NCBI GenBank assembly: GCA_021810045.1 | Contig: JAJZJR010000009.1 | Coordinates: 1-64,000 of the forward strand | DNA length: 64,000 nucleotides | Source: Thermoplasmata archaeon | GTDB taxonomy: Archaea > Thermoplasmatota > Thermoplasmata > Thermoplasmatales > Thermoplasmataceae | Direction of reading: 5' to 3' | In this document: positions 1 through 64,000 of the stretch, in pieces | Numbering within the stretch: the stretch's first letter is position 1 | Layout: every line of letters begins with the position of its first letter | Program-made: the position numbers and the translations under genes | The notes under the pieces: generated by a model | Databases searched by the model: none | What the model was told of the DNA's origin: nothing | Seen by the model: only the letters and a program-made list of their open reading frames with translations

Positions 1-2
1 TT

Positions 3-269
3 CCCCTGAGGAAGAACTTCAGCACTCTCTCACGTGGTTCACCTTTGAGAGGAAGGACAGCAAGGGAGATCAGGAAACTGGGAGAGGATCAGTGGAAGCT
101 CATCCACGAATATGGAAAAAGATGGACGGTGGAGATATATTTCTCAGGCCTGAAGATGGTCATGGGCGAGATCATAAGGGCAAGAAGAACGGATTACATG
201 ATCCGGGAAGTCGGACTGAAGGTGCTCTATTACAACATCATGAGGGAAAACACAAGGGCATATGGGTAG
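3..269 (+). pseudogene. DDE transposase, C-terminal part (cut by window edge)
   Basis: The frame is open from the left edge (first full codon at base 3) and ends with a stop at 269, so only about 88 C-terminal residues are visible. They fit the end of an IS4/IS5-like DDE transposase: a region with the pattern EYGKRWTVEIYFSGLK, in which the glutamate after RW-V would be the last catalytic acid, followed by a helical tail with KVLYYNIMREN. It would act by cutting and joining DNA at insertion-sequence ends. Whether the gene is whole cannot be judged because its start lies outside. It sits directly beside the P-loop ATPase gene of the integrated element, so it may be an insertion within that element. 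Confidence 0.75.
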
Positions 270-299
270 TTATGCAACACAGTTTAAAATATCTAAAAT

Positions 300-1715
300 C
301 TATTCCTTCACCAATTTCACTAATTTCACAGGTTTGGTCTTTCCCTTGGCAGTAATCATTTCAATGCTGTTGCCTTCCAGCATACTGTCAAGTGCGCTCT
401 TGACGTCTTCTTTATTCATCCCAAGTTTTTGTGCTATGTGTCCCTGAGATGCCCATTCTCCTTTCTTGTCTGGTGTAGCTTGGTAGACTTTGAGTACTCC
501 ATTGCTATCCTTTTCAGGATCAATTCTGTAGCCTTTTCCCTCGCGTATCAAGTCACTGTAAGCTCTCTTGACTTGGTCAACAATTCTTGTTATCTTTACG
601 GGATTCCAAGATTGCCTTCTCCTGTTCAGGTACTGATCATAGTATTCAAGGAATATTTCCTTGTATTCTTCCAGGTCAGTGATGGCACATTCAAGGTCAA
701 TTAGATCCATCAGAAGTGTCATTTCCCTACAATCTCCCGCACAATTCGGAATTTCAGTTTCAATGTAATTGTGATCGTACTTAATCCTTGAGGCCGCGTA
801 AATCATCGCCAACTGTAGAACCTGTCCCTGAAATTTAGTTGTGGCCTTGATTTCCATGGTATCATCTTTGGTTTCATGGGCTTCAATCCGGGCCACTTGA
901 AGCTTGTCCACATATTGGGCGTATCCTTGTTTAAAAGAATCCGAAGCGTCGACAGTCCTAATTTGTTTTAGAACCTTGAAATATTCTTCATTCATATCTT
1001 CAAGAAGTTCATTCAATGCGATTTCTCCGTCATCGCCAAGTGGATTATAGCGCAGAGGGGCCTCATCTTTAACATAGAAGAACCTGAATCCTATCCCCTG
1101 TTCCCAGTATTGGTCTGATAAATGATTTAGGAAGATCGGTGTTGATGTAAGCCATGTCGTGCAGTAAAGGATGTCAGGATATGATTCGTTGCCACGTCCT
1201 GTGGTCCCCGAATCCTGTACTTCATTATCCATCATTTCAGCATACATTTCAAAAGTCGATGAAAGGGCGCCACTCCTGTTTTCCTTCGCAAGGGTTGAGG
1301 CTTCGTCTCTGATTATTGCCATTGAATATGGCACGGTATTGTGCTTTATCCCTTCTGGAACCCTGTTAAGGTTGGCGAGGATACTCTGTGGTGTATGTTT
1401 AGAGAATAATCGCTTTTGGCTTCCAAGGGACTGATTAAGGTATTGGAATGATCTTTCAAGGAATTTCCTTGCGGCAGTCTTGTTTGATCCTGATGGACCG
1501 ATCCAGAGGTGTCCAATCGATGCTCTTATGGGGCCCTGTTTTGTTGAATACTTGGCATTGCTTAATGCCATGGATAGCTGTGTCTTTAGTACACACTTCA
1601 TAACATGGTTAGGCACTGGAACAATCTCACGAGCTCTATCAAAGTAGTCTGTGAAATAAGACTGTATAACTGGCGATTCCACACGATTTAAATTCTTGTT
1701 TTCTATATTTTCCAT
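300..1715 (-). CDS. P-loop ATPase of an integrated element, possible replication helicase
   Basis: A 471-residue protein with a clear Walker A motif GPSGSNKT near residues 73-80 and a Walker B-like strand MAIIRDEAS near 132-140, followed by a Thr/Ser-rich strand (CTTWLTSTP) that may be a sensor. The last 70 residues look like a winged helix (GHIAQKLGMNKEDVKSAL). The plan resembles DUF3987-type ATPases and other plasmid or virus replication ATPases, but I cannot assign a family firmly. I place the start at the ATG at 1715 because a GTGATC stretch lies just upstream; a GTG at 1724 is possible. It lies in an integrated element next to tRNA-Thr, with an AbrB-like gene upstream on the same strand, so a role in replication of that element is an inference. 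Confidence 0.6.
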   Translation of the reverse strand: MENIENKNLNRVESPVIQSYFTDYFDRAREIVPVPNHVMKCVLKTQLSMALSNAKYSTKQGPIRASIGHLWIGPSGSNKTAARKFLERSFQYLNQSLGSQKRLFSKHTPQSILANLNRVPEGIKHNTVPYSMAIIRDEASTLAKENRSGALSSTFEMYAEMMDNEVQDSGTTGRGNESYPDILYCTTWLTSTPIFLNHLSDQYWEQGIGFRFFYVKDEAPLRYNPLGDDGEIALNELLEDMNEEYFKVLKQIRTVDASDSFKQGYAQYVDKLQVARIEAHETKDDTMEIKATTKFQGQVLQLAMIYAASRIKYDHNYIETEIPNCAGDCREMTLLMDLIDLECAITDLEEYKEIFLEYYDQYLNRRRQSWNPVKITRIVDQVKRAYSDLIREGKGYRIDPEKDSNGVLKVYQATPDKKGEWASQGHIAQKLGMNKEDVKSALDSMLEGNSIEMITAKGKTKPVKLVKLVKE

Positions 1716-1776
1716 TAAGATCACTTTCCGCTCCTGTTTGCAGACAGGGGCTCATTTTTTTCTTTTCAGGTTCACA

Positions 1777-1926
1777 TCATTTCTCATCAGGGTACAATAA
1801 AAGCAGCCCCTCTTTTGTTTCCCGCATTTTCAATTTCATGCCAGCTCCAAGATTATGGATCTCAGTCAGCGTTTTTGGGATAGTAATGATGAGAGACCCG
1901 CCAAAATCCTGTATTTTTCTTTCCAT
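1777..1926 (-). CDS. AbrB/SpoVT-type DNA-binding protein
   Basis: A 49-residue protein with the swapped-hairpin AbrB pattern: KIQDFGGSLIITIPK near the N terminus, then a hydrophobic segment ending in KEGLLLLYP. Such proteins bind DNA as dimers and often serve as antitoxins or as regulators of plasmids and viruses. I choose the ATG at 1926 because an AT-rich TATA-like stretch (TTTTAAATATTTG) lies about 24 bases upstream, which suggests a leaderless transcript; a longer frame with a GTG at 1977 would run over that box. No partner toxin is evident beside it, so regulation of the downstream ATPase gene on the same strand is more likely. Confidence 0.6.
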   Translation of the reverse strand: MERKIQDFGGSLIITIPKTLTEIHNLGAGMKLKMRETKEGLLLLYPDEK

Positions 1927-2050
1927 ATTTCTAATTAATTTTTTCAAATATTTAAAACTATATTTTCTATGGGACACGTAAAATACGGCTTCTGTGAATG
2001 ATTCAATTTGCTAAAACCATACTAAAGACAAGCATGATCTCGAAACGAGG

Positions 2051-2590
2051 TTAAAGAGGGTGCCAGTCCCCTCCTGCAAGTTCAATGAAGTTGAAGGCTT
2101 GTTTAGGTCGGTTCTCATCTCTGTATTCTGGATAGAATCTGTTTACCCATTCTTCGTGTTCATTTGGATCTGAAGGGATATAGAAGGACCCTTCATCATC
2201 TATTTCGAGGTTAGGCATCCAAGTTTCCTTAATAGTTACAAGCATCCAAATCAGTAACTGATGTGTAAGGGGCTCCCTGTTAGTTTTACACCACGTTTCA
2301 ATCTTCCAAATGTCTCCGTATTTCACAAACACGAAATCAATGCTTTCAGCATATGTCTCAGAGGAGTGGAACCTCAGACCTCGTTCGTAAACCTTTTCTG
2401 CATTTTCAAAGAGTCTACCTATGCTGAGACAAAATGTAGTATTGCTACTCTGAACTGAAGTCGTTGCAATTAAGTTGTCGACCTCAAAATATTTCCAATT
2501 CAGGCCTTTCGTCATGAGTTTGACATAATTCAAGATCTTCCCGAGAGAGACGGTGTCTGTTTCGCCTTTGTAGAAAATAGTGCACCCCAT
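2051..2590 (-). CDS. Unknown protein of the integrated element
   Basis: I do not recognise this 179-residue soluble protein. It has no signal peptide or membrane segment, is rich in aromatic and acidic residues in its second half, and ends with an FNFIELAGGDWHPL tail. Its start codon overlaps the stop of the 135-residue gene upstream by one base (TAATG), so the two are translationally coupled and probably work together. Both belong to the block between the AbrB-like gene and the divergent winged-helix gene of the element at tRNA-Thr. A virus- or plasmid-specific function is likely by position only. Confidence 0.5.
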   Translation of the reverse strand: MGCTIFYKGETDTVSLGKILNYVKLMTKGLNWKYFEVDNLIATTSVQSSNTTFCLSIGRLFENAEKVYERGLRFHSSETYAESIDFVFVKYGDIWKIETWCKTNREPLTHQLLIWMLVTIKETWMPNLEIDDEGSFYIPSDPNEHEEWVNRFYPEYRDENRPKQAFNFIELAGGDWHPL

Positions 2591-2997
2591 TAGTGCACCT
2601 TCGTATTAGGATCATAGAGTTGAACGTCTCCTGGCCACAGGTCTATATCAGCTCGAAAATTCATTAGTATCTGTTCCAGGGTAAGAAACATAAGATTTCC
2701 GCTAATATCAGGAATTCCATAGCAAATATACCCAGTTCCGTCCCTGAATTCACTCACCAATCCGAATTCAACCTGTTCTTTCAGTACCTTGAGGATGTTA
2801 TATTCCCATACCTGTGCTTTCACTTTCATATTTTGTATCAATGAGATTAACTCTGCAGCAGTTCTGTTCTGGATGAGCCTTAAGAATTGCATCCTCTCAC
2901 CTCTTGTTCTGGCATTTGGAGGCCTTATTGCCTCCTCGTAGCTGTCCAGTTCTTTTCTCCACCTTTGGGTGGCATTTTCGTTGGTATTTATTACCAT
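2590..2997 (-). CDS. Unknown protein of the integrated element, first gene of a pair
   Basis: A 135-residue protein that I cannot assign. The first 60 residues are charged and helical (RWRKELDSYEEAIRPP, GERMQFLRLIQNRTAAEL), suggesting a coiled or helical bundle, and the second half is predicted strand and loop with several Gly and Pro. It is co-transcribed with the 179-residue gene downstream through a TAATG overlap. It is divergent from the winged-helix gene that begins about 110 bases away, so the space between the two may hold the control region of this part of the element. Confidence 0.5.
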   Translation of the reverse strand: MVINTNENATQRWRKELDSYEEAIRPPNARTRGERMQFLRLIQNRTAAELISLIQNMKVKAQVWEYNILKVLKEQVEFGLVSEFRDGTGYICYGIPDISGNLMFLTLEQILMNFRADIDLWPGDVQLYDPNTKVH

Positions 2998-3104
2998 GAA
3001 TTAGAAATGGACAAGGTTCTCTTTTGAAATCACTTTGAAAACATGAATTCCATCTTTATTAACTCAGTAATATATTTATGATCCTAAATCTTTTCTTATT
3101 CGAA

Positions 3105-3767
3105 ATGGGATCAAATAAGGAGGGTATAGCTCAAAAGTTTATTGTCAATCTGTTGAGATTTCAAGGTGAAATGGGCCTTAGTATGATAGATTACGCGCTC
3201 AGAGAGGAAATAAGCGTAGCATACAAAGGTGGGTATGGCTACAAGCTAACAAAGTCGCATCTCAGGAAAATAGAAGAACTCGGTTACATAAGATCACGGG
3301 CTATTCCTGTGCCAGAAAGAAAATCCCGAGAAACTGATGGGGTTGAACCTCTCTATTATGCAAGGAAACCAGATAGTAGATGGTTCGGAGTATATGCACT
3401 AAATCTCCCCAAAGTTGGAAAGTTACCTGCTTTCCCACCACAGTGGTACTTAGAAGACCATTACTTCAATGAATCAGAGCTAGCTGAGATGTCAAGCAGT
3501 GACATTAGGAAAGAAGGTCTCAAATTATTTGACGAAGCGGCAGAAAGTAATGGAATCACATGGAATGAATGCAAATCTATTGCGGAGAAGTTCGATTTAC
3601 GTGGCCCAGAGTATTCCGATGAAAAGATTACTTATGCTTTCTATAAAAAGAAATTTTTGAAGGAAATGGACACACTAAAGGAGAATAGAAAACACAAAAT
3701 TAAAAAGGTGGAGAAAAGAAGAGACGCAATCAGAGAGTCTTTAAAGACTAATCAAGAGATCTCATAG
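3105..3767 (+). CDS. Winged-helix protein of the integrated element
   Basis: A 220-residue protein. Residues from about 10 to 75 look like a winged-helix DNA-binding domain of PadR-like type: helices around IAQKFIVNLLRFQGE and KSHLRKIEELGYIRSRAI, then a wing. The middle is Pro/Trp rich, and the C terminus is a long Lys/Glu-rich helix, possibly a coiled coil. The start is set at the ATG at 3105 because a TATA-like box (TAATATATTTATG, about 3068-3080) lies some 25-30 bases upstream; a frame start at 3078 would lie in the box itself. Divergent from the unknown pair at 2051-2997. It may regulate the element; this is inference. Confidence 0.55.
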   Translation: MGSNKEGIAQKFIVNLLRFQGEMGLSMIDYALREEISVAYKGGYGYKLTKSHLRKIEELGYIRSRAIPVPERKSRETDGVEPLYYARKPDSRWFGVYALNLPKVGKLPAFPPQWYLEDHYFNESELAEMSSSDIRKEGLKLFDEAAESNGITWNECKSIAEKFDLRGPEYSDEKITYAFYKKKFLKEMDTLKENRKHKIKKVEKRRDAIRESLKTNQEIS

Positions 3768-3907
3768 TCGCCTTATCGCCCCACTGTGGTTACAAATTCA
3801 GATCCTTAAATCATTGCATGAACGAGATAAATAGCCATTCTGTTGACAAGTAAAATTTTTCAAACTTAATTAGGATAAAACTCATTTATTTACAAGGGTG
3901 AACAAAG

Positions 3908-4144
3908 GTGAAGAAAAACGTTGTTCTGTCATTGGAAGAGAACCTACGAAACACAGCAAAAGAAATGGGTTTAAACCTGTCAGGTTTCCTACAAAGTAAG
4001 TTGATTGAGTTCATCAAAAGCAACGATGGCCAAATAGTTGCCAAAAAAGGAAATCATAACGAGAGCCACTGGAGGGTTTCGATCCCCCGACCTGCTGATT
4101 ACAAATCAGCTGCTCTGCCAGCTGAGCTACAGTGGCGCTGTTGA
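3908..4144 (+). CDS. Probable int(N): N-terminal fragment of an SSV-type integrase, reading into tRNA-Thr
   Basis: The 78-residue frame starts with GTG at 3908, preceded by GGGTGA six bases upstream. Residues 1-40 look like a ribbon-helix-helix or similar short DNA-binding fold (strand VVLSLEE, helix with GLNLSGFLQSKLIEFI). From about residue 52 the frame runs through the antisense of the tRNA-Thr gene, giving RPADYKSAALPAELQWR, which is simply the translated tRNA, and stops just past the tRNA 5' end. In archaeal SSV-type integration the attachment site lies inside the integrase gene near its N-terminal end, so the integrated form leaves a short int(N) reading from the element into the tRNA gene. 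This frame has that orientation and position. Alternative: an unrelated antitoxin-like gene that happens to run into the tRNA. Confidence 0.5.
   Translation: MKKNVVLSLEENLRNTAKEMGLNLSGFLQSKLIEFIKSNDGQIVAKKGNHNESHWRVSIPRPADYKSAALPAELQWRC
4064..4110. other. Proposed attachment site (att) at the tRNA-Thr 3' half
   Basis: The 3' half of tRNA-Thr borders foreign-looking genes on one side and ordinary chromosomal genes on the other. Archaeal integrases commonly recombine within the anticodon loop to 3' end of tRNA genes. The exact core cannot be fixed without the second copy, which would be at the far end of the element, left of the window. Confidence 0.4.
4064..4136 (-). tRNA. tRNA-Thr (anticodon UGU)
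   Basis: Read on the minus strand, a full cloverleaf of 73 nucleotides: seven-pair acceptor stem GCCACTG/CAGTGGC, D arm with AGCTCAGCTGG, anticodon stem GCTGA/TCAGC with loop TTTGTAA (anticodon TGT at 4101-4103), and T arm with GGTTTCGATCC on the opposite strand. The discriminator base is U, as is usual for archaeal tRNA-Thr. CCA is not encoded, so it must be added by the CCA-adding enzyme whose gene is at the right end of this window. No intron is seen. The 3' end faces the mobile element, the side where integrases normally insert. Confidence 0.95.
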
Positions 4145-4349
4145 GAGATATGTTACTTAATCATAAAACTTTCACTGTCTTTCCAGCCAATTTGCAGAAA
4201 TTATTTTTTTTAACAATGTTTCTCTGGCAAAGGAAAAGGTATCAAAAAAACTCATGACATTCAGGTTCCATGATGTCGTCATCTGTATATTTTATTATTT
4301 AAACTTCACTGCACAAGTTTATTATCGTTATCATCAATAAGCCTTCTAC

Positions 4350-4577
4350 ATGGAATCTCTCGAAATTATCAGGAGCATGCCACCTTCTGCAAAACTGCTC
4401 CTGCGAGTCCTTAAAGAAAATAAAATTTCACGCTTTGATGAACTTATGGATGAGACCATGCTTTCCAAAAGAACTCTTCTTTATGCCATCAAAACCCTCA
4501 AGGAACTGGACCTAATCGAAACCCAGATATGCATGAGTGATGCCAGGAGAAGGTTCTACTGCGTTAAACTCAGGTAA
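4350..4577 (+). CDS. Small winged-helix transcription regulator
   Basis: A 75-residue single-domain protein. The pattern SAKLLLRVLKENKISRFDELMDET, then SKRTLLYAIKTLKELDLIE and a wing ending RRRFYCVKL, is that of a MarR/ArsR-like winged helix: helices 1-3 with recognition helix near residues 40-55. No metal-binding cysteine pair is apparent; the two cysteines are near the end. It lies 47 bases upstream of the glcD-like gene on the same strand and could be co-transcribed with it or control it. An AT-rich box (ATTTTATTATTTAAA) at about 4290 precedes it. The ligand is unknown. Confidence 0.65.
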   Translation: MESLEIIRSMPPSAKLLLRVLKENKISRFDELMDETMLSKRTLLYAIKTLKELDLIETQICMSDARRRFYCVKLR

Positions 4578-4624
4578 TCATCCATTCTGAACAAGAATTA
4601 TTATGTTTCAGAAAATCCTTGATC

Positions 4625-6019
4625 ATGGATCACATCAGGGAACTTTCCAGAATTCTAGGCAGTAACCTAATAACCGAAAGGGAGCAGAAAATACCCTACA
4701 TGACTGACGCCTCTTATTATGAGGGTGATCTGCCCATGGCAGTAGCAATTCCTGACACCGTAGATCAGGTTTCAGCTGTCATGAAATACTGCCAGGGAAA
4801 TTCTGTTCCCGTGGTTGCCAGGGGCGGAGGAACGGCACTCACAGGCTCATCCATACCAATGGAGGACATGCTTGTAATCAGCCTGGCAAAGTTTGACAGG
4901 ATACTTGAGGTACACCCTGAAGATCGTTACGCCATTGTTGAACCAGGAGTAAAACTTGACAACCTGAACCAGCACCTGCAAAAATACGGTTTCTTCTACC
5001 CTCCGGATCCGGCCAGTTCCATCGCTGCAACCGTGGGCGGTTCCATTTCAACCAACGCAGGCGGGCTAAGGGCCTCAATGTACGGAACAACCAAGAACTG
5101 GGTCCTTGGACTTGAGTTGGTTCTTCCTGATGGAAATAAAATCAATACAGGAGGCAAAGTCCTGAAGCGAACTGCAGGCTATGACCTTACGTCCCTTTTG
5201 GTGGGCGCCGAGGGTACCCTGGGAATCATAACCAAAGCCATAGTGAAGATCTGGCCTCTCGTGGAATCAAAAGGCAGAATACTCGCATATTACGATTCAA
5301 TAGAGAAAGTGGGAAGTGCAATTTCAGATCTAAAGGGTAAAGGTATTACGCCACTCATTGCGGAATTTCTTGACCGGATTACAATGCATTCACTGTCACA
5401 GACTCGTGGGCTGGAATTTCCCGAGACTGCAAGCCACATGCTTATCATCGATATTGCTTCAACAAGGGAGAGCATAGGCAGAGAGCTGAAAGATGCTGAA
5501 GAAATACTGAAAAAATTCAATCCCATAAGCACAGAGATCACAACCGACAAGGAAGAAATGGACCGTATCTACGAAGCCAGAAAAGGTGCATATTCATCTC
5601 TGCTCAGTGAGAGGTCCACAATGAGCGAACGTGTGGTCATTGGCGATATTGTTGTGCCCGCATCTGAACTTCCTCAGGCCCTTAAGGAAAGTGAGGAAAA
5701 AGTGCAGAAATACAATCTTACAGTTGCACTCTTTGGCCATATCTCTGACGGAAACATCCACGCAAACATATACGCGGACATTGCTGACCAGGACCACATG
5801 AAGCGGGTGGAAAGCTTCCAGCATGATTTTGCAATGATCGCCATCATGCATGGTGGCAGTGTATCCGCCGAACATGGCATAGGGCTGGAGAAGAAGGAAC
5901 TACTTAAAATGGAAATGGACGAGACCAACAATGCATACGTAATGGAGATCATGAAATCCATCAGGAAAATCTTCGATCCAAATGGAATAATGAACAGGGG
6001 TAAGATGTTTGATCAATGA
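4625..6019 (+). CDS. glcD: FAD-linked 2-hydroxyacid oxidase/dehydrogenase (GlcD type)
   Basis: About 464 residues, the usual length for GlcD/D-lactate dehydrogenases. The N-terminal FAD-binding PCMH domain is seen in VVARGGGTALTGSS (about 65-78), the DPASSIAATVGGSISTNAGG segment (about 127-146) and YGTTKNWVLG. The C-terminal FAD-oxidase domain has HISDGNIHANI and SAEHGIGLEKK, the latter with the conserved histidine. It would oxidise D-lactate or glycolate to the 2-oxoacid and pass electrons to its Fe-S partner. The next gene, encoding that partner, overlaps it by about 11 bases. I take the ATG at 4625; a TTG two codons upstream is also open. Confidence 0.85.
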   Translation: MDHIRELSRILGSNLITEREQKIPYMTDASYYEGDLPMAVAIPDTVDQVSAVMKYCQGNSVPVVARGGGTALTGSSIPMEDMLVISLAKFDRILEVHPEDRYAIVEPGVKLDNLNQHLQKYGFFYPPDPASSIAATVGGSISTNAGGLRASMYGTTKNWVLGLELVLPDGNKINTGGKVLKRTAGYDLTSLLVGAEGTLGIITKAIVKIWPLVESKGRILAYYDSIEKVGSAISDLKGKGITPLIAEFLDRITMHSLSQTRGLEFPETASHMLIIDIASTRESIGRELKDAEEILKKFNPISTEITTDKEEMDRIYEARKGAYSSLLSERSTMSERVVIGDIVVPASELPQALKESEEKVQKYNLTVALFGHISDGNIHANIYADIADQDHMKRVESFQHDFAMIAIMHGGSVSAEHGIGLEKKELLKMEMDETNNAYVMEIMKSIRKIFDPNGIMNRGKMFDQ

Positions 6020-7238
6020 TCTAGTGAAGGAACTCGAGAATGAAGTGGGCAAATGCATAAGTTGCGGCTTCTGCGAATCGGTATGTCCTACACTTCCTGC
6101 TGCAGGTTACAATCTCTGGAAAGGGGCCAGAGGCCGTGTTATCCTTGGCAAAGAACTGCTCTCAACCATTAAGGATAAAGAGACAATAAATGTCTCAGAC
6201 AGCTTTTACTCCTGTCTTGACTGCCAGGCCTGCCTCTATGTATGTCCGGCTGGCGTCAACGCAGGCAAGGTCAGCCACATCTCAAAATCAATCATTGCCA
6301 GTGACACAATAACAGGAAACCAGAACCCTCTTGCCAAAATGATGGCACGGGTAACCATGCGCTACATGAATCCTCTGGGTGTCAGGGAAAAATGCGCTGA
6401 CTGGTTCAAGGGAATGAAAGCGGACCCGGACTCCAACGATCTTCTCTACACAGGAAACATGTACCAGCTCATGGCCTACAACAAGGGAATGGACAGTATG
6501 AGGGAAAGAATGGGAAAAAACCTTTCAGAAAAAATGTCCTCCCTTGTTTCAACTATCCCCGGTCTAATGAAGCTTACACCGGTAAAGCGTGATGAAATCA
6601 TTGGACAAAAGATGGATAAAACACTGTCCAACATAGCTCTTCTTCTCAGAAAGGCAGGCATATCATTCAATTATCTGGGAGAAGCCGAACCCTACCCCGG
6701 GACCTTCATCTACGATCTGGGATACCTGGATCTTTTTGAAAAATACGCCAAAAAAATTGCAAAGATCCTGAAGGACAGCGGTGCAAAACGCATTATAACA
6801 GTGGACCCCCATACATATGATCTCCTGAAGAATGTCTATCCGAAATATGTGGATGACTTCGATCTTGATATTGTACATTACCTGGATCTCATAGATAAAT
6901 CATCATTTATTGGTGGAAGCGACAGCATAACCTATCATGAACCATGTCACTTCTCCCTCAGGGATGACGCATACAACAGGCCGCTTGAAACCTTGAAAAC
7001 AGTGGCAAATGTCAGTCTCCCCGCCCGTAGCGGAAGACGAACAAAGTGCTGTGGCGGGCCCGATGAACTCATTTTTCCTGAACTGACACGGAAGATTTCA
7101 GAAGACAGATACAGGGAACTGCAGGAAACAAAGGCAGAGAAGATTGTTACTGCCTGTCCAATCTGTTTCTCAAACCTCAATAAAGGACCTGAGGTTATTG
7201 AGATCGGAGATTACCTCTTGTCCAAACTGAAGAACTGA
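6009..7238 (+). CDS. glcF: Fe-S subunit of 2-hydroxyacid oxidase (GlcF/HdrD-like, CCG domains)
   Basis: A 409-residue protein. Two 4Fe-4S motifs lie near the N terminus: CISCGFCESVCP (about 16-27) and CLDCQACLYVCP (about 69-80). The C-terminal half has cysteine-rich CCG domains, with EPCHFSLR, KCCGGPDEL and ACPICFSN. Together with the GlcD-like protein it should move electrons from lactate or glycolate towards a membrane quinone; no membrane segment is seen. The best start is a TTG at 6009, inside the end of glcD; a GTG at 6024 is a possible alternative. The overlap implies coupled translation. Confidence 0.85.
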   Translation: MINDLVKELENEVGKCISCGFCESVCPTLPAAGYNLWKGARGRVILGKELLSTIKDKETINVSDSFYSCLDCQACLYVCPAGVNAGKVSHISKSIIASDTITGNQNPLAKMMARVTMRYMNPLGVREKCADWFKGMKADPDSNDLLYTGNMYQLMAYNKGMDSMRERMGKNLSEKMSSLVSTIPGLMKLTPVKRDEIIGQKMDKTLSNIALLLRKAGISFNYLGEAEPYPGTFIYDLGYLDLFEKYAKKIAKILKDSGAKRIITVDPHTYDLLKNVYPKYVDDFDLDIVHYLDLIDKSSFIGGSDSITYHEPCHFSLRDDAYNRPLETLKTVANVSLPARSGRRTKCCGGPDELIFPELTRKISEDRYRELQETKAEKIVTACPICFSNLNKGPEVIEIGDYLLSKLKN

Positions 7239-7280
7239 ATTATACATGGTGGGAATCCATCACAACCGGTAGGAAATCAG

Positions 7281-8543
7281 ATGGAAGGCAGGAAATCCCA
7301 GAAGCTGGGCAGGGAGTTTACAACGCTTCTCGGGCAGAGCTCAGCCTTCTACACCGCTTTCAACATAGCCCAGGTCTCACTCACATGGTATATCTTTACA
7401 ATTACCGGTTCTGCTGTGGCAGTTGGAATTGTTGCCATAGTTGAATCTATAGCCGTCCTCATTGTTTCCCTTCCAGTGGGTGCCATAGTCGATCGGAGCA
7501 ACAAAGGAACTTTGCTTTTCCTATCCGGCATTCTCGGTTTCATAGCTATGCTGGCACTCACCAGTATTGCCGTCTTCAGGGTCTTTGATCTTTATCTCGT
7601 GCTTGGGATGGCCGCTTTATGGGGCATAAGCAGGGAAATTTCAAGGTCAAGCAATTTATCATCTCTCCCCGATTTAGTGGCAAGGACAATACAGTCCAGG
7701 GCCAACGGCATATTCAGGGCCGTGAACAGTACTCTCGGTTCGGTGGCCAATGCCCTTGCAGGAGGGATAATAGTAATATTCGGGGTCGTGGCGAGCTTCT
7801 CCATAAGTTCTGCAGCCTACCTGATTTCAGGCATTATTTCGGTCGTATTCCTTTTCCCCTTTTACAGGTCAAAATCTCATGAAGGCAGCAGCAAAGTAAA
7901 CAGGGAAAAGAAGATGCTGAAGGAACTGAAGGAAGGATTTGTATGGCTCATAAGCAGGAAAGGCTTCTTTCTCCTCACCCTGTCTGCAACATTCTTCAAT
8001 TTCTTCATGACCATGACATTCACATATTATGTAATATACGTGGCCAAGGGCCTGGTTGCGGATTCTCTTGTTTTTGGAATAATACTGGCTGCATTGGCAG
8101 CTGGTGATGTGGTGGGATCTCTTATTCCCGGCAGGATAAATCTCCTGAGACACACCGGAAGGGTGAATATTCTTGTATTTGGCGGTGTCGATGGCCTGTG
8201 TCTTCTCCTCATGGGAATGTTTCCAGTAACCCCGTTGGCAGTGGTACTCACCTTCCTTACAGGCATGAGCATAGGAATTTCAGTTAACCTGTGGCTCACT
8301 TCTGCACACAATCTTGTGCCAGCAGACATGCGGGGAAGATACTTTGCACTTGACGGCGTCCTCACATCTCTAAGTCCTGCCTCAATTGCAGTAGGCGCCC
8401 TTGTGATTGCAGACTTTGGCATCCTCTGGGATTTTATCATTTCAGGAATCATGATGTTGTTTTTCACTGTAGTATTTGGTCTGATGAAAAGTTTCTGGAA
8501 CCTCGATGGCAGGCCGAAACCAGAGGTTTTTGACTTGAATTAA
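7281..8543 (+). CDS. Major facilitator superfamily transporter
   Basis: A 420-residue integral membrane protein with about 12 hydrophobic segments. The loop after segment 2 carries a degenerate MFS motif A (GAIVDRSNKGTLLF). The general layout (short N-terminal tail, central basic loop around residues 195-215, C-terminal charged tail) fits the MFS_3/DHA-like efflux group, but the substrate cannot be read from the sequence. It lies 42 bases downstream of the glcDF pair on the same strand and could be in the same transcript, which would allow a role in carboxylate traffic; this is only positional evidence. Confidence 0.75.
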   Translation: MEGRKSQKLGREFTTLLGQSSAFYTAFNIAQVSLTWYIFTITGSAVAVGIVAIVESIAVLIVSLPVGAIVDRSNKGTLLFLSGILGFIAMLALTSIAVFRVFDLYLVLGMAALWGISREISRSSNLSSLPDLVARTIQSRANGIFRAVNSTLGSVANALAGGIIVIFGVVASFSISSAAYLISGIISVVFLFPFYRSKSHEGSSKVNREKKMLKELKEGFVWLISRKGFFLLTLSATFFNFFMTMTFTYYVIYVAKGLVADSLVFGIILAALAAGDVVGSLIPGRINLLRHTGRVNILVFGGVDGLCLLLMGMFPVTPLAVVLTFLTGMSIGISVNLWLTSAHNLVPADMRGRYFALDGVLTSLSPASIAVGALVIADFGILWDFIISGIMMLFFTVVFGLMKSFWNLDGRPKPEVFDLN

Positions 8544-8561
8544 CCGGTATTTTTAACCTCA

Positions 8562-9293
8562 TTAGGCATCCAATGATGAAACCTCAATATGTGAAGTTAC
8601 CATTTCTTCTCTCTTTCTCCCACCAGCCCTGAAAATCTTCAGATATGGAAGGAGTGCTTCCATTAACCTGTTCTCAGCCTTGCGAAGATGCTCCTCATAA
8701 GTTGATCTGGTAATGCCCAGACTCGTGGCAATTGAGTCAGTGGTAATGTCCCTGGGTGATCTGTAATAACCGTAATCAAAAGCCTTAACGATAGCATCGA
8801 TCTGCTTATCAGTCAGCTGCTCAAAGAATGTTTCAACCCATATATTTGAGGGCACTGCATCGATATGCACTACCTTCTTGCTCAGCAACTCGTTCGGCCC
8901 CTTTCTGGGGAGTTCTGCAAATAATTTCTTTGTGTCATTTTCGCTGAAGCTTATTATCTTGAAATATCCCCAGCCATCCAGATATACTGCAGGGTGAACA
9001 AGCGAACAGTTGTTTCTTTCAGCAATATTCCAGATGCTGTCAAGAACCTCACAACTGTCCTTCATTGTAAGCACAATCCCATCGCTGGATCGCTGATGCT
9101 TTTCAAAGGTCAGGTTCAGATTTTTTGCATATTCTTCAAGCTCTTCCATGAGATTTTCATGGCCCATGGGAACATGCAGCATTTCCCTGTTCCATACACA
9201 CCACATCGAAATCCTTGCTCCAGGATATCTGCTGGAAATCTCTATGAAAGGATAATCATACTTTACTCTGAGACTGATTTCCCATGTTTCCAT
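8562..9293 (-). CDS. HTH_10 (bacterio-opsin activator type) transcription regulator
   Basis: A 243-residue protein. The last third holds the archaeal HTH_10 domain: LTDKQIDAIVKAFDYGYY, then an SIATSLGITRSTYEEHLRKAE helix-turn-helix, at about residues 165-225. The first 150 residues form an uncharacterised sensor-like domain without membrane segments. Such regulators are widespread in haloarchaea and Thermoplasmatales. The gene faces the MFS/glcDF genes tail to tail, so no regulatory target can be inferred from position. Confidence 0.8.
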   Translation of the reverse strand: METWEISLRVKYDYPFIEISSRYPGARISMWCVWNREMLHVPMGHENLMEELEEYAKNLNLTFEKHQRSSDGIVLTMKDSCEVLDSIWNIAERNNCSLVHPAVYLDGWGYFKIISFSENDTKKLFAELPRKGPNELLSKKVVHIDAVPSNIWVETFFEQLTDKQIDAIVKAFDYGYYRSPRDITTDSIATSLGITRSTYEEHLRKAENRLMEALLPYLKIFRAGGRKREEMVTSHIEVSSLDA

Positions 9294-9403
9294 GATCTAC
9301 CCAATCTCATTTGGTAGTTATACTTGACCCCGTCATATGGCGGCATACATAGTCGGTAAAATCCCAATCTGCAGGCCCAGGATATACCATTAGAGGTGCA
9401 GAG

Positions 9404-9574
9404 ATGTACAAATATGAAATAAGAAATGGAATGAGAAGTGAGGACAAAATTCTCACGAGAGGAACAGGAATAGAAACTGCCATGTACATTAAGGATGAGT
9501 TTGGTCCACATGTGATAATGTCTTTCTTCAGAAAGAATGTGAAACGAAACAGAAGTAAGATCATTCCGAAATAA
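9404..9574 (+). CDS. Small basic protein of unknown function
   Basis: A 56-residue frame from ATG 9404 to TAA 9574, preceded by GAGGTG with a five-base spacer, a good archaeal ribosome-binding site. The product is basic, with two predicted strand regions (KYEIRNGM, HVIMSFF) and a Lys/Arg-rich tail. I do not recognise it. It fills an otherwise empty 360-base gap between the HTH_10 and GNAT genes. The longer minus-strand frame in the same place looks like its shadow. The ribosome-binding site is the main reason to believe it. Confidence 0.45.
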   Translation: MYKYEIRNGMRSEDKILTRGTGIETAMYIKDEFGPHVIMSFFRKNVKRNRSKIIPK

Positions 9575-9657
9575 GATAATGTCAATTCGCAGGAAAAACA
9601 GGTAAAATTCATGAGTCGGTTTTCAGCAAGGCTCATTGAACCTGCTTATTGTATATA

Positions 9658-10122
9658 TTACAGAGTTTTGATCATTGTTATGGCAGATTCTCTGTATCCG
9701 GTTTTTCTGTAAAGATTCCTGGCAACATCGTTGTAGGCAAAAACATTGAGGGATATTTTCTTCGCTCCTTTTTTTCTTGCAAAATCTTCCATCAGAATCA
9801 TTGCACCTTTTCCGTATCCTTTCCCCCTGTGTTTCTCATCAATGACAATGTCCCACAGAAAAGCCTCAAGGGTTCCGCTTCGTGTCCTAACTCCTACCCA
9901 TACTTTTCCAACATTCTCATCATTCTCGACAACATTGAAAAAGTAATGGCCTGGAGTTTTCATTCCCTGTGGCAGGAATCTGTTTACCTCTGCCTCCGCA
10001 TCCTCTTTTGAAATATTGCTGTCAATAAATCCTGCCTCGATCATGTCTCTCATCCATGAATCAACAGCATATTGCCAGTAATCATGGAATTCTGTTTCCT
10101 GAAGAGGTTCAAAACTCATCAT
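9658..10122 (-). CDS. GNAT-family N-acetyltransferase
   Basis: About 154 residues of GCN5-related acetyltransferase fold. The acetyl-CoA site is visible in the segment DIVIDEKHRGKGYGKGAM, with the R/Q-x-x-G-x-G/A pattern as HRGKGYG, followed by the helix of motif A and then LNVFAYNDVARNLYRKTGY, the typical motif B end. It transfers acetyl from acetyl-CoA to an amine; the acceptor is unknown. The frame is open further upstream, but an ATTTAATATA box at 10145-10154 lies about 25 bases before the ATG at 10122, so a leaderless start there is most likely; ATG 10134 is an alternative. Confidence 0.8.
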   Translation of the reverse strand: MMSFEPLQETEFHDYWQYAVDSWMRDMIEAGFIDSNISKEDAEAEVNRFLPQGMKTPGHYFFNVVENDENVGKVWVGVRTRSGTLEAFLWDIVIDEKHRGKGYGKGAMILMEDFARKKGAKKISLNVFAYNDVARNLYRKTGYRESAITMIKTL

Positions 10123-10219
10123 AACCTGATTCATGCAGTGTGCGTATATTAAATCCCATTCATCTTGCAAAACAAAAAAATCGGTTCTGGTGTAAAAATA
10201 AAAAATGAAAAGGGTGAAA

Positions 10220-12229
10220 TTATCTTCCCTTGTAGTCCGGCTTTCTCTTTCCAAGGAATGCAGAAATTCCTTCTTTCAGATCTTCTGTTCCGTAGAGAAG
10301 CCCCATTGCAATTGATTCCATCTCAAGGCCATTGTCAGCGGAAACTTCGCTGCCCTTGTAAATAAGCTTCTTTGCCATCGCTGCCGAAACAGGTGCAATC
10401 CTTACGGCGAGATCCTGGGCGAGCTTGTCGGTCTCGGATTCAATACTTTCCTCGGGGAACAGTTTCGAAACAAGTCCGATTTCATGTGCGTATTTGCCGT
10501 CAAACCTGTCTCCTGTGAGGATGAGATATGCAGCCCTGGACATTCCAACGAGTTTTGCAAGCCTCTGGCTTCCTCCCCAACCGGGGACAAGCCCTAGTGT
10601 TACTTCGGGGAATCCTATCACTGACTCAGGAGTTGCAACCCTTATGTCGCACCAGGTTGAAAGCTCAAAGCCTCCTCCAAGTATATGGCCTTTCATTTCT
10701 GCAATTGTTATCTTTGGAACCTCTGAGAGGAGCCTGAAGGTTCTCTCACCAAGTCTTGAGTTCTCTGCAAAGTCCATTGGGCCGCTGAAAAACTGTGTAA
10801 GCTGTGCACCTGCAGACAGGTTCTTCCCCTCGCCTCTCACAACGATAACATTGATCTCCCTGTCGTTCCAGAGTGTCTTCAGGTGTCTTTCAAGGCCTTC
10901 AAGAACCTCTGAGTTGATGAGGTTGTTCCTGGTGTTGGAGAGTGTAAGGTATGCAACCTTCTTCTCAACATCCCTTCTGAGAGAAACCGGCCCCCCTTCG
11001 CCTGTCTGTGCCGGTGCTGATTCCTTGCCCTTCTCAGGTGCAGCTGATTCCTGGGGTTTCGCTTTCTTCCCTGAAAGGAGTTCCTTGAGTTTTCCCTCTT
11101 CAATTGATTTGGTGGGGTAGAAGATCTTAGTGTCAAATTTCTCTGAGAGTTTCTGGAGCTTCCTCTTTATCTCGGCATTGGTCAGGCCTTCTGCTACTGA
11201 AATAGGGCCGAATGGCCGGTTCATACCCAGCTTGACACCTGTTTCAATGTCGGCGGGTTCGGCAATGCCCTCTTCAATGATCTTTGCAGCCTCGTTTATC
11301 TCAACAGCAAGAACATCCATGAGATCTATTACGGTGGATGGTGCAGCCTTTGGAATCTGAGCCTTGCCATTCTCCCATACATAGAATCCCTTTCCGGACT
11401 TGAGGCCCAGTTCCTTCTTTTCCATGAACCTGTTGAAGTATCCGCACTTGCCATATTCCTTGTCAAGTGCATCCCTGTAGTAGTTCAGTGAATGCACTAC
11501 AGTATCTATGCCTACGTAATCCATGAGCTCGTATGGCCCCATGGGAAGACCCTGTGCCTTGCCGAATGCATCAACTTCCTCTGGTTTTGCAAGTCCCTTG
11601 TCAAGGATCTGGCAGAAGAGAAGGCTCTCAGGGGCGTTGATCCTGTTCACCACGAAACCTGGTGTATCCTTGAGAACCCTAATTGGGGTCTTTCCAATTT
11701 TCTTTGAAAACTGGTAAGTTTCCTCAAAGACTTCATCAGAGGTCTTATCTGACTTTATGACTTCAACAAGCTTCAGTACAACCGGTGGGTTGAAAAAGTG
11801 AAGTCCAAGCAATCTCTGCGGGTTTGAGACTTCCTGTGCCAGTGTTGATATTTTAATGTTTGACGTATTGGAGGCAATTATTGCATCCGGCCTGCAGTTC
11901 TGCGAAACCTCCTTGAGGAGTTTCACCTTGAGGTCAGGTATTTCAGGCACAGCCTCAATAATCATGTCTGAGGAACTTACGGCACCCTTGAGGTCAGAAG
12001 TGAATGTCATCCCTCCAAAGACCCTGTCAGCATTTTCCTGGGTTAATTTACCGGATTTGACCATTCTGCCAAGACTGTTTTTGATTGCAATTTTAGCTTT
12101 TTCAAGAGCTTCAGGGAATGCATCCTCAAGGTTGACCCTGAATCCTGCAAGTGCAACAACCTCGGCAATGCCATGGCCCATTAACCCTGCCCCAACCACT
12201 GTTACTTCCTTTATTTCCAGTAAACTCAC
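10220..12229 (-). CDS. Fused 3-hydroxyacyl-CoA dehydrogenase / enoyl-CoA hydratase
   Basis: A 669-residue bifunctional beta-oxidation enzyme. Residues 1-390 are the dehydrogenase: NAD site VVGAGLMGHGIAEV at about 10-23, then LGLHFFNPP and the C-terminal helical domain GRPFGPISVAE-like (here NRPFGPISVAE). A Pro/Ala/Glu/Lys-rich linker near 395-425 joins it to a crotonase domain with AGAQLTQFF, GGGFELSTWCD (first catalytic Glu) and GFPEVTLGLVPGWGG (second catalytic Glu). It hydrates enoyl-CoA and oxidises 3-hydroxyacyl-CoA. This order (dehydrogenase first) is the archaeal arrangement, opposite to bacterial FadB. Its ATG overlaps the stop of the upstream SCP2 gene. Confidence 0.92.
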   Translation of the reverse strand: MSLLEIKEVTVVGAGLMGHGIAEVVALAGFRVNLEDAFPEALEKAKIAIKNSLGRMVKSGKLTQENADRVFGGMTFTSDLKGAVSSSDMIIEAVPEIPDLKVKLLKEVSQNCRPDAIIASNTSNIKISTLAQEVSNPQRLLGLHFFNPPVVLKLVEVIKSDKTSDEVFEETYQFSKKIGKTPIRVLKDTPGFVVNRINAPESLLFCQILDKGLAKPEEVDAFGKAQGLPMGPYELMDYVGIDTVVHSLNYYRDALDKEYGKCGYFNRFMEKKELGLKSGKGFYVWENGKAQIPKAAPSTVIDLMDVLAVEINEAAKIIEEGIAEPADIETGVKLGMNRPFGPISVAEGLTNAEIKRKLQKLSEKFDTKIFYPTKSIEEGKLKELLSGKKAKPQESAAPEKGKESAPAQTGEGGPVSLRRDVEKKVAYLTLSNTRNNLINSEVLEGLERHLKTLWNDREINVIVVRGEGKNLSAGAQLTQFFSGPMDFAENSRLGERTFRLLSEVPKITIAEMKGHILGGGFELSTWCDIRVATPESVIGFPEVTLGLVPGWGGSQRLAKLVGMSRAAYLILTGDRFDGKYAHEIGLVSKLFPEESIESETDKLAQDLAVRIAPVSAAMAKKLIYKGSEVSADNGLEMESIAMGLLYGTEDLKEGISAFLGKRKPDYKGR

Positions 12230-12561
12230 TTCCTGAATTTGGCCATGATGCTTGTGAGCTTCTGTGCACTGAATATATCTCCGGAAACCTTCAGCTTTCC
12301 AGTCATGAATGCCTTCACTGCGTCCTGTTTTCCTGAGAAAATTTCGCTGAGGACATCGTCTGTTCCCATTACTGTGGCACTGGCACCCTGTATTTCCCCT
12401 TCACTGAGATTGATTGAACCATCCTTGATTTCCACGTAGAATGGGGATGCGTCTGATGGTTTAATCTGGAATGACTTGTTAAAACCAGATAATTCACTGC
12501 TCAAATCAGGTACTGTCTTGGCTTTTTCCACTAATTCAGATATTATGCTTAAAGAGCCCAT
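12226..12561 (-). CDS. SCP2 sterol-carrier domain protein
   Basis: A 111-residue single SCP2 domain: helices at the N terminus, then the strand pattern FYVEIKDGSINLSEGE, a SATVMGTDDVLSEIFSGK segment and a final FMTGKLKVSGDI with the last helix. SCP2 folds bind acyl-CoAs or lipids in a hydrophobic tunnel. The stop overlaps the start of the hydroxyacyl-CoA dehydrogenase/hydratase gene by four bases (ATGA), so it is translationally coupled to beta-oxidation and may deliver or hold acyl-CoA. The ATG at 12561 has GAGGAATT upstream; a longer frame to 12612 is less likely. Confidence 0.85.
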   Translation of the reverse strand: MGSLSIISELVEKAKTVPDLSSELSGFNKSFQIKPSDASPFYVEIKDGSINLSEGEIQGASATVMGTDDVLSEIFSGKQDAVKAFMTGKLKVSGDIFSAQKLTSIMAKFRK

Positions 12562-12671
12562 ATATGTGTAATTCCTCAGTAGTAAAGTAATTTCCCTCTT
12601 AGTATAGAACAAATTATATTTTTTGTATAGTTTCTGCGTAATAATGGTTAGTAGACATCATACATGGTGAC

Positions 12672-12790
12672 ATCCTCCCCGCCCTATCGGACGGGGCTTC
12701 CTGCTTCGCCGATCAGGGATGCCCTTGAGGGTAGTGCCCCGATCTCCACAGGCGTAACTTCGTGAGTGCCCCCCCTATAGTCTAAGAAAG
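12672..12790 (-). pseudogene. TnpB 3'-end relic with right-end hairpin
   Basis: On the minus strand, about 30 codons of a TnpB tail can be read (HEVTPVEIGALPSRASLIGEAGSPVR, in pieces), followed by a strong hairpin, CCCCGCCCTATCGGACGGGG on the plus strand at 12677-12696. The same tail and hairpin occur at 28,086-28,240 and, diverged, at the end of the tnpB copy at 50.3 kb. This is the right end of an IS200/IS605-type element, the part that in active elements also encodes the omega/reRNA guide. The rest of the gene is gone. Confidence 0.7.
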
Positions 12791-12827
12791 GACGGGCCAT
12801 TGCTTGTAATGTCCTCCGTCTGAGATT

Positions 12828-13388
12828 TTATGTTTTCAGTATCTTTATCAGACTGTCAGATTTCATCACAGGCATCATCCTGGACATATTCTTCAGGCTA
12901 CGGTCGTGTGCCTCCTGATCTGCGGAAGATACTGCATCTTCAATAACCACTGGGAGAAATCCAAGGTTCTGTGCATGTCTTGCAGAGGATTCAATTCCAA
13001 TCTCCGTGGATATTCCTGCGAACAGTAGCGTTGTTATCCCTGCGTTTCTCATCATCATCTCAAAATTGGTCCCAACAAAGATGCTCGGGGTGTTCTTGTT
13101 AATAACAACATCCGAATCCTTCGGGTAAACTTCCTTCTGGATTTCCCCGGGGTTGAATCCGGCTCTTCCGGTGGCCTTTCTCAGTGGCGATTCAAACCGT
13201 TCCGGGAGTGGGGTTATCTTTGTGTAAAGAACCGGAATGTCAAGTTCTCTTGCTGCAGATATGAGGTTTGCGACTTTGCCAAGGAATTCCTCTTTGTTGA
13301 AGATCCTTGATACCAGTACTTCCTGTACATCCCATATAATCAGTGCACTATCATTTTTCTTAATCAAACCTTCATAATTTGGCATCAT
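12828..13388 (-). CDS. Isochorismatase-fold hydrolase
   Basis: About 186 residues with the cysteine-hydrolase fold. The catalytic Asp is in ALIIWDVQE (about 14-22) and the Lys in [13 protein letters not shown]. The place where nicotinamidases have the nucleophilic Cys reads [16 protein letters not shown], so the cysteine is replaced; this pattern is seen in isochorismatase-like members that do not use a thiol. The substrate is therefore unknown, and amidase activity of the PncA type is unlikely. The start is taken at the first of two ATGs (13388), with GGAG upstream; an ATTTTATA box lies just before, so a very short leader is possible. Confidence 0.75.
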
Positions 13389-13590
13389 GCCACTCCAATG
13401 GCAACCGTATAAAATAATTATTTGAAAAATCATCAGGAAGCAGGGAGAACACTAACAGTCCACAAATTGAAATAATATCCCATATGGAGAGGTCTGAGCC
13501 ACCTGATTCCGGGTGTATTTCATATTTCAGAGGAATCAAAAGAATAAATGCGAAAAAAATGTTATTGGCTATAAAAAAATGGAAAATGGA

Positions 13591-14250
13591 TTATGCGTGG
13601 CTGTAAGCTTCCATGACGTATTCAGCGAACTGGTCGTCCGGATAGGCACCCACGAACTCGACCTCACCGTTGATAACGATGTGCGGAACAGATGAAACTC
13701 CCGCTTCCTCTGCCTCACTGTCAAATTCAAGCGACTCAACCATTTCACCGGTTATGTTCTTGTTGAGAATTGCAAACTTATGTGCAGTTCCAACAGCTTT
13801 TGGGCAGTATGGGCATGTGGGTGTTACAAACACTTTGATTGTTACCGGCTTGTCTATCTTGCTGAGGATCTCCAGTGCCTTGGAGGATACATCGGCCTCC
13901 CACTTTGAGACATTCTTTAAGTCTTCAATAAGTGAGCCAAATTCATATCCTGAGGGAAGGCCTGAGTATTTGATCCTGCCATCTTTCTCTCCATGTTTTG
14001 CCACTATGGTAGTTGGGAATTTTTCAACGCCATATTCCTTTGCAATCTCTTTGTCCTTGTCAAAATTGTAGGTTGTAAGCTTGATTTTGCTGCTGGTTTC
14101 AGAAACTTCCTCAGCAAGTTGTACGGTTTCCTTGCAGTACTTGCATTCAGCATCATCAGAAGTGAAGACAATAAGGTCCACGTCGTTCTTGAGATGTTTT
14201 TCAAATTCCTGCTCAAGGTACTTCTTATCTTCGTCTTTAATTAAAGGCAT
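13591..14250 (-). CDS. pdo: Protein disulfide oxidoreductase with two thioredoxin folds (PDO)
   Basis: A 219-residue cytosolic protein made of two thioredoxin-like units, the layout of archaeal PDO. The N-terminal unit has CKYC (about 37-40) and the C-terminal unit has PTCPYCP (about 147-153), the main redox site, followed by VSSVPHIVINGE with the cis-proline. It forms and shuffles disulfides in cytosolic proteins, which thermophilic archaea use widely. It stands alone; T-rich stretches in the 150 bases beyond its stop could end transcription. Confidence 0.9.
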   Translation of the reverse strand: MPLIKDEDKKYLEQEFEKHLKNDVDLIVFTSDDAECKYCKETVQLAEEVSETSSKIKLTTYNFDKDKEIAKEYGVEKFPTTIVAKHGEKDGRIKYSGLPSGYEFGSLIEDLKNVSKWEADVSSKALEILSKIDKPVTIKVFVTPTCPYCPKAVGTAHKFAILNKNITGEMVESLEFDSEAEEAGVSSVPHIVINGEVEFVGAYPDDQFAEYVMEAYSHA

Positions 14251-14346
14251 GACTCTACATTTAGGTTTGTTATTTAATCTTGTTTACACAGATCCGTGTA
14301 TTTGAAGTCATTCTAAATAAAGTAGATGTAACATTTTTTAGGATTA

Positions 14347-15096
14347 ATGTATGGTCTTCATCGAGGCAAGTTGACTGAGAAATTATTCTGGAAGGAAATG
14401 GATCTCAAGGAATTCGATGCCACAGTAATTTCTGTTGAAGGAAATGAAATAATCCTGGACAGAACGGCGTTCTATGCAACCGGGGGAGGACAGCCCAATG
14501 ATACCGGCATACTGCAGGGTGGTTTTGGCGAGATCAAGGTTACCGACGTGATGAAACGGGAGGAGGATATTGTGCATTTGGTGGAAGACCCCAAGGGGAT
14601 AAACACCGGGGAAAAGATCCATGGGTTGATTGACTGGGACAGGCGTAGCAAGCACATGAGATACCATTCTGCAATTCACGTCATGGATGGAATTGTCACC
14701 AGGAAGCATGGAGATCAGGGGCTTCTCAGGGGAGGACAGATATATGAAGACCGGGCAAGGATAGACGTGGATATGCAGGACTTCAGCAGGGAACTTGTGG
14801 AAAAGATCATAGAGGAATGCAATGAATTCATCATGGAAGGCCATAAGGTTTTCCAGAAGGATATCAGCAGGGAAGAGGCCCTTAAAATGGAGAATCTGGC
14901 CAGAACAGAACCTGGAAGGCAGCTCATCAACTCCCTGGACACGGTCAGGCTCATCGTCATAGAGGATCTGGATGAACAGGCAGACGGGGGAACTCATGTC
15001 AGCAATACAAAAGAGATTGGAAAACTGGTTTTAAACAGGATACAGAGCAAGGGCAAAAGGAACAAGCGGATTGAATTCACCCTGGAGAATCCATGA
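14347..15096 (+). CDS. alaX: AlaX-type alanyl-tRNA editing protein
   Basis: A 249-residue free-standing editing domain related to that of alanyl-tRNA synthetase. It hydrolyses Ser-tRNA(Ala) or Gly-tRNA(Ala). Visible are the N-terminal AFYATGGGQPND signature, the zinc-site pair HSAIH (about 102-106) and a second site DGGTHVSNTKEIG near 212; the Asp occupies the place where AlaRS has a zinc-binding Cys. A TAAATAAAG box about 30 bases upstream supports the ATG at 14347; a TTG at 14371 with GAGG before it would give the start typical of the family. It overlaps the next gene by ATGA. Confidence 0.85.
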   Translation: MYGLHRGKLTEKLFWKEMDLKEFDATVISVEGNEIILDRTAFYATGGGQPNDTGILQGGFGEIKVTDVMKREEDIVHLVEDPKGINTGEKIHGLIDWDRRSKHMRYHSAIHVMDGIVTRKHGDQGLLRGGQIYEDRARIDVDMQDFSRELVEKIIEECNEFIMEGHKVFQKDISREEALKMENLARTEPGRQLINSLDTVRLIVIEDLDEQADGGTHVSNTKEIGKLVLNRIQSKGKRNKRIEFTLENP

Positions 15097-15728
15097 GAAA
15101 GTTCGGTGCATTTGAACTTCAATCACTGTCTGCAGGACCACTTTCCACTAACACTTATGTTCTCTCGTCGGGAAATGAATCAATCCTCGTGGACTCAGGA
15201 ACAGATCACAAAGAAATAATAGAAAAACTGTCCCTTGACAAAAAAGTGATCAGGGCATTAATAATGACCCACGGACACTTCGATCATATTTTTGATGCTA
15301 TGGAGTTCAAGCGGAAACTTGGGTGTGATCTTATGATTGGTGAACATGACACTGAGATCATGGAATGGTCATACAAGGTTTCAGAAAGATACATGGGAAG
15401 AATCATTGAGCAAATAGAAGTGGACAGATTTCTCAGGGACGGTGATACAATTCCCCTTGGCCAATCGTCGGTAAAGATCATATCTCTTCCCGGCCATACA
15501 ATGGGGAGCATTGGCCTTATGGCCGGCCCCTTAATACTCACAGGGGACGTCCTTTTCAGGGGGACTATCGGGAGAACAGACGTTGGCGGGTCAATGGAAT
15601 CCATGAATCACTCCCTGAAAAGATTGTCTGAGTTGGATCAGGAGATTCTGGTATTCCCGGGCCATGGGCCTGAAACAACCATTAAAAATGAACTGGAAAA
15701 AAATCCATTTATGAAGGACCTTGGATAA
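15093..15728 (+). CDS. Metallo-beta-lactamase fold hydrolase, glyoxalase II-like
   Basis: A 211-residue protein with all metal ligands of the fold: THGHFDH near 51-57, PGHTMGS near 132, LTGDVLF with the bridging Asp, and FPGHGPETT near the end. Such enzymes hydrolyse thioesters such as S-lactoylglutathione in organisms with glutathione; in archaea the thiol ester is different and the substrate is open. It is coupled by ATGA overlap with alaX, an unusual partner, so the pair may simply share expression. Confidence 0.85.
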   Translation: MRKFGAFELQSLSAGPLSTNTYVLSSGNESILVDSGTDHKEIIEKLSLDKKVIRALIMTHGHFDHIFDAMEFKRKLGCDLMIGEHDTEIMEWSYKVSERYMGRIIEQIEVDRFLRDGDTIPLGQSSVKIISLPGHTMGSIGLMAGPLILTGDVLFRGTIGRTDVGGSMESMNHSLKRLSELDQEILVFPGHGPETTIKNELEKNPFMKDLG

Positions 15729-15749
15729 AGGCAAGTCAACCTGCCCGAT

Positions 15750-16328
15750 TCATTTCTTGTCTTCGATCATCTTCCTGTAAAGAAAATCCATTTTTTCCTT
15801 TAGATCGTCAATACCCTTTGTTATCTTAGGTATTGTCTCATTGTAGACCTTCTCAAGGCGATCAATCTTGGTAACAAGGAAATCGACCTTGGTCTGCAGG
15901 TTCATGCTGTCGACGCTATCCCTGAGAGAACTGCTTCCTGACGATGTTTCCTTTCGTCCAATGTTTTCTGTTGTCTTCTTCCCGTAGGTCCCAACAGGCT
16001 CATCAGAATCGATATTGAAGTCAACAGCAGACGGGTATTTGTTGAAAATGTAGGAAGAAAGCCTCATCTCAGCCTTCATGGCAGATTCGCATTCATCGTG
16101 GTCAAGTTCCATTGCAAGTCCATTGGAAAACAGAACTGTTATTCTGGCCCTGTCACACATGGGATAATCCAGGGTCCGGAGCTTCTCATCCACCCTGTTC
16201 TCCAGTTCTGCATATATGCTGAAGGGCATGGATCCTCTGGAGGACTGAACCTCTCTCCTGAGATCAACCAGCCGCTTGTACCTGTTAGTGGCGGTCAGCT
16301 TCTCCCTAAGCATATTGTGATCTGCCAT
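15750..16328 (-). CDS. Unknown protein with C-terminal coiled coil
   Basis: A 192-residue soluble protein that I do not recognise. The first 90 residues are mixed helix and strand with a conserved-looking patch (RARITVLFSNGLAMELDHDE). A Ser/Gly/Lys-rich linker near 115-135 follows. The last 55 residues are a clear coiled coil with heptad hydrophobics (LQTKVDFLVTKIDRLEKVY, then IDDLKEKMDFLYRKM). This suggests self-association or a scaffold role. It lies tail to tail with the metallo-beta-lactamase gene. Confidence 0.6.
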   Translation of the reverse strand: MADHNMLREKLTATNRYKRLVDLRREVQSSRGSMPFSIYAELENRVDEKLRTLDYPMCDRARITVLFSNGLAMELDHDECESAMKAEMRLSSYIFNKYPSAVDFNIDSDEPVGTYGKKTTENIGRKETSSGSSSLRDSVDSMNLQTKVDFLVTKIDRLEKVYNETIPKITKGIDDLKEKMDFLYRKMIEDKK

Positions 16329-16433
16329 GAATATTTCATTATGTCCTAGAAGAAAAACATTTGCTGGTTTCTAACCTAATACTGATTATTGAAATCCGGT
16401 CAAAGTGGATGAAGCCAGACAACATTGGCTCCT

Positions 16434-17051
16434 TCATTTGGACAGTCTAAGGGACATGGAGACAGCATGAGGTACCTTCAGGGTTCCATGCTCATTATCA
16501 ATTTCTATTATATCTCCCCTGTGAACATTGAGCGATGTTCCCGGAAAAGCAGATATCGAGGCCAGTTCCTTAAGGAGCTCCTCATCTTCAAAAACCACTC
16601 TCTTTACCGTGTATTTTCCATCTTCTGCAAGCATGAGCGGGACTTCCTTGAATCTCACTTCCGGATCTACGGGGTTTCCATGCGGGCACGCCTCGGGTCT
16701 TCCCAGGTTCTTGAAGAGAACCTCTCCTCTATCTCCACTGAAAATATGTTCCAGTTCCATTACTGAAGCATGGGTTTCTTCCCAGGGGATCTCTAAAAAG
16801 TTGTACGCGAACACCTCTGCTATCCTGTGCATCCTGACCAGTTCCCTGGCCATGTTCCTGCCGGCAGCTGTGAATGAGATCTTCTTCCCGTCCTTGTTTA
16901 TGAGGCCTTCATCTGAGAGCTTTGTGAGGTACTCATAGGCGGTGGGAGGACTAATCCTGAGCCTGTTTGCCAGTTCCTTTTCCGAGATCCTGTCGAAGGA
17001 TTCCAGATATTCCCAGATTACCAGAAGGTAGTCTTCCCTGTTCAGTCTCAT
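16434..17051 (-). CDS. DtxR/MntR-family metal-dependent repressor
   Basis: A 205-residue regulator with the three-part DtxR plan. Residues 1-62 form the winged helix (SEKELANRLRISPPTAYEYLTKL). Residues 65-130 are the dimerisation and metal domain, with ARELVRMHRIAEVF, a histidine in EETHASVMELEH and the ligand-rich EACPHGNP. Residues 135-205 are an SH3/FeoA-like domain (FPGTSLNVHRGDIIEI). It would repress metal uptake genes when Fe or Mn is bound. The ATG at 17051 is chosen because the family begins exactly there; the frame is open far upstream. It is divergent from the cobalamin adenosyltransferase gene with about 105 bases between. Confidence 0.85.
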   Translation of the reverse strand: MRLNREDYLLVIWEYLESFDRISEKELANRLRISPPTAYEYLTKLSDEGLINKDGKKISFTAAGRNMARELVRMHRIAEVFAYNFLEIPWEETHASVMELEHIFSGDRGEVLFKNLGRPEACPHGNPVDPEVRFKEVPLMLAEDGKYTVKRVVFEDEELLKELASISAFPGTSLNVHRGDIIEIDNEHGTLKVPHAVSMSLRLSK

Positions 17052-17155
17052 CGCACTAATCAGTTTGATTTCATAGATAAACGTTGCCAACCCCTGAAAA
17101 ATTGAAGGAAAAAGTCTCCGCGTTAAGTTTAATCTCAATAAGGGGCTTTCATGAT

Positions 17156-17698
17156 ATGTATACTCGGCGCGGTGACCTCGGGGAGACAGACACCGGGAGA
17201 GGCGGGAGACTCGGCAAAGATTCACTTATAGTTGAGATGGAAGGCACCAACGATGAACTCAATTCGTTTATTGGACTTGCCAGGGCAATGATGTCCTGGG
17301 AGGATATGGGGGAGGATCTTGCCAGGATACAGAGGGATATTTTCACAATGGGTGAACACATAATCAAGGCCGGAACAGGAAGAAGCCTCACTGAGGAACA
17401 TACAAAGTGGCTTGAGGAAAGGGTCGACTATTACAGAAAAGAAGTAGGGCCGGTCCACCTTTTCGTTATACAGGGAGGGTCGCAGGAGGCTGCTTATCTT
17501 CATGTTGCAAGAACAGTCTGCAGGAGATATGAGAGGATGGTTGTTTCCGGCAAAGAAATCATGGAAATAAGCCCACATGTACTGTCATACGCAAACAGGC
17601 TTTCCTCAGTGCTTTTCATGATGGCACTCGCGTCCAATAAAAGAAAGTCCATAAAAGAGGAGATCTGGGATATAAGGCCTCCATCAAAGGGAAAATGA
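17156..17698 (+). CDS. ATP:cob(I)alamin adenosyltransferase, PduO type
   Basis: A 180-residue enzyme that attaches adenosyl from ATP to cob(I)alamin to form coenzyme B12. The N-terminal MYTRRGDLGET with GRGGRLGKDS binds ATP, and the helical bundle has TNDELNSFIGLARA, then RRYERMVVSG and the final ISPHVLSYANRLSSVLFMMAL, all diagnostic for the family. The start at 17156 gives the family N terminus; the frame is open upstream to 17084. No B12-dependent mutase is in the window, so its client is elsewhere. It overlaps the 3' end of lipB on the other strand by 15 bases. Confidence 0.9.
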   Translation: MYTRRGDLGETDTGRGGRLGKDSLIVEMEGTNDELNSFIGLARAMMSWEDMGEDLARIQRDIFTMGEHIIKAGTGRSLTEEHTKWLEERVDYYRKEVGPVHLFVIQGGSQEAAYLHVARTVCRRYERMVVSGKEIMEISPHVLSYANRLSSVLFMMALASNKRKSIKEEIWDIRPPSKGK

Positions 17699-18352
17699 TG
17701 TGTCCCGGAGAAAATCCTCAGAACTGATCAGGCTGAAATCCCCGAATTTTTTGGAAAAAGCATTCACAAAACCCTGTATTATTGATTCCTGGCCTATTCC
17801 GGCATAGCTCATCACAGATGGGTCAAGCCCGCATGGCCTAATCCTGCTGAATCCTTCCAGTACAGACTCTGAAGTGTTGATGGATATTCCATGGTAACTG
17901 ATTCCATGGTCAATGGCCATTCCTACTGATGCCACTTTCTTCTCGCCTGTATCTGTGCGGACCCATATACCTGGCTCCTCTCCAACACTGGCCTCATACC
18001 CTGCCTTATTGAGTATGCCTATCACAGTGTCTTCAACAAAGTGCACAAAGCTTCTGACATCCACATTTCCGTTCTCGCTTATATCTACTATGGGGTAGAT
18101 GACTTTCTGTCCCGGCCCATGGTATGTGACATCTCCACCACGCTCTGTCTGGACGGTTTCCACGCCTTCATAATTTTCTCTTATGGGTTTCCTTCCCAGT
18201 GTATATACCGGTTCATGTTCAAGAAAAAGAAGAAAACCTCTCCTGGTTCCCTTTTTCACGAGATCCAGGAGATGCTTTTGCAGCCTGTAGGCTTCTGAAT
18301 AGGATATCCTGCCCAGGTCAGTTGCGAGGTTTGAAGTGTAGTGGTAATCCAT
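17684..18352 (-). CDS. lipB: Lipoyl(octanoyl) transferase LipB
   Basis: About 222 residues. It moves an octanoyl or lipoyl group onto the lysine of lipoyl domains. The motif RGGDVTYHGPGQ (about 72-83), the catalytic lysine in KVASVGMAIDHGISYHG and the catalytic cysteine in RPCGLD are all present, so the enzyme looks active. It closes the operon lipA-E1alpha-E1beta-E2-E3-lipB; its start lies inside the end of the E3 gene. I choose the ATG at 18352, preceded by AAGGTG; a GTG at 18358 is possible. In bacteria the donor is octanoyl-ACP; archaea lack that pathway, so octanoyl-CoA or free lipoate is a better guess here. Confidence 0.88.
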   Translation of the reverse strand: MDYHYTSNLATDLGRISYSEAYRLQKHLLDLVKKGTRRGFLLFLEHEPVYTLGRKPIRENYEGVETVQTERGGDVTYHGPGQKVIYPIVDISENGNVDVRSFVHFVEDTVIGILNKAGYEASVGEEPGIWVRTDTGEKKVASVGMAIDHGISYHGISINTSESVLEGFSRIRPCGLDPSVMSYAGIGQESIIQGFVNAFSKKFGDFSLISSEDFLRDTSFSL

Positions 18353-19637
18353 ATGCACCTTCTGCAGCTTCCTTCAGGCCTTCCGATATTGTCGGATGCG
18401 GGTGTATTGTAAGACCGATATCCATTGCCATGAGGCCGGATTCAACTGCAAGTGACACTTCGCTGATAAGCTCTGAGGAGTGAGGGGCAACAATGGCTGC
18501 ACCCTTCACAAACCCCTTTTCGTCGTAATACAGCCTGTAAGTGCCAAGGCGGTTGTTCATTCCAAGGCTTCGGCCGTTGGCTCCAACAGGGAATGAAGAG
18601 AACTGGCCGCTCAGTTCTCCGGTATACGATATCTCAGGATCGGAATAGATTACAAATGGCATGGCTCTGTATTCAACCTCTGAATTCCCGCCTGCTATGT
18701 TGTCAGCAGCAACATCGGCATCATAGAAAGCCTTGTGTGCAAGCATTGGCTGGCCGGAAACATCTCCCACTGCATATACGCCTTCGACACTTGTTCTCTT
18801 TCTCAGGTCTGTCTTTATGAATCCATTTTCCATTTCAAGTCCAAGGTTCTCAAGGCCGAATCCCTTGACATTCGGCCTCCTGCCCACAGTGAGAAGAACG
18901 GAATCAGCAATTATGGTTTCTCCCCCATCGATCCTGACAGAATATTTGTCAGATTTTTCAACAGATGAAACCTTCGTGGATGCCAGGACTCTCACATTGA
19001 GGTCCCTCAGGCGCCTTTCCACATGCCTTGCAAGTTCCCTGTCAACTCCTGGAAGGATGCCCTCCATCATTTCCACAATTGTGACATGTGATCCAAGCTT
19101 TGCAAAAGCAGTACCAAGTTCAACGCCAATATATCCTCCACCAATGATTACGAGATCCTGAGGGATTTCTTTCACATCAAGAATTTCCCTGTTGAAAAGT
19201 ACATCCTTCATGGAATCAAACCTTACGGGAACAGAACCTGTTGCAATTACCATGTTCTGGCAGGTGAAATTTTTTCCATTCACAGACACGGTGTTCCTGT
19301 CCACAATGCTGGCTTCGCCTTTCTCTACCTGAACACCATATGATTTGCAGAGGGTCTCCACTCCGCCGGTCAGTTTCTGGATCATTGACCATTTCCACTG
19401 CTGCCATTCCTCCAAGTTGAGGTTCAGTGACATGTCAACTCCGGGGAGTTCCCTCAAATGGGAAACTGAATGGGAAAGTTCAATGAGGGCCTTGGATGGA
19501 ATGCATCCATAGTTGAGGCATTCCCCTCCAACTTTATCCTTCTCCACAAGCATGACTTTCTTGCCTTTCTGGCCTAGCCTGATTGCTGTGGAGTATCCGC
19601 CGGGACCGGCTCCAATTATTATGACATCAAAATCCAT
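18318..19637 (-). CDS. lpdA: Dihydrolipoamide dehydrogenase (E3)
   Basis: A 439-residue flavoprotein of the disulfide reductase family. The FAD site is IIGAGPGGYS at about 7-16, the redox-active disulfide is in GGECLNYGC (Cys40 and Cys45), the NAD site is GGGYIGVELG near 170, and the C-terminal HPHPTISE provides the acid-base histidine. It reoxidises dihydrolipoamide on E2 and makes NADH. It follows the E2 gene by three bases and overlaps lipB by about 35 bases, showing tight translational coupling. Confidence 0.95.
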   Translation of the reverse strand: MDFDVIIIGAGPGGYSTAIRLGQKGKKVMLVEKDKVGGECLNYGCIPSKALIELSHSVSHLRELPGVDMSLNLNLEEWQQWKWSMIQKLTGGVETLCKSYGVQVEKGEASIVDRNTVSVNGKNFTCQNMVIATGSVPVRFDSMKDVLFNREILDVKEIPQDLVIIGGGYIGVELGTAFAKLGSHVTIVEMMEGILPGVDRELARHVERRLRDLNVRVLASTKVSSVEKSDKYSVRIDGGETIIADSVLLTVGRRPNVKGFGLENLGLEMENGFIKTDLRKRTSVEGVYAVGDVSGQPMLAHKAFYDADVAADNIAGGNSEVEYRAMPFVIYSDPEISYTGELSGQFSSFPVGANGRSLGMNNRLGTYRLYYDEKGFVKGAAIVAPHSSELISEVSLAVESGLMAMDIGLTIHPHPTISEGLKEAAEGAYGLPLHFKPRN

Positions 19638-19640
19638 AAT

Positions 19641-20861
19641 TCACCTCACCAGCATGAGCTCGGGTGTTTCAAGGAATTCCTTGAGCCTCATCAGGAACCT
19701 CGTAGCCATGGCTCCGTCAATTAGCCTGTGATCGCAGGAGAGAGACAGATTGGTTTTCATCTTCTCTTCACCATCATCAGTATGTCTTATGATCCTGTGC
19801 ACTCCAAGGATGGCAACCTCCGGGAAATTGATAATGGGGGTTGAAAGAAGCCCTCCAATGGTTCCTACATTTGAAACAGTGAATGTGGCGTTCTGCACTT
19901 CGGTGAGCTTGAGCTGATTCTTTCTGGCTCTCGAAGCAAGATCTGCAAGTTCCTGTCCAACCTGGAGAGTGCTCTTTCTATCAACATCCATTATAACGGG
20001 AACTGTAAGGCCGTCCGGAGTATCTACAGCCACACCTATGTTGTAGGACTTCCTGAGGGTGTAGTTCTTCGCATCCTCATTGTAGATCGCATTGAGGTAT
20101 GGATATTCTTTCAGTGCAGCAGCACTTGCCTTTATGAAGAATGAAGTGAATGTGACCTTTGTATCCTTCTTCCCAAGGTCGGAAATGATTTTTCCCACTC
20201 TTGTGAGATCAACCTCTTCAACAACAGTGAAGTGAGGTATGACCTGCTTGGACTTTGTCATCTTCTCGAAAATGAGTCTTCTCAGGCCACGGGGTTCAAG
20301 AATCTCATCCTCTGCACTCTGAACCACTGGCTGTGCAGGGGGTCTGGCAGCTTTTACTTCAGCAGCCGGGGCAGCCTTTTCTGCAGGTCTCTGTTCAATA
20401 GGCCTGTAGTTTTCAAGATCCTCAAGGGTAACTCTTCCATTATCACCGCTTCCCCTGATAACAGAAATGTCAATTCCCTTTTCCCTTGCTATTCTTCGCA
20501 CCGCAGGAGATGCAAGAACCTGTCCAGTGGAAACCTGAACGTACGGTTCCTCCTTTTCTTCAACTGGATGGGCACTGACAGCCTTCTCCTCAGAAGGCTT
20601 TGTCTCCTCCTGTGCAGGAACGGAACCTTCGGCATCTATCTCTATAAGTACCTCTCCGACCTGGACAACCTGGCCTTCCTGGTGGAGTATATTCCTGACA
20701 GTTCCCTTCACAGGAGATGGTATCTGTACAGTAACCTTGTCGGTCATTACCTCTACCATTTCCTGGTCAATTTCAATGGCATCTCCGGCTTTGACATGCC
20801 ACTTTACTATTTCGCCTTCTGAAACGCCTTCTCCAATATCCGGTAATTTGAATTCGAACAT
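19641..20861 (-). CDS. Dihydrolipoamide acyltransferase (E2)
   Basis: A 406-residue core of the 2-oxoacid dehydrogenase complex. One lipoyl domain (1-80) has the target lysine in EVMTDKVTVQ (Lys42). A Glu/Pro-rich linker leads to the peripheral-subunit-binding domain (SPAVRRIAREKGIDIS, RVTLEDLENY, about 112-150), a second linker rich in Ala/Pro follows, and the catalytic domain ends with SCDHRLIDGA, whose His (about 378) and Asp form the active site. It transfers the acyl group to CoA. The relatives studied in Thermoplasma prefer branched-chain 2-oxoacids. It sits between E1beta and E3 with spacers of 3-5 bases. Confidence 0.95.
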   Translation of the reverse strand: MFEFKLPDIGEGVSEGEIVKWHVKAGDAIEIDQEMVEVMTDKVTVQIPSPVKGTVRNILHQEGQVVQVGEVLIEIDAEGSVPAQEETKPSEEKAVSAHPVEEKEEPYVQVSTGQVLASPAVRRIAREKGIDISVIRGSGDNGRVTLEDLENYRPIEQRPAEKAAPAAEVKAARPPAQPVVQSAEDEILEPRGLRRLIFEKMTKSKQVIPHFTVVEEVDLTRVGKIISDLGKKDTKVTFTSFFIKASAAALKEYPYLNAIYNEDAKNYTLRKSYNIGVAVDTPDGLTVPVIMDVDRKSTLQVGQELADLASRARKNQLKLTEVQNATFTVSNVGTIGGLLSTPIINFPEVAILGVHRIIRHTDDGEEKMKTNLSLSCDHRLIDGAMATRFLMRLKEFLETPELMLVR

Positions 20862-20865
20862 TTAT

Positions 20866-21834
20866 TCACCTGAAATTAAGTATCTTCTCTGCAGCTTTTG
20901 CAATCCTCTTCTCATTGGGCAGGTAATATTCCTCCAGCCTGTATGGAATAGGGGTATCCGGACCCGTAACCCTTATGATTGGGGCATACAGGTATTCGAT
21001 CATTCTTTCCGATATGACTGCCGATATTTCTGCACCCATGCCAAGTGTCCTTGGGGCTTCGTGTACTATCATTACCCTGCCTGTCTTGCTGACAGTTGCC
21101 CTTATGGCATCGATGTCCATGGGGAGTAAAGTCCTGAGGTCAAGAACATCTGCATCAATATTGTTCTTCTCCACTGTTGATTTGACAACTGGAACCATGG
21201 AACCGTATGTTATGATAGACATCTTTTCACCCTCATGAACAAGGTTTGCCTTGCCAACCTCAATCTTGTAGTCTTCCTCAGGCACTTCAACCTTTCCCGC
21301 TCTGTAAAGTCTCTTGGGTTCAAGGAACATGACCGGGTCGTTCATGTCCATAGCCGAGGAAAGAAGGCCTTTTGCATCGTAAGGGTTGGATGGAGTTATA
21401 ACTGTGAGGCCGGCTGTGTGGACAAAATAGGATTCACCGCTCTGCGAATGGTAAAGGCCTCCTCTGACACCTCCACCGTAGGGTGTCCTGAGAACCATGG
21501 GCAGCGTGATCCTGCCTGCCGTCCTGTATCTCATCTTTGCCATCTGGTTCACTATCTGGTCAAATGCCGTGTAAATGAAATCCTGGAACTGTATTTCCGG
21601 CACAGGCCTGAGACCATTGATTGCCATCCCTATGGCGGTACCCACAATTCCGAGTTCCACCAGTGGTGTATCAACAACCCTCTCTGCACCGTATTTCTTC
21701 TGGAGGCCTTCTGTAACTCTGAATACTCCTCCGTCAACTCCAATGTCCTCTCCAAGCAATACTACTGAATCGTCTGCTGACATCCTGGCATCCAGTGTCT
21801 GGTTGATTGCCTGAACCATGTTTATTGTGTTCAT
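20866..21834 (-). CDS. 2-oxoacid dehydrogenase E1 beta subunit
   Basis: A 322-residue transketolase-type subunit. Family features are VVLLGEDIGVDGGVFRVT near 24-41, the AIGMAINGLRPVPEIQF segment, RTPYGGGVRGG with the activation loop HSQSGE, and the C-terminal domain with LRTLLPMD and VHEAPRTLGMGAE. It binds the pyrophosphate-side partner residues of thiamine diphosphate in an alpha2beta2 tetramer. The start overlaps the stop of E1alpha by four bases (ATGA). Confidence 0.94.
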   Translation of the reverse strand: MNTINMVQAINQTLDARMSADDSVVLLGEDIGVDGGVFRVTEGLQKKYGAERVVDTPLVELGIVGTAIGMAINGLRPVPEIQFQDFIYTAFDQIVNQMAKMRYRTAGRITLPMVLRTPYGGGVRGGLYHSQSGESYFVHTAGLTVITPSNPYDAKGLLSSAMDMNDPVMFLEPKRLYRAGKVEVPEEDYKIEVGKANLVHEGEKMSIITYGSMVPVVKSTVEKNNIDADVLDLRTLLPMDIDAIRATVSKTGRVMIVHEAPRTLGMGAEISAVISERMIEYLYAPIIRVTGPDTPIPYRLEEYYLPNEKRIAKAAEKILNFR

Positions 21835-22844
21835 AATATCTCCTCCATCTGTTCTCTGATGTTCCAGGGCATTTTCTCATACACATCCTGGAATGCGGTT
21901 TCCGGGGCAGGTCCCGGTATTTTCTCACATGCATCAAACTTCTCGTTCACTATTCTGGTTGATTCTGTCTTGATCTTTTCAATCAGTTCATCTGTCAGGA
22001 AACCATTCTCCTTGAAGAGTTTCTCATTGATCACGACCGGATCCCTGTCATCTCCCTCCTTCACGATGTCTGTCTGGTATTTCGTGGGGTCATCCGAAGT
22101 TGAGTGCGGGCCCATCCTGAAGAACTTTACTTCGAAAATCACGGGTCCCTTTCCGCTCCTCGCATGTTCAACTGCCTCCTGTGCGACCCTGTAGCTTTCC
22201 TCTATATTGTTCCCGTCTGCGTAGAGGCCCTTTATTCCATAGGCTTCTCCCTTTTTCCAGACGTCAACTTTCGTCTGTTTTTCTACCGGAAGGGAAATCG
22301 CCCATCCGTTGTTTTCACAGAAGAATATAATTGGGAGCTCGAAAACCGCTGCCATGTTCATGGCAGCGTGGAAATCAGGGGTTGATGAGGAACCCTCTCC
22401 AAAACTGGCAACAACAACCTTGTTCTCTTTTCTGTACTTTATGGCATATGCTGCTCCAACTGCCAGCGGCAGGTTTGTTGCAACCGGACTCTGGACAGAC
22501 ATGAAATTCTGTTCATCAGCCATGAAATGGCTGGGCATCTGTCTTCCCTTTGCGGAATCCTCGTTGTTTCCCATGATCTGGTTTATTATGGATTCCACAG
22601 GAACACCCCTGTGGATCATGAGGGCAACATCCCTGTAATACTGGAAAATAAGGTCATCCTTATCCAGGGCCATGGAAAGACCTATCTGGCCGGCTTCCTG
22701 GCCCATTGAGGGGGTATAGAAACCCACCCTCCCCTGTCTCTGTGCTGTAACTATCTTCCTGTCAAGTGTCCTCGACAGGATCATGGCCCCATAGGCCCTG
22801 ATGAATCTTTCACGATCATTCTGTTCATTTGTCATTTCAGTCAT
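21831..22844 (-). CDS. 2-oxoacid dehydrogenase E1 alpha subunit
   Basis: About 337 residues. The thiamine diphosphate motif is seen as ASFGEGSSST followed about 30 residues later by FCENNGWAIS. Further family marks are PSMGQEAGQIG near the N terminus, GRQMPSHF and the phosphorylation-loop-like RMGPHSTSDDPTKY. It decarboxylates the 2-oxoacid. The length and the H-S-T-S-D-D-P-T-K-Y loop resemble branched-chain enzymes more than pyruvate enzymes. The start at 22844 slightly overlaps the end of lipA; the frame is open 18 codons further, but that would overlap lipA deeply. Confidence 0.92.
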   Translation of the reverse strand: MTEMTNEQNDRERFIRAYGAMILSRTLDRKIVTAQRQGRVGFYTPSMGQEAGQIGLSMALDKDDLIFQYYRDVALMIHRGVPVESIINQIMGNNEDSAKGRQMPSHFMADEQNFMSVQSPVATNLPLAVGAAYAIKYRKENKVVVASFGEGSSSTPDFHAAMNMAAVFELPIIFFCENNGWAISLPVEKQTKVDVWKKGEAYGIKGLYADGNNIEESYRVAQEAVEHARSGKGPVIFEVKFFRMGPHSTSDDPTKYQTDIVKEGDDRDPVVINEKLFKENGFLTDELIEKIKTESTRIVNEKFDACEKIPGPAPETAFQDVYEKMPWNIREQMEEIL

Positions 22845-23694
22845 TTTTAATTCTCCTTTTTGCCCAGGCTTCTGCAGCCCGGTATGAAGTTCTGACAAGA
22901 GGCCCGGACGCTACAAAAGAGAAACCGAGCCCATATGCCAAATCCTCCAACTTTTTAAACCTATCTGTTTGAGTATATTCAACCACAGGTAATTGCATTT
23001 TCGTTGGTCTGAGATATTGACCTATTGTTACAATATCAACACCTGCAGTCCTGAGATCTCTTAATGCCAGTTCAACTTCATCATCTGTTTCTCCAAGACC
23101 CAGCATCAGTGATGATTTGGTAAGCTGATCGGGATCCTGCTGTTTCACATATCTCAGGACTTCCAGGGACTGATCATAACCGGCTCTGGGATCCCTTACA
23201 GACGGTGTAAGTCTTCTCACAGTCTCCAGGTTGTGTGCCAGCACAGCCGGTTTTTCCTTTATTATGAGATTTATGAGATCACTCTCACCCCTGAAGTCAG
23301 GGATAAGAACTTCAACCAGTGGACCAGATTGCTTGAGTTCCCTGATTACGGCAGCAAAGTGAGATGCCCCCTGATCGGGAAGATCATCCCTGTCCACAGA
23401 TGTAACAACCACATAGGAAAGTCCCATGAGTTTTGAGGACTGGACCACCTTTGAAGGTTCATCGGGATCAAGAGGAAGCATATGGCCGTGGGTCACGCCA
23501 CAGAATCTGCAGCCTCTCGAACAGTTGCTTCCCATAATCATAAAGGTTGCAGTACCGCTTTCCCAGCATTCAGAAACGTTAGGGCACTTGGCCTCCTCGC
23601 ATACAGTATACAGGGTCCTGTCACGGAGAGTCTTCTTTATGCGTTGGTAGGACTCCCCTGAAGGAATTTTCACCTTTACGTAATCTGGTCTCAC
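22837..23694 (-). CDS. lipA: Lipoyl synthase (radical SAM)
   Basis: A 285-residue enzyme that inserts two sulfurs into protein-bound octanoyl groups. The auxiliary 4Fe-4S cluster uses Cys32, Cys37 and Cys43 (CEEAKCPNVSEC) and the radical SAM cluster uses Cys58, Cys62 and Cys65 (CSRGCRFC). The C-terminal RSSY-like motif appears as VRTSYRA; it reads T-S-Y rather than S-S-Y. It is the first gene of the operon for the 2-oxoacid dehydrogenase complex. Translation begins with GTG at 23694, preceded by AGGA; an AT-rich box near 23720 suggests a short leader. Confidence 0.93.
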   Translation of the reverse strand: MRPDYVKVKIPSGESYQRIKKTLRDRTLYTVCEEAKCPNVSECWESGTATFMIMGSNCSRGCRFCGVTHGHMLPLDPDEPSKVVQSSKLMGLSYVVVTSVDRDDLPDQGASHFAAVIRELKQSGPLVEVLIPDFRGESDLINLIIKEKPAVLAHNLETVRRLTPSVRDPRAGYDQSLEVLRYVKQQDPDQLTKSSLMLGLGETDDEVELALRDLRTAGVDIVTIGQYLRPTKMQLPVVEYTQTDRFKKLEDLAYGLGFSFVASGPLVRTSYRAAEAWAKRRIKND

Positions 23695-23760
23695 TCCTAA
23701 GTATTACGAAAATCTATTCTAAAATATCGCATGAAATCAACTTATAAGTTAGTAAAGACC
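23695..23760 (-). promoter_or_regulatory. Probable promoter of the lipA-E1-E2-E3-lipB operon
   Basis: Upstream of lipA on the minus strand there are two AT-rich boxes: GATATTTTAGAA near 23,720, about 25 bases before the GTG start, and a perfect 12-base palindrome AACTTATAAGTT at about 23,740-23,751. The nearer box would serve a leaderless transcript; the palindrome could be a regulator site or a second TATA box. No direct evidence of use. Confidence 0.4.
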
Positions 23761-23824
23761 AATTATTTTTTAAAAACTGCAGAAGAACAGGATTCTGCTG
23801 AAAAGCATTATCAAAATACCGTTC

Positions 23825-25345
23825 TCAATCCTTTCTTTTCCTCACCAGGAAAAGAAACACTGCAGCTATTACTACTGCAACCGGCACCGAGACCAGGGCA
23901 AACAGATAAGGATCAGCCATGAAGGTAAAACTCACTGTAACATTGCCTCCGGTAAGTACAATGTGACCTGATTTTTCCTGGAACATGGTATATCCGGGTG
24001 GTGTATGAATTGTGAAATTGAAGTCCCCATTGGGGAGGTTCAATACAGTAGGAGTCTCATTAAGGAAAACAGTAGTCTGTCCATAAGTGAGTTCCCATTG
24101 AGTTCCTGTGGGTAAACCATTTTCCCTGAATGTAACATTATTTGGACCAACGGTCTGGATAATGGATACCGACCCCGACTGCTGGTTGGACACATATATC
24201 AGGCTGTTCTGTGCGTCATACACTATTCCGGTTGGTTCAATTCCAAGATAATAGTGTGATACAATGTTCCCATCCCCGGAATTGAATTGCTGAACCCCAC
24301 CGAGCATTCCTGGAATTACCGGATCGTAGAGTGCATAAATATATCCATTAACCGGATCATAAGCACTCTGTTGTCCCATCACCTGATCCGGAATCTGTGT
24401 AACATGATTTGATGTTGTATTTATGGAAACCGTTGTCCCATCCCAAAGGCATTCCACTATCATGCTTCCTGTGGAAGGATTATACATTATGGGACCAGGC
24501 CATACGAGGTTCCCGGGATTGCCTGGAACATTGGAAATATATGCTGAAATGGTGTTTGTCCTGGTATTTATGGATGTAACATATAAGTTGTTCACGCTCG
24601 TAACATACATGTGGTGATTCATGGGATCATATGCAATCCCGTAGGCATTGCTCGGGACAGTTATGTTGGCAGACACATTGAGTGTAGTGTGATCTATCAC
24701 GTACACTGTTGAGCCATTCTTACTGGAATACAGGGATGGTGACTTACCAAAATCGCAGACGTAGACATCTCCTGAATCAGTGTCAGTGGCAATAGCCTGA
24801 AGGTAAGTTCCACCTGGAGACACCGTTCCAACGGTTTTTCCTTGGGAAGGGGAAACAACAGTTATGTTCCTGTTTCCTGTTATAATATACAGAAGATCAT
24901 CAACAGGATTGAATGTGATGCTGCTGGAATTGCTCCCCAGGTATATACTTCCCTGAACCGTGTTGGTGGAGGTGTTGAGAACAGTCAGGTTATCAGCTGA
25001 CTTGTCAGTTATGTAGATGAGCCCATTAAGGGGATCAAGTGCCATGAAGCCGGGATTCAGCGAACCGTTCTCAGTGTACTGCACATTTCCCGGCAGTAGG
25101 TTATTGTTGTAGAGGACAAGTGTATTCTTTACAAAACCAGGGGTTTTTGCAACAAACCTGCCGCTGGTATTTACTGAATTACCAGGCAGGTTGGAAACTG
25201 AGATGTAAGCTCCGGGAACAACTGCCTTTCCGGACTCATAAGGTAAAGGATTTGCGGAGAGAACCGGAACTGATAATTCGGCACAGAGTAAAAAAACTGT
25301 TATGACAATAACAACTTTCTTTCCAACGGAGCTGTTAAAAGCCAC
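23825..25345 (-). CDS. Surface-anchored YVTN/NHL-type beta-propeller protein
   Basis: A 506-residue extracellular protein. Residues 5-30 are a signal peptide (VVIVITVFLLCAELSVPVLS) and about 475-500 a single membrane segment followed by RKRKD, so the bulk lies outside. Between, about 40-residue repeats carry YVTN-like units such as NGLIYITDKSADNLTVLNT and NSLIYVSNQQSGSVSII, typical of a seven-bladed propeller. A C-terminal strand-rich domain (TFRENGLPTGTQWELTY) is common in Thermoplasmatales surface proteins. Many N-x-S/T sites would allow N-glycosylation. Binding partner unknown. Confidence 0.8.
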   Translation of the reverse strand: MAFNSSVGKKVVIVITVFLLCAELSVPVLSANPLPYESGKAVVPGAYISVSNLPGNSVNTSGRFVAKTPGFVKNTLVLYNNNLLPGNVQYTENGSLNPGFMALDPLNGLIYITDKSADNLTVLNTSTNTVQGSIYLGSNSSSITFNPVDDLLYIITGNRNITVVSPSQGKTVGTVSPGGTYLQAIATDTDSGDVYVCDFGKSPSLYSSKNGSTVYVIDHTTLNVSANITVPSNAYGIAYDPMNHHMYVTSVNNLYVTSINTRTNTISAYISNVPGNPGNLVWPGPIMYNPSTGSMIVECLWDGTTVSINTTSNHVTQIPDQVMGQQSAYDPVNGYIYALYDPVIPGMLGGVQQFNSGDGNIVSHYYLGIEPTGIVYDAQNSLIYVSNQQSGSVSIIQTVGPNNVTFRENGLPTGTQWELTYGQTTVFLNETPTVLNLPNGDFNFTIHTPPGYTMFQEKSGHIVLTGGNVTVSFTFMADPYLFALVSVPVAVVIAAVFLFLVRKRKD

Positions 25346-25413
25346 GGTAAAATTAATCAGGTGAGCTATTTATGGATTACCACTAATTGAAATTTCAAAA
25401 ATTAAAAAGAGGG

Positions 25414-25899
25414 TCATCCGTTTATCTGCAGCGCCACTTTCCGGAGTTCCTCAAGATCAGCTCTGGGACCGTGAAGGGTAGACACATATCCGGGATAATC
25501 GCCGAAAGAAACGGTATCCTTAGTATGGATACTCTCAAATTTGCCTTTCAGCCCGTATACAGGATAGAGCTTGGCATGAAGATGATTTATCTCAAGACCT
25601 TCAAAGACAAGGTTGACCCTCAAAACCCCCAATCCCTTTTCCAGCAATCTTGAAACTTTTCCTGCTGCGTTCATGACATCTCTGATCTCACCGGGTTCAA
25701 GATCGAAAAGATAGCTCTGAACATGCTTTTTCGGTATTACAAGGCTCTGTCCCCTGGTGTTCGGATAAAGATCCAGGAATGCAAAGTAATGCCTGTCTTC
25801 CCAGATTTTCACAGATGGAACAGTTCCGCTTACCACGTTACAGAAAATGCAATCCTCCATTGTCTGAACATAAGAACGGAAATCCTTAATCCTTTTCAT
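25414..25899 (-). CDS. HIT-family nucleotide hydrolase/transferase
   Basis: About 161 residues. CIFCNVVSG at about 18-26 and the histidine-triad region EINHLHAKLYP near 105-115 identify the family. The triad reads His-x-His-x-Lys, so the third His is replaced while the central, nucleotide-attacking His is kept. It would hydrolyse nucleoside phosphoramidates or dinucleotides such as Ap4A. The first ATG at 25899 falls within the end of the gene upstream; a later ATG at 25857 would give the usual MEDCIFC start without overlap, so the true N terminus is uncertain. Confidence 0.8.
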   Translation of the reverse strand: MKRIKDFRSYVQTMEDCIFCNVVSGTVPSVKIWEDRHYFAFLDLYPNTRGQSLVIPKKHVQSYLFDLEPGEIRDVMNAAGKVSRLLEKGLGVLRVNLVFEGLEINHLHAKLYPVYGLKGKFESIHTKDTVSFGDYPGYVSTLHGPRADLEELRKVALQING

Positions 25900-26398
25900 C
25901 ACGGGGAGGTTCTCTCACTTCTATTTCTGAGCAGAAATCACTGAAAAACAGGCATAAATACATCAGAATCTCTGAATGTTTCTCCCTTCCCCATTTGGAT
26001 AGTATCTGGGCAATCCTTTTTGACTCATCAGGGGTTATATCAGTAATTATCCTGTCTGCAATACTCACACCTTCAGGTGTCAGTTCAATCCTCCTTCTAA
26101 GGTCAGGATCGGCTCTTGTGCCAGGGGATTTTTTTCCGTAGGTTCTCCCCCGGATCAGTTCACGGTTATCAGAGATGAAATCCTGTATATAGCCTGATTT
26201 AGGTCCAAAGGGAGTACTTCTGTACAGAAGATTTGAAGCGATACCTCCGTCTCCCTCAATAAGGAAAAGAAGGAGGTTCAGTCTTGCAAGATCAGGACTG
26301 GTCCCAAAGCTTCCGCTATAGATCCTTGTTACTGCCAGGATCAGCTCTCCACCTGTAAGGGACAGGTCTTCCCCCGGAAGGAAATATTCATGGTCCAT
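25886..26398 (-). CDS. Unknown protein with winged-helix-like region
   Basis: A 170-residue soluble protein that I cannot name. It contains LLLFLIEGDGGIASNLLYRS and a later RRRIELTPEGVSIADRII, the second being typical of the wing end of PadR/MarR-like or DUF4065-like winged helices; the first part resembles the protein-interaction half of such proteins. Its 3' end overlaps the HIT gene, implying coupling. Upstream is an inverted repeat (TTTTACCA...TGGTATAAAA, about 26,432-26,450), which could be its own operator. Confidence 0.5.
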   Translation of the reverse strand: MDHEYFLPGEDLSLTGGELILAVTRIYSGSFGTSPDLARLNLLLFLIEGDGGIASNLLYRSTPFGPKSGYIQDFISDNRELIRGRTYGKKSPGTRADPDLRRRIELTPEGVSIADRIITDITPDESKRIAQILSKWGREKHSEILMYLCLFFSDFCSEIEVREPPRDEKD

Positions 26399-26621
26399 TG
26401 CTTCTGTTTAGAGTTTCCCCGTTTTACCACACTGTTATGGTATAAAACCTTAATTTATAGCTAAAGTAGGAATATAGCAGCCTGAACAACAACTTGCAAT
26501 GTATCTTACATAGGATTATACAGAAAAAAATGAGTAGGGTGTCCTTCAATAATATATAGAATATATAGCAATATTTTCCCTCTATATTCCAACTTAATGC
26601 ACTTTGGATCTATCTATTACT
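26399..26621. promoter_or_regulatory. Divergent intergenic control region
   Basis: Between the unknown gene and the PHS transporter there are 220 AT-rich bases. An inverted repeat TTTTACCA/TGGTATAAAA sits at about 26,432-26,450. Further right, the series ATATATAGAATATATAG (about 26,555-26,571) and CTCTATATTCC (about 26,580) provide TATA boxes for the transporter, whose ATG is at 26,622. No gene is seen within. Confidence 0.4.
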
Positions 26622-28079
26622 ATGGGTGAAAACCAAGATCGTAATGACGGTTCAAACCCCGATCTCCTTAGCTCGGTAAACAATGCAAAGCTGAGCAAAT
26701 TCCATTACAAAACGTGGATGGTAACGGGACTTGGATTCTTCACAGACGCCTATGACCTTTTCATTATTGGCGTCGTAACCAGACTTCTTGTACTTTCCGG
26801 CTGGAACAGTCTAACAACACTTCAACAATCATTACTCGATTCTACAGCACTTCTATCAGCAGTAATCGGGGCACTTGTATTTGGAAGATTACTTGACAAA
26901 CTTGGCAGGAAAGCCATATACGGTGTGGAATTAATCATACTTGTAATTGGAGCACTTGGAAGTGCTTTCCTCACTCCTGTTAACGGCATATACATTCTCA
27001 TTGCCTGGAGATTCATATTAGGTATTGGTATTGGCGGAGACTATGCCACAAGCTCCACAATAATGGCTGAATACTCCAATACACAAAGCAGGGGAAAACT
27101 CATTGGAATGGTATTCTCCATGCAATCCCTCGGTCTGCTTGCAGGACCACTGGTATCCCTGGGTCTTATCTATTCAGGAATGAGCCTTTCTCTCATCTGG
27201 AAGCTTCTCCTTGCATTCGGAGCCATCCCTGCACTAATAGTTGTATACTACAGGAGGACACTCCCTGAAACACCAAGATACGCCATCAGAGTCAAGGGAG
27301 ACACAGCAGCAGCCGCAAAAAACTGGAGTAAGCTCACTGGAATCAAGGCATCAGCAGTTGGCGACAACGAGGTAGTAAAGCAGTCCTGGACTGAAATACT
27401 GAGAAACAGGAGATTTGCCCTCACACTGCTTGGAACCGCAGGTTCATGGTTCCTGATGGACTGGGCTCTCTACGGAAACTCAATCATGTCCCACACAATG
27501 CTCGGAGCACTTGTTCCTTCAACTGTCACTGGACTGCACAACCTGATTACAACAACCACATACTCTGCACTGATATTCGGAGTTGCAGCGTTCCCCGGAT
27601 ACTGGATTGCAACATTCACAATTGACAGAATAGGAAGAAAAACCATCCAGACAATAGGATTCGCCGCAATGGCAGCTTCCTTCGGCATACTGGGCGTTTT
27701 CCACCAGCTGCTTTCTCCAACATATGTGACAGATTTCCTGGCACTGTACGGACTGAGCTATTTCTTCATTGAGTTTGGCCCCAATGTTACCACTTTCATC
27801 TATCCGCCAGAGGTATTCCCCACAAAGGTAAGGGGTTTCGGAAGCGGTGCTTCTGCAGCTGGTGGTAAAATAGGTGCATTTGTCGGAACGCTTCTCAATG
27901 TCATAATCATTTCATCCATAAGTGAATCAGGACTGTTCGTGGTACTTTCCGGACTTTCTGTGTTGGGTCTCATACTTACTGTGGCTCTACTTCCTGAACC
28001 GAAGAGGCGTGACCTCGAGGACAGTTCCGGCGAGAATATGCTCCTGGCTTCAGGAAATGGCATAGCAGCACACAAGTGA
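26622..28079 (+). CDS. MFS transporter, phosphate:H+ symporter (PHS) / sugar-porter type
   Basis: A 485-residue, 12-segment membrane protein. The signature after segment 2 is GRLLDKLGRKAIYG, the sugar-porter mark appears in segment 4-5 as GIGGDYATSSTIMAEY, and the second half has DRIGRKTIQ and PEVFPTKVRGFG. GGDYPLS-like wording (here GGDYATS) is typical of PHS phosphate carriers such as Pho84. Phosphate or another anion with protons is the likely substrate, not proven. A TTG at 26604 is in frame, but the ATG at 26622 is better. Confidence 0.8.
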   Translation: MGENQDRNDGSNPDLLSSVNNAKLSKFHYKTWMVTGLGFFTDAYDLFIIGVVTRLLVLSGWNSLTTLQQSLLDSTALLSAVIGALVFGRLLDKLGRKAIYGVELIILVIGALGSAFLTPVNGIYILIAWRFILGIGIGGDYATSSTIMAEYSNTQSRGKLIGMVFSMQSLGLLAGPLVSLGLIYSGMSLSLIWKLLLAFGAIPALIVVYYRRTLPETPRYAIRVKGDTAAAAKNWSKLTGIKASAVGDNEVVKQSWTEILRNRRFALTLLGTAGSWFLMDWALYGNSIMSHTMLGALVPSTVTGLHNLITTTTYSALIFGVAAFPGYWIATFTIDRIGRKTIQTIGFAAMAASFGILGVFHQLLSPTYVTDFLALYGLSYFFIEFGPNVTTFIYPPEVFPTKVRGFGSGASAAGGKIGAFVGTLLNVIIISSISESGLFVVLSGLSVLGLILTVALLPEPKRRDLEDSSGENMLLASGNGIAAHK

Positions 28080-28085
28080 CATCCT

Positions 28086-28320
28086 CCCCGCCCTAAGGGA
28101 CGGGGCTTCCTGCTTCGCTGATCAGGGTTGCCCTTGCGGGTAGTGCCCCAATCTCCACAGGCGTAACTTCGGGAGTGCTCCTCCCTACTTTCTTCAATCC
28201 TATATTGTGGATGTTGATTGCGGTATTGAGATCCCGTTCAATCTCATAGTCTCAGGACTCACAGAGGAATGTCCTTTCTGATAGTCCAAGTGATTCCTTC
28301 ATGTTCCACACCTGCAAGTA
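28086..28320 (-). pseudogene. TnpB C-terminal relic with right-end hairpin
   Basis: Reading the minus strand, a TnpB end is recognisable: first half of a zinc ribbon (TCRCG, then a one-base loss, MKESLGLSERTFLCES), a stop codon where the ribbon cysteine should be, DYEIERDLNTAINIHN holding the RuvC-III aspartate, and the tail TPEVTPVEIGALPARATL...SEAGSP. It ends in a hairpin (28,086-28,105). The upstream two thirds of the gene are missing. The element belongs to the same family as the relic at 12.7 kb. Confidence 0.8.
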
Positions 28321-28321
28321 T

Positions 28322-29373
28322 TCCACGGCGGTGAGAAGGAAATATTGGGGCAAGTACAGGGATCCTGAGAGCGGATGATCCAAGACCACCAAGGGGTGGT
28401 CTTATGGCAGGAAATGCCACATTACACTTGATGTGGATTCCGTTCTCAAAATGTTATGCAATCCTATGCACAACACTTGTTCGGAACGTATGCCATCTCA
28501 GTCCTTCCTGTTCCGGAAAGCAACATGAGCTTTCCGGTGTACAGGTATTCATCCATCATGGATGGCAAAGAGGTTGCCGCACTCACGGGGAACGGATCTC
28601 CGCATAGATCATGTCCACGAAGGGTTTAGCCAGTGAGGCCAACCTGTCCCTGTCGTAGTCATGATCACAGGTTGAACAACGGGATATCTTCCAGGCAGGG
28701 TGCTTTACATTACCACCACATACAGGACACTCAGATGAGGTCTCTCCTGGATTCACCGGATGATTTCACATCCCTGGAAATCATCACATCCCTGTTTATT
28801 GTATATTGTGGAAATACTCTTCTGTCTATGTGAAAAATGAGCAAATGAGACTGTTGTGCAGGATGCACAACATTACACAGGATCAGTCGGTGTTTTCCAT
28901 TAGCTGTTAAAACCCTTTTGATCATGGAATGGCCTGTAACCAGGGGAAACATCCATGATTCAAGGGTTTCCCATGACATGATAGATTCTGTCAGAGATTT
29001 CTCATATATTCTTGCAGACTCAGCATACGATACCTCAGGCACATAAGATTATGTGTTTGAGAACAACCATGCCCTTCCTGTAATTGACACCAATAAGAGG
29101 AGGGGTATAGTTCATGAGCGATTATCGATAAACAGGAAGATCGGAATTGATCTCAGGCTGGAGTATTCCGCGATCTATTCCCTGAGATGGGAAATAGAGA
29201 GGACATTCTCCATTATGTAGGAGATACTCCATTGTGAGAACATCTGGTACACCAGGAATAGGGATTATGGCACTGCAATGGGCCTAAAGGCCATTGCATA
29301 TAATCTCATCGTCATATCAAACAGGGAATCAGGAGAAAAGCCAAGGGAGATAATTAAAATCGTCGCTTGCTAA
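28322..29373 (+). pseudogene. DDE transposase pseudogene, broken by stops and an insert
   Basis: Pieces of one transposase can be followed on the plus strand: RRKYWGKYRDPESG, stop, SKTTKGWSYGRKCHITLD (to about 28,440); then, after unrelated sequence, FPLAVKTLLIMEWPVTRGN, HDSRVSHDMIDSVRDFSY and ADSAYDTSGT (28,890-29,043); a stop; and finally VIDTNKRRG, LRWEIERTFSIM, stop, and YGTAMGLKAIAYNLIVI to TAA at 29,373. RWEIERTFS holds the last catalytic Glu. Two in-frame stops and an inserted TnpB fragment make it inactive. Confidence 0.75.
28583..28753 (-). pseudogene. Second TnpB-type fragment: zinc ribbon of a different subfamily
   Basis: On the minus strand a 56-codon stretch reads SSECPVCGGNVKHPAWK, RCSTCDHDYDRDRLASLA and stops at 28,583. 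Two CxxC pairs followed by a D-x-D-R-D-R-L-A-S run are the zinc ribbon and RuvC-III region of IS605-type TnpB proteins, of a subfamily other than the relic at 28.1-28.3 kb. It lies between two parts of the DDE pseudogene, so it probably inserted there. Confidence 0.6.
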
Positions 29374-29376
29374 AAC
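29302..29376 (+). repeat. 75-base direct repeat, copy 1 (transposase 3' end)
   Basis: The last 75 bases of the DDE pseudogene, from AATCTCAT to TAAAAC, recur nearly identically at 31,252-31,326 in the same orientation. Differences are a handful of single bases (for example GGAATCAGGAG versus GGAAGCAGGTG). The two copies enclose the two surface-protein genes. Confidence 0.85.
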
Positions 29377-29451
29377 TAGAGGCACGTTAAGTGTTAGTTA
29401 CAAAGTTTAATAATTAATATCTCTTTTCTTATTATAACGAAAAGAAAATAT

Positions 29452-30615
29452 TTGAAAAGGTCGATAGTTGTGCCACTTGTTATCTTTGTTGCACTGTCTT
29501 TCATGCTCCCTGCATCGATAAATGCCGACTCACATTCAATTGCGAACCATAACAACATTGCAGTTTCAATGGCTTCCAACTCTGGTGCAATAGTAGCAAA
29601 TAGTACGGCACAGTTCAAGTATATACTCGAAATGGGAAACGGGAATGCTGTCACTAAGTATGATGTAAATACCTTATTATCATTCTCCGGACAAAATAAT
29701 AATGTGAAGATCCATTCCACGATGGGGAACGCCACTTATGAGCAAACGTTCAATACAACTTTCAACTTTAGTGATTTTAAAACTTTCAAAAATTCAAAAC
29801 TTTACCAAGTTTCATATTCAACCCCGAGCCCATTTGGAAATGGAAGCTTCAACACAAATGTAACTTCCAGTGCGTCGAATCACTTAGTAAAGTTCGCATT
29901 CATAGATACAGTAAATTCGGCGGAGAACTTTCACTCTAGTGTGTCAATTGTTTTAGTTATGAGTTCAGGCTCTAACAACTTGTTTAAAAGTCTGAACTAC
30001 AATACCACTATGGCTTATCTCTTTATACCGCAACTTTTGCCGCCAAATCTACAAGGGAATGGAGGAAGTGTAACTAGTAATAACCAGTTAGGTTCGATTT
30101 CACCAAACATAATCCCAATTCCACCCGGAGGGGGAGGTGGTGGCGGTTATACAACGGCTGCTACCGGCACTCTGCACGAATATGATAACACAGTGGCCAA
30201 TATTTATCTGTGGGAAGCCACAACTCAAGTCACAGTTGGTTGGACTGCTCAGGGCGGGACACTATCCGGATGGTCTGCAACCCCAGGATATGGCATATAC
30301 TACAATGACTGGCTCTGGGTCTCACAAACCACTCCCCACTCTAGTACATCGAGCTCTTTCACATACACTTACAACTTAAATCTATATGCAAACTGGCCGA
30401 TAGATGGGTTTACCCAATGGACTGCTAACCCTATCATCACTATTACCGAATACAATTCGGGAACTTGCCATATACAAATAAGTAACACTATAATGGTTTG
30501 GAATCCAATTACTTCATCATGGGGCCAATTCAGCTCCCACACACTCTACAATTCAGATGTTTCGAATGGAGCAGGAGTACAGGTCACGCAATACCTGCTC
30601 AACTCCATAAATTGA
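29452..30615 (+). CDS. Secreted surface protein with Gly-rich linker
   Basis: A 387-residue protein starting with TTG. The first 25 residues form a signal peptide (basic start, VVPLVIFVALSFMLP, cleavage near INADS). The body is rich in Ser, Thr, Asn and aromatic residues with many N-x-S/T sites, as in archaeal cell-surface proteins. A run of seven glycines near residue 225 separates an N-terminal strand-rich domain from a C-terminal domain (YLWEATTQVTVGWTAQGG, YNDWLWVSQTT). No membrane anchor is seen. Function unknown. It is enclosed by 75-base repeats of a transposase end. Confidence 0.65.
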   Translation: MKRSIVVPLVIFVALSFMLPASINADSHSIANHNNIAVSMASNSGAIVANSTAQFKYILEMGNGNAVTKYDVNTLLSFSGQNNNVKIHSTMGNATYEQTFNTTFNFSDFKTFKNSKLYQVSYSTPSPFGNGSFNTNVTSSASNHLVKFAFIDTVNSAENFHSSVSIVLVMSSGSNNLFKSLNYNTTMAYLFIPQLLPPNLQGNGGSVTSNNQLGSISPNIIPIPPGGGGGGGYTTAATGTLHEYDNTVANIYLWEATTQVTVGWTAQGGTLSGWSATPGYGIYYNDWLWVSQTTPHSSTSSSFTYTYNLNLYANWPIDGFTQWTANPIITITEYNSGTCHIQISNTIMVWNPITSSWGQFSSHTLYNSDVSNGAGVQVTQYLLNSIN

Positions 30616-30687
30616 ATGTATTTGACCAACCATGATAAAGGTAAATTAGGAGAGTAGAGTATATGAAATTAGGAAATATTTCAGGTG

Positions 30688-31122
30688 ATGACCTTGTACT
30701 TCACTGATAGTAAAGGCTCATTTGCAGTCATTGCAGGGTATGTCCTGTCGATTTTGTCAATTGGGGTTACTATTTTTACCACATTTAATTTTGTCATTTA
30801 TTGGACGTACCACTTGCCTTCAGGCGCCAATTACTATCCTATGCTCGGTGTAAACATACTTATTTGCCTATCACTTATAGCCTTCCCCATTTTATTCTTA
30901 GTACATCCTGTGAGCATATTGTCTAAGACTTATTTGGTCATAGTAATCTTCCTGATCACATTTTTCATTGCTGCATTCCTGTATCTATTTGATATGTTCA
31001 TAAATTCTACAAGCCCGTTTGTAATATCATTCCTGTTGAATCTAATCCTGCTGATTCCAAGTGTATTTCGATCACGATATTTACGAGGGGCAGGTCCTGA
31101 ACCGAGATCCGGAGGTATTTGA
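30688..31122 (+). CDS. Four-segment membrane protein of unknown function
   Basis: About 144 residues with four strong hydrophobic segments (AVIAGYVLSILSIGVTIF, YPMLGVNILICLSLIAF, YLVIVIFLITFFIAAFLY and VISFLLNLILLIPSV) and a short basic C terminus. It begins at ATG 30688 with AGGTG directly before; a GTG one codon earlier is in frame. It follows the secreted protein gene by about 70 bases and may form a unit with it. Both are flanked by the transposase repeat. I do not recognise a family. Confidence 0.6.
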   Translation: MTLYFTDSKGSFAVIAGYVLSILSIGVTIFTTFNFVIYWTYHLPSGANYYPMLGVNILICLSLIAFPILFLVHPVSILSKTYLVIVIFLITFFIAAFLYLFDMFINSTSPFVISFLLNLILLIPSVFRSRYLRGAGPEPRSGGI

Positions 31123-31251
31123 CCATCGATATATGGTGGGATGTTTGTGCTTTCATCGAAAATCCGACAAAGGTGGAACATAGTCGATGCAAATAAGCTG
31201 CTTTTCTAGTCTCATTTTACTACCGATGAAGAAGAGGACTAGATCAAGTAA

Positions 31252-31326
31252 AATCTCATGGTCATATCAAACAGGGAAGCAGGTGAAAAGCCAAGGGAGA
31301 TAATTAAAATCGTCGCTTGCTAAAAC
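31252..31326 (+). repeat. 75-base direct repeat, copy 2 (orphan transposase 3' end)
   Basis: Second copy of the transposase tail, including GGGAGATAATTAAAATCG and CGTCGCTTGCTAAAAC. No transposase coding sequence precedes it, so it is an orphan end, possibly from a second insertion or from duplication across the two surface genes. Confidence 0.85.
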
Positions 31327-31454
31327 GTTAGACGTCCTATGGATAAAAATAATCATTATCATTTCCAGTTTTTCTCAAGGAGTATTACACTGCAAAAAGT
31401 AAGGAAAATATAAAGGAAGATGAAAGGCTTCAGGACATGTAAACGGTGAGTTTA

Positions 31455-32195
31455 ATGGTGGACATTGTTGTTCTGATAAAGCAGATGCCGGACCTGGAGC
31501 AGGTCAAGCCTGATCCCACAACCGGCGAACCGCAATTGAAGAATGTGCCCCTGAAACTGGAAAACCTCAGCGAAAATTCAGTTGAGGAAGCAGTTAGGCT
31601 TAAGGAGAAATATGGTGGAAAAGTCACTGCAGTTATCTTTGGTAACGAGCAGTCAAGTGCCATTATGAAAAAAGCCTATGCAATGGGCGCAGATGAAGGA
31701 TATATTATTACAGGATTCAAGGGCAATAACCCATCTCTCACAGCGAAGGTCCTTGGAGAGAAGATCAAGGCATTGAAACATGATATAGTGATTCTTGGAA
31801 ACCAGTCAGCAGATTCCATTTCAGGCCTTCTTGGAGGGAAAATAGCAAGTTATCTCGGAATCCCTCTTCTTGGAAATGCAAATTCAATAGAGGTTGATGG
31901 CTCAACAGTTAAGGTAAAGAGAGCCCTTGAGGAAAACAATCAGGTTATCCAGGCAAACTTCCCTGTTGTTGTTTCTGTTACACAGGAAATCAATGAACCA
32001 AGACTTCCACCAGTAATGCAGATAATGCAGGCCGGGAGGAAACCTATCAATACTGAAGCTGCAACCATTACCGGTAGGGAAGTCAGGATTATTTCAAACA
32101 AGGCACCAAAGAGCGAGAGAAAGAAGATTATCTTCGAGGATGTGGACAAGGGAATTGCAGAGGTAGCAAAGGTACTGAAGGAGGAGATGAGATGA
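31455..32195 (+). CDS. etfB: Electron transfer flavoprotein, beta subunit
   Basis: About 246 residues. The N terminus VDIVVLIKQMPDLEQVKPD is the classic ETF-beta start, and NPPSLTAKVLGEK-like wording, GNQSADSISGLLGGKIASYLG and the C-terminal PRLPPVMQIMQAGRKP agree with the family. With EtfA it takes electrons from acyl-CoA dehydrogenases. I set the start at ATG 31455, with GGTGAG five bases upstream; a GTG at 31446 overlaps that site. Its stop overlaps the etfA start by four bases. A TATA-like AATATAAAGG lies near 31,408. Confidence 0.92.
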   Translation: MVDIVVLIKQMPDLEQVKPDPTTGEPQLKNVPLKLENLSENSVEEAVRLKEKYGGKVTAVIFGNEQSSAIMKKAYAMGADEGYIITGFKGNNPSLTAKVLGEKIKALKHDIVILGNQSADSISGLLGGKIASYLGIPLLGNANSIEVDGSTVKVKRALEENNQVIQANFPVVVSVTQEINEPRLPPVMQIMQAGRKPINTEAATITGREVRIISNKAPKSERKKIIFEDVDKGIAEVAKVLKEEMR

Positions 32196-33085
32196 AGGCA
32201 CTGGTATTTTCAGAGTTCCCTGAAACTGCAGCCCAAATGGTTACCTACCTGAGAAAGCTCGGCGAGGCAGATGCTGCAACATTATCATCAAAGGCAGATG
32301 CACTCAAGGAATACGGTGCAGGCAAAGTGTATGCACTTAACGGCCAGATGCAGTCCGACAATGTGTCGGCGTTTCTTGCAGAAACATACAAATCCGGTGG
32401 ATATGACTACATATTCGTTGCCTCAACAATTCTTGGAAGAGAGGTTGCAGGTGCTGTGAGCCAGTCCCTAGACGTGGACATAACATCTGAAATTGTTGAA
32501 TTCCAGCCTGGTCAGGGAAATGTTCACACCAAAAGGAATTTCCTCGGAGGAAAGACTGTTCTTGAAGAGGAGTCTGAGTCCAGGGTCTTCACCTTTGCCC
32601 CAGGCATAGTTGATGCAGAAAAGGCAGGTTCTGCCTCTGAAGTCGCATCTGTAGAGCTCAAGCCTTCTGCAGTTACAGTTGCAAGTGTAGAGGAGAAGCA
32701 GACAAGCGGAGTTAACCTTGAGAAAGCCAAGATTATCGTCAGCATCGGAAGAGGCGTCGGAAAGAAGGAAAACATTGCACAGGTTGAACCTCTTGTAAAG
32801 GCTGTCAATGGTGAACTTGCAGGTTCAAGACCTGTTTGTCTTGACTACCAGTGGCTCAGTGATGAGAGACAGGTGGGAATATCAGGCAAGAAAGTCAGGC
32901 CAAACGTGTACATTGCAGTGGGCATATCCGGTCAGATCCAGCACATAGCCGGAATGAGGGGCTCGAAGATTGTGGTGGCACTTAACAAGGATAAGACCGC
33001 ACCGATCTTTGATGAGTCAGACTACGGTATTGTTGGAGATCTCTTCCAGATTGTTCCCAAACTAGTTCAGGCACTGGGAGCCTGA
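32192..33085 (+). CDS. etfA: Electron transfer flavoprotein, alpha subunit
   Basis: A 297-residue protein. The C-terminal FAD domain is clear: KIIVSIGRGVGKKENIAQ, GSRPVCLDYQWL, VGISGKKVRPNVYIAVGISG and HIAGMRGSK, ending in DYGIVGDLFQIVPKL. The N-terminal domain is slightly shortened relative to bacterial EtfA. It pairs with EtfB and binds FAD and the acyl-CoA dehydrogenase partner. The gene is coupled to etfB and followed 127 bases later by the membrane oxidoreductase etfD. Confidence 0.92.
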   Translation: MKALVFSEFPETAAQMVTYLRKLGEADAATLSSKADALKEYGAGKVYALNGQMQSDNVSAFLAETYKSGGYDYIFVASTILGREVAGAVSQSLDVDITSEIVEFQPGQGNVHTKRNFLGGKTVLEEESESRVFTFAPGIVDAEKAGSASEVASVELKPSAVTVASVEEKQTSGVNLEKAKIIVSIGRGVGKKENIAQVEPLVKAVNGELAGSRPVCLDYQWLSDERQVGISGKKVRPNVYIAVGISGQIQHIAGMRGSKIVVALNKDKTAPIFDESDYGIVGDLFQIVPKLVQALGA

Positions 33086-33212
33086 ACTCCATTAATTTTT
33101 AGTCATTCAAAGAACCTGTAAATTTCCTGAAAAATCCACAAAAATTTATTTTAGTTGCAACCTTTATCAATACTGCTGAAGTAACAGCAAATCTGAAAGC
33201 TTGGTGTGAGTT

Positions 33213-35225
33213 ATGTACGTGTTTTCAATCATTGTCCTAATTGGCCTTCTGGCGGCTGCAGGACTATTCCTGTTTACAATTGTAAAGCTGCTGTGGAATG
33301 CCGTAAAAATACCTGAAAAGAAACCGGGCCTTAAGTTACAGCTTGGAAGGCGTATTTACCTTGTCATAAGGAACGTTTTCCTCCAGGCAAAGCTGTTTAA
33401 GGATCTTGGCGGCGGAATAATGCATGCCCTGATGTTCTGGGGTTTTATTGCATTTGCAGCATATTCGAGTGACTTCCTTTTGAGCGCTATTTTCCCGGGA
33501 TTTCACCTCATATCGGGGACCCTGGAAAGAGTAGCATTCTTCACCGTGGACATATTTGCAATGGTTGTCCTTCTGGACGTTATCCATGCCGTCATCAGGA
33601 GATGGGGCATCAAGATCAAGAGGTATCAGGGATACAACGGATTTGAGGCATGGTTCATCCTTTCACTTATCGCCATTCTTATGACAACATACTTCATCCT
33701 TGCTGTTCTCAGACTGGACCACATATCCCAGAATATTCCCGGGAGCATAGGGGAAAGCCTTGTTCCAATGAATACACCAATCAGCTATGCACTTGCTTCT
33801 GTTCTTCCGAAAATCTCCGTTTCGGCTGGTTATTATGTTTACTGGACGGCTTTCTGGATTCATGCCCTGGACTTCATGATATTCCTAGCATATATCCCAA
33901 CATCAAAGCACCTGCACCTCTTTGCAGCTCCTTTCAACGTACTGTTTGCAAAGGAAGACCAGGCAATCCTCAAGCCTATTGATTTCGAGAAGGAAACAAG
34001 ATTTGGTGCAACAGATGTCAGAGACTTCAACTGGAAGGATTACTTTGATTTCTATGCCTGTACAGAGTGCGGACGATGCACAGCCAACTGTCCCGCAAAT
34101 CTTACAGGAAAGACACTTTCCCCAAGGGACATAATCTGGGACATAAGGGAAACGCTCATGGCCCAGGGTAACGAGTACAGGACCAAAGGCGGGGACCGTG
34201 ATCAGATCTTCAAGACTGTTATCGGTGATCCCATAAAGGAAGAGGATCTCTGGTCATGCACAACCTGTATGGCCTGCGTCGAGCAGTGCCCCGTTATGAT
34301 CGACCATGTTTCCAAGATCGTGGACATGAGAAGATCACTTGTACTGAACCAGGGAAAGGCTCCAAGAGAGGTTATAGATCTCACAAGGAACATTGAACAG
34401 TATGGAAGTCCGTATGCCATTGACCCTTCGACCAGGGCTGACTGGGCAGAGGGCCTGGATGTGGTTGACCTTACAAAGACACCTGATGCACAGTATGACG
34501 TACTTTACTGGGTTGGATGCGTAGCAAGTTTCGACAAGAGAAACCAGGAAGTTGCAAAATCCATTGTAAAGATCCTGAAGAAGGCAGACGTGAAGTTTGC
34601 CATCCTGGGTTCAAAGGAGAAGTGCACTGGTGATCCTGCGAGGAGAACCGGCAATGAATACCTTGCAGACATGATGATAAAGGAGAATGTGGAAACACTG
34701 AAGGCAAACCGTGTGCAGAAAGTCATCACCGGGTGTGCTCACTGCTTCAATTCCCTTAAGAATGAATACAAGGATTTCGGCATAGAACTCGAGGTACACC
34801 ACCATACTGAATACATCAATAAGCTCATCTCTGACAAGAAGCTCAATGTGAAATCCATTGACTCAGACACACTAGAGAAATACACGTACCATGATCCATG
34901 CTACGTCGGCAGATATAACAAGACCTATGAAGAGCCAAGGGACGTTGTGAAGACATTCGCACTGAACTACGAGGAAATGGAAATGAACAAGAGCAAGGCA
35001 CTCTGCTGTGGAGCCGGTGGAGGAAGACTCTGGATGGAGGAGAAGGAAGGCACAATGATCTCCCACAAGAGAATAGAACAGGCTGACAATGTTGGGGCCT
35101 CAACTGTGGTAACTGCATGTCCTTACTGTATGACAATGCTTGACGATGCCAGAAAGACCACAGGCAGAGAAGAGAAGATGAAGATCCAGGATGTCTCTGA
35201 GCTTATAGCCAGCAGGATTGAATGA
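33213..35225 (+). CDS. etfD: EtfD-type membrane ETF:quinone oxidoreductase (NarI-like, Fe-S, CCG domains)
   Basis: A 670-residue membrane protein. Residues 1-240 hold about six membrane segments of the NarI/DsrM-like cytochrome domain, with histidines such as GGIMHALMFWG and FWIHALDFMI that may bind heme. Two 4Fe-4S motifs follow, CTECGRCTANCP near 285 and CTTCMACVEQCP near 350, then two CCG domains with CTGDPARR, TGCAHCFNS, HDPCYVGRY, LCCGAGGG and ACPYCMTM. Such proteins pass electrons from ETF to menaquinone. The etfB-etfA-etfD order supports this role. GTGTGAGTT before the ATG is a fair ribosome site. Confidence 0.88.
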   Translation: MYVFSIIVLIGLLAAAGLFLFTIVKLLWNAVKIPEKKPGLKLQLGRRIYLVIRNVFLQAKLFKDLGGGIMHALMFWGFIAFAAYSSDFLLSAIFPGFHLISGTLERVAFFTVDIFAMVVLLDVIHAVIRRWGIKIKRYQGYNGFEAWFILSLIAILMTTYFILAVLRLDHISQNIPGSIGESLVPMNTPISYALASVLPKISVSAGYYVYWTAFWIHALDFMIFLAYIPTSKHLHLFAAPFNVLFAKEDQAILKPIDFEKETRFGATDVRDFNWKDYFDFYACTECGRCTANCPANLTGKTLSPRDIIWDIRETLMAQGNEYRTKGGDRDQIFKTVIGDPIKEEDLWSCTTCMACVEQCPVMIDHVSKIVDMRRSLVLNQGKAPREVIDLTRNIEQYGSPYAIDPSTRADWAEGLDVVDLTKTPDAQYDVLYWVGCVASFDKRNQEVAKSIVKILKKADVKFAILGSKEKCTGDPARRTGNEYLADMMIKENVETLKANRVQKVITGCAHCFNSLKNEYKDFGIELEVHHHTEYINKLISDKKLNVKSIDSDTLEKYTYHDPCYVGRYNKTYEEPRDVVKTFALNYEEMEMNKSKALCCGAGGGRLWMEEKEGTMISHKRIEQADNVGASTVVTACPYCMTMLDDARKTTGREEKMKIQDVSELIASRIE

Positions 35226-35239
35226 AGTCTTCACAAAAA

Positions 35240-35262
35240 CCATTTTTTCCTTTTTTTTATTA
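35240..35262 (+). terminator. T-rich transcription terminator after etfD
   Basis: Runs of six and eight T (35,243-35,258) occur about 20 bases after the etfD stop, the usual signal for archaeal RNA polymerase release. No hairpin precedes it. Confidence 0.55.
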
Positions 35263-35378
35263 TAGCGGAAACAACCTTTCTTTTTATTTCATTCAGAAAA
35301 ATATTTTTGCACAAACAGGCTTGAAAAGAACCCCTGACCTGCTTTCAAAATGCACGGTTGAAGGAATTGATTCAGGAG

Positions 35379-36056
35379 TCAGAGGTTTCTGTTCGCTGCT
35401 CCTTCACCCATGGGCTTCCTTGAAAATAGAGCTGAAAAGTCTACGAATCCCAGCCAGAGCAAAAGAATACCTATAAATTCAGCAAAGTACAGGAATGCCG
35501 GAAATGCCGCAATATACAAAGTACCCGCAACACTCACTACAATGACGCCGGCAATTATGCTCAATAACTTTGGACCTCTTGTCTTCATGTATGAGACTAT
35601 TGAGATAACCACAAGCAACACCGCAGCAGGGAAAGTCAGGAGGGATGAGCCGATTATTGCACCCATTGGAAGGACACCGTAAACCACGCCGTTTACAACT
35701 ATGTTTCCCAGATTGGATACTGCAAGCTCAACAGCAAGAAACACAGTTACAATCACACTGTACAGTATGTATGCCATTTCTGCCTTCCTGTTCTTAAGCA
35801 GGAACATGGAACCCATGGCAAGCAGTTCCACCAGGAAGGCTACAAGAAACATGTATGACTTTATGAGTAGAGGACCATAGATTCCCGCGGAGAACACGAT
35901 CTCAAGAGCAACGCTTGCCGTAAATGCCCACATTCCAGACGACCACAGTGCCAGGCTTTTGGCTCGCTTCCTGGCATAATCAATGGTGAGAAGCATTGCC
36001 AGTATTGCACTCAGAATCATTATTATAGAGGTTGAAACAGCAACTTCAATGTACAT
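35379..36056 (-). CDS. Seven-segment membrane protein of unknown function
   Basis: A 225-residue integral membrane protein with about seven hydrophobic helices, evenly spaced, and short loops. The first lies at VAVSTSIIMILSAILAMLL, and the last near FAEFIGILLLWLGFVDF. There is no lysine in the last helix that would suggest a rhodopsin. The layout (histidine-kinase 7TM or DUF-type sensor without kinase) is seen in many Thermoplasmatales orphans. It stands convergent to etfD and about 280 bases from the CopA gene. I cannot assign a function. Confidence 0.65.
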   Translation of the reverse strand: MYIEVAVSTSIIMILSAILAMLLTIDYARKRAKSLALWSSGMWAFTASVALEIVFSAGIYGPLLIKSYMFLVAFLVELLAMGSMFLLKNRKAEMAYILYSVIVTVFLAVELAVSNLGNIVVNGVVYGVLPMGAIIGSSLLTFPAAVLLVVISIVSYMKTRGPKLLSIIAGVIVVSVAGTLYIAAFPAFLYFAEFIGILLLWLGFVDFSALFSRKPMGEGAANRNL

Positions 36057-36338
36057 TTTAATCCCCTGCTCCGGTGATTTTCTCCTACCGTACTGTTAAG
36101 GGAGCTATTGTTATTTAATTTATGACTCAAATATTTAGTTCTAAACAATAATTTCTACTGGTTGGTAAAAAGCTAAAATTCTGTCCTTAATAATCACAGG
36201 AAATGAAGGTCAGGCAATAGATGGTCAGGGAACTCAGTGAATTAAGCTGTGGGGAAACCTCATAATGCTTTCAATGAGATATTTTGCATCGGTGTTCGGT
36301 AATCCAAAAAAGGGGTTAAAAATAAACAGTATAGCTGT
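36057..36338. other. Gap with no gene found
   Basis: These 280 bases are AT-rich and lie between two genes on the same strand. TTATTTAATTTATGAC near 36,110-36,125 could be the promoter of the seven-segment protein on the minus strand. I see no open frame with a ribosome site and no repeat. Confidence 0.3.
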
Positions 36339-38447
36339 TCAGCTTGCAGTCGGCAAGGTTTGCGGAATCGGTTGATTTGCATTTGCTTTTTCATTCCAGG
36401 CTGCAGATATTTTCCTTCTCAGCAGTAAGGAATTAATTACAACCGATGTGGAACTCATGCCCATTGCAAACGCTGCAATAATTGGCAGGAATGTATACAG
36501 AGACAGACCGAAGAACGGGACAAGTATGCCGCCTGCAACAGGAATGAGTGCTGAGTTGTATCCTACGGCCCAACCGATGTTCTGCTTTATTTTGACAATG
36601 GTTTTCTCCCCCAGGATCTTGGTAAGGACAAGTTGCCTGAGGTCATTGTTCAGCAGGACTATATCGCCGCTTTCTCTTGCTATATCGGTACCTGAACCCA
36701 TGGCAATCCCTACATCGGCTGTTTCAAGTGCCACAGTATCGTTGATACCGTCACCTGTATACATCACAAAGTCTCCTTTCATCTGGTAGGCCTTGATGAT
36801 TTCAGCTTTTTCTGAAGGTAACACCTCAGCGTGAACATCATCTATTCCAAGTTCCTGTGCTATTCTTTCTGCCTCTGATCTGGAATCACCCGTTACTATT
36901 GCAGTACGGATTCCCATATCCTTCATCCTGGATATTGTCCATTTTGCACTTTCCCTTACTTTGTAGGAAAGTCTGATGATGCCGATTTCCTCACCCTGGG
37001 ATTGCACTGATACCACAGAACCGCCAGCAATGCTCGATCTGGTGACTTTTATTTCCTTGCCTTCAACCATGCCGGATATGCCAATACCTGGAATTTCCTT
37101 TATTTCCATTGAACTGACAGGTACAAGCCCCAATTTCCCTGCTTCCGCAATGATTGCCCTGGCTATTGGATGGTTGGAGGCTGATTCAACCGATGCTGCC
37201 TTTGAAAGTACTTCTTCCTTTGAGAGAGATCCTTCCGGGATTACCTCTGTAATCACGGGATCCGGTTCAGTGAGTGTACCGGTCTTGTCGAATACTGCCC
37301 TGTTAACCTTGGAAAGCCTGTCCAGTGCACTGGTATTCTTGATTATGATGCCGTTCTCGGAGGCTTTGTTGGAAGATATGAGAAGTGTAATGGGTCCTGC
37401 CAGGCCAATTGCACAGGGACATGCAACCACAACCACCGACACAAAGGCAAGTATGGCTATTTCAAGGGATAAGCCGTAGCCGGTGCTGGTGAGGTAGAAA
37501 TACCAGAAAAGGCTGGCTGTCAGTGCTGCTGCGATCACCACTGGAACAAATATGGATGAAAAAACGTCCGCAATTCTCTGCACTTTTGCTCTTCCTGATA
37601 TGGCCCTCTGAATCAGTTCATAAATCTGGCTCACCGTGCTGTTCTTCCCGGTTCTCGTGACTCTTATCTTCAGTACACCGTTCAGGTTGGAAGTGCCTGA
37701 TGAAACTTCATGATCTGTGGTTCTCAGGACAGGTTCCTGCTCCCCGGTCAGCATGGATTCATCTATTTCGCTCCTGCCTTCAAATATAATCCCATCTGCA
37801 GGAATGGTTTCACCAGGTTTGACAAGGATCCTGTCATCAACCATGATCTCTTCGGTCTTTTTGTCCAGCACCTCTCCGGTTTCAGATATATAATGGACTG
37901 TATTTGGTATGAGCTTCAGCAGTTTGCTTGCTGCCCTGTTTGCCCTGGTTTTTGTTACATTCTCCACAAAGTTGCCTGTGAGTATCAGCGTTATTATGAA
38001 TGCAGATGCATCAAAGAATACTTCAGAGCCTGGGATGGAACCAGGTTGGAAAGTAACATATGTTGAAAATATGAATGCGGTGAGTGTACCCATTGAAATG
38101 AGCAGGTCCATGTTGCCGGACTTGCTCTTGATTGCATGATATGCCCCGTTGTAAAAACCAAGACCTGAGTAGAACTGGACCGGTAAGGTCATTGCGAAAA
38201 GTACCACATCTTTAAGAAATGTTCCAGAGAAGAAGGAGGCTGGAACCACATAATTGATCAGCAATATTGGTATTGCCAGAGACCAAGCCACCACGAGTTT
38301 TCTCTTGAGATTCCTGGCTTCCTTTTCCGGAGAACTGTATTTCTCCTGGCAGGTTTTTGAACAGAAATAATATGTTTGCCCATCGATGACAGAGAAGAGA
38401 TCACTGTCCTCGGGGACAAACATTCCACAAACCGGATCTGTAGGCAT
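36339..38447 (-). CDS. copA: Copper-translocating P1B-type ATPase with N-terminal YHS/TRASH domain
   Basis: A 702-residue heavy-metal pump. Instead of a usual HMA domain it starts with a YHS/TRASH motif, DPVCGM...YYFCSKTCQEKY (residues 4-40). Eight membrane segments, TGEQEPV in the actuator, CPC in VVVACPCAIGLAGP (about 358), the phosphorylation site DKTGT, SNHPIARA with the P1B histidine, and TGDGINDTVAL in the hinge are all present, so it should be active. The CPC form and the downstream residues fit Cu(I) export. It is co-transcribed with a small TRASH gene 12 bases upstream and divergent from a TRASH regulator. Confidence 0.92.
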   Translation of the reverse strand: MPTDPVCGMFVPEDSDLFSVIDGQTYYFCSKTCQEKYSSPEKEARNLKRKLVVAWSLAIPILLINYVVPASFFSGTFLKDVVLFAMTLPVQFYSGLGFYNGAYHAIKSKSGNMDLLISMGTLTAFIFSTYVTFQPGSIPGSEVFFDASAFIITLILTGNFVENVTKTRANRAASKLLKLIPNTVHYISETGEVLDKKTEEIMVDDRILVKPGETIPADGIIFEGRSEIDESMLTGEQEPVLRTTDHEVSSGTSNLNGVLKIRVTRTGKNSTVSQIYELIQRAISGRAKVQRIADVFSSIFVPVVIAAALTASLFWYFYLTSTGYGLSLEIAILAFVSVVVVACPCAIGLAGPITLLISSNKASENGIIIKNTSALDRLSKVNRAVFDKTGTLTEPDPVITEVIPEGSLSKEEVLSKAASVESASNHPIARAIIAEAGKLGLVPVSSMEIKEIPGIGISGMVEGKEIKVTRSSIAGGSVVSVQSQGEEIGIIRLSYKVRESAKWTISRMKDMGIRTAIVTGDSRSEAERIAQELGIDDVHAEVLPSEKAEIIKAYQMKGDFVMYTGDGINDTVALETADVGIAMGSGTDIARESGDIVLLNNDLRQLVLTKILGEKTIVKIKQNIGWAVGYNSALIPVAGGILVPFFGLSLYTFLPIIAAFAMGMSSTSVVINSLLLRRKISAAWNEKANANQPIPQTLPTAS

Positions 38448-38459
38448 ATTTTGTGCCCC

Positions 38460-38600
38460 TTATCTGCTGTGTTTCAGGGGGTTCTTGTCGAACTCTGTCT
38501 TGCAACCTTCGCTGCAAAAATAGAAGGTTTTTCCCTGAAATTCACTCTTCAGATTGGTGCTCTCCTTCACTTTCATGCCACATATAACATCTGTTGCCAT
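38460..38600 (-). CDS. 46-residue YHS/TRASH metal-binding protein
   Basis: A very short gene (ATG 38600, TAA 38460) coding for a single YHS/TRASH unit: DVICGMKVKES, then GKTFYFCSEGCKTEF, with three cysteines at the positions expected to bind a metal. It precedes copA by 12 bases on the same strand. It likely serves as a copper chaperone or buffer that hands Cu(I) to the pump, playing the role of CopZ/CopM in other archaea; this is inferred from domain and location. Its length would make most gene finders miss it. Confidence 0.8.
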   Translation of the reverse strand: MATDVICGMKVKESTNLKSEFQGKTFYFCSEGCKTEFDKNPLKHSR

Positions 38601-38675
38601 AACAGCACATCACTTCTTTGCAGAAATAGTATCCCTATACATAATGTTAATATATAATATCAATTTCATTACATT
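38601..38675. promoter_or_regulatory. Divergent promoter of the copper module
   Basis: The 75 bases between the small TRASH gene and the regulator contain TTAATATATAATATC at about 38,647-38,661, about 20-25 bases before the regulator start, so that transcript would be leaderless. ACTATTTCTGCAAAG and ATTATATATTAACATTATG on the other strand can serve the copA side. The overlapping boxes make it a likely operator for the TRASH regulator. Confidence 0.5.
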
Positions 38676-39200
38676 GTGAGAAGAAACTTTTCTGAACTTG
38701 AGCAAAGACTTATTGTTCTCTTAAAGAAAGATGCCAGAATGAGTATAATTGATATCAGTAAAGAACTGAACGTAAGTAGAATTACTGCAAAGAAAATGAT
38801 GGACTCCCTTGTAAATAGCGGAAAAATAAGGAAATTCACGGTTACTCTGGATGAGGAGGAACGTGATATGGTTCTTGTCTATACAGATGATATCTCAAAA
38901 ATACCTGAAAACCTAATAGTGGAGAGTTTTCAGCTTATTGATAATTCATTCATCGCGGTGCTCTTTTATGAAGATCTCATGAAGATCAAGGATACAGTCA
39001 TTAAAAAGGTTGAAATTGCCGCCTCCAGAAAACTCAATGAAAATCTGACAAGGATGGAAAGCATACATTGCGATTATTGCCATTCCGAGATAAAGGAGAA
39101 ACCAATCGTCGTGGAAATAAACGGGAAAGCCTATTACGCGTGCTGCCCCAACTGTGAACGTGATCTTAGGAAGAGAAGGGAAATAATGGTTGATAAATAG
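38676..39200 (+). CDS. Copper-responsive regulator: Lrp/AsnC-like HTH plus TRASH domain (CopR/CopT type)
   Basis: A 174-residue protein. Residues 1-55 are an AsnC-like helix-turn-helix (LEQRLIVLLKKDARMS, ISKELNVSRITAKKMMDSL). A middle alpha/beta region follows and the last 45 residues are a TRASH metal-binding domain, CDYCHSEI then YYACCPNCERDL. The known archaeal relatives CopT/CopR control copper pump operons and sense Cu(I) through TRASH cysteines. It is divergent from the small TRASH gene and copA with 75 bases between. The start is GTG at 38676. Confidence 0.88.
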   Translation: MRRNFSELEQRLIVLLKKDARMSIIDISKELNVSRITAKKMMDSLVNSGKIRKFTVTLDEEERDMVLVYTDDISKIPENLIVESFQLIDNSFIAVLFYEDLMKIKDTVIKKVEIAASRKLNENLTRMESIHCDYCHSEIKEKPIVVEINGKAYYACCPNCERDLRKRREIMVDK

Positions 39201-39333
39201 GCTGACTGGAAGGAAAAGAAGATATGTTCAGCTGTTTGCCTCAGTTTTCTACTTTACAGAATGTCAAATGCCATGATAATAGAAGAACAGATTGTAAAAT
39301 AATAACTTAATAGACATGGGGAAATGAATTAGC

Positions 39334-39744
39334 ATGGTTTCGACCAAACTCAACTACACGAACAATGAGGATAAAACTGGGGAAAAAAGAGAGAACTCCT
39401 CACTCCTGCAGGTAACAGGGGAGTTGAAAGTAACAGTTGGAGTTGGGAGTGTAAGTATTCAAAAGGACCTGATGAAACTGGTCGAAAACAAATGCCTCCA
39501 TATGGCTGTCTACACAGAGAAGGGACCATGCCCCGATGAATCATGCCAGCTTGATTATAAATTACAGATCAATTTAATTGATTCTCCACCGGATAATGCT
39601 TATAGGGTAATTGAACAGCCAGGATTCTGCATATCTTTTGATGAGGCCGTGTACAAATCCATAGACAGGGGACGGGAAAATATTGTGATAAGAAGAGGAA
39701 TCCTTGGAAGACTTTATGCAAAGGGATTCTCCGTAACGCAATGA
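39334..39744 (+). CDS. Unknown cysteine-containing protein
   Basis: A 136-residue soluble protein. A charged N-terminal tail of about 25 residues precedes a compact domain with CPDESCQLDYKLQINL and a C-terminal GILGRLYAKGFSV segment. The positions of its cysteines faintly recall HesB/IscA-like proteins, but the C-x-C end of that family is missing, so I do not claim it. It lies downstream of the copper regulator on the same strand, separated by about 130 bases with its own AT-rich stretch (AAAATAATAACTTAATAG). Confidence 0.55.
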   Translation: MVSTKLNYTNNEDKTGEKRENSSLLQVTGELKVTVGVGSVSIQKDLMKLVENKCLHMAVYTEKGPCPDESCQLDYKLQINLIDSPPDNAYRVIEQPGFCISFDEAVYKSIDRGRENIVIRRGILGRLYAKGFSVTQ

Positions 39745-40005
39745 ATCTGATTTTGGGAAGTGTATTTTTTCATATCTGATCCATCACCAACCGATGTTCA
39801 TTTTTCTGACTTTTCCTGCAAGCAGAGAGAATAAGACATAAGAAAGTGAAAAAGATAGGTTTGTGGAAAAACCACGATTTATTTTTAAGGATTTTTCACA
39901 ATAAAGAACTATGTTACGCTATTTCATATCTAAGAAGCTTTAGTCTATTATAAGCCAAAAGATAATTATCATAATGACTCATATTAGTGGTACAGAGGGA
40001 AAATA

Positions 40006-41199
40006 ATGGAAGATGATTCCAATGTTTATTTGGTTAATTTTAAAAGAACAGCCTTCTCAAGATCCCGCCCTAACGATCCGGAGAGGGATGTATTCAATCC
40101 CATAAGGATGGATGAGGCACTTGGGAACCTTATAAAGAATGCAGTTTCCGAAACAGGCATCAGGCCAGAAGAAATCAATGATGTCATCACCGGATGCGCA
40201 ATACAGGCAGACGAGAACTGGCTCTATGGAGGAAGACATCCTGTGTTCATGGCAGGTCTCCCCTTCAATGTTCCATCAATGGCAATGGACAGGGCTTGCT
40301 CCTCCTCACTGAATGCTATCAGTATAGGTGCAATGGAAATCATGACCGGCAACTCGGACATCGTTTTTGCAGGAGGAATGGAGCACATGACCCATGTTCC
40401 CCTGTCAAACAACCAGAACGTTAAGCCCAACATCAAGCTCATCGTAAGGCCGGAATTTGCAAGATATGATATGACAACCTCTTACAACATGGGCCTTACA
40501 GCAGAAAAACTTGCAAAACTCAGAAACATATCCAGGGAGGAAATGGATAAATTTTCCCTTGCAAGCCATCAGAGGGCAGCCAAATCCCAGGAAGAAGGCT
40601 TCTTCAAGGACGAGATTCTTCCGGTTGAGGTGGAGCAGGGAGATGATTTTGTAACCATCGACAAGGATCAGAGCGTAAGACCACAGACCACTCTTGAATC
40701 ACTTGCACAGCTGCCTCCTGCATTTGTTAAGGACGGTGTCATTACAGCAGGAAACTCCTCACCACTCAATGCAGGGGCTGCACTTACAGTGCTTATGTCG
40801 GGGAAAAAGGTCCGTGAATACGGCATAAAGCCACTTGCCCGTGTAAAGGGATTTTCGTGGGCTGCAGTTGATCCAACAATTATGGGAGAGGGCCCCGTAC
40901 CGGCTTCCAGGAAGCTTCTTGAAAAGGAAGGTCTGAAAGCTGACGACATAGATCTGTGGGAGATAAACGAAGCATTCGCAGTGGTTGCCCTGAATGCAAT
41001 GAAAGAGATCGGCATCGATCATGACAGGGTGAATATTCATGGCGGAGGAGTTGCACTGGGACACCCGCTTGGTGCAACAGGTGCAAGAATTGCAGGGACT
41101 CTTGCAAGGCAGCTTAACGAGAAGAAGAAAACCTATGGTATAGCTACACTCTGCGTTGGCGGAGGCCAGGGATACTCAGTTCTTTTGGAGAGGATGTAA
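40006..41199 (+). CDS. Thiolase (acetyl-CoA C-acyltransferase)
   Basis: A 397-residue enzyme of the degradative thiolase type. The nucleophilic cysteine is in MDRACSSSLNAI (about residue 97), the catalytic histidine in GGGVALGHPLGATGAR and the acid/base cysteine in LCVGGGQGYSV near the end. It cleaves 3-oxoacyl-CoA with CoA in the last beta-oxidation step; many archaeal thiolases instead work in isoprenoid synthesis with an HMGCS partner and Zn protein, but here the gene leads an operon with two acyl-CoA dehydrogenases, favouring beta-oxidation. Confidence 0.92.
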   Translation: MEDDSNVYLVNFKRTAFSRSRPNDPERDVFNPIRMDEALGNLIKNAVSETGIRPEEINDVITGCAIQADENWLYGGRHPVFMAGLPFNVPSMAMDRACSSSLNAISIGAMEIMTGNSDIVFAGGMEHMTHVPLSNNQNVKPNIKLIVRPEFARYDMTTSYNMGLTAEKLAKLRNISREEMDKFSLASHQRAAKSQEEGFFKDEILPVEVEQGDDFVTIDKDQSVRPQTTLESLAQLPPAFVKDGVITAGNSSPLNAGAALTVLMSGKKVREYGIKPLARVKGFSWAAVDPTIMGEGPVPASRKLLEKEGLKADDIDLWEINEAFAVVALNAMKEIGIDHDRVNIHGGGVALGHPLGATGARIAGTLARQLNEKKKTYGIATLCVGGGQGYSVLLERM

Positions 41200-41200
41200 A

Positions 41201-42328
41201 ATGGATTTTGATTTCCCGGAAGATATTGTAAATGCTAGAAAGAAGGCCCAGGAATTTGCAAGGAAAGAAATAAACTCTGAGATGGCAAAGAAGTATGACA
41301 GGCTGGAGAAGTTCCCGGAGGAACTCAGGAAGAAAGCCTTCGAGTACGGCATCATAGACTACCAGAACCCATGGTCTATGCTTGTCACAATCGAAGAACT
41401 GTGCAGAGCTGATGCAGGCCTCGGAATATCTGCTACTGTCAGCCTTTTCGGGGCAGAAGTGATCATGCTTTTCGGCAGCGATGAGCAGAAGCAGAAATAC
41501 CTGTCAATGGTGCAGAACGGAGACAAGATCATGGGTCTTGCCGTAACAGAGCCTGGAGGAGGAAGTGACGTAGCCGGAATCACCACAAGGGCTGTTGAGA
41601 AGGATGGCAAGTACATCGTGAATGGTGCCAAGATGTTCATCACAAACGGTACTATAGCAGACTTCTTCGTAATGCTCATCAGAACTGAGGAGGTTGAGGG
41701 CAAGAGGCATCATGGCCTATCAGCATTCATAGTGGACTCGGACCTGCCAGGATTTACAAAGAATAAACTCAGCGGAAAACTCGGTGTCAGGGCGACAAAC
41801 ACCGCGGAACTCATTCTGGACAATGTTCCAGTTCCAAAGGAAAACCTCATTGGTGAACCCGGCAAGGGATTCTACTATATCATGACATTCTTCAACATAA
41901 GCAGGGCTTATGTTGCAGCTCAGGCAATAGGGATTGCACAGGGAGCCCTGGACAGGATCCTTGAGCATCTCAACAGGCTAACAAAGGAAGGAAAAACAGC
42001 CCTTGCAGAAGAGGTGCAGTTCCTTGCATCGGATATTGCAACAAGAATTGAGGCATCCAGACTCCTGGCATACAAGGCCGCCTCATACCTGTTCCAGTTC
42101 AGGCCCAACCCAACACTGACAAGCATGGCAAAGGCCTATGCCTCCGAAACGGCAACATTTGCAGCTGAAAAGGCCCTCGAAATAACAGGATACTCAGGAA
42201 TCACAGGAGACCTTGAGAGGTTCTTCAGGGATTCAAAGATTATGGAAATCTGGGAAGGAACCAGCGAAATCGAGAAGCTGATCATTGCAAGGAATTTACT
42301 GAAAGAATATGCAGAGGTGAACCAGTAA
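41201..42328 (+). CDS. Acyl-CoA dehydrogenase (catalytic)
   Basis: A 375-residue flavoenzyme. FAD and substrate motifs are GLAVTEPGGGSDVAGI, VNGAKMFITNG and the C-terminal IWEGTSEIEKLIIARNLL, in which the Glu of EGT is the catalytic base. It introduces the alpha-beta double bond in acyl-CoA and gives electrons to ETF, encoded 6 kb to the left. The start at ATG 41201 lies one base after the thiolase stop. The next gene begins within its stop codon (TAATG). Confidence 0.92.
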   Translation: MDFDFPEDIVNARKKAQEFARKEINSEMAKKYDRLEKFPEELRKKAFEYGIIDYQNPWSMLVTIEELCRADAGLGISATVSLFGAEVIMLFGSDEQKQKYLSMVQNGDKIMGLAVTEPGGGSDVAGITTRAVEKDGKYIVNGAKMFITNGTIADFFVMLIRTEEVEGKRHHGLSAFIVDSDLPGFTKNKLSGKLGVRATNTAELILDNVPVPKENLIGEPGKGFYYIMTFFNISRAYVAAQAIGIAQGALDRILEHLNRLTKEGKTALAEEVQFLASDIATRIEASRLLAYKAASYLFQFRPNPTLTSMAKAYASETATFAAEKALEITGYSGITGDLERFFRDSKIMEIWEGTSEIEKLIIARNLLKEYAEVNQ

Positions 42329-43377
42329 TGTCTATGGAAGAACAGGACCTCTTGAGATCCGCAGTTAAGGAATTCGCACAGAAATCTATACAGGACAAGG
42401 CACTGAAAATAGAACATGAGGGAGTAGACAAGGCACTCCTGCAGTCTCTGGCATCACAGGGATTCCTGGGTGCAAGAATACCTGAAAAATATGGTGGTTC
42501 AGGCATTGATCTTCATGGATACCTTACAATAGTGAATGAACTGGCAACATTCTCTCCTTCAGTTGCAGCACTTGTTATGCTTGTGAACTCAGTTCATGCA
42601 CCGCTCATCGGCGACTCTGAACCTGAAGTCATGAAGAAACTGGCATCAGGAGAAGCAACGGTATCAACATCTCTTTCGGATGTGCTTGAAGGAAACTTCT
42701 CAGCAACATCACTGAAGAAAAACGGCTCAAATCTCAAGGGTGCTGTAAACCTGTCTTCACTGTACCGTGGTGAGTACGCTATCGCCCTGAACAGGGACGA
42801 CGGACACCTGTATCTCTTCAAGGATGGAGTAAAGGGAGTGGAGGAGGATTCAGGCCTCTCGTTCAGAGGTCTTTCCAACGGTTCTCTCGAAATCGATTCC
42901 TCTGACTACACCGTTCTTTCTGAAAAGGGAGAAGATGCCCTGAAAGCAGTTGTGGATAACCTGGACCTTGAAGTGGCTGCACTGGCACTTGGTACCGCAA
43001 AAGGTGCTCTTGACAAGGCAATCGATTACGTAAAAGTAAGGAAAACCTTTGAAAGGCCCCTAAAGGATTATGGGCCTGTTGCTTCAGCACTGTCCAGGCA
43101 CATGGCAGAATATCTTGCACTGTCTTCATATCTTGAATCCGTTGACGAGAACGACTCAAGAGCAAAACTTACCCTGAAGGTACTCTCTGTGGATCTTGCA
43201 AAAAGAGCTACAAAAGCTGCTCTGCAGTATCATGGAGGATACGGGTACATTGAAGACACAGGTGTGGAAAAATTCTACAGGGATGCCATGGGACTTTCAA
43301 TACTGTTCCAGAGACCCCACCATGATTCAATGAGATTGTCCAAAGAAATATTTGGAGAAAAATCCGGGTACCTATGA
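42328..43377 (+). CDS. Acyl-CoA dehydrogenase-like subunit without the catalytic Glu
   Basis: A 349-residue member of the same family, shorter than usual. The C-terminal domain is recognisable (VRKTFERPLKDYGPVASAL, HGGYGYIEDTGVEKFYRDA), but where active enzymes have I-Y/W-E-G-T the sequence reads SILFQRPHHDSM, so no catalytic glutamate is present. The EPGGGSD loop is also replaced. This suggests a non-catalytic partner that forms a heteromer with the preceding enzyme, as known for paired FadE proteins in mycobacterial steroid catabolism. The TAATG coupling agrees with equal synthesis of both. Confidence 0.85.
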   Translation: MSMEEQDLLRSAVKEFAQKSIQDKALKIEHEGVDKALLQSLASQGFLGARIPEKYGGSGIDLHGYLTIVNELATFSPSVAALVMLVNSVHAPLIGDSEPEVMKKLASGEATVSTSLSDVLEGNFSATSLKKNGSNLKGAVNLSSLYRGEYAIALNRDDGHLYLFKDGVKGVEEDSGLSFRGLSNGSLEIDSSDYTVLSEKGEDALKAVVDNLDLEVAALALGTAKGALDKAIDYVKVRKTFERPLKDYGPVASALSRHMAEYLALSSYLESVDENDSRAKLTLKVLSVDLAKRATKAALQYHGGYGYIEDTGVEKFYRDAMGLSILFQRPHHDSMRLSKEIFGEKSGYL

Positions 43378-43881
43378 AGGTACCTCTTCTTTTTCATCAT
43401 CAACATCAATAATCTGTGCTTTTGTATTTACAGGTTCACGCTCTTCGTTGGCTCTGTCTTCCACTTCTTCCACGAAGTATCCATTGGAAAGTATTGAACC
43501 ACCAATGAATCCTCCTACAGCGGGTATCAATATTACATCCACTGCAAGCTTTCTCACAAGTGCAACAAGCTGATATCCCAGAATATTGAGTTCAGGCTTG
43601 AACACAGTGTTCTGTATGTATGTGTTTCCCATATACGCAAGGTATGTGTTCAGGGTGGATACCGGAACAAAGAGGGACAGTACCAGTGTAATGATGGAAA
43701 CGATTATTCCCGATATGAGGCCGGCCAGAAAACCTCTGGCTGACCCTCTGGCGGCAAAGCCAGCTACCAGTCCTGCTGCAAGCCATCCGAAGAGTGAGAT
43801 CCAGCCAAACAGTATGAGCATGATCAGGCCTGCAAGTATTCCTGCTCCAATGCTTCCATACATCAATCGGTTAGATTCCAT
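43372..43881 (-). CDS. Membrane protein with glycine-rich segments and acidic tail (DUF5518-like)
   Basis: About 169 residues. Four hydrophobic segments rich in Gly and Ala (SIGAGILAGLIMLILFGW, LFGWLAAGLVAGFAARG, FLAGLISGIIVSIITLVL and VDVILIPAVGGFIGGSIL) are followed by an acidic cytosolic tail (DVDDEKEEVPS). The pattern of small glycine-rich segments is like DUF5518/DUF456-type archaeal proteins, without known function. Its 3' end overlaps the acyl-CoA dehydrogenase gene on the other strand by six bases. ATG 43881 is taken as start. Confidence 0.6.
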   Translation of the reverse strand: MESNRLMYGSIGAGILAGLIMLILFGWISLFGWLAAGLVAGFAARGSARGFLAGLISGIIVSIITLVLSLFVPVSTLNTYLAYMGNTYIQNTVFKPELNILGYQLVALVRKLAVDVILIPAVGGFIGGSILSNGYFVEEVEDRANEEREPVNTKAQIIDVDDEKEEVPS

Positions 43882-44053
43882 TGCGCATGGCAATTTCGTA
43901 TTATATATATTAAAATTTTATCTATGGCACATGGTTTGAAAACTTCGTTTCCTCTTCAGCCCTGGTTGAAGTGTTGTGTGTGCGGAGTGGTGTTTCCGGG
44001 GCAATGTAACCTTTAATTGTGGTCAGTGTTATGGCATGCCACTGGTTCACGCC

Positions 44054-44878
44054 ATGAGAATTGGATATTTCGGGAGGGAAGGCTCAAACACACAGAACGC
44101 CGCCATGAGCATGTTCGGCAATTCCCATGAATACCAGGGTTTCCAGTCCATCCAAAAAATATTCGCTGCAGTTGGGCAGGGCCTTGTTGAACATGGTGTT
44201 GTACCGATAGAAAACTCCGTGGAAGGAACAGTCGGTGTAACAAATGATCTACTTTACAGGAGCAGTCTGTTCATCACAGGTGAAAGTTACCAGAAAATAA
44301 CCCACTGCCTCATTGCAGCCCCTGGAACCAGACTGGATGACCTGAAATACGTTATTTCACACACCCAGGCACTTGGTCAGTGCTCAGAATTTATTTCTGA
44401 ACATGATCTCGAGGAAATATCTTTTTCAGACACAGCCACCGCGGTGGCTGCACTTTCATCAGAGGAATATGCAGGATACTGTGCAATTGCAACAAAAGAA
44501 GCAGCCCGCATCTACAGGATGGAGGTCCTGGTTGAAGATATCGGGGATTTCAGGGACAATTACACCAGGTTCGTGTCAGTATCACGTTCTCCCAGAGAAC
44601 CTGATGGGGAAAGAACAAAAGTTTCTGTGGTTGTTTCCGTGAACCATGAGCCCGGAGCACTGAAGGAAGTTCTGGAAATATACCACAGACATGATCTGAA
44701 CCTCACTAGGATTGAATCAAGGCCCGTTAAATTTGCACCGTGGAGATACATTTTCTTCCTGGATTCCACTGGTAAGGAAGGGGATCAAAAAGCTCTCCAT
44801 GAACTTGAAAAAAAATGCCTGGATTATAAATTCCTGGGAAGATATGCATCATCTTTCCCACGTCCGGATATGACTTAA
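44054..44878 (+). CDS. pheA: Prephenate dehydratase with ACT domain
   Basis: A 274-residue enzyme converting prephenate to phenylpyruvate for phenylalanine synthesis. The N terminus IGYFGREGSNTQNAA, the segment VVPIENSVEGTVGVTNDLL and the NYTRFVSVS motif with the catalytic Thr-Arg-Phe are present. The C-terminal ACT domain (HEPGALKEVLEIYHRHDLN, LTRIESRP) provides feedback control by phenylalanine. The start at 44054 fits the family; the open frame upstream to 43976 encodes no conserved sequence. Confidence 0.92.
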   Translation: MRIGYFGREGSNTQNAAMSMFGNSHEYQGFQSIQKIFAAVGQGLVEHGVVPIENSVEGTVGVTNDLLYRSSLFITGESYQKITHCLIAAPGTRLDDLKYVISHTQALGQCSEFISEHDLEEISFSDTATAVAALSSEEYAGYCAIATKEAARIYRMEVLVEDIGDFRDNYTRFVSVSRSPREPDGERTKVSVVVSVNHEPGALKEVLEIYHRHDLNLTRIESRPVKFAPWRYIFFLDSTGKEGDQKALHELEKKCLDYKFLGRYASSFPRPDMT

Positions 44879-44881
44879 CCA

Positions 44882-45016
44882 TCACGGTTCCTGTTTTTTT
44901 CTGAAGTTCTTTGTCTTGTCAGTGATACTTCCTTCATTGCTGTAATGTTCAGTAACCTGTACCCATGTGAGGAAACACCCGTCAACAAGACCTTCCTTGT
45001 TATTTTCTTTGGCCAT
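44882..45016 (-). CDS. Small protein of unknown function, downstream of dienelactone hydrolase
   Basis: A 44-residue frame from ATG 45016 to a stop at 44882, beginning one base after the hydrolase stop and preceded by GGTGAGTGAA, which is a fair ribosome site within the end of that gene. The product is hydrophilic with a central GCFLTWVQVTEHY segment and a basic tail. No family recognised. The tight spacing suggests it is co-translated with the hydrolase. Confidence 0.45.
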   Translation of the reverse strand: MAKENNKEGLVDGCFLTWVQVTEHYSNEGSITDKTKNFRKKQEP

Positions 45017-45017
45017 T

Positions 45018-45821
45018 TCACTCACCCAGGTGCTGTGCATAGAAGCGGAGCATCCTTTCCCAAGATTCATCTGATGCTTCCCGGTTGTAACTCATGCCTG
45101 TGTGGTTGAAATATGCATGATATGTGCCGGGGTAGATCTTCATCTCAAAATTCAGCCTGTGCTTCACAGTGTTCTCAAGGAGTTCGGGAAGACCATTGTT
45201 TATGCTGCTGTCCTCTCCTGCATAAAGTCCAAGAACAGGTCCTTTTATGTTTGCAAGGTCGTCAATGTTCCTGGGATTTGCACCATAGAAAATCACAGAT
45301 GCCCCGAATGGTTTCTGTGTGGACAGCTGGAATGCAAGGCCTCCGCCAAGGCAGAAACCAACTACGCCCTTGAATTTCTGAGGCTTTCCCTTGAACAGGT
45401 GCTCATAGGCATATTCAAGATCCTTCACCATGTTTTTTTCCGTCTGCACCCTGTTGAACATGACCTCCTCAACGATCCTCCTGGATTCTGCTGAAGCCTT
45501 GGAAAGAACTTCCTGTATTGCAGCCTGGTCTCCTCTCTTCTCAGGTGGAAGTGCCCAGAAAGGCCTCATGGCATCCATTATATTCTCTTCAGTGAACAGA
45601 TCAACCTGTTCCTTTCTTGAGTAAAGGTGAGGTGCCAGCGTTTCGTAACCCTTTTCTGCCAGCCTTCTGCAGACATCCTTTATGAATGGTGTCAGTCCCC
45701 ATATCTCCTGTATAACAAGAACCGCAGGGTGCTCTTTCCCATCGTCAGGTTTTGCAGTATATACTTTCAGGTCTGTATCATCGTGCGTCTTGATGCTGTA
45801 TTCCTTTTCCAAAAGTCCCAT
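45018..45821 (-). CDS. Dienelactone hydrolase family protein
   Basis: A 267-residue alpha/beta hydrolase. The nucleophile elbow has cysteine, GVVGFCLGGGLAF (Cys near 157), the acid is in LYAGEDSSINN and the histidine in YPGTYHAYFNH, which together form the Cys-Asp-His triad of dienelactone hydrolases. It hydrolyses lactone or ester bonds; the physiological substrate in archaea is unknown. It has an N-terminal glutamate-containing segment (VLVIQEIWGL) that also fits the family. No membrane segment. Confidence 0.88.
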   Translation of the reverse strand: MGLLEKEYSIKTHDDTDLKVYTAKPDDGKEHPAVLVIQEIWGLTPFIKDVCRRLAEKGYETLAPHLYSRKEQVDLFTEENIMDAMRPFWALPPEKRGDQAAIQEVLSKASAESRRIVEEVMFNRVQTEKNMVKDLEYAYEHLFKGKPQKFKGVVGFCLGGGLAFQLSTQKPFGASVIFYGANPRNIDDLANIKGPVLGLYAGEDSSINNGLPELLENTVKHRLNFEMKIYPGTYHAYFNHTGMSYNREASDESWERMLRFYAQHLGE

Positions 45822-45980
45822 AATGCCTCAAAATAACAACATTAGACCGTATTTATGGATTTTGAAACTTAGATAGCTATCACTTTAATATGAAACAAAT
45901 TTGGACAACACCTGCCAAAGGACTAAGGTAAAATTTAAGGCTATGTAAGAGTATCTTTACTGTAAAACAGAGGTGTCCAA

Positions 45981-46121
45981 ATGGATCTGGACAAAAAAAC
46001 TGTGAAAGAGATAAGAAAACTTCTCAAGAAGGGAATTGATGTACCGGAAATTTGTGAAAAATACCACATTCCTCCAGAGAACTGGAGAGACTATACACTT
46101 AAGTACGACTTTTTCAAGTGA
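45981..46121 (+). CDS. Small helix-turn-helix-like protein
   Basis: A 46-residue frame from ATG 45981 to TGA, with AGGTGT five bases upstream. The product is highly helical and charged: KKTVKEIRKLLKKGID, then VPEICEKYHIPPENW, a pattern like the two helices of a homeodomain-like or resolvase-type helix-turn-helix. It could be a tiny DNA-binding protein. It lies alone between the dienelactone hydrolase and glycosyltransferase genes. The ribosome site and codon pattern support it; no homologue can be named. Confidence 0.55.
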   Translation: MDLDKKTVKEIRKLLKKGIDVPEICEKYHIPPENWRDYTLKYDFFK

Positions 46122-46246
46122 CCCGGAGTCAATTTCACAAGTACAGGGAAAGACATTGGAGAACGCTTCGAAAACCAGCCTGGCGTTACGGAACCACTTA
46201 CAATTCAATTTAAGTACTGCCTGAGACTAACTATGTGCTTCATAAC

Positions 46247-47359
46247 ATGAAGATCGGATTCTTTACTGCCACTTATTATCCAACTCCCGATGGGGTGTCC
46301 CATTACCTTAGGGATGTAAAGCATGAACTTGAGGAAATGGGCCATGAAGTCCATGTTTTCTCGTTTAATGGCGACAGGTCAGAGAAAAATGTTCATGTCC
46401 CCATGAGTGTTCCATTCCCATCCTATCCGCAATACAATATGCCAATCAACCCGTTCCCCATGTATCTTTATAAAATGGCATCTAAGGTGGATTTTGATGT
46501 CATCCACATTCATGATCCCTTCATGGGTTCCATTGGTTACAGATTGGCCAGAGCCAAGAAAATACCTGTTTTTGCAACATTCCATACTGACTTTGTGAGG
46601 ATGAAGGAATCCCTGAAGATGCCACTGAAGGAAACACTCTTCCACCTGTCGTGGAGGTACAACTCATACCTTTACAAAAGATGCAACCTGGTTCTTGCAC
46701 CAAGTTCCAAGGCACTGGAATACCTCAAGGAAAGCGGTATAAAGAATTCAAGGGAACTGCCCCTTTTTGTGGACACCTGGAAATTCAACACATGCAAGAG
46801 GGACATAGATCCTTACATAGTGCAGTACCTGGGAAGAATTACCAGGGACAAGGGCGTGTTCAGAGCCCTTGACATTGCAGAACAGTTCCGTGGAGATATG
46901 AGATTCAAATTCATTATTGCCGGAACAGGACCTGACGCTGAAAACCTCATGAAGGAGGCAAAAAAGCGTAACCTCACTGAAAATCTTGAATTCACAGGTT
47001 ATGTTGACGAATCAACGAAACTGGAGCTTCTTTCAAACGCAAATCTCTTCATGTACCCTTCTGAAACAGACACCTTCGGCATTTCAGTGCTTGAAGCACT
47101 TTCGTCAGGACTTCCATCCATGGTTCCATTAAACTTCCCGTTGACCCATTATACAGAAGGAAAAGAATCCGGAATCATCACAGTAGATTTTCAGGACCCT
47201 GAAAGTGTAAAGGAAACTCTACTGGAACTGAGAAACAACCACCAGAGGATGGCAGAACTCTACCAGGTGTCAAGGAGTTTTGCAACAGAGAAGTTCAGCA
47301 AGGAACATCACTGCGAAGAGCTACTTTCCATCTATGATGAATTTGGGCATTTGTCTTGA
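46247..47359 (+). CDS. Glycosyltransferase family 4 protein
   Basis: A 370-residue GT-B fold enzyme. The N-terminal domain begins MKIGFFTATYYPTPDGVSHYL with the acceptor loop, followed by DVIHIHDPFMGSIGYRLA. The donor-binding domain has VQYLGRITRDKG, AGTGPDAENLMKE and the EX7E region PSETDTFGISVLEALSSG. It uses a nucleotide sugar for lipid or glycan glycosylation at the cytosolic side of the membrane. Two acidic residues of EX7E are in place. A GTG four codons upstream is open; ATG 46247 is preferred. Confidence 0.88.
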   Translation: MKIGFFTATYYPTPDGVSHYLRDVKHELEEMGHEVHVFSFNGDRSEKNVHVPMSVPFPSYPQYNMPINPFPMYLYKMASKVDFDVIHIHDPFMGSIGYRLARAKKIPVFATFHTDFVRMKESLKMPLKETLFHLSWRYNSYLYKRCNLVLAPSSKALEYLKESGIKNSRELPLFVDTWKFNTCKRDIDPYIVQYLGRITRDKGVFRALDIAEQFRGDMRFKFIIAGTGPDAENLMKEAKKRNLTENLEFTGYVDESTKLELLSNANLFMYPSETDTFGISVLEALSSGLPSMVPLNFPLTHYTEGKESGIITVDFQDPESVKETLLELRNNHQRMAELYQVSRSFATEKFSKEHHCEELLSIYDEFGHLS

Positions 47360-47475
47360 AAAGCTTCTTATTCTGGTTTCCGGGTAATTACAGGAACTCT
47401 TAGAAAATAATGTTTTTGAAGAATGTTGTAATCACCATTGAACGCTGATCAAGATCAGTCTGACATTTACTATAA

Positions 47476-48684
47476 ATGGAGGAGAACAAATCGGAAACAG
47501 AAGATAAAGAAGAGGAACAATCAGGAAATCCAAGGCTCGCACTTGTTTCTGCTGCAGTTATACTTGTTCTGGCAGCCATATCAGCACGTTCTGTAAATAA
47601 CATGGTTGTAACTTCCCTTCCTTTTCTTGCAAAATACAATTTTGGCTTTGGAAATGTTGAAGTTGGACTGATTTCGGCTGTTTTATACGGCTCAACTCTG
47701 GTCGTAACGACTTTTTTGAATCCGATGCTAAGGGCAGCCACAAGAAGGAAGATTTTCATCGCCTCAACTGCCGTTATCCCTGTCACCATGGTACTGTTCT
47801 ATTTCTCCACTCCGGTTACACTATGGCCCATTGCTGTGGCATCAGGCCTCGCATCAGGATTTCTATTTCCAAATATAATCACCTCTGCATCCCTCCACAA
47901 GAACCACATGGTACAGATGAGGCTCCTGGCAATATATTCTGTAAGCCTGAGTACAAGCCTTGTTATTGGGCCATCCCTGGAGACATGGCTTCTTACATTC
48001 CTTACCTACAAGCAGATTTTCCTTCCATTCATGGGTCTTTCAATCGTGGGCTTTGTGGTTTCACCCTTCGTGAAATTCCCCAAGGTAAAGAAGGAGGTAA
48101 AGGGTGGAAGGGCTGCACTTGGTAACAAAGGACTCCTCACATCCCTTATCTCAATAACAATCTACAATGTACCTTTCGCTGCCATAACCTCCTTCCTTGT
48201 CATATTCGCCGTTGAGAGATTCGGCGTATCAAGCAGTACGGCCTATTCGGTGTTCATATTCTTTTTCGCGGTATCATTCATAACACGGCTTTCCATGGCA
48301 ATCAGGCCATTCAAGGCGCTGTTTATACCACTGCTGGTATCTTCAGTTATAACAATTGGATCTCTGCTGGCACTGCCATTCATGTCAACCTTTACAGTAT
48401 TTATCATTCTAATGGCAGTACTGGGAATCCCCCACGGTTCCATTTTCCCCATATCCTCAATGCTCATCGCAAGGGGAACCACGCCTGAGGAGAGGAGCGT
48501 AGCCAATTCATACTTCATGGCCTACAATAATGTGCTTTTCATCGTAGTCCCCGTGGTGTTTGGTTTCCTGAGCCTTCACATAGGTTTCCAGGACAGCTTC
48601 ACTATCCTTGGTGGTATTGCATTTACGGCCACTGTTGTGGTTTTCATGATGTATGCCAGAAACAAGAGTATCTTTAACAGGTAA
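47476..48684 (+). CDS. Major facilitator superfamily transporter
   Basis: A 402-residue membrane protein with a charged N-terminal tail (about 25 residues rich in Glu and Lys) and 12 hydrophobic segments. The first cytosolic loop has a much reduced motif A (NPMLRAATRRKIF), and the central loop near residue 205 is basic. Such divergent MFS members with ARSVNNMVVTSLPFL-like first helices are common in acidophilic archaea and of unknown substrate. It follows the glycosyltransferase gene by 117 bases on the same strand. Confidence 0.75.
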   Translation: MEENKSETEDKEEEQSGNPRLALVSAAVILVLAAISARSVNNMVVTSLPFLAKYNFGFGNVEVGLISAVLYGSTLVVTTFLNPMLRAATRRKIFIASTAVIPVTMVLFYFSTPVTLWPIAVASGLASGFLFPNIITSASLHKNHMVQMRLLAIYSVSLSTSLVIGPSLETWLLTFLTYKQIFLPFMGLSIVGFVVSPFVKFPKVKKEVKGGRAALGNKGLLTSLISITIYNVPFAAITSFLVIFAVERFGVSSSTAYSVFIFFFAVSFITRLSMAIRPFKALFIPLLVSSVITIGSLLALPFMSTFTVFIILMAVLGIPHGSIFPISSMLIARGTTPEERSVANSYFMAYNNVLFIVVPVVFGFLSLHIGFQDSFTILGGIAFTATVVVFMMYARNKSIFNR

Positions 48685-48915
48685 CTGAAAAGCCATTTTG
48701 GCAGCACTCTAAGGGGCAACCCTTACTGCTATGGGCTTTGACTTCTTTTGAGGCCTGATGAATATATCTCCACAGACCATATATTGTAATATTCATGGAC
48801 AACATTTCCGTTCTCCTATCTTCCTTGCGGTTTTACCCCTGAGAGGAGAGGTTCCAGATAAGGTGCTAAAATTATTCATAGAATCGTATACCTTTTTCAC
48901 GAATAGCCTTTTTCC
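48685..48915. other. Gap with no gene found
   Basis: Between the MFS gene and the transposase relic I find no open frame with a start signal. The sequence AGCCATTTTGGCAGC and the pyrimidine-rich stretch around 48,815-48,840 have no recognised function. The area belongs to the damaged zone of inserted elements that continues to 50.3 kb. Confidence 0.3.
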
Positions 48916-49107
48916 CTATCCAGTGATGAGTTTACCGAACTGAGTGGCATCATGGAGGTTCTCCCTGGTGATGGAGATGCGTGAAACCATGATTCCCTTG
49001 GTGTCTGCCGATACATAAAGCAAGATCCATCCCCTCGGATTGTTGTCTTGCACAAACAACACCCCTCTTATTTTCAAAAAGAATAATTGCATGATTATGC
49101 AACACAC
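48916..49107 (-). pseudogene. DDE transposase relic
   Basis: On the minus strand about 55 codons read GWILLYVSADTKGIMVSRISI followed by TRENLHDATQFGKLI and a stop. This matches the core of an IS4/IS5-type transposase around the second catalytic Asp: strand, DTK-like turn, then the V/T-x-E-N-x-H-D motif. The rest of the gene is missing on both sides. It may belong to the same family as the transposase cut by the left window edge. Confidence 0.55.
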
Positions 49108-49201
49108 TTCCGGGATACTTTTGAGATGTTATTGTTTGTGAATCTGCCATTTTTGGAAATCTCGTTCAAAGGAATTTGTTTACCATAGCCTAGCGGGAAA
49201 G

Positions 49202-49222
49202 CCCACACCATTTATGGGTGGG
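49202..49222. mobile_element. Left-end hairpin of the IS200/IS605-type element
   Basis: CCCACACCAT/ATGGGTGGG forms a hairpin with a single bulged base, 68 bases upstream of the tnpB start. IS200/IS605 elements carry such imperfect hairpins near both ends for recognition by TnpA. The partner is the right-end hairpin at 50,316-50,335. No tnpA gene lies between. Confidence 0.45.
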
Positions 49223-49289
49223 ATGAATGCGAGGCAACATTTAGCGGAAAGAATATGGGTAAGTAAAACAACAGCATAACTTAACTACA

Positions 49290-50328
49290 ATGTTGAGAGC
49301 CTGCAGATACCGATTGTATCCTTCTGAAGATCAGAAGGTAATGCTTGCAAAGCATTTCGGTAGCTGCAGGTTTGTGTGGAACTATTTTCTTGATCTGAAT
49401 AATAGAAGATACGTAGAGAAAGGAAAGGGTACTTCTTTCAAGCAGATGTGCAAAGAACTGACACTTCTGAAGAAAGAGGATGAATATCTATGGCTGAAGG
49501 AGGTCAATTCACAGAGCCTTCAGCAGTCAGTGCTCCATCTTGAAACAGTATACAGGAGATTCTTCAGGAAACTGGGGGAAGAACCCGTGTTCAAGGGAAA
49601 ACACAAGAGAAAGTCCTTCACGGTAACACAGAGATTCAGCATTGAAGACAACCGACTGATGATTCCCAATTTCAAAAAACCAATCAGGATGTTCAGGCAC
49701 AGGGATTTCAACGGTCAGGTGAGAAGCATAACGATCTCACAGGAACCATCAGGTAAGTATCACGCTTCCATTCTGGTATACGAACAGGATCCTGATATTC
49801 AGCAGATGCCAGTCGCAGAGGAATCCGCCATAGGCATCGATATGGGAATCAATACCTTCGCAACTCTTTCTAACGGAATGCGGATACAGAAACCAAAACA
49901 TTTTGTACAGTCAGAAAAGAAACTGGTGAAGGCACAGAAGAGACTTTCACGGAAGAAGAAAGGATCACACAACAGAATGAAACAGCGTGTCAGGGTGGCA
50001 CGCATACAGGAACATATGGCGAATCAGAGGAGGGATTTCCTCAACAGGGTATCCGATATCCTCACAAGGACATACGATACAATAACCGTTGAGGATCTGA
50101 GCCTGAAAGATATGATGAATGGCAATCACCGCCGTGCAAAGGCAGTAGCCGATGCAGGATGTGAATGCGGCCATCAATATCAGAAGATTCGCACTGATTT
50201 CGGAAGGAGTACCCACGGAGAGTGGGGAATCAACGCCTGTGGACAGACACACCTCTGCTCTGGAACTTCTCGCAAGGGAAGGAATCAGGGCAAGTGCGCT
50301 GGTCGAAGCAGGAAGCCCACGGCTTTAG
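49290..50328 (+). pseudogene. tnpB: tnpB pseudogene with lost zinc ribbon and frameshift
   Basis: The first 280 codons encode a normal RNA-guided nuclease TnpB: RACRYRLYPSEDQ start, helical recognition part, RuvC-I motif GIDMGINTFATLSNG with its Asp, and RuvC-II VEDLSLKDM with its Glu. After AKAVADAG the original frame becomes nonsense (and stays open to 50,399). In the +1 frame the tail QDVNAAINIRRFAL...SALVEAGSPRL to TAG at 50,328 is the true C terminus. The zinc ribbon (two CxxC) and the start of RuvC-III are deleted at the joint. The protein would have no complete RuvC site. The right end is intact. Confidence 0.85.
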
Positions 50329-50335
50329 TCGTGGG
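50316..50335 (+). ncRNA. Right-end hairpin / 3' part of the putative omega RNA
   Basis: CCCACG and CGTGGG form a stem around the TnpB stop codon, with loop GCTTTAGT. In IS200/IS605 elements the guide RNA of TnpB covers the 3' end of tnpB and the right end, finishing near this hairpin, and the bases just beyond would be the guide. The same end is kept at the relics at 12.7 and 28.1 kb. RNA production is inferred, not seen. Confidence 0.4.
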
Positions 50336-50446
50336 AGGATTTCACATGATAGAACCAGGCGCCTTATTGCGGATATATATACTATATTCCTCACAATAGA
50401 ATACCCTGCGAAAAGTTCACTATTGCAAGCTCTATGGGCAGAAACA

Positions 50447-51511
50447 ATGGTATCCATATCCATCAAGGGCATATCAAAAAAATATGGCGACAGGACTGCA
50501 ATATTTCCGGCGGATCTGGAAATAAATGATCAGGAAATATTCTGCATTATAGGGCCGAGCGGTTCCGGAAAAACCTCACTTCTCAGAATAATAGCAGGTT
50601 TGGAAATTCCCACGACAGGAAGTGTTCATTTTGGAGATAGGAATGTCACAGGGCTGAAGCCAAACAGGCGAAACATTGGTATGGTCTTCCAGGACTATGC
50701 CCTCTGGCCACACCTGGACGTGTACCACAACGTGTCCATGGTATTGGAAAGCAGGCTTGAACGTGAAGCAGAGGAGAAAAAGGTGCAGGATATTCTGAAA
50801 AGGGTCGGCCTCTCACATAAATCAAATTCAAGAATCTCTGAACTTTCAGGCGGAGAAATGCAGAGGGTTGCGCTGGCCCGTGCCCTGATTAAGGAGCCAG
50901 ACATCCTCCTGATGGACGAACCCCTAAGCAACCTTGATGCCAAGATAAAGCAGCTGCTCATGGTTGAAATGCTGAGGATCATAAAGGAACGGAATATAAC
51001 CACAGTGTTTGTTACCCACGCCCAGGAGGAGGCATATGAGATGGCAGACAGGATTGCAGTGATGGATAATGGCAGGATTGAGCAGGTAGGAGAACCTGAG
51101 GAGCTATACAGGAACCCGGCGAGCCTCTTTGTTGCTGATTTCATGGCGGATAATGTAACGATACCTGTATCTGTTTCAGGAAAATCCCGGGAGACTGTTG
51201 TACTTAATGGGGAAATGGGTAACATGGAATTTCCATTGGAAAAGATTCCACCAGGATTTGTAAACGGTACTATTGTTGCAAGAATTGACGCCTTGAAAGT
51301 CGAAAAAATGCATGTTGAACCCTCATTTCCGGTTACAGTTCTTGATTACAAGTTCAAGGCAGGTCGTTACGCTATGCTTCTGAAGCTGAAAAACGACCAG
51401 GTCATCAGCAAGAACCTTGAAAAAAAGCCTATAAAAAGGAGAGAGGAGGCATTTCTTGTACTGAATGATGGTGGTTATTTCATCTTCCGGGATGAACCCC
51501 CCGCAACATAA
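50447..51511 (+). CDS. ABC transporter ATP-binding protein (ferric iron/thiamine/molybdate class)
   Basis: A 354-residue ATPase. Walker A is GPSGSGKTS near 40, the Q-loop is VFQDYALWPH, the signature is LSGGEMQRVALARAL near 134, Walker B is ILLMDEPLSNLD and the H-loop is VFVTHAQEEA. Residues 240-354 form a C-terminal OB-type regulatory domain, as in FbpC/PotA/MalK. It powers uptake by the permease encoded opposite. The ATG at 50447 is the family start; the open frame upstream overlaps the tnpB relic and is not coding. The gene is convergent to its permease, which is unusual. Confidence 0.9.
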   Translation: MVSISIKGISKKYGDRTAIFPADLEINDQEIFCIIGPSGSGKTSLLRIIAGLEIPTTGSVHFGDRNVTGLKPNRRNIGMVFQDYALWPHLDVYHNVSMVLESRLEREAEEKKVQDILKRVGLSHKSNSRISELSGGEMQRVALARALIKEPDILLMDEPLSNLDAKIKQLLMVEMLRIIKERNITTVFVTHAQEEAYEMADRIAVMDNGRIEQVGEPEELYRNPASLFVADFMADNVTIPVSVSGKSRETVVLNGEMGNMEFPLEKIPPGFVNGTIVARIDALKVEKMHVEPSFPVTVLDYKFKAGRYAMLLKLKNDQVISKNLEKKPIKRREEAFLVLNDGGYFIFRDEPPAT

Positions 51512-51552
51512 GCCCCTCATAAGTTAGGCCGCTATCCTCCGGCATTTGCATA

Positions 51553-53181
51553 TCAAACAGTATTCCTGGACCTCAGCCTGTACAGATAATACGAAACTGG
51601 CATGGTGATGGCCAGTATTATAAGTGACAATGCTGCTCCCTGCCCCAGTTCACCGGTTATTATGAAACTATAGGATGACAGCGACAGTGTTGTCCAGGAT
51701 ATCGGGGCAAGGAACACAGTAGAACCATAGTCAATGGCGGACCTCACAAACACCAGCAGGAATCCCTCAAGAAGCCCTGGCAGCACAAGAGGTAGAATAA
51801 CCCTGAAAAATGGGCTCCTATCCTGGGAGACCATCAACCTTGATGATTGTATGATGCTGTCAGATAGGGAATCCACGGAAAGCCTCACGGAATTTGCGGC
51901 ATAGCCAAGCCTAGCAAAAATATACCCCAGAAGCAGAACCACGGGAACCGAATTTATCAGAAAGCCCGTAGCCTGGTTGCTGAACATTGAAAGATAGCTG
52001 ATTCCAATAATCGTATTGGACAGGCTGAAGACTGTAAGTATGAGGAAGTTCATGTATGTTGATCCACCAACAGATCCGGTCCTGTTCCCGTAAGTGATGG
52101 AAAGTGTCAGTAATACCGCAATTATTCCTGCTCCTGAACCCATCAGAATCGTTGAAAAAGGTGAGAACTGGTAAAGGGAGAGTCCAGATGTAAAGTAGGA
52201 GACAGTAAAGCCACTGGGCAAAGGCGTTCCGGCCCATCTCTTTCCAAATGCATACCCACCTACTATGAATATTTCACCCAGGAATATTGCCACAAAGATC
52301 AGTGAGTAGGCTACCAGACCATACCTAACCAGCCTGCTTGAATTCCTCCTTGTCCTGAAACCTTTCCCCGATACAGTTTTTGGGATTCTCTTTGAAAGTC
52401 TCACATAAAACAAGACAGCTACTATATTGACAAGAAATATGAGCATCAGGTCTGATGAAGCCAGGGACCAATTGAAAAATGAAAGGAGCTCTGAATATGC
52501 AAGTGGGGCAAGAAGCGGGAATGAAGGGGGAGCAAGCAATAAAGGCACGGACAGTGAGCCGGTTGTCAGCAGGAATACTACGATGAATCCTGACATGATC
52601 CCCGGGATCAGGAGAGGTATGGTTACCATGAACAATGTCCTCAATGATCCGATCCCATTTGCCTTTGCGGCCTCTATAAGCCTGTAATCCAGCCTCTCAA
52701 ATGAAAGTGTGGAATATAGCACCTGAAACGGAACAGACGAAAGGGAAAGGGCCACAAGCAATCCCCAGAATGTGTGGACGTGTAGGTCTGACCTGAATAT
52801 GCTTCCAGTGAACACTATCATCACAAGGGAAACAATGAATCCCGGTATGCCAAGACCCATCATCTGGGTGGTCCTGATGAACTTCTTCAGGGGCATGTCC
52901 GTCCATGAGAGCCCGTAAGATACGGGCAAGGAGATAGCAAGAGAAAGTGTGGAAACCCCCAGGCTCAGGATAAGTGTGTCCCAGAAAGCCTTCAAGTCGT
53001 ATGCGGTTTTGAAAATGGAAATGTAGGATGATACATTTAAGCTAAATTTTCCCTCGAATAGTCCCGTATTCGATCCGTTAAACGATGTCAGAACTAATGT
53101 TATCAATGGCCCTATTGTAAAAAAGGTTAAAAAAATAAACAGCGAAACAGTTATCGCTGTCCTGCTTCCAAATTGCTTCAT
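51553..53181 (-). CDS. ABC transporter permease, two-domain (FbpB/ThiP type)
   Basis: A 542-residue membrane protein with about 12 hydrophobic segments, composed of two homologous BPD_transp_1 halves. The ATPase-contact EAA loops are visible as EAAKANGIGSLRTLFMVTIP in the first half (about 172-191) and a more diverged SSRLMVSQDRSPFFRVILP in the second. The double-length form is typical of ferric-iron and thiamine permeases. Its ATG overlaps the stop of the substrate-binding protein gene (TGATG). Confidence 0.88.
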   Translation of the reverse strand: MKQFGSRTAITVSLFIFLTFFTIGPLITLVLTSFNGSNTGLFEGKFSLNVSSYISIFKTAYDLKAFWDTLILSLGVSTLSLAISLPVSYGLSWTDMPLKKFIRTTQMMGLGIPGFIVSLVMIVFTGSIFRSDLHVHTFWGLLVALSLSSVPFQVLYSTLSFERLDYRLIEAAKANGIGSLRTLFMVTIPLLIPGIMSGFIVVFLLTTGSLSVPLLLAPPSFPLLAPLAYSELLSFFNWSLASSDLMLIFLVNIVAVLFYVRLSKRIPKTVSGKGFRTRRNSSRLVRYGLVAYSLIFVAIFLGEIFIVGGYAFGKRWAGTPLPSGFTVSYFTSGLSLYQFSPFSTILMGSGAGIIAVLLTLSITYGNRTGSVGGSTYMNFLILTVFSLSNTIIGISYLSMFSNQATGFLINSVPVVLLLGYIFARLGYAANSVRLSVDSLSDSIIQSSRLMVSQDRSPFFRVILPLVLPGLLEGFLLVFVRSAIDYGSTVFLAPISWTTLSLSSYSFIITGELGQGAALSLIILAITMPVSYYLYRLRSRNTV

Positions 53182-54248
53182 CAGGAATCGTAGGTTGTGA
53201 ACAGGTTGTCAATCTGTGTTGCATGGCTTGCCGTAAATGACTGGCTGTATGGGAATGCAACCGGTATTATACTGCTGAGCGAGAATGAACCTGCCGGTAT
53301 TGGTACCCCTGATATCACTGGCGGTTTGTGGAGTATCTTCCCTATGTCTGTCTGGCCCTGCGTTGAGAGGATCCAGTTTACGAATGCTTCTGCTGCCTTC
53401 TGGTGTGGCGCACCATTTATGAGACCCATTGCGGAGGCTCCAAGAACTGCGGTGGAGAGAAGCTGTGGCTTCAGGGTGTAGCCGTTGAGCTGGTCATAGA
53501 GGGTTGGCATGTAAGACCAGTCAACTGTTATTGCTCCATTCCCCTGGCCCAGGACAACCTCGGCATTTTCGTCGTTAGACGGCGTCTGGGTAACACTGTT
53601 GTTGAACAGTCCCCTCATATACGAAACAAATTTCTGGGTTCCGGTTGTGTTTCCATAGTGGTCAATATAATATTGCTCAACCATTGAATAGAAGGCTATC
53701 CCGGTTGTCGTGGACGTGGCTGGGTTCTCAAGCACTATCTTCCCTTTGTAAATCGGATTTGTCAGATTGGTGAAGTTTGTCGGATCTGATGAGTTTGACA
53801 GTTGCTTGTAGTTTATTGACAGACCTAAAACAGCATAGCTATACGGGAACCAGGTCCAGTTGCCCGATCTCCAGAGTACATGGTTTCCAATGTATTCTGA
53901 CTGGTTTGCGATGGCTGATGGTGTGTATTTCTGTAGAATTGACTGGTTTTCAACACTTATGTACGCTGATGGAGCACCGCCAAAGAGGACATCAGCCTGT
54001 GGGGAATTCTTGGAGGCTATGAGTTTTCCCTGAAGTGTTCCCATTGCTCCATACTGTACTACTGCCTTGATTCCTGTAGCGTTCTGGAAATCATTGAAAA
54101 GTGGCTGTACAAGCGATGGTGAGTAATCAGCATAAATAACAACTTCCTGCTGTGTTGGAGTTGCAACATGCTCATAAATAGTTACTCCACTTCCAATGAC
54201 AGCCACTACAATTACGATGCTAATAATAGCTTTCATTCTTGTATCCAT
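53181..54248 (-). CDS. ABC transporter substrate-binding protein (iron/thiamine class)
   Basis: A 355-residue extracellular protein. A membrane-anchoring signal segment lies at residues 5-27 (AIISIVIVVAVIGSGVTIY) with no lipobox cysteine, so it may stay anchored by it. The domain follows the SBP_bac_11/ThiB/FutA pattern: VVIYADYSPSLVQPLFNDF, ADVLFGGAPSAY, IVLENPATSTTTG and INGAPHQKAAEAFVNWIL. Numerous N-x-S/T sites fit a glycosylated surface location. Ferric iron, thiamine or an anion are all possible; no iron-binding tyrosine pair can be confirmed. It leads the two-gene operon. Confidence 0.88.
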   Translation of the reverse strand: MDTRMKAIISIVIVVAVIGSGVTIYEHVATPTQQEVVIYADYSPSLVQPLFNDFQNATGIKAVVQYGAMGTLQGKLIASKNSPQADVLFGGAPSAYISVENQSILQKYTPSAIANQSEYIGNHVLWRSGNWTWFPYSYAVLGLSINYKQLSNSSDPTNFTNLTNPIYKGKIVLENPATSTTTGIAFYSMVEQYYIDHYGNTTGTQKFVSYMRGLFNNSVTQTPSNDENAEVVLGQGNGAITVDWSYMPTLYDQLNGYTLKPQLLSTAVLGASAMGLINGAPHQKAAEAFVNWILSTQGQTDIGKILHKPPVISGVPIPAGSFSLSSIIPVAFPYSQSFTASHATQIDNLFTTYDS

Positions 54249-54433
54249 ATTTTATCACTGGTGCAGTAAGATTTTGGGTCTTCATATTAACTTTTGACAA
54301 GGAAATTAAATAGCCCATAGTGAAACAGCGTGCTGCTATTGAATCTATAGACGAAGAATATTTCTACTTATTAACGAAGTGATACGCCACTAACGCATAA
54401 CAACCGGTTCGCAAAGTGGTAAAGAGTGCACTG

Positions 54434-55138
54434 CTACCTGCTCAACACCTTCAGCACGAGATCAGGCCTGTCAGAGGTTATTGAGTCAACCCCACTGGAT
54501 ATCATGCGGTATATGTCGTTTTCAGAGTTTACTGTCCAGACATTTACAGGGATTCCCCATGAGTGACAGAGATCAACATATGGGGCGTCAACGCCACCGT
54601 GTTCCAGAGAGAGAAAATCTGCCCTGCAGGCTCTCGTAACAGCTGCTGGATCCGCTGGCAACCCACTCCTCAATGCACCAGTCTCTATGTTCTCCACCTG
54701 GTCCTTGATTATTTTCACGGATTCATGAATGAAAGAAATCACCCTGCATCTTCTGGCATAACGAGGATTGTTCTGGAAAAGTTCTATTATTGGCTGGACT
54801 ACCTCACTTACCTTTACCTCAACAAAAAACTCCATATTGAAGTCCCGTAGGACCGCTTCGAGCTCAGGTGGATTTTCTCCTCCAGGCAGTTTAACCTTTG
54901 CAATCTCGTCATAGGTCATCTCCGACACCCTCCTCCTGTCCCCGAAAACACGGAAGAGGTCAGGATCGTGTATTACCACAATCTTTCTGTCGCTGCTTAG
55001 CCTGACATCAAGCTCGATTGCATCCGCACCAATCTCCTCAGCCATGGCAAAGGCTGTTGTTGTATTTTCGGGTTTTAATCCTGCACCTCCCCTATGGGCC
55101 ACTACCATGATTTTACCATTTGAATGTGAATTCCACAT
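54434..55138 (-). CDS. Glycerophosphodiester phosphodiesterase
   Basis: A 234-residue TIM-barrel enzyme. The active-site residues are all visible: VVAHRGGAGLKPENT (His and Arg, Glu), AIELDVRLSSDRKIVVIHDPDL (Glu, Asp and the second His) and FFVEVKV with the later Glu-Lys. The C terminus has VWTVNSENDIYRMISSGVDSITSDRPDL. It hydrolyses glycerophosphodiesters to glycerol phosphate and an alcohol, perhaps from scavenged or own lipids. GGTGGAGATGAC precedes the ATG at 55138; an upstream frame to 55186 is less likely. Confidence 0.9.
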   Translation of the reverse strand: MWNSHSNGKIMVVAHRGGAGLKPENTTTAFAMAEEIGADAIELDVRLSSDRKIVVIHDPDLFRVFGDRRRVSEMTYDEIAKVKLPGGENPPELEAVLRDFNMEFFVEVKVSEVVQPIIELFQNNPRYARRCRVISFIHESVKIIKDQVENIETGALRSGLPADPAAVTRACRADFLSLEHGGVDAPYVDLCHSWGIPVNVWTVNSENDIYRMISSGVDSITSDRPDLVLKVLSR

Positions 55139-55186
55139 GTCATCTCCACCTGTTTCCTCAAAGCCATTCCCGATTTCTTCAGCCAT

Positions 55187-55568
55187 CCATGCTTTTCCTT
55201 CATTTCTGAAATATTACGAAACTGAATGGCATAAATGAGGCATCAAGAGATTAGTTCTATAATTATTCTTGCTGCTAACGGTGATGGTATACTCAAAGGT
55301 CCTGTATGGGGAAAATCAACATCCACCGGTCTTACACAGGAATGTTCAGTATTTTCCATTAGCTGTTAAAGCCCCTCCTTCTCTGCCTGCTTTTCAATCA
55401 GGGCCTTTTCTTCATAAGACCATCTGATTGGCAACATGTATACCTTTCTATCTTTCATATATCTACAAGATATGCATTCGCTATGGATATGTAACTCATC
55501 CCCTGCAACAAAATTGTGCCTCGCTTTCATCCCCTCCCTTTCGGAAGGGGTCTTTCACTCGGATTCTG
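55187..55568. other. Intergenic region with a short transposase relic
   Basis: No gene is found. At 55,331-55,370 the sequence TTACACAGGA...TTTTCCATTAGCTGTTAAA matches the DDE pseudogene at 28,873-28,911 except for a few bases, so it is a scrap of the same insertion sequence. The rest holds several AT-rich boxes and a pyrimidine-rich stretch beside the end of the glycosyltransferase gene (CCCCTCCCTTTCGGAAGGGG, about 55,530-55,550), a possible hairpin terminator. Confidence 0.5.
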
Positions 55569-57545
55569 TCAGGCTCTCTTCGCATTCTTCAGGGTAGCAT
55601 TTACGATCTGGCTATCTGGAACATACTGCGGCATCATTGTATAATTGGTTGTGGAAACACTTGTCCCATAATTTGCATCAATATATGTCCAGTTTACCTG
55701 CACAACAAGTGCCCAGGTGCTCTTGGAAGTATTGTTGAAATACACTGGAACAAAAGGCGTGGAAAGGAATTTCAGGAAACTCTGGTTGGTCATCTTTATG
55801 GGTTCGGAGTATGGATTGGAAAGGCCTTTGTAGCCCCAGACACCATTTGTGAACATGTAATTGTCTATGAATATGTACCCAACAGGCGTATAATTGTAGG
55901 CGGACGAATAAGTGTTTCCCAGCAGTTCATGGACGGTCTGGTTGGTAAGCGTGCTCTGGGACCAGGTCTGGTTTATCTGTTCGAATGTTCCTGTCAGGTT
56001 GTAACTGTCCACCATAAGGCCCAGTATATGATCGGTGGCCACTGAGTAGTTGGCATCACCATTGTATTGGAGCCATTTTGCGGCTTCAAAATCAGGAAGG
56101 CTGATAGTCTGGTTTCCAGATGGTGTTACGATGCTTCCTACCTGATACGGTGTAGCGGCAGATGAAGCGACAAGAAATACCAGGAGAAAGACTGCGAGTG
56201 ATGCGTTAATTTTGCTGGATCTTGTATTCAGAGTCTTCCTGACAGGGTCAAGGATTATGGTTTTGTAATTGATTTCTCTGCGTTCCCTGATTATGGGGGC
56301 CTTGTAGACTCCAGTATGTGCATAGGTATTGTGTATTTTGTCTATCTCTTTCTCGTAATAGTCTCTCAGACCATAGAGGATGTTTACTATGCCCAGTGCC
56401 TCAAGAATTGAAAGGGGCTCGAATATGTACTCCATGAATCTTCCGGGGTAAAGGACCATGTTCCAGGTTGCCACTGAATAAATCAGGGCTGCACCAAGGA
56501 TGAAAACCCAGCCTGAAATGATCTGCTTGAAGTAACCCCTGGCAAAATACATGCCAACCAACGCCAGTGCACCATCAAGGAGCAGTGGAAGAAAAGCCAC
56601 CACATCCTTCAATGAAATTGTTTTGAGAAGGCTGAACAGAAGAACGAGGGAAAAAGCAGAGATCAGTGAATATATAATCAGGGCAAGGTAGAGCCAAGAT
56701 ATCCTTTTCCTGAAGATTTCCTGCTTGAGCGCAGGCATATGGAGCCTGAACCTGTTGATTGGAAAGAATAGTATGAGACTCACAAACACATAATAAAGTG
56801 CAATAACCGCCAGTGCAGGTATGTGCATGAGACCACTGCTCATGAAGCCTGTGAATGAGTTAAAGAAAAGGGCCCAGTAAACAAAAACAAAGGTTGAAAA
56901 TGAATATACTCCTGCCGCAAGCTGTAGCCTCTTTGATAAATCTGCGCCTTTTGCCAGGTAACTGATTGTGATGCCAATTACGGCGGTAAGGTACATGAAT
57001 GTTGAAAGGGGATGGGACATAACAAGGAGTACTGATGAGGCCAGAAAGGGAATGAAAAATCTCCGGTTCTCAAGATACATTATGTAAAACAGAACGGCAA
57101 GAAGTCCGAAGAAATGGCCGAATACAAGTATTGATGAAATTGAGGTCTGGAAAACAATGACCGGATTGACTGCGTCAAAAATGGCTGCGAATATGGAAAT
57201 AAACCTGCTTTTTGTAAGTTTGTAAGCTATGAAGTAAATGGTAATTGCATCAAGCCCTCCAAACACAGGAGGTGCCTTGACAAGCATCGTTGTGTAATTT
57301 ATGCCGGTAGCCTTTGCGAGACCATCAACAATCCAGTACATGACGGGAAAATCACCGTATCCAGCTCCACCCCATGGTGACGTGAAGGTATCGAAAATTT
57401 TTCCGCTTCTCAGGAAATCTCCCGCTATGGTATTATAAATACCAAAGTCGTTCCCAAAGGCGAAATTATGCATAGTAGGATAGAGGCGAATGAGGATCGC
57501 AAAAAATCCTACAAGGGCCAGAACCAGGGTTGTCTTCCAGTTCAA
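55569..57545 (-). CDS. Large membrane glycosyltransferase-like protein (GT-C type)
   Basis: A 658-residue protein with 11-13 membrane segments in its first 470 residues and an outer C-terminal domain of about 150 residues. An acidic motif in the first outer loop, FAFGNDFGIYNTIAGDFL (about 28-45), followed by SPWGGAGYGDFP, is the usual GT-C signature region that binds a lipid-linked sugar. The C-terminal part is rich in N-x-S/T sites (NLTG, NQTW, NQTV). It may transfer sugars from dolichyl phosphate to surface proteins; it is not clearly AglB since no WWDYG motif is visible. It is monocistronic. Confidence 0.7.
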   Translation of the reverse strand: MNWKTTLVLALVGFFAILIRLYPTMHNFAFGNDFGIYNTIAGDFLRSGKIFDTFTSPWGGAGYGDFPVMYWIVDGLAKATGINYTTMLVKAPPVFGGLDAITIYFIAYKLTKSRFISIFAAIFDAVNPVIVFQTSISSILVFGHFFGLLAVLFYIMYLENRRFFIPFLASSVLLVMSHPLSTFMYLTAVIGITISYLAKGADLSKRLQLAAGVYSFSTFVFVYWALFFNSFTGFMSSGLMHIPALAVIALYYVFVSLILFFPINRFRLHMPALKQEIFRKRISWLYLALIIYSLISAFSLVLLFSLLKTISLKDVVAFLPLLLDGALALVGMYFARGYFKQIISGWVFILGAALIYSVATWNMVLYPGRFMEYIFEPLSILEALGIVNILYGLRDYYEKEIDKIHNTYAHTGVYKAPIIRERREINYKTIILDPVRKTLNTRSSKINASLAVFLLVFLVASSAATPYQVGSIVTPSGNQTISLPDFEAAKWLQYNGDANYSVATDHILGLMVDSYNLTGTFEQINQTWSQSTLTNQTVHELLGNTYSSAYNYTPVGYIFIDNYMFTNGVWGYKGLSNPYSEPIKMTNQSFLKFLSTPFVPVYFNNTSKSTWALVVQVNWTYIDANYGTSVSTTNYTMMPQYVPDSQIVNATLKNAKRA

Positions 57546-57684
57546 GTTTCATGGTGATCATGCCTCGAAATAAATTTCTTTCTCATGTTATATAAAAATT
57601 CGTGTGAACTTTTTTTCCATTACCTCTCACAGAAATGACATTCTGCAGAAACCCATATAATCAAGCCCGGAATCATTTCATATC

Positions 57685-58569
57685 ATGAATTCACTGAAAT
57701 TAAAGTATAAACTGGTTGATGTGTTTGCATCAGAACCATTCCAGGGTAACCAGCTGGCGGTATTCCTCGACACAGGAAACCTGGACACAGCAGATATGCA
57801 GAGCATTGCCAGGGAAATGAATCTTTCAGAATGCACCTTTCTGCAGGACCCGGAAGGCGATGCTGCTGCATCAGGCAAAATAAGAATAAGGATATTCACA
57901 GTTGAAGAGGAGCTCCCTTTTGCCGGGCACCCGACCCTCGGTACTGCTTTCGTATTAAGGGAACTGCTTGGAAGAGATGAAATCACCCTGTCTCTCAAGG
58001 TTGGTGATGTCCATGTTAAATTCATAAGGAACGAATCGGGGTTGTACGGAGAAATGGTTCAGCCTGAACCAGTGTTTGGAAAAACCCACAACCCGGAAGA
58101 GATTGCTCAGATCTTAAGGGTCCACCCTGATGAAATTGATGACACAATTCCCATAGAATCTGTTTCAACTGGAAATGAGTTCATAATTGTACCGTTCAAG
58201 CGTCTCGAAACCCTGGAAAAGATCCGGCCCGATTTCGGACTGATGGAGAAATACATAAGGGATCACGGGGGACATTTCTTCTATCTGGTTTCATTCGAGA
58301 CTGTTGACAGGAATGCAATCCTGCATGCAAGAATGAAATTCTATGGAGGAGAAGATCCTGCAACAGGTTCTGCTGCAGGCCCGGCTACAGCATGGCTGTT
58401 GAAACATGGGAAACTTGAACCTGATAAACAGGCATTCATAGAGCAGGGCATTGAAATGAAGAGACCAAGTGTCATGTACATCAAAGGTTCACTGAAAAAC
58501 GGGAAACCTCTTGAAATAAGAGTTGGGGGATACTGCTTCTTTGTAGGAGAGGGACGTATTGGAAATTGA
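57685..58569 (+). CDS. PhzF-family isomerase/epimerase-like protein
   Basis: A 294-residue protein of the diaminopimelate epimerase fold. The N terminus DVFASEPFQGNQLAVFLD and NLSECTFL with the conserved catalytic glutamate (Glu49), the PFAGHPTLGTAFVL segment and the C-terminal GGEDPATGSAAGP are diagnostic. In phenazine makers PhzF isomerises a shikimate product; most archaeal members act on unknown small acids. An AT-rich stretch (CATATAATC at about 57,653) provides a promoter. The gene is divergent from the membrane glycosyltransferase. Confidence 0.88.
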   Translation: MNSLKLKYKLVDVFASEPFQGNQLAVFLDTGNLDTADMQSIAREMNLSECTFLQDPEGDAAASGKIRIRIFTVEEELPFAGHPTLGTAFVLRELLGRDEITLSLKVGDVHVKFIRNESGLYGEMVQPEPVFGKTHNPEEIAQILRVHPDEIDDTIPIESVSTGNEFIIVPFKRLETLEKIRPDFGLMEKYIRDHGGHFFYLVSFETVDRNAILHARMKFYGGEDPATGSAAGPATAWLLKHGKLEPDKQAFIEQGIEMKRPSVMYIKGSLKNGKPLEIRVGGYCFFVGEGRIGN

Positions 58570-58715
58570 TCTGTAATATCCAATTCCAAAACACCGTCCT
58601 GCCTTATCCGCCCAAAGGAACAAAAAACCAGGTCCGGCATATGATCCGGGCTAAAAAGAATGGTTCATATGCTTGAATGAATCCAGTTCTCAAACTCAAC
58701 TCTCCAGCACAGGTG

Positions 58716-60380
58716 TCAGCGGCTTATCTTCTTTCTCAGCACATCCTTCTGTGCCTTTCCCACGGGATTACGCGGGATGTTATCCACAATTTCCACTCTT
58801 TCCGGCCACTTATACTTGGCCACATCATTCTCCTTCATAATATTTGTAACTTCATCAAGGCTTACGTTTCCACTCCCTGTAGGCACTATAAACAGGCAGA
58901 CTCTCTCCCCGAGCCTCTCATCTGGATATCCAACAGCCGCAACATCTGCAACAAGAGGGCTCTTCTTTACAATATCCTCAATCTCTGCAGAGCTTATGTT
59001 GAAGCCTCCTCTTATGATAATGTCCTTTAGACGGTCATAGAAAGCTATCCTTTTGCTGTCCACGATTTTGAACAGGTCACCCGTGTGGAAATAGCCATCC
59101 GGGTCGAATGCTTTCTCTGTGAGCTCAGGCTGATTGAAGTATCTGGGAATTGTAAGAGGACTCTTAAAGCACAGCTCCCCGACGCTGCCTGGCTCCAGCA
59201 CTTCTTTTCCTGTTTCAGGATCCACGATCTTAGTGTCTATTGCCTTGAAGAAGGGAATATCTCCTTCCTTAATTCCCCTTGACCAGGGGAAACTCCTTGC
59301 CCTTTCCTCAAGCTCAGGAATGACCTCAGGTGTTGAGAAAAGGCCTGTACCCTCATTCTGTCCCCAGACATTCATGGATTCAATCCCCCAACGTCTCCTG
59401 AACTCCTCAAATGTCCAGGGAGGTGGAGGAGCAGAACCCTGGGCAAATAATCTTGTTGAACTCAGATCGAAGCTGTCTACGTTGGGATGCTTCAGCATGG
59501 CAACAACAACTGCAGGGACTCCCAAAGTGAAGTTTACCTTTTCCTCAATCAATTGCCTGAAATAAAGAACAGGGTCAAAGGGATGGTGGAGTACGAATGT
59601 TCCCGAAACAAGTATCCATGGAACCACCCCCACTGCAATACCTGTCATGTTGACCAGCGGTGCCGGATTCATTATAACATACCCATCTTCCATGATCCCA
59701 CCTCTGTGTTCATTTCTGTAAAAGAATCTCAGAAATCCCCAGTTGTTATGGCTCATGGGACATGCCTTGGGCTCCTTCTCTGTTCCTGAAGTCCACTGAA
59801 TTACGGCAACATCGTTACCTGTAAGTGATTGCGTGGCAGCCTCTATTCCATTGTCAACAGGCTCCTCAGCCATTGCAGTTCTTACCTGGTCCAGTGAAAA
59901 TATATGTTTCAGTTGCGGGTTTTGATATCTGAGATCTTCTATCATATCCAGGTAATCAAATCCCTTGAACCTGGTAGACAGGTACACCGATGCCTTGGTC
60001 ACGGCCAGGACTCTTTCCAGTTCATGTGTTCTCCACTGCATGGGAATTGGTGATATGATTGCACCGACTCTCCAGGCTGCAAGATATACTGCAAGCAATT
60101 CGTAAATGTTGGGAAGCTGAATAACTATAACATCGTCCTTTTTAACTCCCTTTTTAAGGAAAAATGACGACAGCCTGTCAACCTTGTCCATGAGGTCACT
60201 GTATTTGATCCTCTCCGGGTGTAATCCTGTAATTTCTTCCTTGTTAAGCGGATCCACTATTGCAGTACGTTCAGGGTTGCGTGATGCATTCTCCAAGAAA
60301 ATTTCTATAAGGGTCCTGTTGTCCCACCAACCTTCCCTGGTGTACCTTTGGATACGTTCTTCGGAATCAATTACAACCAT
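58716..60380 (-). CDS. Acyl-CoA synthetase (AMP-forming)
   Basis: A 554-residue adenylating enzyme. The P-loop is VIQWTSGTEKEPKACPMSH (about 191-209), a second ATP motif is VWGQNEGTG, the hinge region is YFHTGDLFKI and GFNISSAEIEDI, and the catalytic lysine lies in NPVGKAQKDVL near the end. It activates a carboxylic acid to its CoA ester. The layout matches medium/long-chain or aryl-CoA ligases. The presence of acyl-CoA dehydrogenases, HCDH/hydratase and thiolase in the window points to fatty-acid activation. No partner genes adjoin. Confidence 0.9.
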   Translation of the reverse strand: MVVIDSEERIQRYTREGWWDNRTLIEIFLENASRNPERTAIVDPLNKEEITGLHPERIKYSDLMDKVDRLSSFFLKKGVKKDDVIVIQLPNIYELLAVYLAAWRVGAIISPIPMQWRTHELERVLAVTKASVYLSTRFKGFDYLDMIEDLRYQNPQLKHIFSLDQVRTAMAEEPVDNGIEAATQSLTGNDVAVIQWTSGTEKEPKACPMSHNNWGFLRFFYRNEHRGGIMEDGYVIMNPAPLVNMTGIAVGVVPWILVSGTFVLHHPFDPVLYFRQLIEEKVNFTLGVPAVVVAMLKHPNVDSFDLSSTRLFAQGSAPPPPWTFEEFRRRWGIESMNVWGQNEGTGLFSTPEVIPELEERARSFPWSRGIKEGDIPFFKAIDTKIVDPETGKEVLEPGSVGELCFKSPLTIPRYFNQPELTEKAFDPDGYFHTGDLFKIVDSKRIAFYDRLKDIIIRGGFNISSAEIEDIVKKSPLVADVAAVGYPDERLGERVCLFIVPTGSGNVSLDEVTNIMKENDVAKYKWPERVEIVDNIPRNPVGKAQKDVLRKKISR

Positions 60381-60571
60381 TTGAGAATAATAAAATGTAA
60401 AAGCTAATAATCTTTGGCATGACAGGTTTCATCAACTGATTGATCCTTTCCCTGGAAATGCAGTCACAGAGAGAATCAATTTTTACGGTGCTTTACAGAA
60501 ATTATTGGGTTGCATCACGGGAGTTACGTTTCTTGTGAGAATGCCCATGAACTATCTGTGCAGGTTCTCAG

Positions 60572-61069
60572 CTAGAATTTGTGGTATTTTTCTTTTTTCA
60601 GTTCTTCCAGCACCTGAATGCCAAGGCCAGTCAATTCAGAATTCCTTGTCATCAGTCCCATGCGAATCATCTTTGCTGCTTTCTCTTCCATCAAACGCTC
60701 TTTTCCTCTGTTCATGAGGCATTGTATGCAATCGTCTGCCAGGAATTCAACGTAACTGGCAGGATTGATATTGTTCAGTGCAGCAACCCCATCCCTGGTT
60801 ATCTGGAAATATGTGTGATGTTTGTGAACTTCAGCACTCTTTTTCAGTTTTGCAGCAGTTCTCTTTATGGAAGTATTGGTGTATTTTTCAAGCAGTCCAT
60901 GCTGTTCCAGTTCATGGATGCACGAAAGCACAGTATCCCTTTGTATTTCTGTATATTTTGTTACGTTCTTCGCATAGTCAACTTTGGCGATCCTGAAATG
61001 TTCAAGCACCCTGAGGAGTGTGTTGTTTAGAATCAGTTCATCCAGGAGTTGGTTCATTCCACGTATCAT
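60572..61069 (-). CDS. Winged-helix protein (DUF2250-like)
   Basis: A 165-residue soluble protein. Residues 12-60 look like a winged helix: LLRVLEHFRIAKVDYAKNV, then QRDTVLSCIHELEQHGLLEKY. A wing region with KKSAEVHKHHTYFQITRDG follows, and the second half is helical with a CIQCLM pair and a basic end. This arrangement is like archaeal DUF2250 proteins, taken to be transcription regulators. It is near tRNA-Phe and has no obvious target. Confidence 0.6.
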   Translation of the reverse strand: MIRGMNQLLDELILNNTLLRVLEHFRIAKVDYAKNVTKYTEIQRDTVLSCIHELEQHGLLEKYTNTSIKRTAAKLKKSAEVHKHHTYFQITRDGVAALNNINPASYVEFLADDCIQCLMNRGKERLMEEKAAKMIRMGLMTRNSELTGLGIQVLEELKKEKYHKF

Positions 61070-61154
61070 GCTTCCAAATCATAAAAAAATGACTAAATGA
61101 AACCAAGAAGAATGTATTTTAATTCACGGTTATAAAAATTTAGTATCTGGGAAG

Positions 61155-61227
61155 TGCCGTGAGCCGGGATCGAACCAGCGACCTTATGATCTTCAGTCAT
61201 ACGCTCTCCCAACTGAGCTATCACGGC
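61155..61227 (-). tRNA. tRNA-Phe (anticodon GAA)
   Basis: Read on the minus strand, a 73-nucleotide cloverleaf: acceptor stem GCCGTGA/TCACGGC, D arm TAGCTCAGTTGGGAGAGC, anticodon stem TATGA/TCATA with loop CTGAAGA (anticodon GAA), and T arm with GGTTCGATCC. The discriminator is A. CCA is not encoded and there is no intron. AT-rich sequence (TTATATAAG) lies about 20-25 bases before the 5' end on the minus strand, a suitable promoter. Confidence 0.95.
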
Positions 61228-61400
61228 GTATCTATGGGATTAGATTGGTTTATATAAGTATTTCAGGTCAAACACAATTTTTAGAGTTGCTTCATAAGAA
61301 ATACTTCAGAAATTATGAATAGAAATGAAATTTCGCAACTAACACAAGGAAGTATAAATAATAGAAATAAAATTATGATACTGTAATTTCCTTGGAAAAA

Positions 61401-62633
61401 ATGTCATTTTCAGCATGGTTTAAGTCGTTGAAGCTTACAGAACTTGTTTCCATAGTCATAACTATGCTGATGCCGGCCGTTGTAACATTTGTCTGGGTAT
61501 CTTTACCTCTTCTTCTCCTGCAGCTTAGAATAAACCTCGTCTTTCTGGGGGTTGTTTATTCCATAGGGATACTTGGTGGGCTCCTTATAAGAATACCATT
61601 GAGATTCTACATGGAAAGGGGAAGAACCGACATTCTCCCTGTAATGGCATTCCTTTTCGGCGGCATTTCCCTGGCAATGTTCTATATTTCCAGGAGCCTT
61701 GCATCCATAATTCTTGCGTTCCTTGTTCTCTCAATATCACATGCAATGTACAGGGCTGTAAATGGGCGTAAACAGGAAAGAAATCTGAGAAACACAGAAC
61801 CAATGAGGAATTTCTTCAGCCAGGATCTGGTCTCCACTGTTGGAATTTTTGCTCTCCTCATACTAAGTGGCCTGTTTACAGGAACAAAGATTGTTGAGTT
61901 ATATGGCATAATATCCGTGGCTGCATTGCTGATCGGATTCCTGGGAATGGCTTATTCACTTTCACAGAAAGGGACAAGCAACAAGTTCAGCCAGAAAACC
62001 TCATTCAGGAACCTTGTCAGGAATGCCATTGCACCCCTGAAATCATTCGATATGGTCACAAACAGAAGAGTGGTGTTTCCATTTCTTGCAATACAGATCC
62101 TTCTTTACCTTTCCATATGTATAGTTTCCATATTCCTGCCGGCAATGGCCATCAGGGATAAGATTGACCAGCAGGACATTTTCTTCATCTTTGCAGCCTT
62201 TGCAATAATAGGGTTCCTCCTGGACAAAGTGGCCCAGCACATCTCAATTCAGCCAATAAAAGATATATTCTACATGTTCAGGCCAATATTTCTCATAATT
62301 CCTTTCCTGATTCTTTCAATAGTAATTTCAAGCCTGCTTTTCATCGTTGGTTATTTCATTATCCTTCTCTGGATTTTCTCTGATTCTGCATCATCTGACA
62401 TGATGCTCAAGTCCATGGGAGAAGGAGATCAGATAAGATCCAGGATTCTTTTGACTTTCTTCTCTGTTCCAATCAGTATCATTGGTCCCCTTCTTGGCTC
62501 GCTGATATGGATGGCCTCTCCAAGGCTCCTTTACGGCATTGCAATTCTTCCTGCTGCAGTATCCATGCTGCTGGTAATGCTTATGATCGACAGGACTCCA
62601 CGCATATCGGCCCCCCAAACACACGAACAATAA
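61401..62633 (+). CDS. MFS-like multi-spanning membrane protein
   Basis: A 410-residue protein with 11-12 hydrophobic segments arranged in two halves around a basic central loop near residue 200 (SQKGTSNKFSQKTSF). The first half has no clear motif A, though IRIPLRFYMERGRTDIL occupies its place. The protein belongs to the divergent MFS members common in Thermoplasmatales; substrate unknown. The ATG at 61401 is taken; a TTG three codons upstream is in frame. The upstream stretch TATAAATAATAG near 61,355 can serve as a promoter. Confidence 0.7.
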   Translation: MSFSAWFKSLKLTELVSIVITMLMPAVVTFVWVSLPLLLLQLRINLVFLGVVYSIGILGGLLIRIPLRFYMERGRTDILPVMAFLFGGISLAMFYISRSLASIILAFLVLSISHAMYRAVNGRKQERNLRNTEPMRNFFSQDLVSTVGIFALLILSGLFTGTKIVELYGIISVAALLIGFLGMAYSLSQKGTSNKFSQKTSFRNLVRNAIAPLKSFDMVTNRRVVFPFLAIQILLYLSICIVSIFLPAMAIRDKIDQQDIFFIFAAFAIIGFLLDKVAQHISIQPIKDIFYMFRPIFLIIPFLILSIVISSLLFIVGYFIILLWIFSDSASSDMMLKSMGEGDQIRSRILLTFFSVPISIIGPLLGSLIWMASPRLLYGIAILPAAVSMLLVMLMIDRTPRISAPQTHEQ

Positions 62634-62733
62634 AGGCCCATTTAATGGATTTATTTGAAAATAATGAATCCCATCACCCCAATGGGATAGGATTCTATTT
62701 ATGTAAGGGGTCAATTATTGTGAGCAGATATTC

Positions 62734-63102
62734 ATGATTCCCGGAAAAATGAACTCACGTGAAGTAAAGAGAATGATGGCTCAGATGGGGATAAAATCCA
62801 CAGAAATGAGCGATGTAAAGACAGTGATCATGAAGGGTGCTACGAAGGATTACATGATCACTGATGCACAGGTTACAATGATTGAGGCTCAGGGTCAGAA
62901 GACATTCCAGATCATGGGAACCTTCAAGGAAGTGGCAAAGTCCGATGAGGAAACAAAGGCAGAAGCCGCACCCGCATACAGTGAAGAAGATGTGAAACTT
63001 GTCATGGAACAGGCATCAGTTTCAAGGGAAAAAGCTCTTGAAGCCCTGAAAAACGCTGATGGCGAACCAGCAAAGGCAATCATGGATCTTCTCCCTAAAT
63101 GA
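62734..63102 (+). CDS. nac: Nascent polypeptide-associated complex protein (archaeal NAC)
   Basis: A 122-residue ribosome-associated chaperone. The NAC domain is at about 8-68 (REVKRMMAQMGIKSTEMSD, then QVTMIEAQGQKTFQIMG), and a UBA domain at about 82-122 (YSEEDVKLVMEQASVSREKALEAL, AKAIMDLLPK). Archaeal NAC is a homodimer that binds emerging chains. Its stop overlaps the start of the CCA-adding enzyme gene by four bases (ATGA), linking two translation-related functions. Confidence 0.93.
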   Translation: MIPGKMNSREVKRMMAQMGIKSTEMSDVKTVIMKGATKDYMITDAQVTMIEAQGQKTFQIMGTFKEVAKSDEETKAEAAPAYSEEDVKLVMEQASVSREKALEALKNADGEPAKAIMDLLPK

Positions 63103-64000
63103 TCGATTTCATTCCAATACTGAAGAAATACAAGCCCACGGAAGAACAGAACCAGGAAATGGAGAGGACAGCTTCTGAGATCATGGGCAAGATCAACTCC
63201 ATACTGGAGAGGGATCATATAAATGCAAGAAGCCTTCTTGTTGGTTCGGTTGCCAAATGTACAAACCTTGCCAGCGGGGACATCGATCTGTTCGTTGTAT
63301 TTTCAAAGAAATATTCTTCAAGGGAAATGGAGAGACTTGGCCTTAGAATAGGCCATGAAGTGCTTCCCCAGGGAAGGGAGAAATACGCGGAACATCCATA
63401 TGTATCCGGCCAGCTTGGCGAAAGGAAGGTGGATATTGTCCCGTGCTTTGAGATTGCTCCGGGAACCCGTATCATCAGCTCAGTTGACAGGACTCCACTT
63501 CATACGGATTTTGTTCTGAAACACCTGGACCCTGAGGGAAGGGATCAGGTAAGGCTCCTGAAACTCTTCATGAAAGCAATTGGCGTGTACGGTTCTGAAA
63601 TCAAGGTATCAGGTTTCTCAGGTTATGTCTGCGAGCTGCTGGTGATCAAGTATGGTTCAATGCTTGATGTGCTCAGGATTTTTGCCGCACTCAGGGGAAA
63701 AATGAGGATATCCCTCACTGAGAGTGAAATCAAAGAATTCGATGCTCCCATTGTCATAATAGACCCAACAGACCTGACAAGAAATGCCGCTGCCGCAATA
63801 AGCCTAGAGAATTTTTCAAGAATGAAGATCAACTCACGGCTGTTCCTCTCCAAACCGGATAAGATTTATTTCAATGCCGAGGCTGCCTATGTTCCGGAAA
63901 AATACAGGGAAAGAGGAACTGTAATGCGGATTTTCACACTAGAACGCCCGGATATAATTGATGATATCCTGTTCAGCCAGGCCAACAGGTTCAGGAACAT
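63099..64000 (+). CDS. cca: CCA-adding tRNA nucleotidyltransferase, class I (cut by window edge)
   Basis: About 300 N-terminal residues are present; the frame is open to the right edge, so the rest lies outside. The nucleotidyltransferase motif LLVGSVAKCTNLASGDIDLF (Gly49-Ser50, Asp61 and Asp63) and a later RKVDIVPCFE strand with the third Asp define the archaeal class I enzyme. The helical middle domain has RDQVRLLKLFMKAIGVYGSEIK and SGYVCELLVIKYGS. It adds CCA to tRNA 3' ends, which fits both tRNA genes here lacking CCA. Start ATG overlaps the NAC stop. Confidence 0.93.
   Translation, partial: MIDFIPILKKYKPTEEQNQEMERTASEIMGKINSILERDHINARSLLVGSVAKCTNLASGDIDLFVVFSKKYSSREMERLGLRIGHEVLPQGREKYAEHPYVSGQLGERKVDIVPCFEIAPGTRIISSVDRTPLHTDFVLKHLDPEGRDQVRLLKLFMKAIGVYGSEIKVSGFSGYVCELLVIKYGSMLDVLRIFAALRGKMRISLTESEIKEFDAPIVIIDPTDLTRNAAAAISLENFSRMKINSRLFLSKPDKIYFNAEAAYVPEKYRERGTVMRIFTLERPDIIDDILFSQANRFRN

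Follow-up and report, generated by a model that had tools for sequence, protein, structure and literature searches.

The 64,000-nucleotide stretch of DNA analyzed here (the window) begins where contig C53 of its assembly begins, and its left end very probably belongs to an element of at least 22 kb that integrated at tRNA-Thr(UGU) by means of an SSV/pT26-2-type recombinase, split its own recombinase gene, and carries a class 2 DISARM system together with Vsr. This reading is drawn from features apparent in the sequence itself: both att copies, the in-frame junction, the homology of the integrase, the empty site, and the DISARM genes. The assembled part of the element comprises 17.9 kb of contig C62 of the same genome (C62:44777-62684) and 4.1 kb at the start of C53 (C53:1-4106), with the middle unassembled. 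The G+C content is low in both arms, at 38.3 and 39.9%, respectively, compared with ~45%.

A first-pass annotation of the window had described an intact tRNA-Thr(UGU) at the edge of a foreign-looking block of genes, with an open reading frame leaving the block through the antisense of the tRNA. The frame, its orientation, and the tRNA are real: ARAGORN identifies the tRNA (Table 1), and the list of open reading frames contains a + strand frame at 3908-4144, with a GTG start and 78 codons, that passes from an AT-rich block through the tRNA antisense. The foreign appearance of the block is also borne out: its G+C content is 39.9% over positions 291-4060, versus 44.7% in the host part, and all 224 equally long host stretches have a higher value. 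However, the claim that the block stops exactly at the tRNA 3' end does not stand, and the boundary is instead a crossover inside 4061-4106, past which the frame extends in host DNA to 4144. The start of the frame was said to resemble a ribbon-helix-helix (RHH) domain, and residues 2-39 indeed match the CcdA RHH family (Pfam, E 5e-5). A single-sequence AlphaFold model of the 78 residues has helices at 9-19 and 24-38, and its top folds are CopG and Arc, at E-values of 0.4 or above that are not significant. Because a random stretch of 26 codons, including tRNA antisense, is open by chance ~29% of the time, the antisense frame by itself is weak evidence.

Table 1. Features at the left end of the window.
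Feature	Position	Strand	Basis
IS transposase C-terminal end (DDE_Tnp_1-like), inserted in the element, at the start of C53	3-269	+	Pfam DDE_Tnp_1, E 0.0024, below curated cut-off
474-aa element protein with GPSGSNKT (P-loop-like) motif	300-1724	-	ORF; no family at useful E-value
66-aa MazE/AbrB-like DNA-binding protein (predicted)	1777-1977	-	Pfam MazE_antitoxin, E 9e-6, over cut-off
179-aa element orphan	2051-2590	-	ORF; no family match
135-aa element orphan	2590-2997	-	ORF; no family over cut-off
229-aa element orphan	3078-3767	+	ORF; no family match
int(N), putative RHH N-terminal piece of split integrase, up to end of att core	3908-4106	+	CcdA-type RHH; in phase with int(C) on C62
att core (attL), 46 bp, identical to attR at C62:44777-44822	4061-4106	+	Assembly search
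Intact target gene tRNA-Thr(UGU)	4063-4136	-	ARAGORN
Host flank right of attL: tRNA 5' half, HTH protein (4350-4577), FAD-linked oxidase (4619-6019)	4107-6019	+	Orthologues beside tRNA-Thr(UGU) in relatives

A partner for this frame lies elsewhere in the genome. Window positions 4030-4144, searched against the entire assembly, recovered a partial tRNA-Thr copy at C62:44774-44822, which includes a 46-bp core shared with the window. This core reaches from the tRNA anticodon loop to 2 bp beyond the 3' end of the tRNA, and with one copy on each of C53 and C62 there are two Thr(UGU) cores in the assembly. Directly behind the core on C62, and fused to it in frame, is a 261-aa frame, int(C) (C62:44822-45607), that matches the catalytic domain family PF16795 (Phage_integr_3; E 2.4e-44, 151.5 bits with a cut-off of 27) and a PHROGs integrase family (E 3e-45). 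It also aligns with structures of the SSV1 integrase (3vcf, 4dks, and 3uxu; E ~4e-10), including the KxxR motif and the tyrosine. A partial tRNA-Thr copy fused to the C-terminal frame of a tyrosine recombinase had been expected, and such a copy was found, on contig C62 and not farther to the left on the same contig, because the assembly breaks at insertion sequences. Neither of the two outcomes that had been named as refuting the proposal was seen. The anticipated R..HxxR..Y motif is in fact R..KxxR..Y, as in SSV1, with R193, K264, R267, and Y300 invariant in nine homologues.

The codon phase of int(N) in the window is the same as that of int(C) on C62, and joining the two in silico at the shared core, as had been suggested, gives a single open frame of 327 aa with no stop. 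The attP-like core of 46 bp thus lies inside the integrase gene, is derived from the tRNA, and is in frame in both halves. The joined protein aligns with the intact integrase of pT26-2 over 98% of its length with 31% identity (E 3e-28), and the two were also aligned globally. The N-terminal stretch alone gave no significant match to pT26-2, with 271 of 2000 shuffles scoring as well, and the apparent RHH match of int(N) to pT26-2 was consequently dropped as evidence. No intact joined integrase or circular form was found in the viral and genome collections. Together, the identical core and the phase-matched int(C) mark frame 3908-4144, with high confidence, as int(N) of a tyrosine recombinase of type I ("suicidal", SSV/pT26-2-like), in line with the proposal.

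The two halves of the gene are at the two ends of the element, on two contigs, and are linked by synteny with a genome of the same genus. In this genome, G291, a single contig carries one uninterrupted tRNA-Thr(UGU) between both host flanks. To the left of the tRNA are a cytochrome-bd-like pair, a permease, and a UbiD-like protein, which are the genes found left of the att copy on C62, and to the right are the HTH and FAD-oxidase genes found right of the tRNA in the window (gene names were read from translations). Because the left part of C62 and the right part of C53 adjoin in the uninterrupted G291 chromosome, the DNA between them is inserted. Joining the host flanks at the core in silico restores tRNA-Thr. 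The gene closest to attR on C62 is not conserved in relatives, and the synteny is therefore drawn from genes farther out. A second genome of the same genus, G255, contains a decayed insertion at the same tRNA-Thr(UGU) that keeps both att copies (G255:C55:623-5891, locus L080). There, a 95% att copy is followed by ~12 codons of int(C) (MVEIRNEFVKWL against LDEIRDEFVKWL), and the final codons of int(N) (KGNSYESHWRVSIPRP against KGNHNESHWRVSIPRP) are found 5.2 kb away, before the intact tRNA.

The likely order of events would begin with an element in which attP, a 46-bp copy of the half of the tRNA from anticodon to 3' end, was carried within the integrase gene, with the RHH domain on one side of it and the core-binding and catalytic domains on the other. 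Site-specific recombination would then have restored tRNA-Thr(UGU) and left the gene in two pieces, int(N) and int(C). With its own gene split, the element probably cannot leave without a helper, and its exit would need a related intact integrase in trans. Excision of split copies of such integrases has been obtained once a related integrase was supplied (PMC8371274).

The C62 arm encodes DrmA, DrmB, DrmC, and DrmMII of class 2 DISARM, followed by Vsr and a 576-aa orphan. PADLOC identifies the DISARM set as complete and its genes as adjacent (drmA, E 0; drmB, 2e-187; drmC, 5e-39; drmMII, 8e-94), and the system is predicted to be active. The same arm encodes weak GIY-YIG-like and Mrr/DUF4365 nuclease-like proteins (L024:9198-9737 and L024:11553-12089), which may be further defense cargo. 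DrmB relatives occur in only four other genomes among 300 sampled in the class. In two genomes with DrmB, G052 and G270, the stretch read contains no integrase of this kind, and DISARM is therefore not generally tied to such elements. In the C53 arm, the 474-aa protein has no relatives in the four collections searched, and its AlphaFold model (pLDDT 33) is unusable. The transposase end at window 3-269 shares 61% identity with the end of a transposase of 312 aa from G206, and four other 3' ends of this insertion sequence are present in the genome of the window. The insertion sequences in which C62 ends and C53 starts are different ones, each present in several copies and with its 5' half missing from the assembly. 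Therefore, the assembly lacks at least one part of the element, and an attempt to link C62 to C53 through these insertion sequences failed, leaving the contigs not joined by assembled sequence. The two contigs probably hold the arms of one element, as indicated by the shared att core, the reading frame, and the synteny in the relative.

Because the middle of the element is unassembled, the arms could in principle derive from a tandem insertion of two type I elements at tRNA-Thr(UGU), with the int(N) of the window from one and the int(C) and DISARM genes of C62 from the other. In that case the joined integrase would be a hybrid, and the window genes and DISARM may belong to different elements. 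Stacked insertions do occur in this genome, as seen at the tRNA-Ala element described below, beside which stands a further int(C) that shares its Ala att core. Against this reading, a tandem arrangement needs a third Thr(UGU) core and the assembly has only two, and the joined frame is in phase and of full length; we consider it unlikely. The 78-residue frame could also be a stand-alone RHH antitoxin that runs into the tRNA antisense by chance. Its family match is to the CcdA antitoxin and the chance of an open antisense frame is appreciable, as noted above, but on C62 the identical core leads into an int(C) that is matched in phase, and three more RHH int(N) pieces enter tRNA-Ala or tRNA-Thr(GGU) in the same way, each with a matching int(C). 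The att pair refutes the antitoxin reading, to which we assign almost no probability.

The single self-split element favored here could also be viral in nature, a provirus resembling fuselloviruses or pleolipoviruses, and not a plasmid or defense island. SSV-type integrases occur in fuselloviruses, a pleomorphic provirus of Archaeoglobus provides a close integrase match (37% identity, E 4e-38), and viral genes could lie in the unseen middle. However, no scanned arm protein belongs to a PHROGs structural family, and the two complete relatives of the element carry prim-pol replication and type I restriction genes with no structural gene recognized in them. A provirus is accordingly improbable, slightly more so than the tandem arrangement. 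The first-pass annotation had offered a virus or a plasmid as the source of int(N), and a viral identity is not supported, with no structural gene recognized among the scanned arm proteins and a visible cargo of defense genes. Since none of these proteins is a recognized viral structural protein, an integrated plasmid-like element or defense island is more likely, a preference that the unassembled middle could change.

Related elements with split integrases are present in the same genome and in others. Contig C11 of the same genome contains a complete element at tRNA-Ala(UGC) (C11:8780-31089 including a stacked int(C); loci L117 and L170), with int(C) at 13432 and, ~17.6 kb apart, an int(N) that starts at 30853 and enters tRNA-Ala(UGC) at 31018-31089. 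The second int(C) with the same Ala core is at 8780, beside the complete element. Between the two Ala-specific int(C) genes, the reading frame through the shared tRNA segment differs, suggesting that it is the DNA of this segment, and not the peptide it encodes, that is constrained. In G110, which is assembled as a single contig, a 15.9-kb element at tRNA-Thr(GGU) has 45-bp repeats at its borders and both int(N) and int(C) (G110:C1:746724-762594, locus L116), and G261 again has an int(N)/int(C) pair, on two contigs. The C11 and G110 elements are syntenic, sharing a prim-pol replicase, a SprT-like protein, and HsdR/S/M at 63-86% protein identity, and yet their tRNA targets differ. Between their integrases, int(N) is 82% identical and the catalytic part 84%, compared with 53% for the core-binding part beside att; the two Thr(GGU) integrases are 67% identical in the core-binding part. 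In this small sample, the low core-binding identity fits what would be expected of target switching by replacement of the att segment together with its neighbor. Target switching is reportedly described in work from 2020 on suicidal integrases of deep-sea archaea. The int(N) of the window is only ~26% identical to that of the C11 element, a point against the favored reading.

An intact relative of the integrase in G243 (G243:C5:16560-17534, locus L153) has the RHH and catalytic domains with no tRNA-like segment, and no att pair was found nearby; this may be a member that has ceased to split its own gene. At locus L050, another search of direct repeats, around an intact relative, likewise gave no att pair. 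At tRNA-Thr(CGU) on contig C40 of the same genome as the window (G000:C40:31503-32827, locus L012), a degenerate partial second copy of the tRNA is found ~1.25 kb away with a similar flank (CCACTATTATCAAAG), and is perhaps the relic of another insertion.

Suicidal integrases are characterized by PF16795, an R..KxxR..Y motif, an att site of 40-50 bp inside the gene, and an int(N)/int(C) split (PMC8371274), all of which are found here. The element is therefore a well-supported new case of an already known integrase type. The type I, suicidal integrase of the Thermococcus sp. 26/2 plasmid pT26-2 (GU056179) likewise has PF16795 and a tRNA-derived segment inside the gene, and tRNA-Thr is among the targets of its family (PMC6972569). 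It differs in reading its own tRNA segment in another frame (IRTR type) and in its host lineage, and the paper on pT26-2 has no DISARM (PMC6972569). The fusellovirus integrases of SSV1 and SSV2 share a homologous catalytic domain, an att site inside the gene, and splitting upon integration, but are only ~25% identical, and the element has no fusellovirus genes in the parts seen. The integrase of Archaeoglobus profundus pleomorphic provirus 1 (BK065154) shows its 37% identity over the core-binding and catalytic parts, but sits in a viral genome with structural genes. In a tree of 12 integrase sequences, with two open forks, the pT26-2 and A. profundus provirus integrases group together, apart from those found here. 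In the tree, pT26-2 falls outside the clade found here. The pT26-2 plasmid family is marked by conserved core genes as well as by its integrase type, and the element, in which the integrase is of that type, is not classed with it. The DISARM locus resembles class 2 systems in encoding DrmA, DrmB, DrmC, and the cytosine methylase DrmMII side by side, and differs in riding on a type I tRNA element beside Vsr and a 576-aa orphan.

A review describes self-splitting integrases as exclusive to archaea, and their persistence as paradoxical because the element locks itself in; those detailed in it are from Sulfolobales and Thermococcales (PMC8371274). The open literature that we searched, with incomplete coverage, gave no account of such elements in the present lineage or of any that carry DISARM. 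Target diversity as such is already known, because the pT26-2 family shows diverse tRNA targets (PMC6972569). We tentatively propose, at somewhat less than even confidence, that the lineage hosts an undescribed group of suicidal-integrase elements that act as defense carriers (DISARM and type I restriction) and switch tRNA targets by swapping the tRNA segment and the adjoining core-binding half under conserved RHH and catalytic domains, with some relatives having lost the internal att site and become non-suicidal. The suicidal type is found at three places in one genome outside Sulfolobales and Thermococcales. Antiviral systems are present in two of these elements and would be a reason for the host to retain an element that is trapped, and the syntenic C11 (Ala) and G110 (Thr-GGU) elements make target switching directly testable.

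Follow-up and report, generated by a model that had tools for sequence, protein, structure and literature searches.

The question raised by this locus is whether two adjacent acyl-CoA dehydrogenase (ACAD) genes encode two separate proteins, or the unlike subunits of a single enzyme between which one set of binding sites has been divided. The genes lie in a stretch of 64,000 nucleotides from a Thermoplasmata archaeon (contig JAJZJR010000009.1), referred to here in its entirety as the window. Gene A (41201-42328, +) runs from an ATG at 41201 to a TAA stop at 42326-42328, and encodes an ACAD of 375 aa predicted to be the alpha subunit, which is catalytic and binds the flavin ring. Gene B (42328-43377, +) runs from an ATG at 42328 to a stop ending at 43377, and its product of 349 aa is the predicted beta subunit, non-catalytic and gripping the ADP part of FAD. 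As was originally noted, the two are joined by TAATG (42326-42330, +, read from the sequence), the last A of the stop of gene A being also the A of the ATG of gene B, and this one-base overlap makes translational coupling of the two likely.

Both proteins belong to the ACAD superfamily by their fold and Pfam domains over their full length, A matching the N-terminal, middle and C-terminal ACAD domains, and B the N-terminal and C-terminal domains with no match to the middle flavin domain. A contains a TEPGGGSD loop (residues 116-123; 41546-41569, +), a FITN flavin-ring loop (residues 146-149; 41636-41647, +) and the EGTSEI motif that had been noticed in the first gene, found here as IWEGTSEI with the catalytic Glu352 (42254-42256, +) at the MCAD-type position in the J-K loop; this residue is Glu in 53/53 orthologues. 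In B the equivalent stretch does read SILFQRPHH, and when this is aligned with MEIWEGTSEI of A the glutamate column is occupied by Phe327 (43306-43308, +). The reported absence of the EPGGGSD loop from B is likewise upheld, no recognisable TEPxxGSD being present in its sequence, and the FITN flavin loop is gone as well. What B keeps is the FAD-gripping pair Arg238..Phe241 (RxxF; 43039-43050, +), each residue of which is found in 54/54 B sequences and lost in A, together with a QYHGGYGY loop (residues 300-307; 43225-43248, +) of the kind that grips the FAD of the neighbouring subunit, in which G303, G304, G306 and Gln/Asn300 are each conserved in 54/54. Alignment also indicates that the PExYGGxGxD loop usually found in the first domain is shorter by approximately 10 residues in A (window 41366-41380, residues 56-60), while B retains this loop.

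AF2 models based on the orthologue alignments are confident for both proteins (mean pLDDT 89.5 for A and 93.1 for B) and match known ACAD structures over their whole length, A matching 1ukw (VIA Z 46.0, rmsd 2.2, 365 residues aligned) and B with 7xp7 (VIA Z 39.0, rmsd 2.8, 344 residues aligned). For this reason the prediction for B is that the whole ACAD fold is present, its flavin domain being shortened and degenerate.

In homomeric ACADs the FAD is bound between two chains, one of which provides the flavin ring site and the base, while its neighbour helps to hold the rest of the cofactor. For human SCAD, the FAD contacts reported from one monomer include F152, L154, S155, T187, G160 and S161, among others, and those reported from the adjacent monomer include R297, Q365 and G369 (PMC13027082). 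A set of 11 cis sites (flavin ring and catalysis) and 7 trans sites (the FAD of the neighbour) was mapped onto 5lnx, the Bacillus subtilis homotetramer MmgC, to which A is 39% identical in a structural alignment, and every sequence was scored against it; the equation of scored columns with human SCAD residues is a reading from shared motifs. Homotetrameric ACADs such as 5lnx, SCAD and MCAD resemble A-B in fold and chemistry, but unlike A-B they hold both sets of sites in one chain. The same is observed in ordinary full-length ACADs from the same alignment, 36/36 of which have 9-11 of the cis sites and 5-7 of the trans sites, five other ACADs of the window genome being among them; this group does not include eight rows from bacterial pairs, two truncated rows or a paralogue of A (L113). 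Orthologues of A, by contrast, keep 11/11 cis sites but only 0-3/7 trans sites in 53/53 cases, the losses falling on the trans Arg, Phe, Gln and Gly sites, and the Gln column being Glu in 48/53. Orthologues of B show the complementary pattern, with 7/7 trans and 0-6/11 cis sites in all 54 distinct sequences. The column of the catalytic glutamate in these is F in 30, L in 14, G in three, M, I and S in two each and T in one; as it is never Glu or Asp in B and is Glu in every A orthologue, the loss of Glu from B is not a matter of chance.

The locus accordingly has the features of a heteromeric ACAD, namely adjacent genes for two different ACAD chains of which only A has the catalytic Glu, and the sequence sites, cis in A and trans in B, would together make up one FAD site per heterodimer. 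Very probably A is the alpha subunit and B the beta subunit of one such enzyme, most likely an alpha2beta2 tetramer that contains two FADs and has two active sites. As far as the scored columns can tell, the loss of trans sites from A, taken with their retention in B, is stronger evidence for a heteromer than are the losses in B. It is this that makes it improbable that A functions as a homotetramer, with B a separate pseudoenzyme sharing no FAD site with it, whether as regulator, stabiliser or docking partner for thiolase or ETF. Such an arrangement would suit the intact catalytic set of A, the existence of an A-like paralogue with no B beside it, and the fact that A lies as tightly beside a thiolase gene as beside B; however, A has given up most of the sites by which homotetramers hold the FAD of the neighbour, and these same sites, which a scaffold would not need, are intact in every B. 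A change of the Gln alone (Q365H) is reported to have stopped tetramer formation in human SCAD (PMC13027082).

The paralogue in question is a lone second A-like ACAD (L113:2882-4015 (-), genome G309) from which the trans FAD sites are lost and which has no adjoining B. Its neighbours resemble acyl-CoA ligase, 3-hydroxyacyl-CoA dehydrogenase and hydratase, and the protein may make use of the B encoded at the main locus.

It could also be supposed that B is itself a catalytic ACAD with its base elsewhere. In LCAD and IVD the catalytic Glu is reported to lie in helix G (PMC11153573, PMC12369846), and B of the window has the sequence LDLE in this helix, with Glu215 close to the IVD/LCAD position. 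The IVD-type column nevertheless lies 3 residues before this position, at which only 24/54 B orthologues have Glu. The true IVD/LCAD column (Leu212 in B) is variable, being mostly Leu, Ser, Ile, Met or Ala, the Arg of the next column is gone, and no conserved helix-G Glu of this type was found in the 54 aligned B sequences. The acids that are conserved in B (Glu29, Asp61, Asp310, Glu314 and Asp319) all lie outside both known base positions. Catalysis by B through Glu215 was rejected on its off-column position and poor conservation, and with the flavin-ring and TEPxxGSD loops also lost, B probably has no flavin to reduce; a catalytic B is very improbable. The presence of a catalytic Glu at another position in B, which the original prediction had named as one observation that would overturn it, is therefore not what is seen.

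The distribution of the two genes was surveyed in 292 Thermoplasmatota genomes, and in all 117 genomes for the order Thermoplasmatales. At the level of the phylum, A is found in 30/292 genomes (at least 554 bits, with the next best match at 436), and B in the same 30, although split in one (G028). Within the order, A is present in 86/117 and B in 88/117 genomes, and there are 86 same-strand adjacent A-B pairs across 85/117 genomes, a count from which 4/94 listed rows were excluded as ordinary ACADs of 379-382 aa in family f4 (two being L117 and L118). Only 4/90 B matches and 2/88 A matches are unpaired, contig ends accounting for some of these (L037, L041). Across 51 loci, among which some organisms are represented twice, once from each of two collections, the distance from A to B ranges from -17 to +17 nt.

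The level of constraint on B bears on the simplest of the alternatives, that it is a decaying, functionless ACAD duplicate. B is evolving faster than A, with a mean column identity of 46% vs 69% (from alignments of 50/54 B and 49/53 A sequences), and broken copies exist in two genomes, both of which might be expected of decay. Against this, the trans sites remain intact in all distinct B sequences, which represent three families within the order; dN/dS is 0.05-0.11 in 8/12 pairs of B, the other 4 being saturated, and 0.01-0.04 in 11/12 pairs of A; and adjacency to A is retained in 85 genomes. B is under purifying selection, and decay, rejected on the intact trans sites and dN/dS, is hardly credible at all. 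In one of the two genomes with broken copies (G028), B is split into two frames next to an intact A (L074:4243-5259), and in the other (G012) one copy of B carries stops (L076); both are possibly recent decay or assembly error. The unpaired matches to A and B, the lone A-like protein, the split B and the faster evolution of B all count against the heteromeric reading.

If A and B are indeed subunits of one enzyme, the A-B dimer would bind the flavin ring and the acyl-CoA through A, while Arg238, Phe241, Gln300 and Gly303-304 of B would grip the ADP half of the FAD held by A. Glu352 of A would remove the acyl-CoA alpha proton, the beta hydride would go to N5 of the FAD, and the mirror site in B would be dead and empty. 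As an A-A dimer would have no grip on FAD, and a B-B dimer neither flavin nor base, each subunit would need the other. Electrons would exit via the ETF encoded in the same window (beta and alpha, 31446-33085, +; NCBIfam ETF matches below cut-off), which is the likely electron acceptor of the enzyme, and from there perhaps pass to the adjoining Fe-S oxidoreductase (33213-35225, +; weak NCBIfam Fe-S oxidoreductase matches), a possible ETF-to-quinone route.

Bacterial pairs that match the IpdE2 family model were used as a positive control, the matches coming from the Saccharothrix carnea family and one Streptosporangium genome. As all of them fall below the cut-off of the IpdE2 model, they can only be described as IpdE2-like. 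Scores were obtained for 34/46 control rows, the rest being short, repeats of other loci or weak matches. The alpha-like rows (n = 12) have 9/10 cis sites, with the Glu counted apart, 1-2/7 trans sites and a Glu in helix G in 12/12; the beta-like rows (n = 21) have 5-7/7 trans sites and 1-7/10 cis sites, and the canonical Glu is absent from all of them. The remaining row of the 34 scored is alpha-like and has the canonical Glu. The archaeal pair divides its predicted sites as these IpdE2-like pairs and the crystallised heteromers do. Two actinobacterial tandem ACADs (L056 and L057) were considered as further examples and rejected, because in each of them most cis and trans sites are still present in the two chains alike.

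The heteromers closest in design are the mycobacterial alpha2beta2 ACADs ChsE4-ChsE5 (FadE26-FadE27) and ChsE1-ChsE2 (FadE28-FadE29), which are described as consisting of two ACAD chains with the Glu and flavin-ring site in one. In these the alpha chain is reported to bind the isoalloxazine and carry the Glu, while the beta chain has no such Glu and contacts the ADP-ribose (PMC11153573, PMC8399759), and the crystallised heteromeric ACADs are reported to contain two FADs and two active sites per tetramer (PMC8399759). Unlike the Chs pairs, A-B is archaeal and lies not in a steroid cluster but in a run of beta-oxidation genes that includes a thiolase. No close sequence kinship between them was seen; the ChsE4/ChsE5 and ChsE1/ChsE2 chains were not among the matches listed from PDB sequence and fold searches, which is no evidence of absence. 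The suggestion that the archaeal genes match the alpha2beta2 heteromers of mycobacterial steroid degradation consequently divides into two parts. The design appears to be shared, as judged by the complementary loss of sites in A and B and the like pattern in IpdE2-like pairs. Kinship with the steroid pairs is not favoured, as A groups with ordinary Thermoplasmatota ACADs, although topology tests do not reject it.

In two trees, from which short, near-identical or very long-branch rows were left out, A clusters with ordinary Thermoplasmatota ACADs that keep both sets of sites (L112, L114, L115), with SH-aLRT values of 99 and 91, and the bacterial alphas form their own clade in the best trees. 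Profile scores to A are 411-435 bits for ordinary Thermoplasmatota ACADs, against 84-87 for two bacterial alphas. Furthermore, helix G of A has Ser234/Arg235 and not Glu, its catalytic residue being in the J-K loop, unlike the helix-G Glu of the control alphas of the main bacterial type. These results, along with a window context of thiolase, HAD/hydratase fusion, acyl-CoA ligase and ETF, in which no steroid-pathway gene was seen among the scanned proteins, make it unlikely that A-B is a heteromer of steroid or terpenoid type, related by descent to the bacterial pairs and serving bulky substrates. That reading does draw on AU tests, which do not reject a clade of A with the bacterial alphas (p = 0.53 with one alpha and p = 0.28 with ten), and on the grouping of B with the bacterial beta rows at a support of 84, where long branches are a concern and long-branch attraction may be the cause. 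An independent origin of the archaeal pair is suggested by the sequence comparisons; it is not claimed as proven, because of these AU tests and this grouping. A fuller account, to which slightly less than even weight is given, is that an ordinary MCAD/SCAD-like homotetramer native to the Thermoplasmatales became an obligate alpha2beta2 enzyme, in a development separate from that of the bacterial steroid ACADs, and has been kept as the thiolase-linked dehydrogenase of general beta-oxidation.

Among other known pairs, those of the IpdE1-IpdE2-like type in steroid-degrading bacteria resemble A-B in their complementary loss of sites, but B scores only 47 bits against the IpdE2 model NF050027, which has a cut-off of 450. 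PimCD and related dicarboxylate ACAD pairs also have a large and a small ACAD chain, and a heterotetramer has been suggested for relatives of PimCD (PMC12543098), but A scores 109 bits against TIGR03204 (pimC; cut-off 624) and B 32 bits against TIGR03203 (pimD; cut-off 653). Membership of IpdE2, PimCD or any other curated ACAD family was rejected for both A and B, as all scores are below the cut-offs. A tandem ACAD pair was also observed in an actinobacterial genome (L144:6058-8637 (+), G348), the second protein of which has the canonical Glu and has lost its trans FAD sites. This alpha-like protein is similar to A in its MCAD-type Glu, its lost trans sites and its position beside an ACAD that keeps them, and shows that an alpha-like protein with the Glu in this position is not unique to archaea. 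It differs from A-B in gene order and sequence (about 195 bits to the A profile), and its partner retains EG at the Glu site. The pair is perhaps of a FadE23-FadE24-like type.

The genes around A-B indicate the process in which the enzyme is likely to act. A thiolase gene (40006-41199, +; NCBIfam PRK06445, 650.7 bits, cut-off 511) is the first of a conserved thiolase-A-B run, its end being 0-10 nt upstream of A in 52/53 loci; in the remaining locus the edge is 86 nt from the start of A. Among loci longer than 8 kb (n = 23, with differing flank lengths), ETF beta is found in 10, acyl-CoA ligase in 14, the HAD/hydratase fusion in six and the Fe-S oxidoreductase in five. The ligase and thiolase genes belong to a single run with A and B in L048, L050 and L052 (Acidiplasma aeolicum), and the HAD/hydratase fusion adjoins this run. 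The likely role of A-B, to judge from its neighbours and motifs, is the first step of fatty-acyl-CoA beta-oxidation. The setting is one of general beta-oxidation, and nothing in it calls for the bulky or steroid-like substrates that had been envisaged. Thermoplasmatales genomes from acid mines are reported to contain a full set of fatty-acid oxidation genes, in which the role of each ACAD is hard to discern (PMC3750248).

In searches of an open-access library, heteromeric ACADs were found described in bacteria and none in archaea, so A-B is apparently the first archaeal example, in line with the novelty expected of it. If the heteromeric reading is true, such enzymes are not confined to steroid metabolism in bacteria but also have a core part in the beta-oxidation of an archaeal order, and activity would depend on co-expression of two genes that most Thermoplasmatales genomes carry. 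The locus would then provide a clear case of the change from a symmetric homomer to an obligate heteromer by complementary loss, the nearest relatives of A being ordinary ACADs. Were the archaeal origin independent, this would imply that the split-FAD design is not tied to bulky substrates, and that it arose when a symmetric site lost one half in one chain and the complementary half in the other. Comparison of cis with trans FAD sites also offers a simple sequence test for pairs of this kind in any genome.

Two other features of the window can be described. At 10220-12229 (-), a 3-hydroxyacyl-CoA dehydrogenase is N-terminal to a fused enoyl-CoA hydratase, which, going by match positions, is the reverse of the order in bacterial FadB. 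At 36339-39200, a P-type ATPase resembling heavy-metal exporters is divergent from a winged-helix regulator with an archaeal TRASH domain, the two being likely to constitute a metal-response unit.
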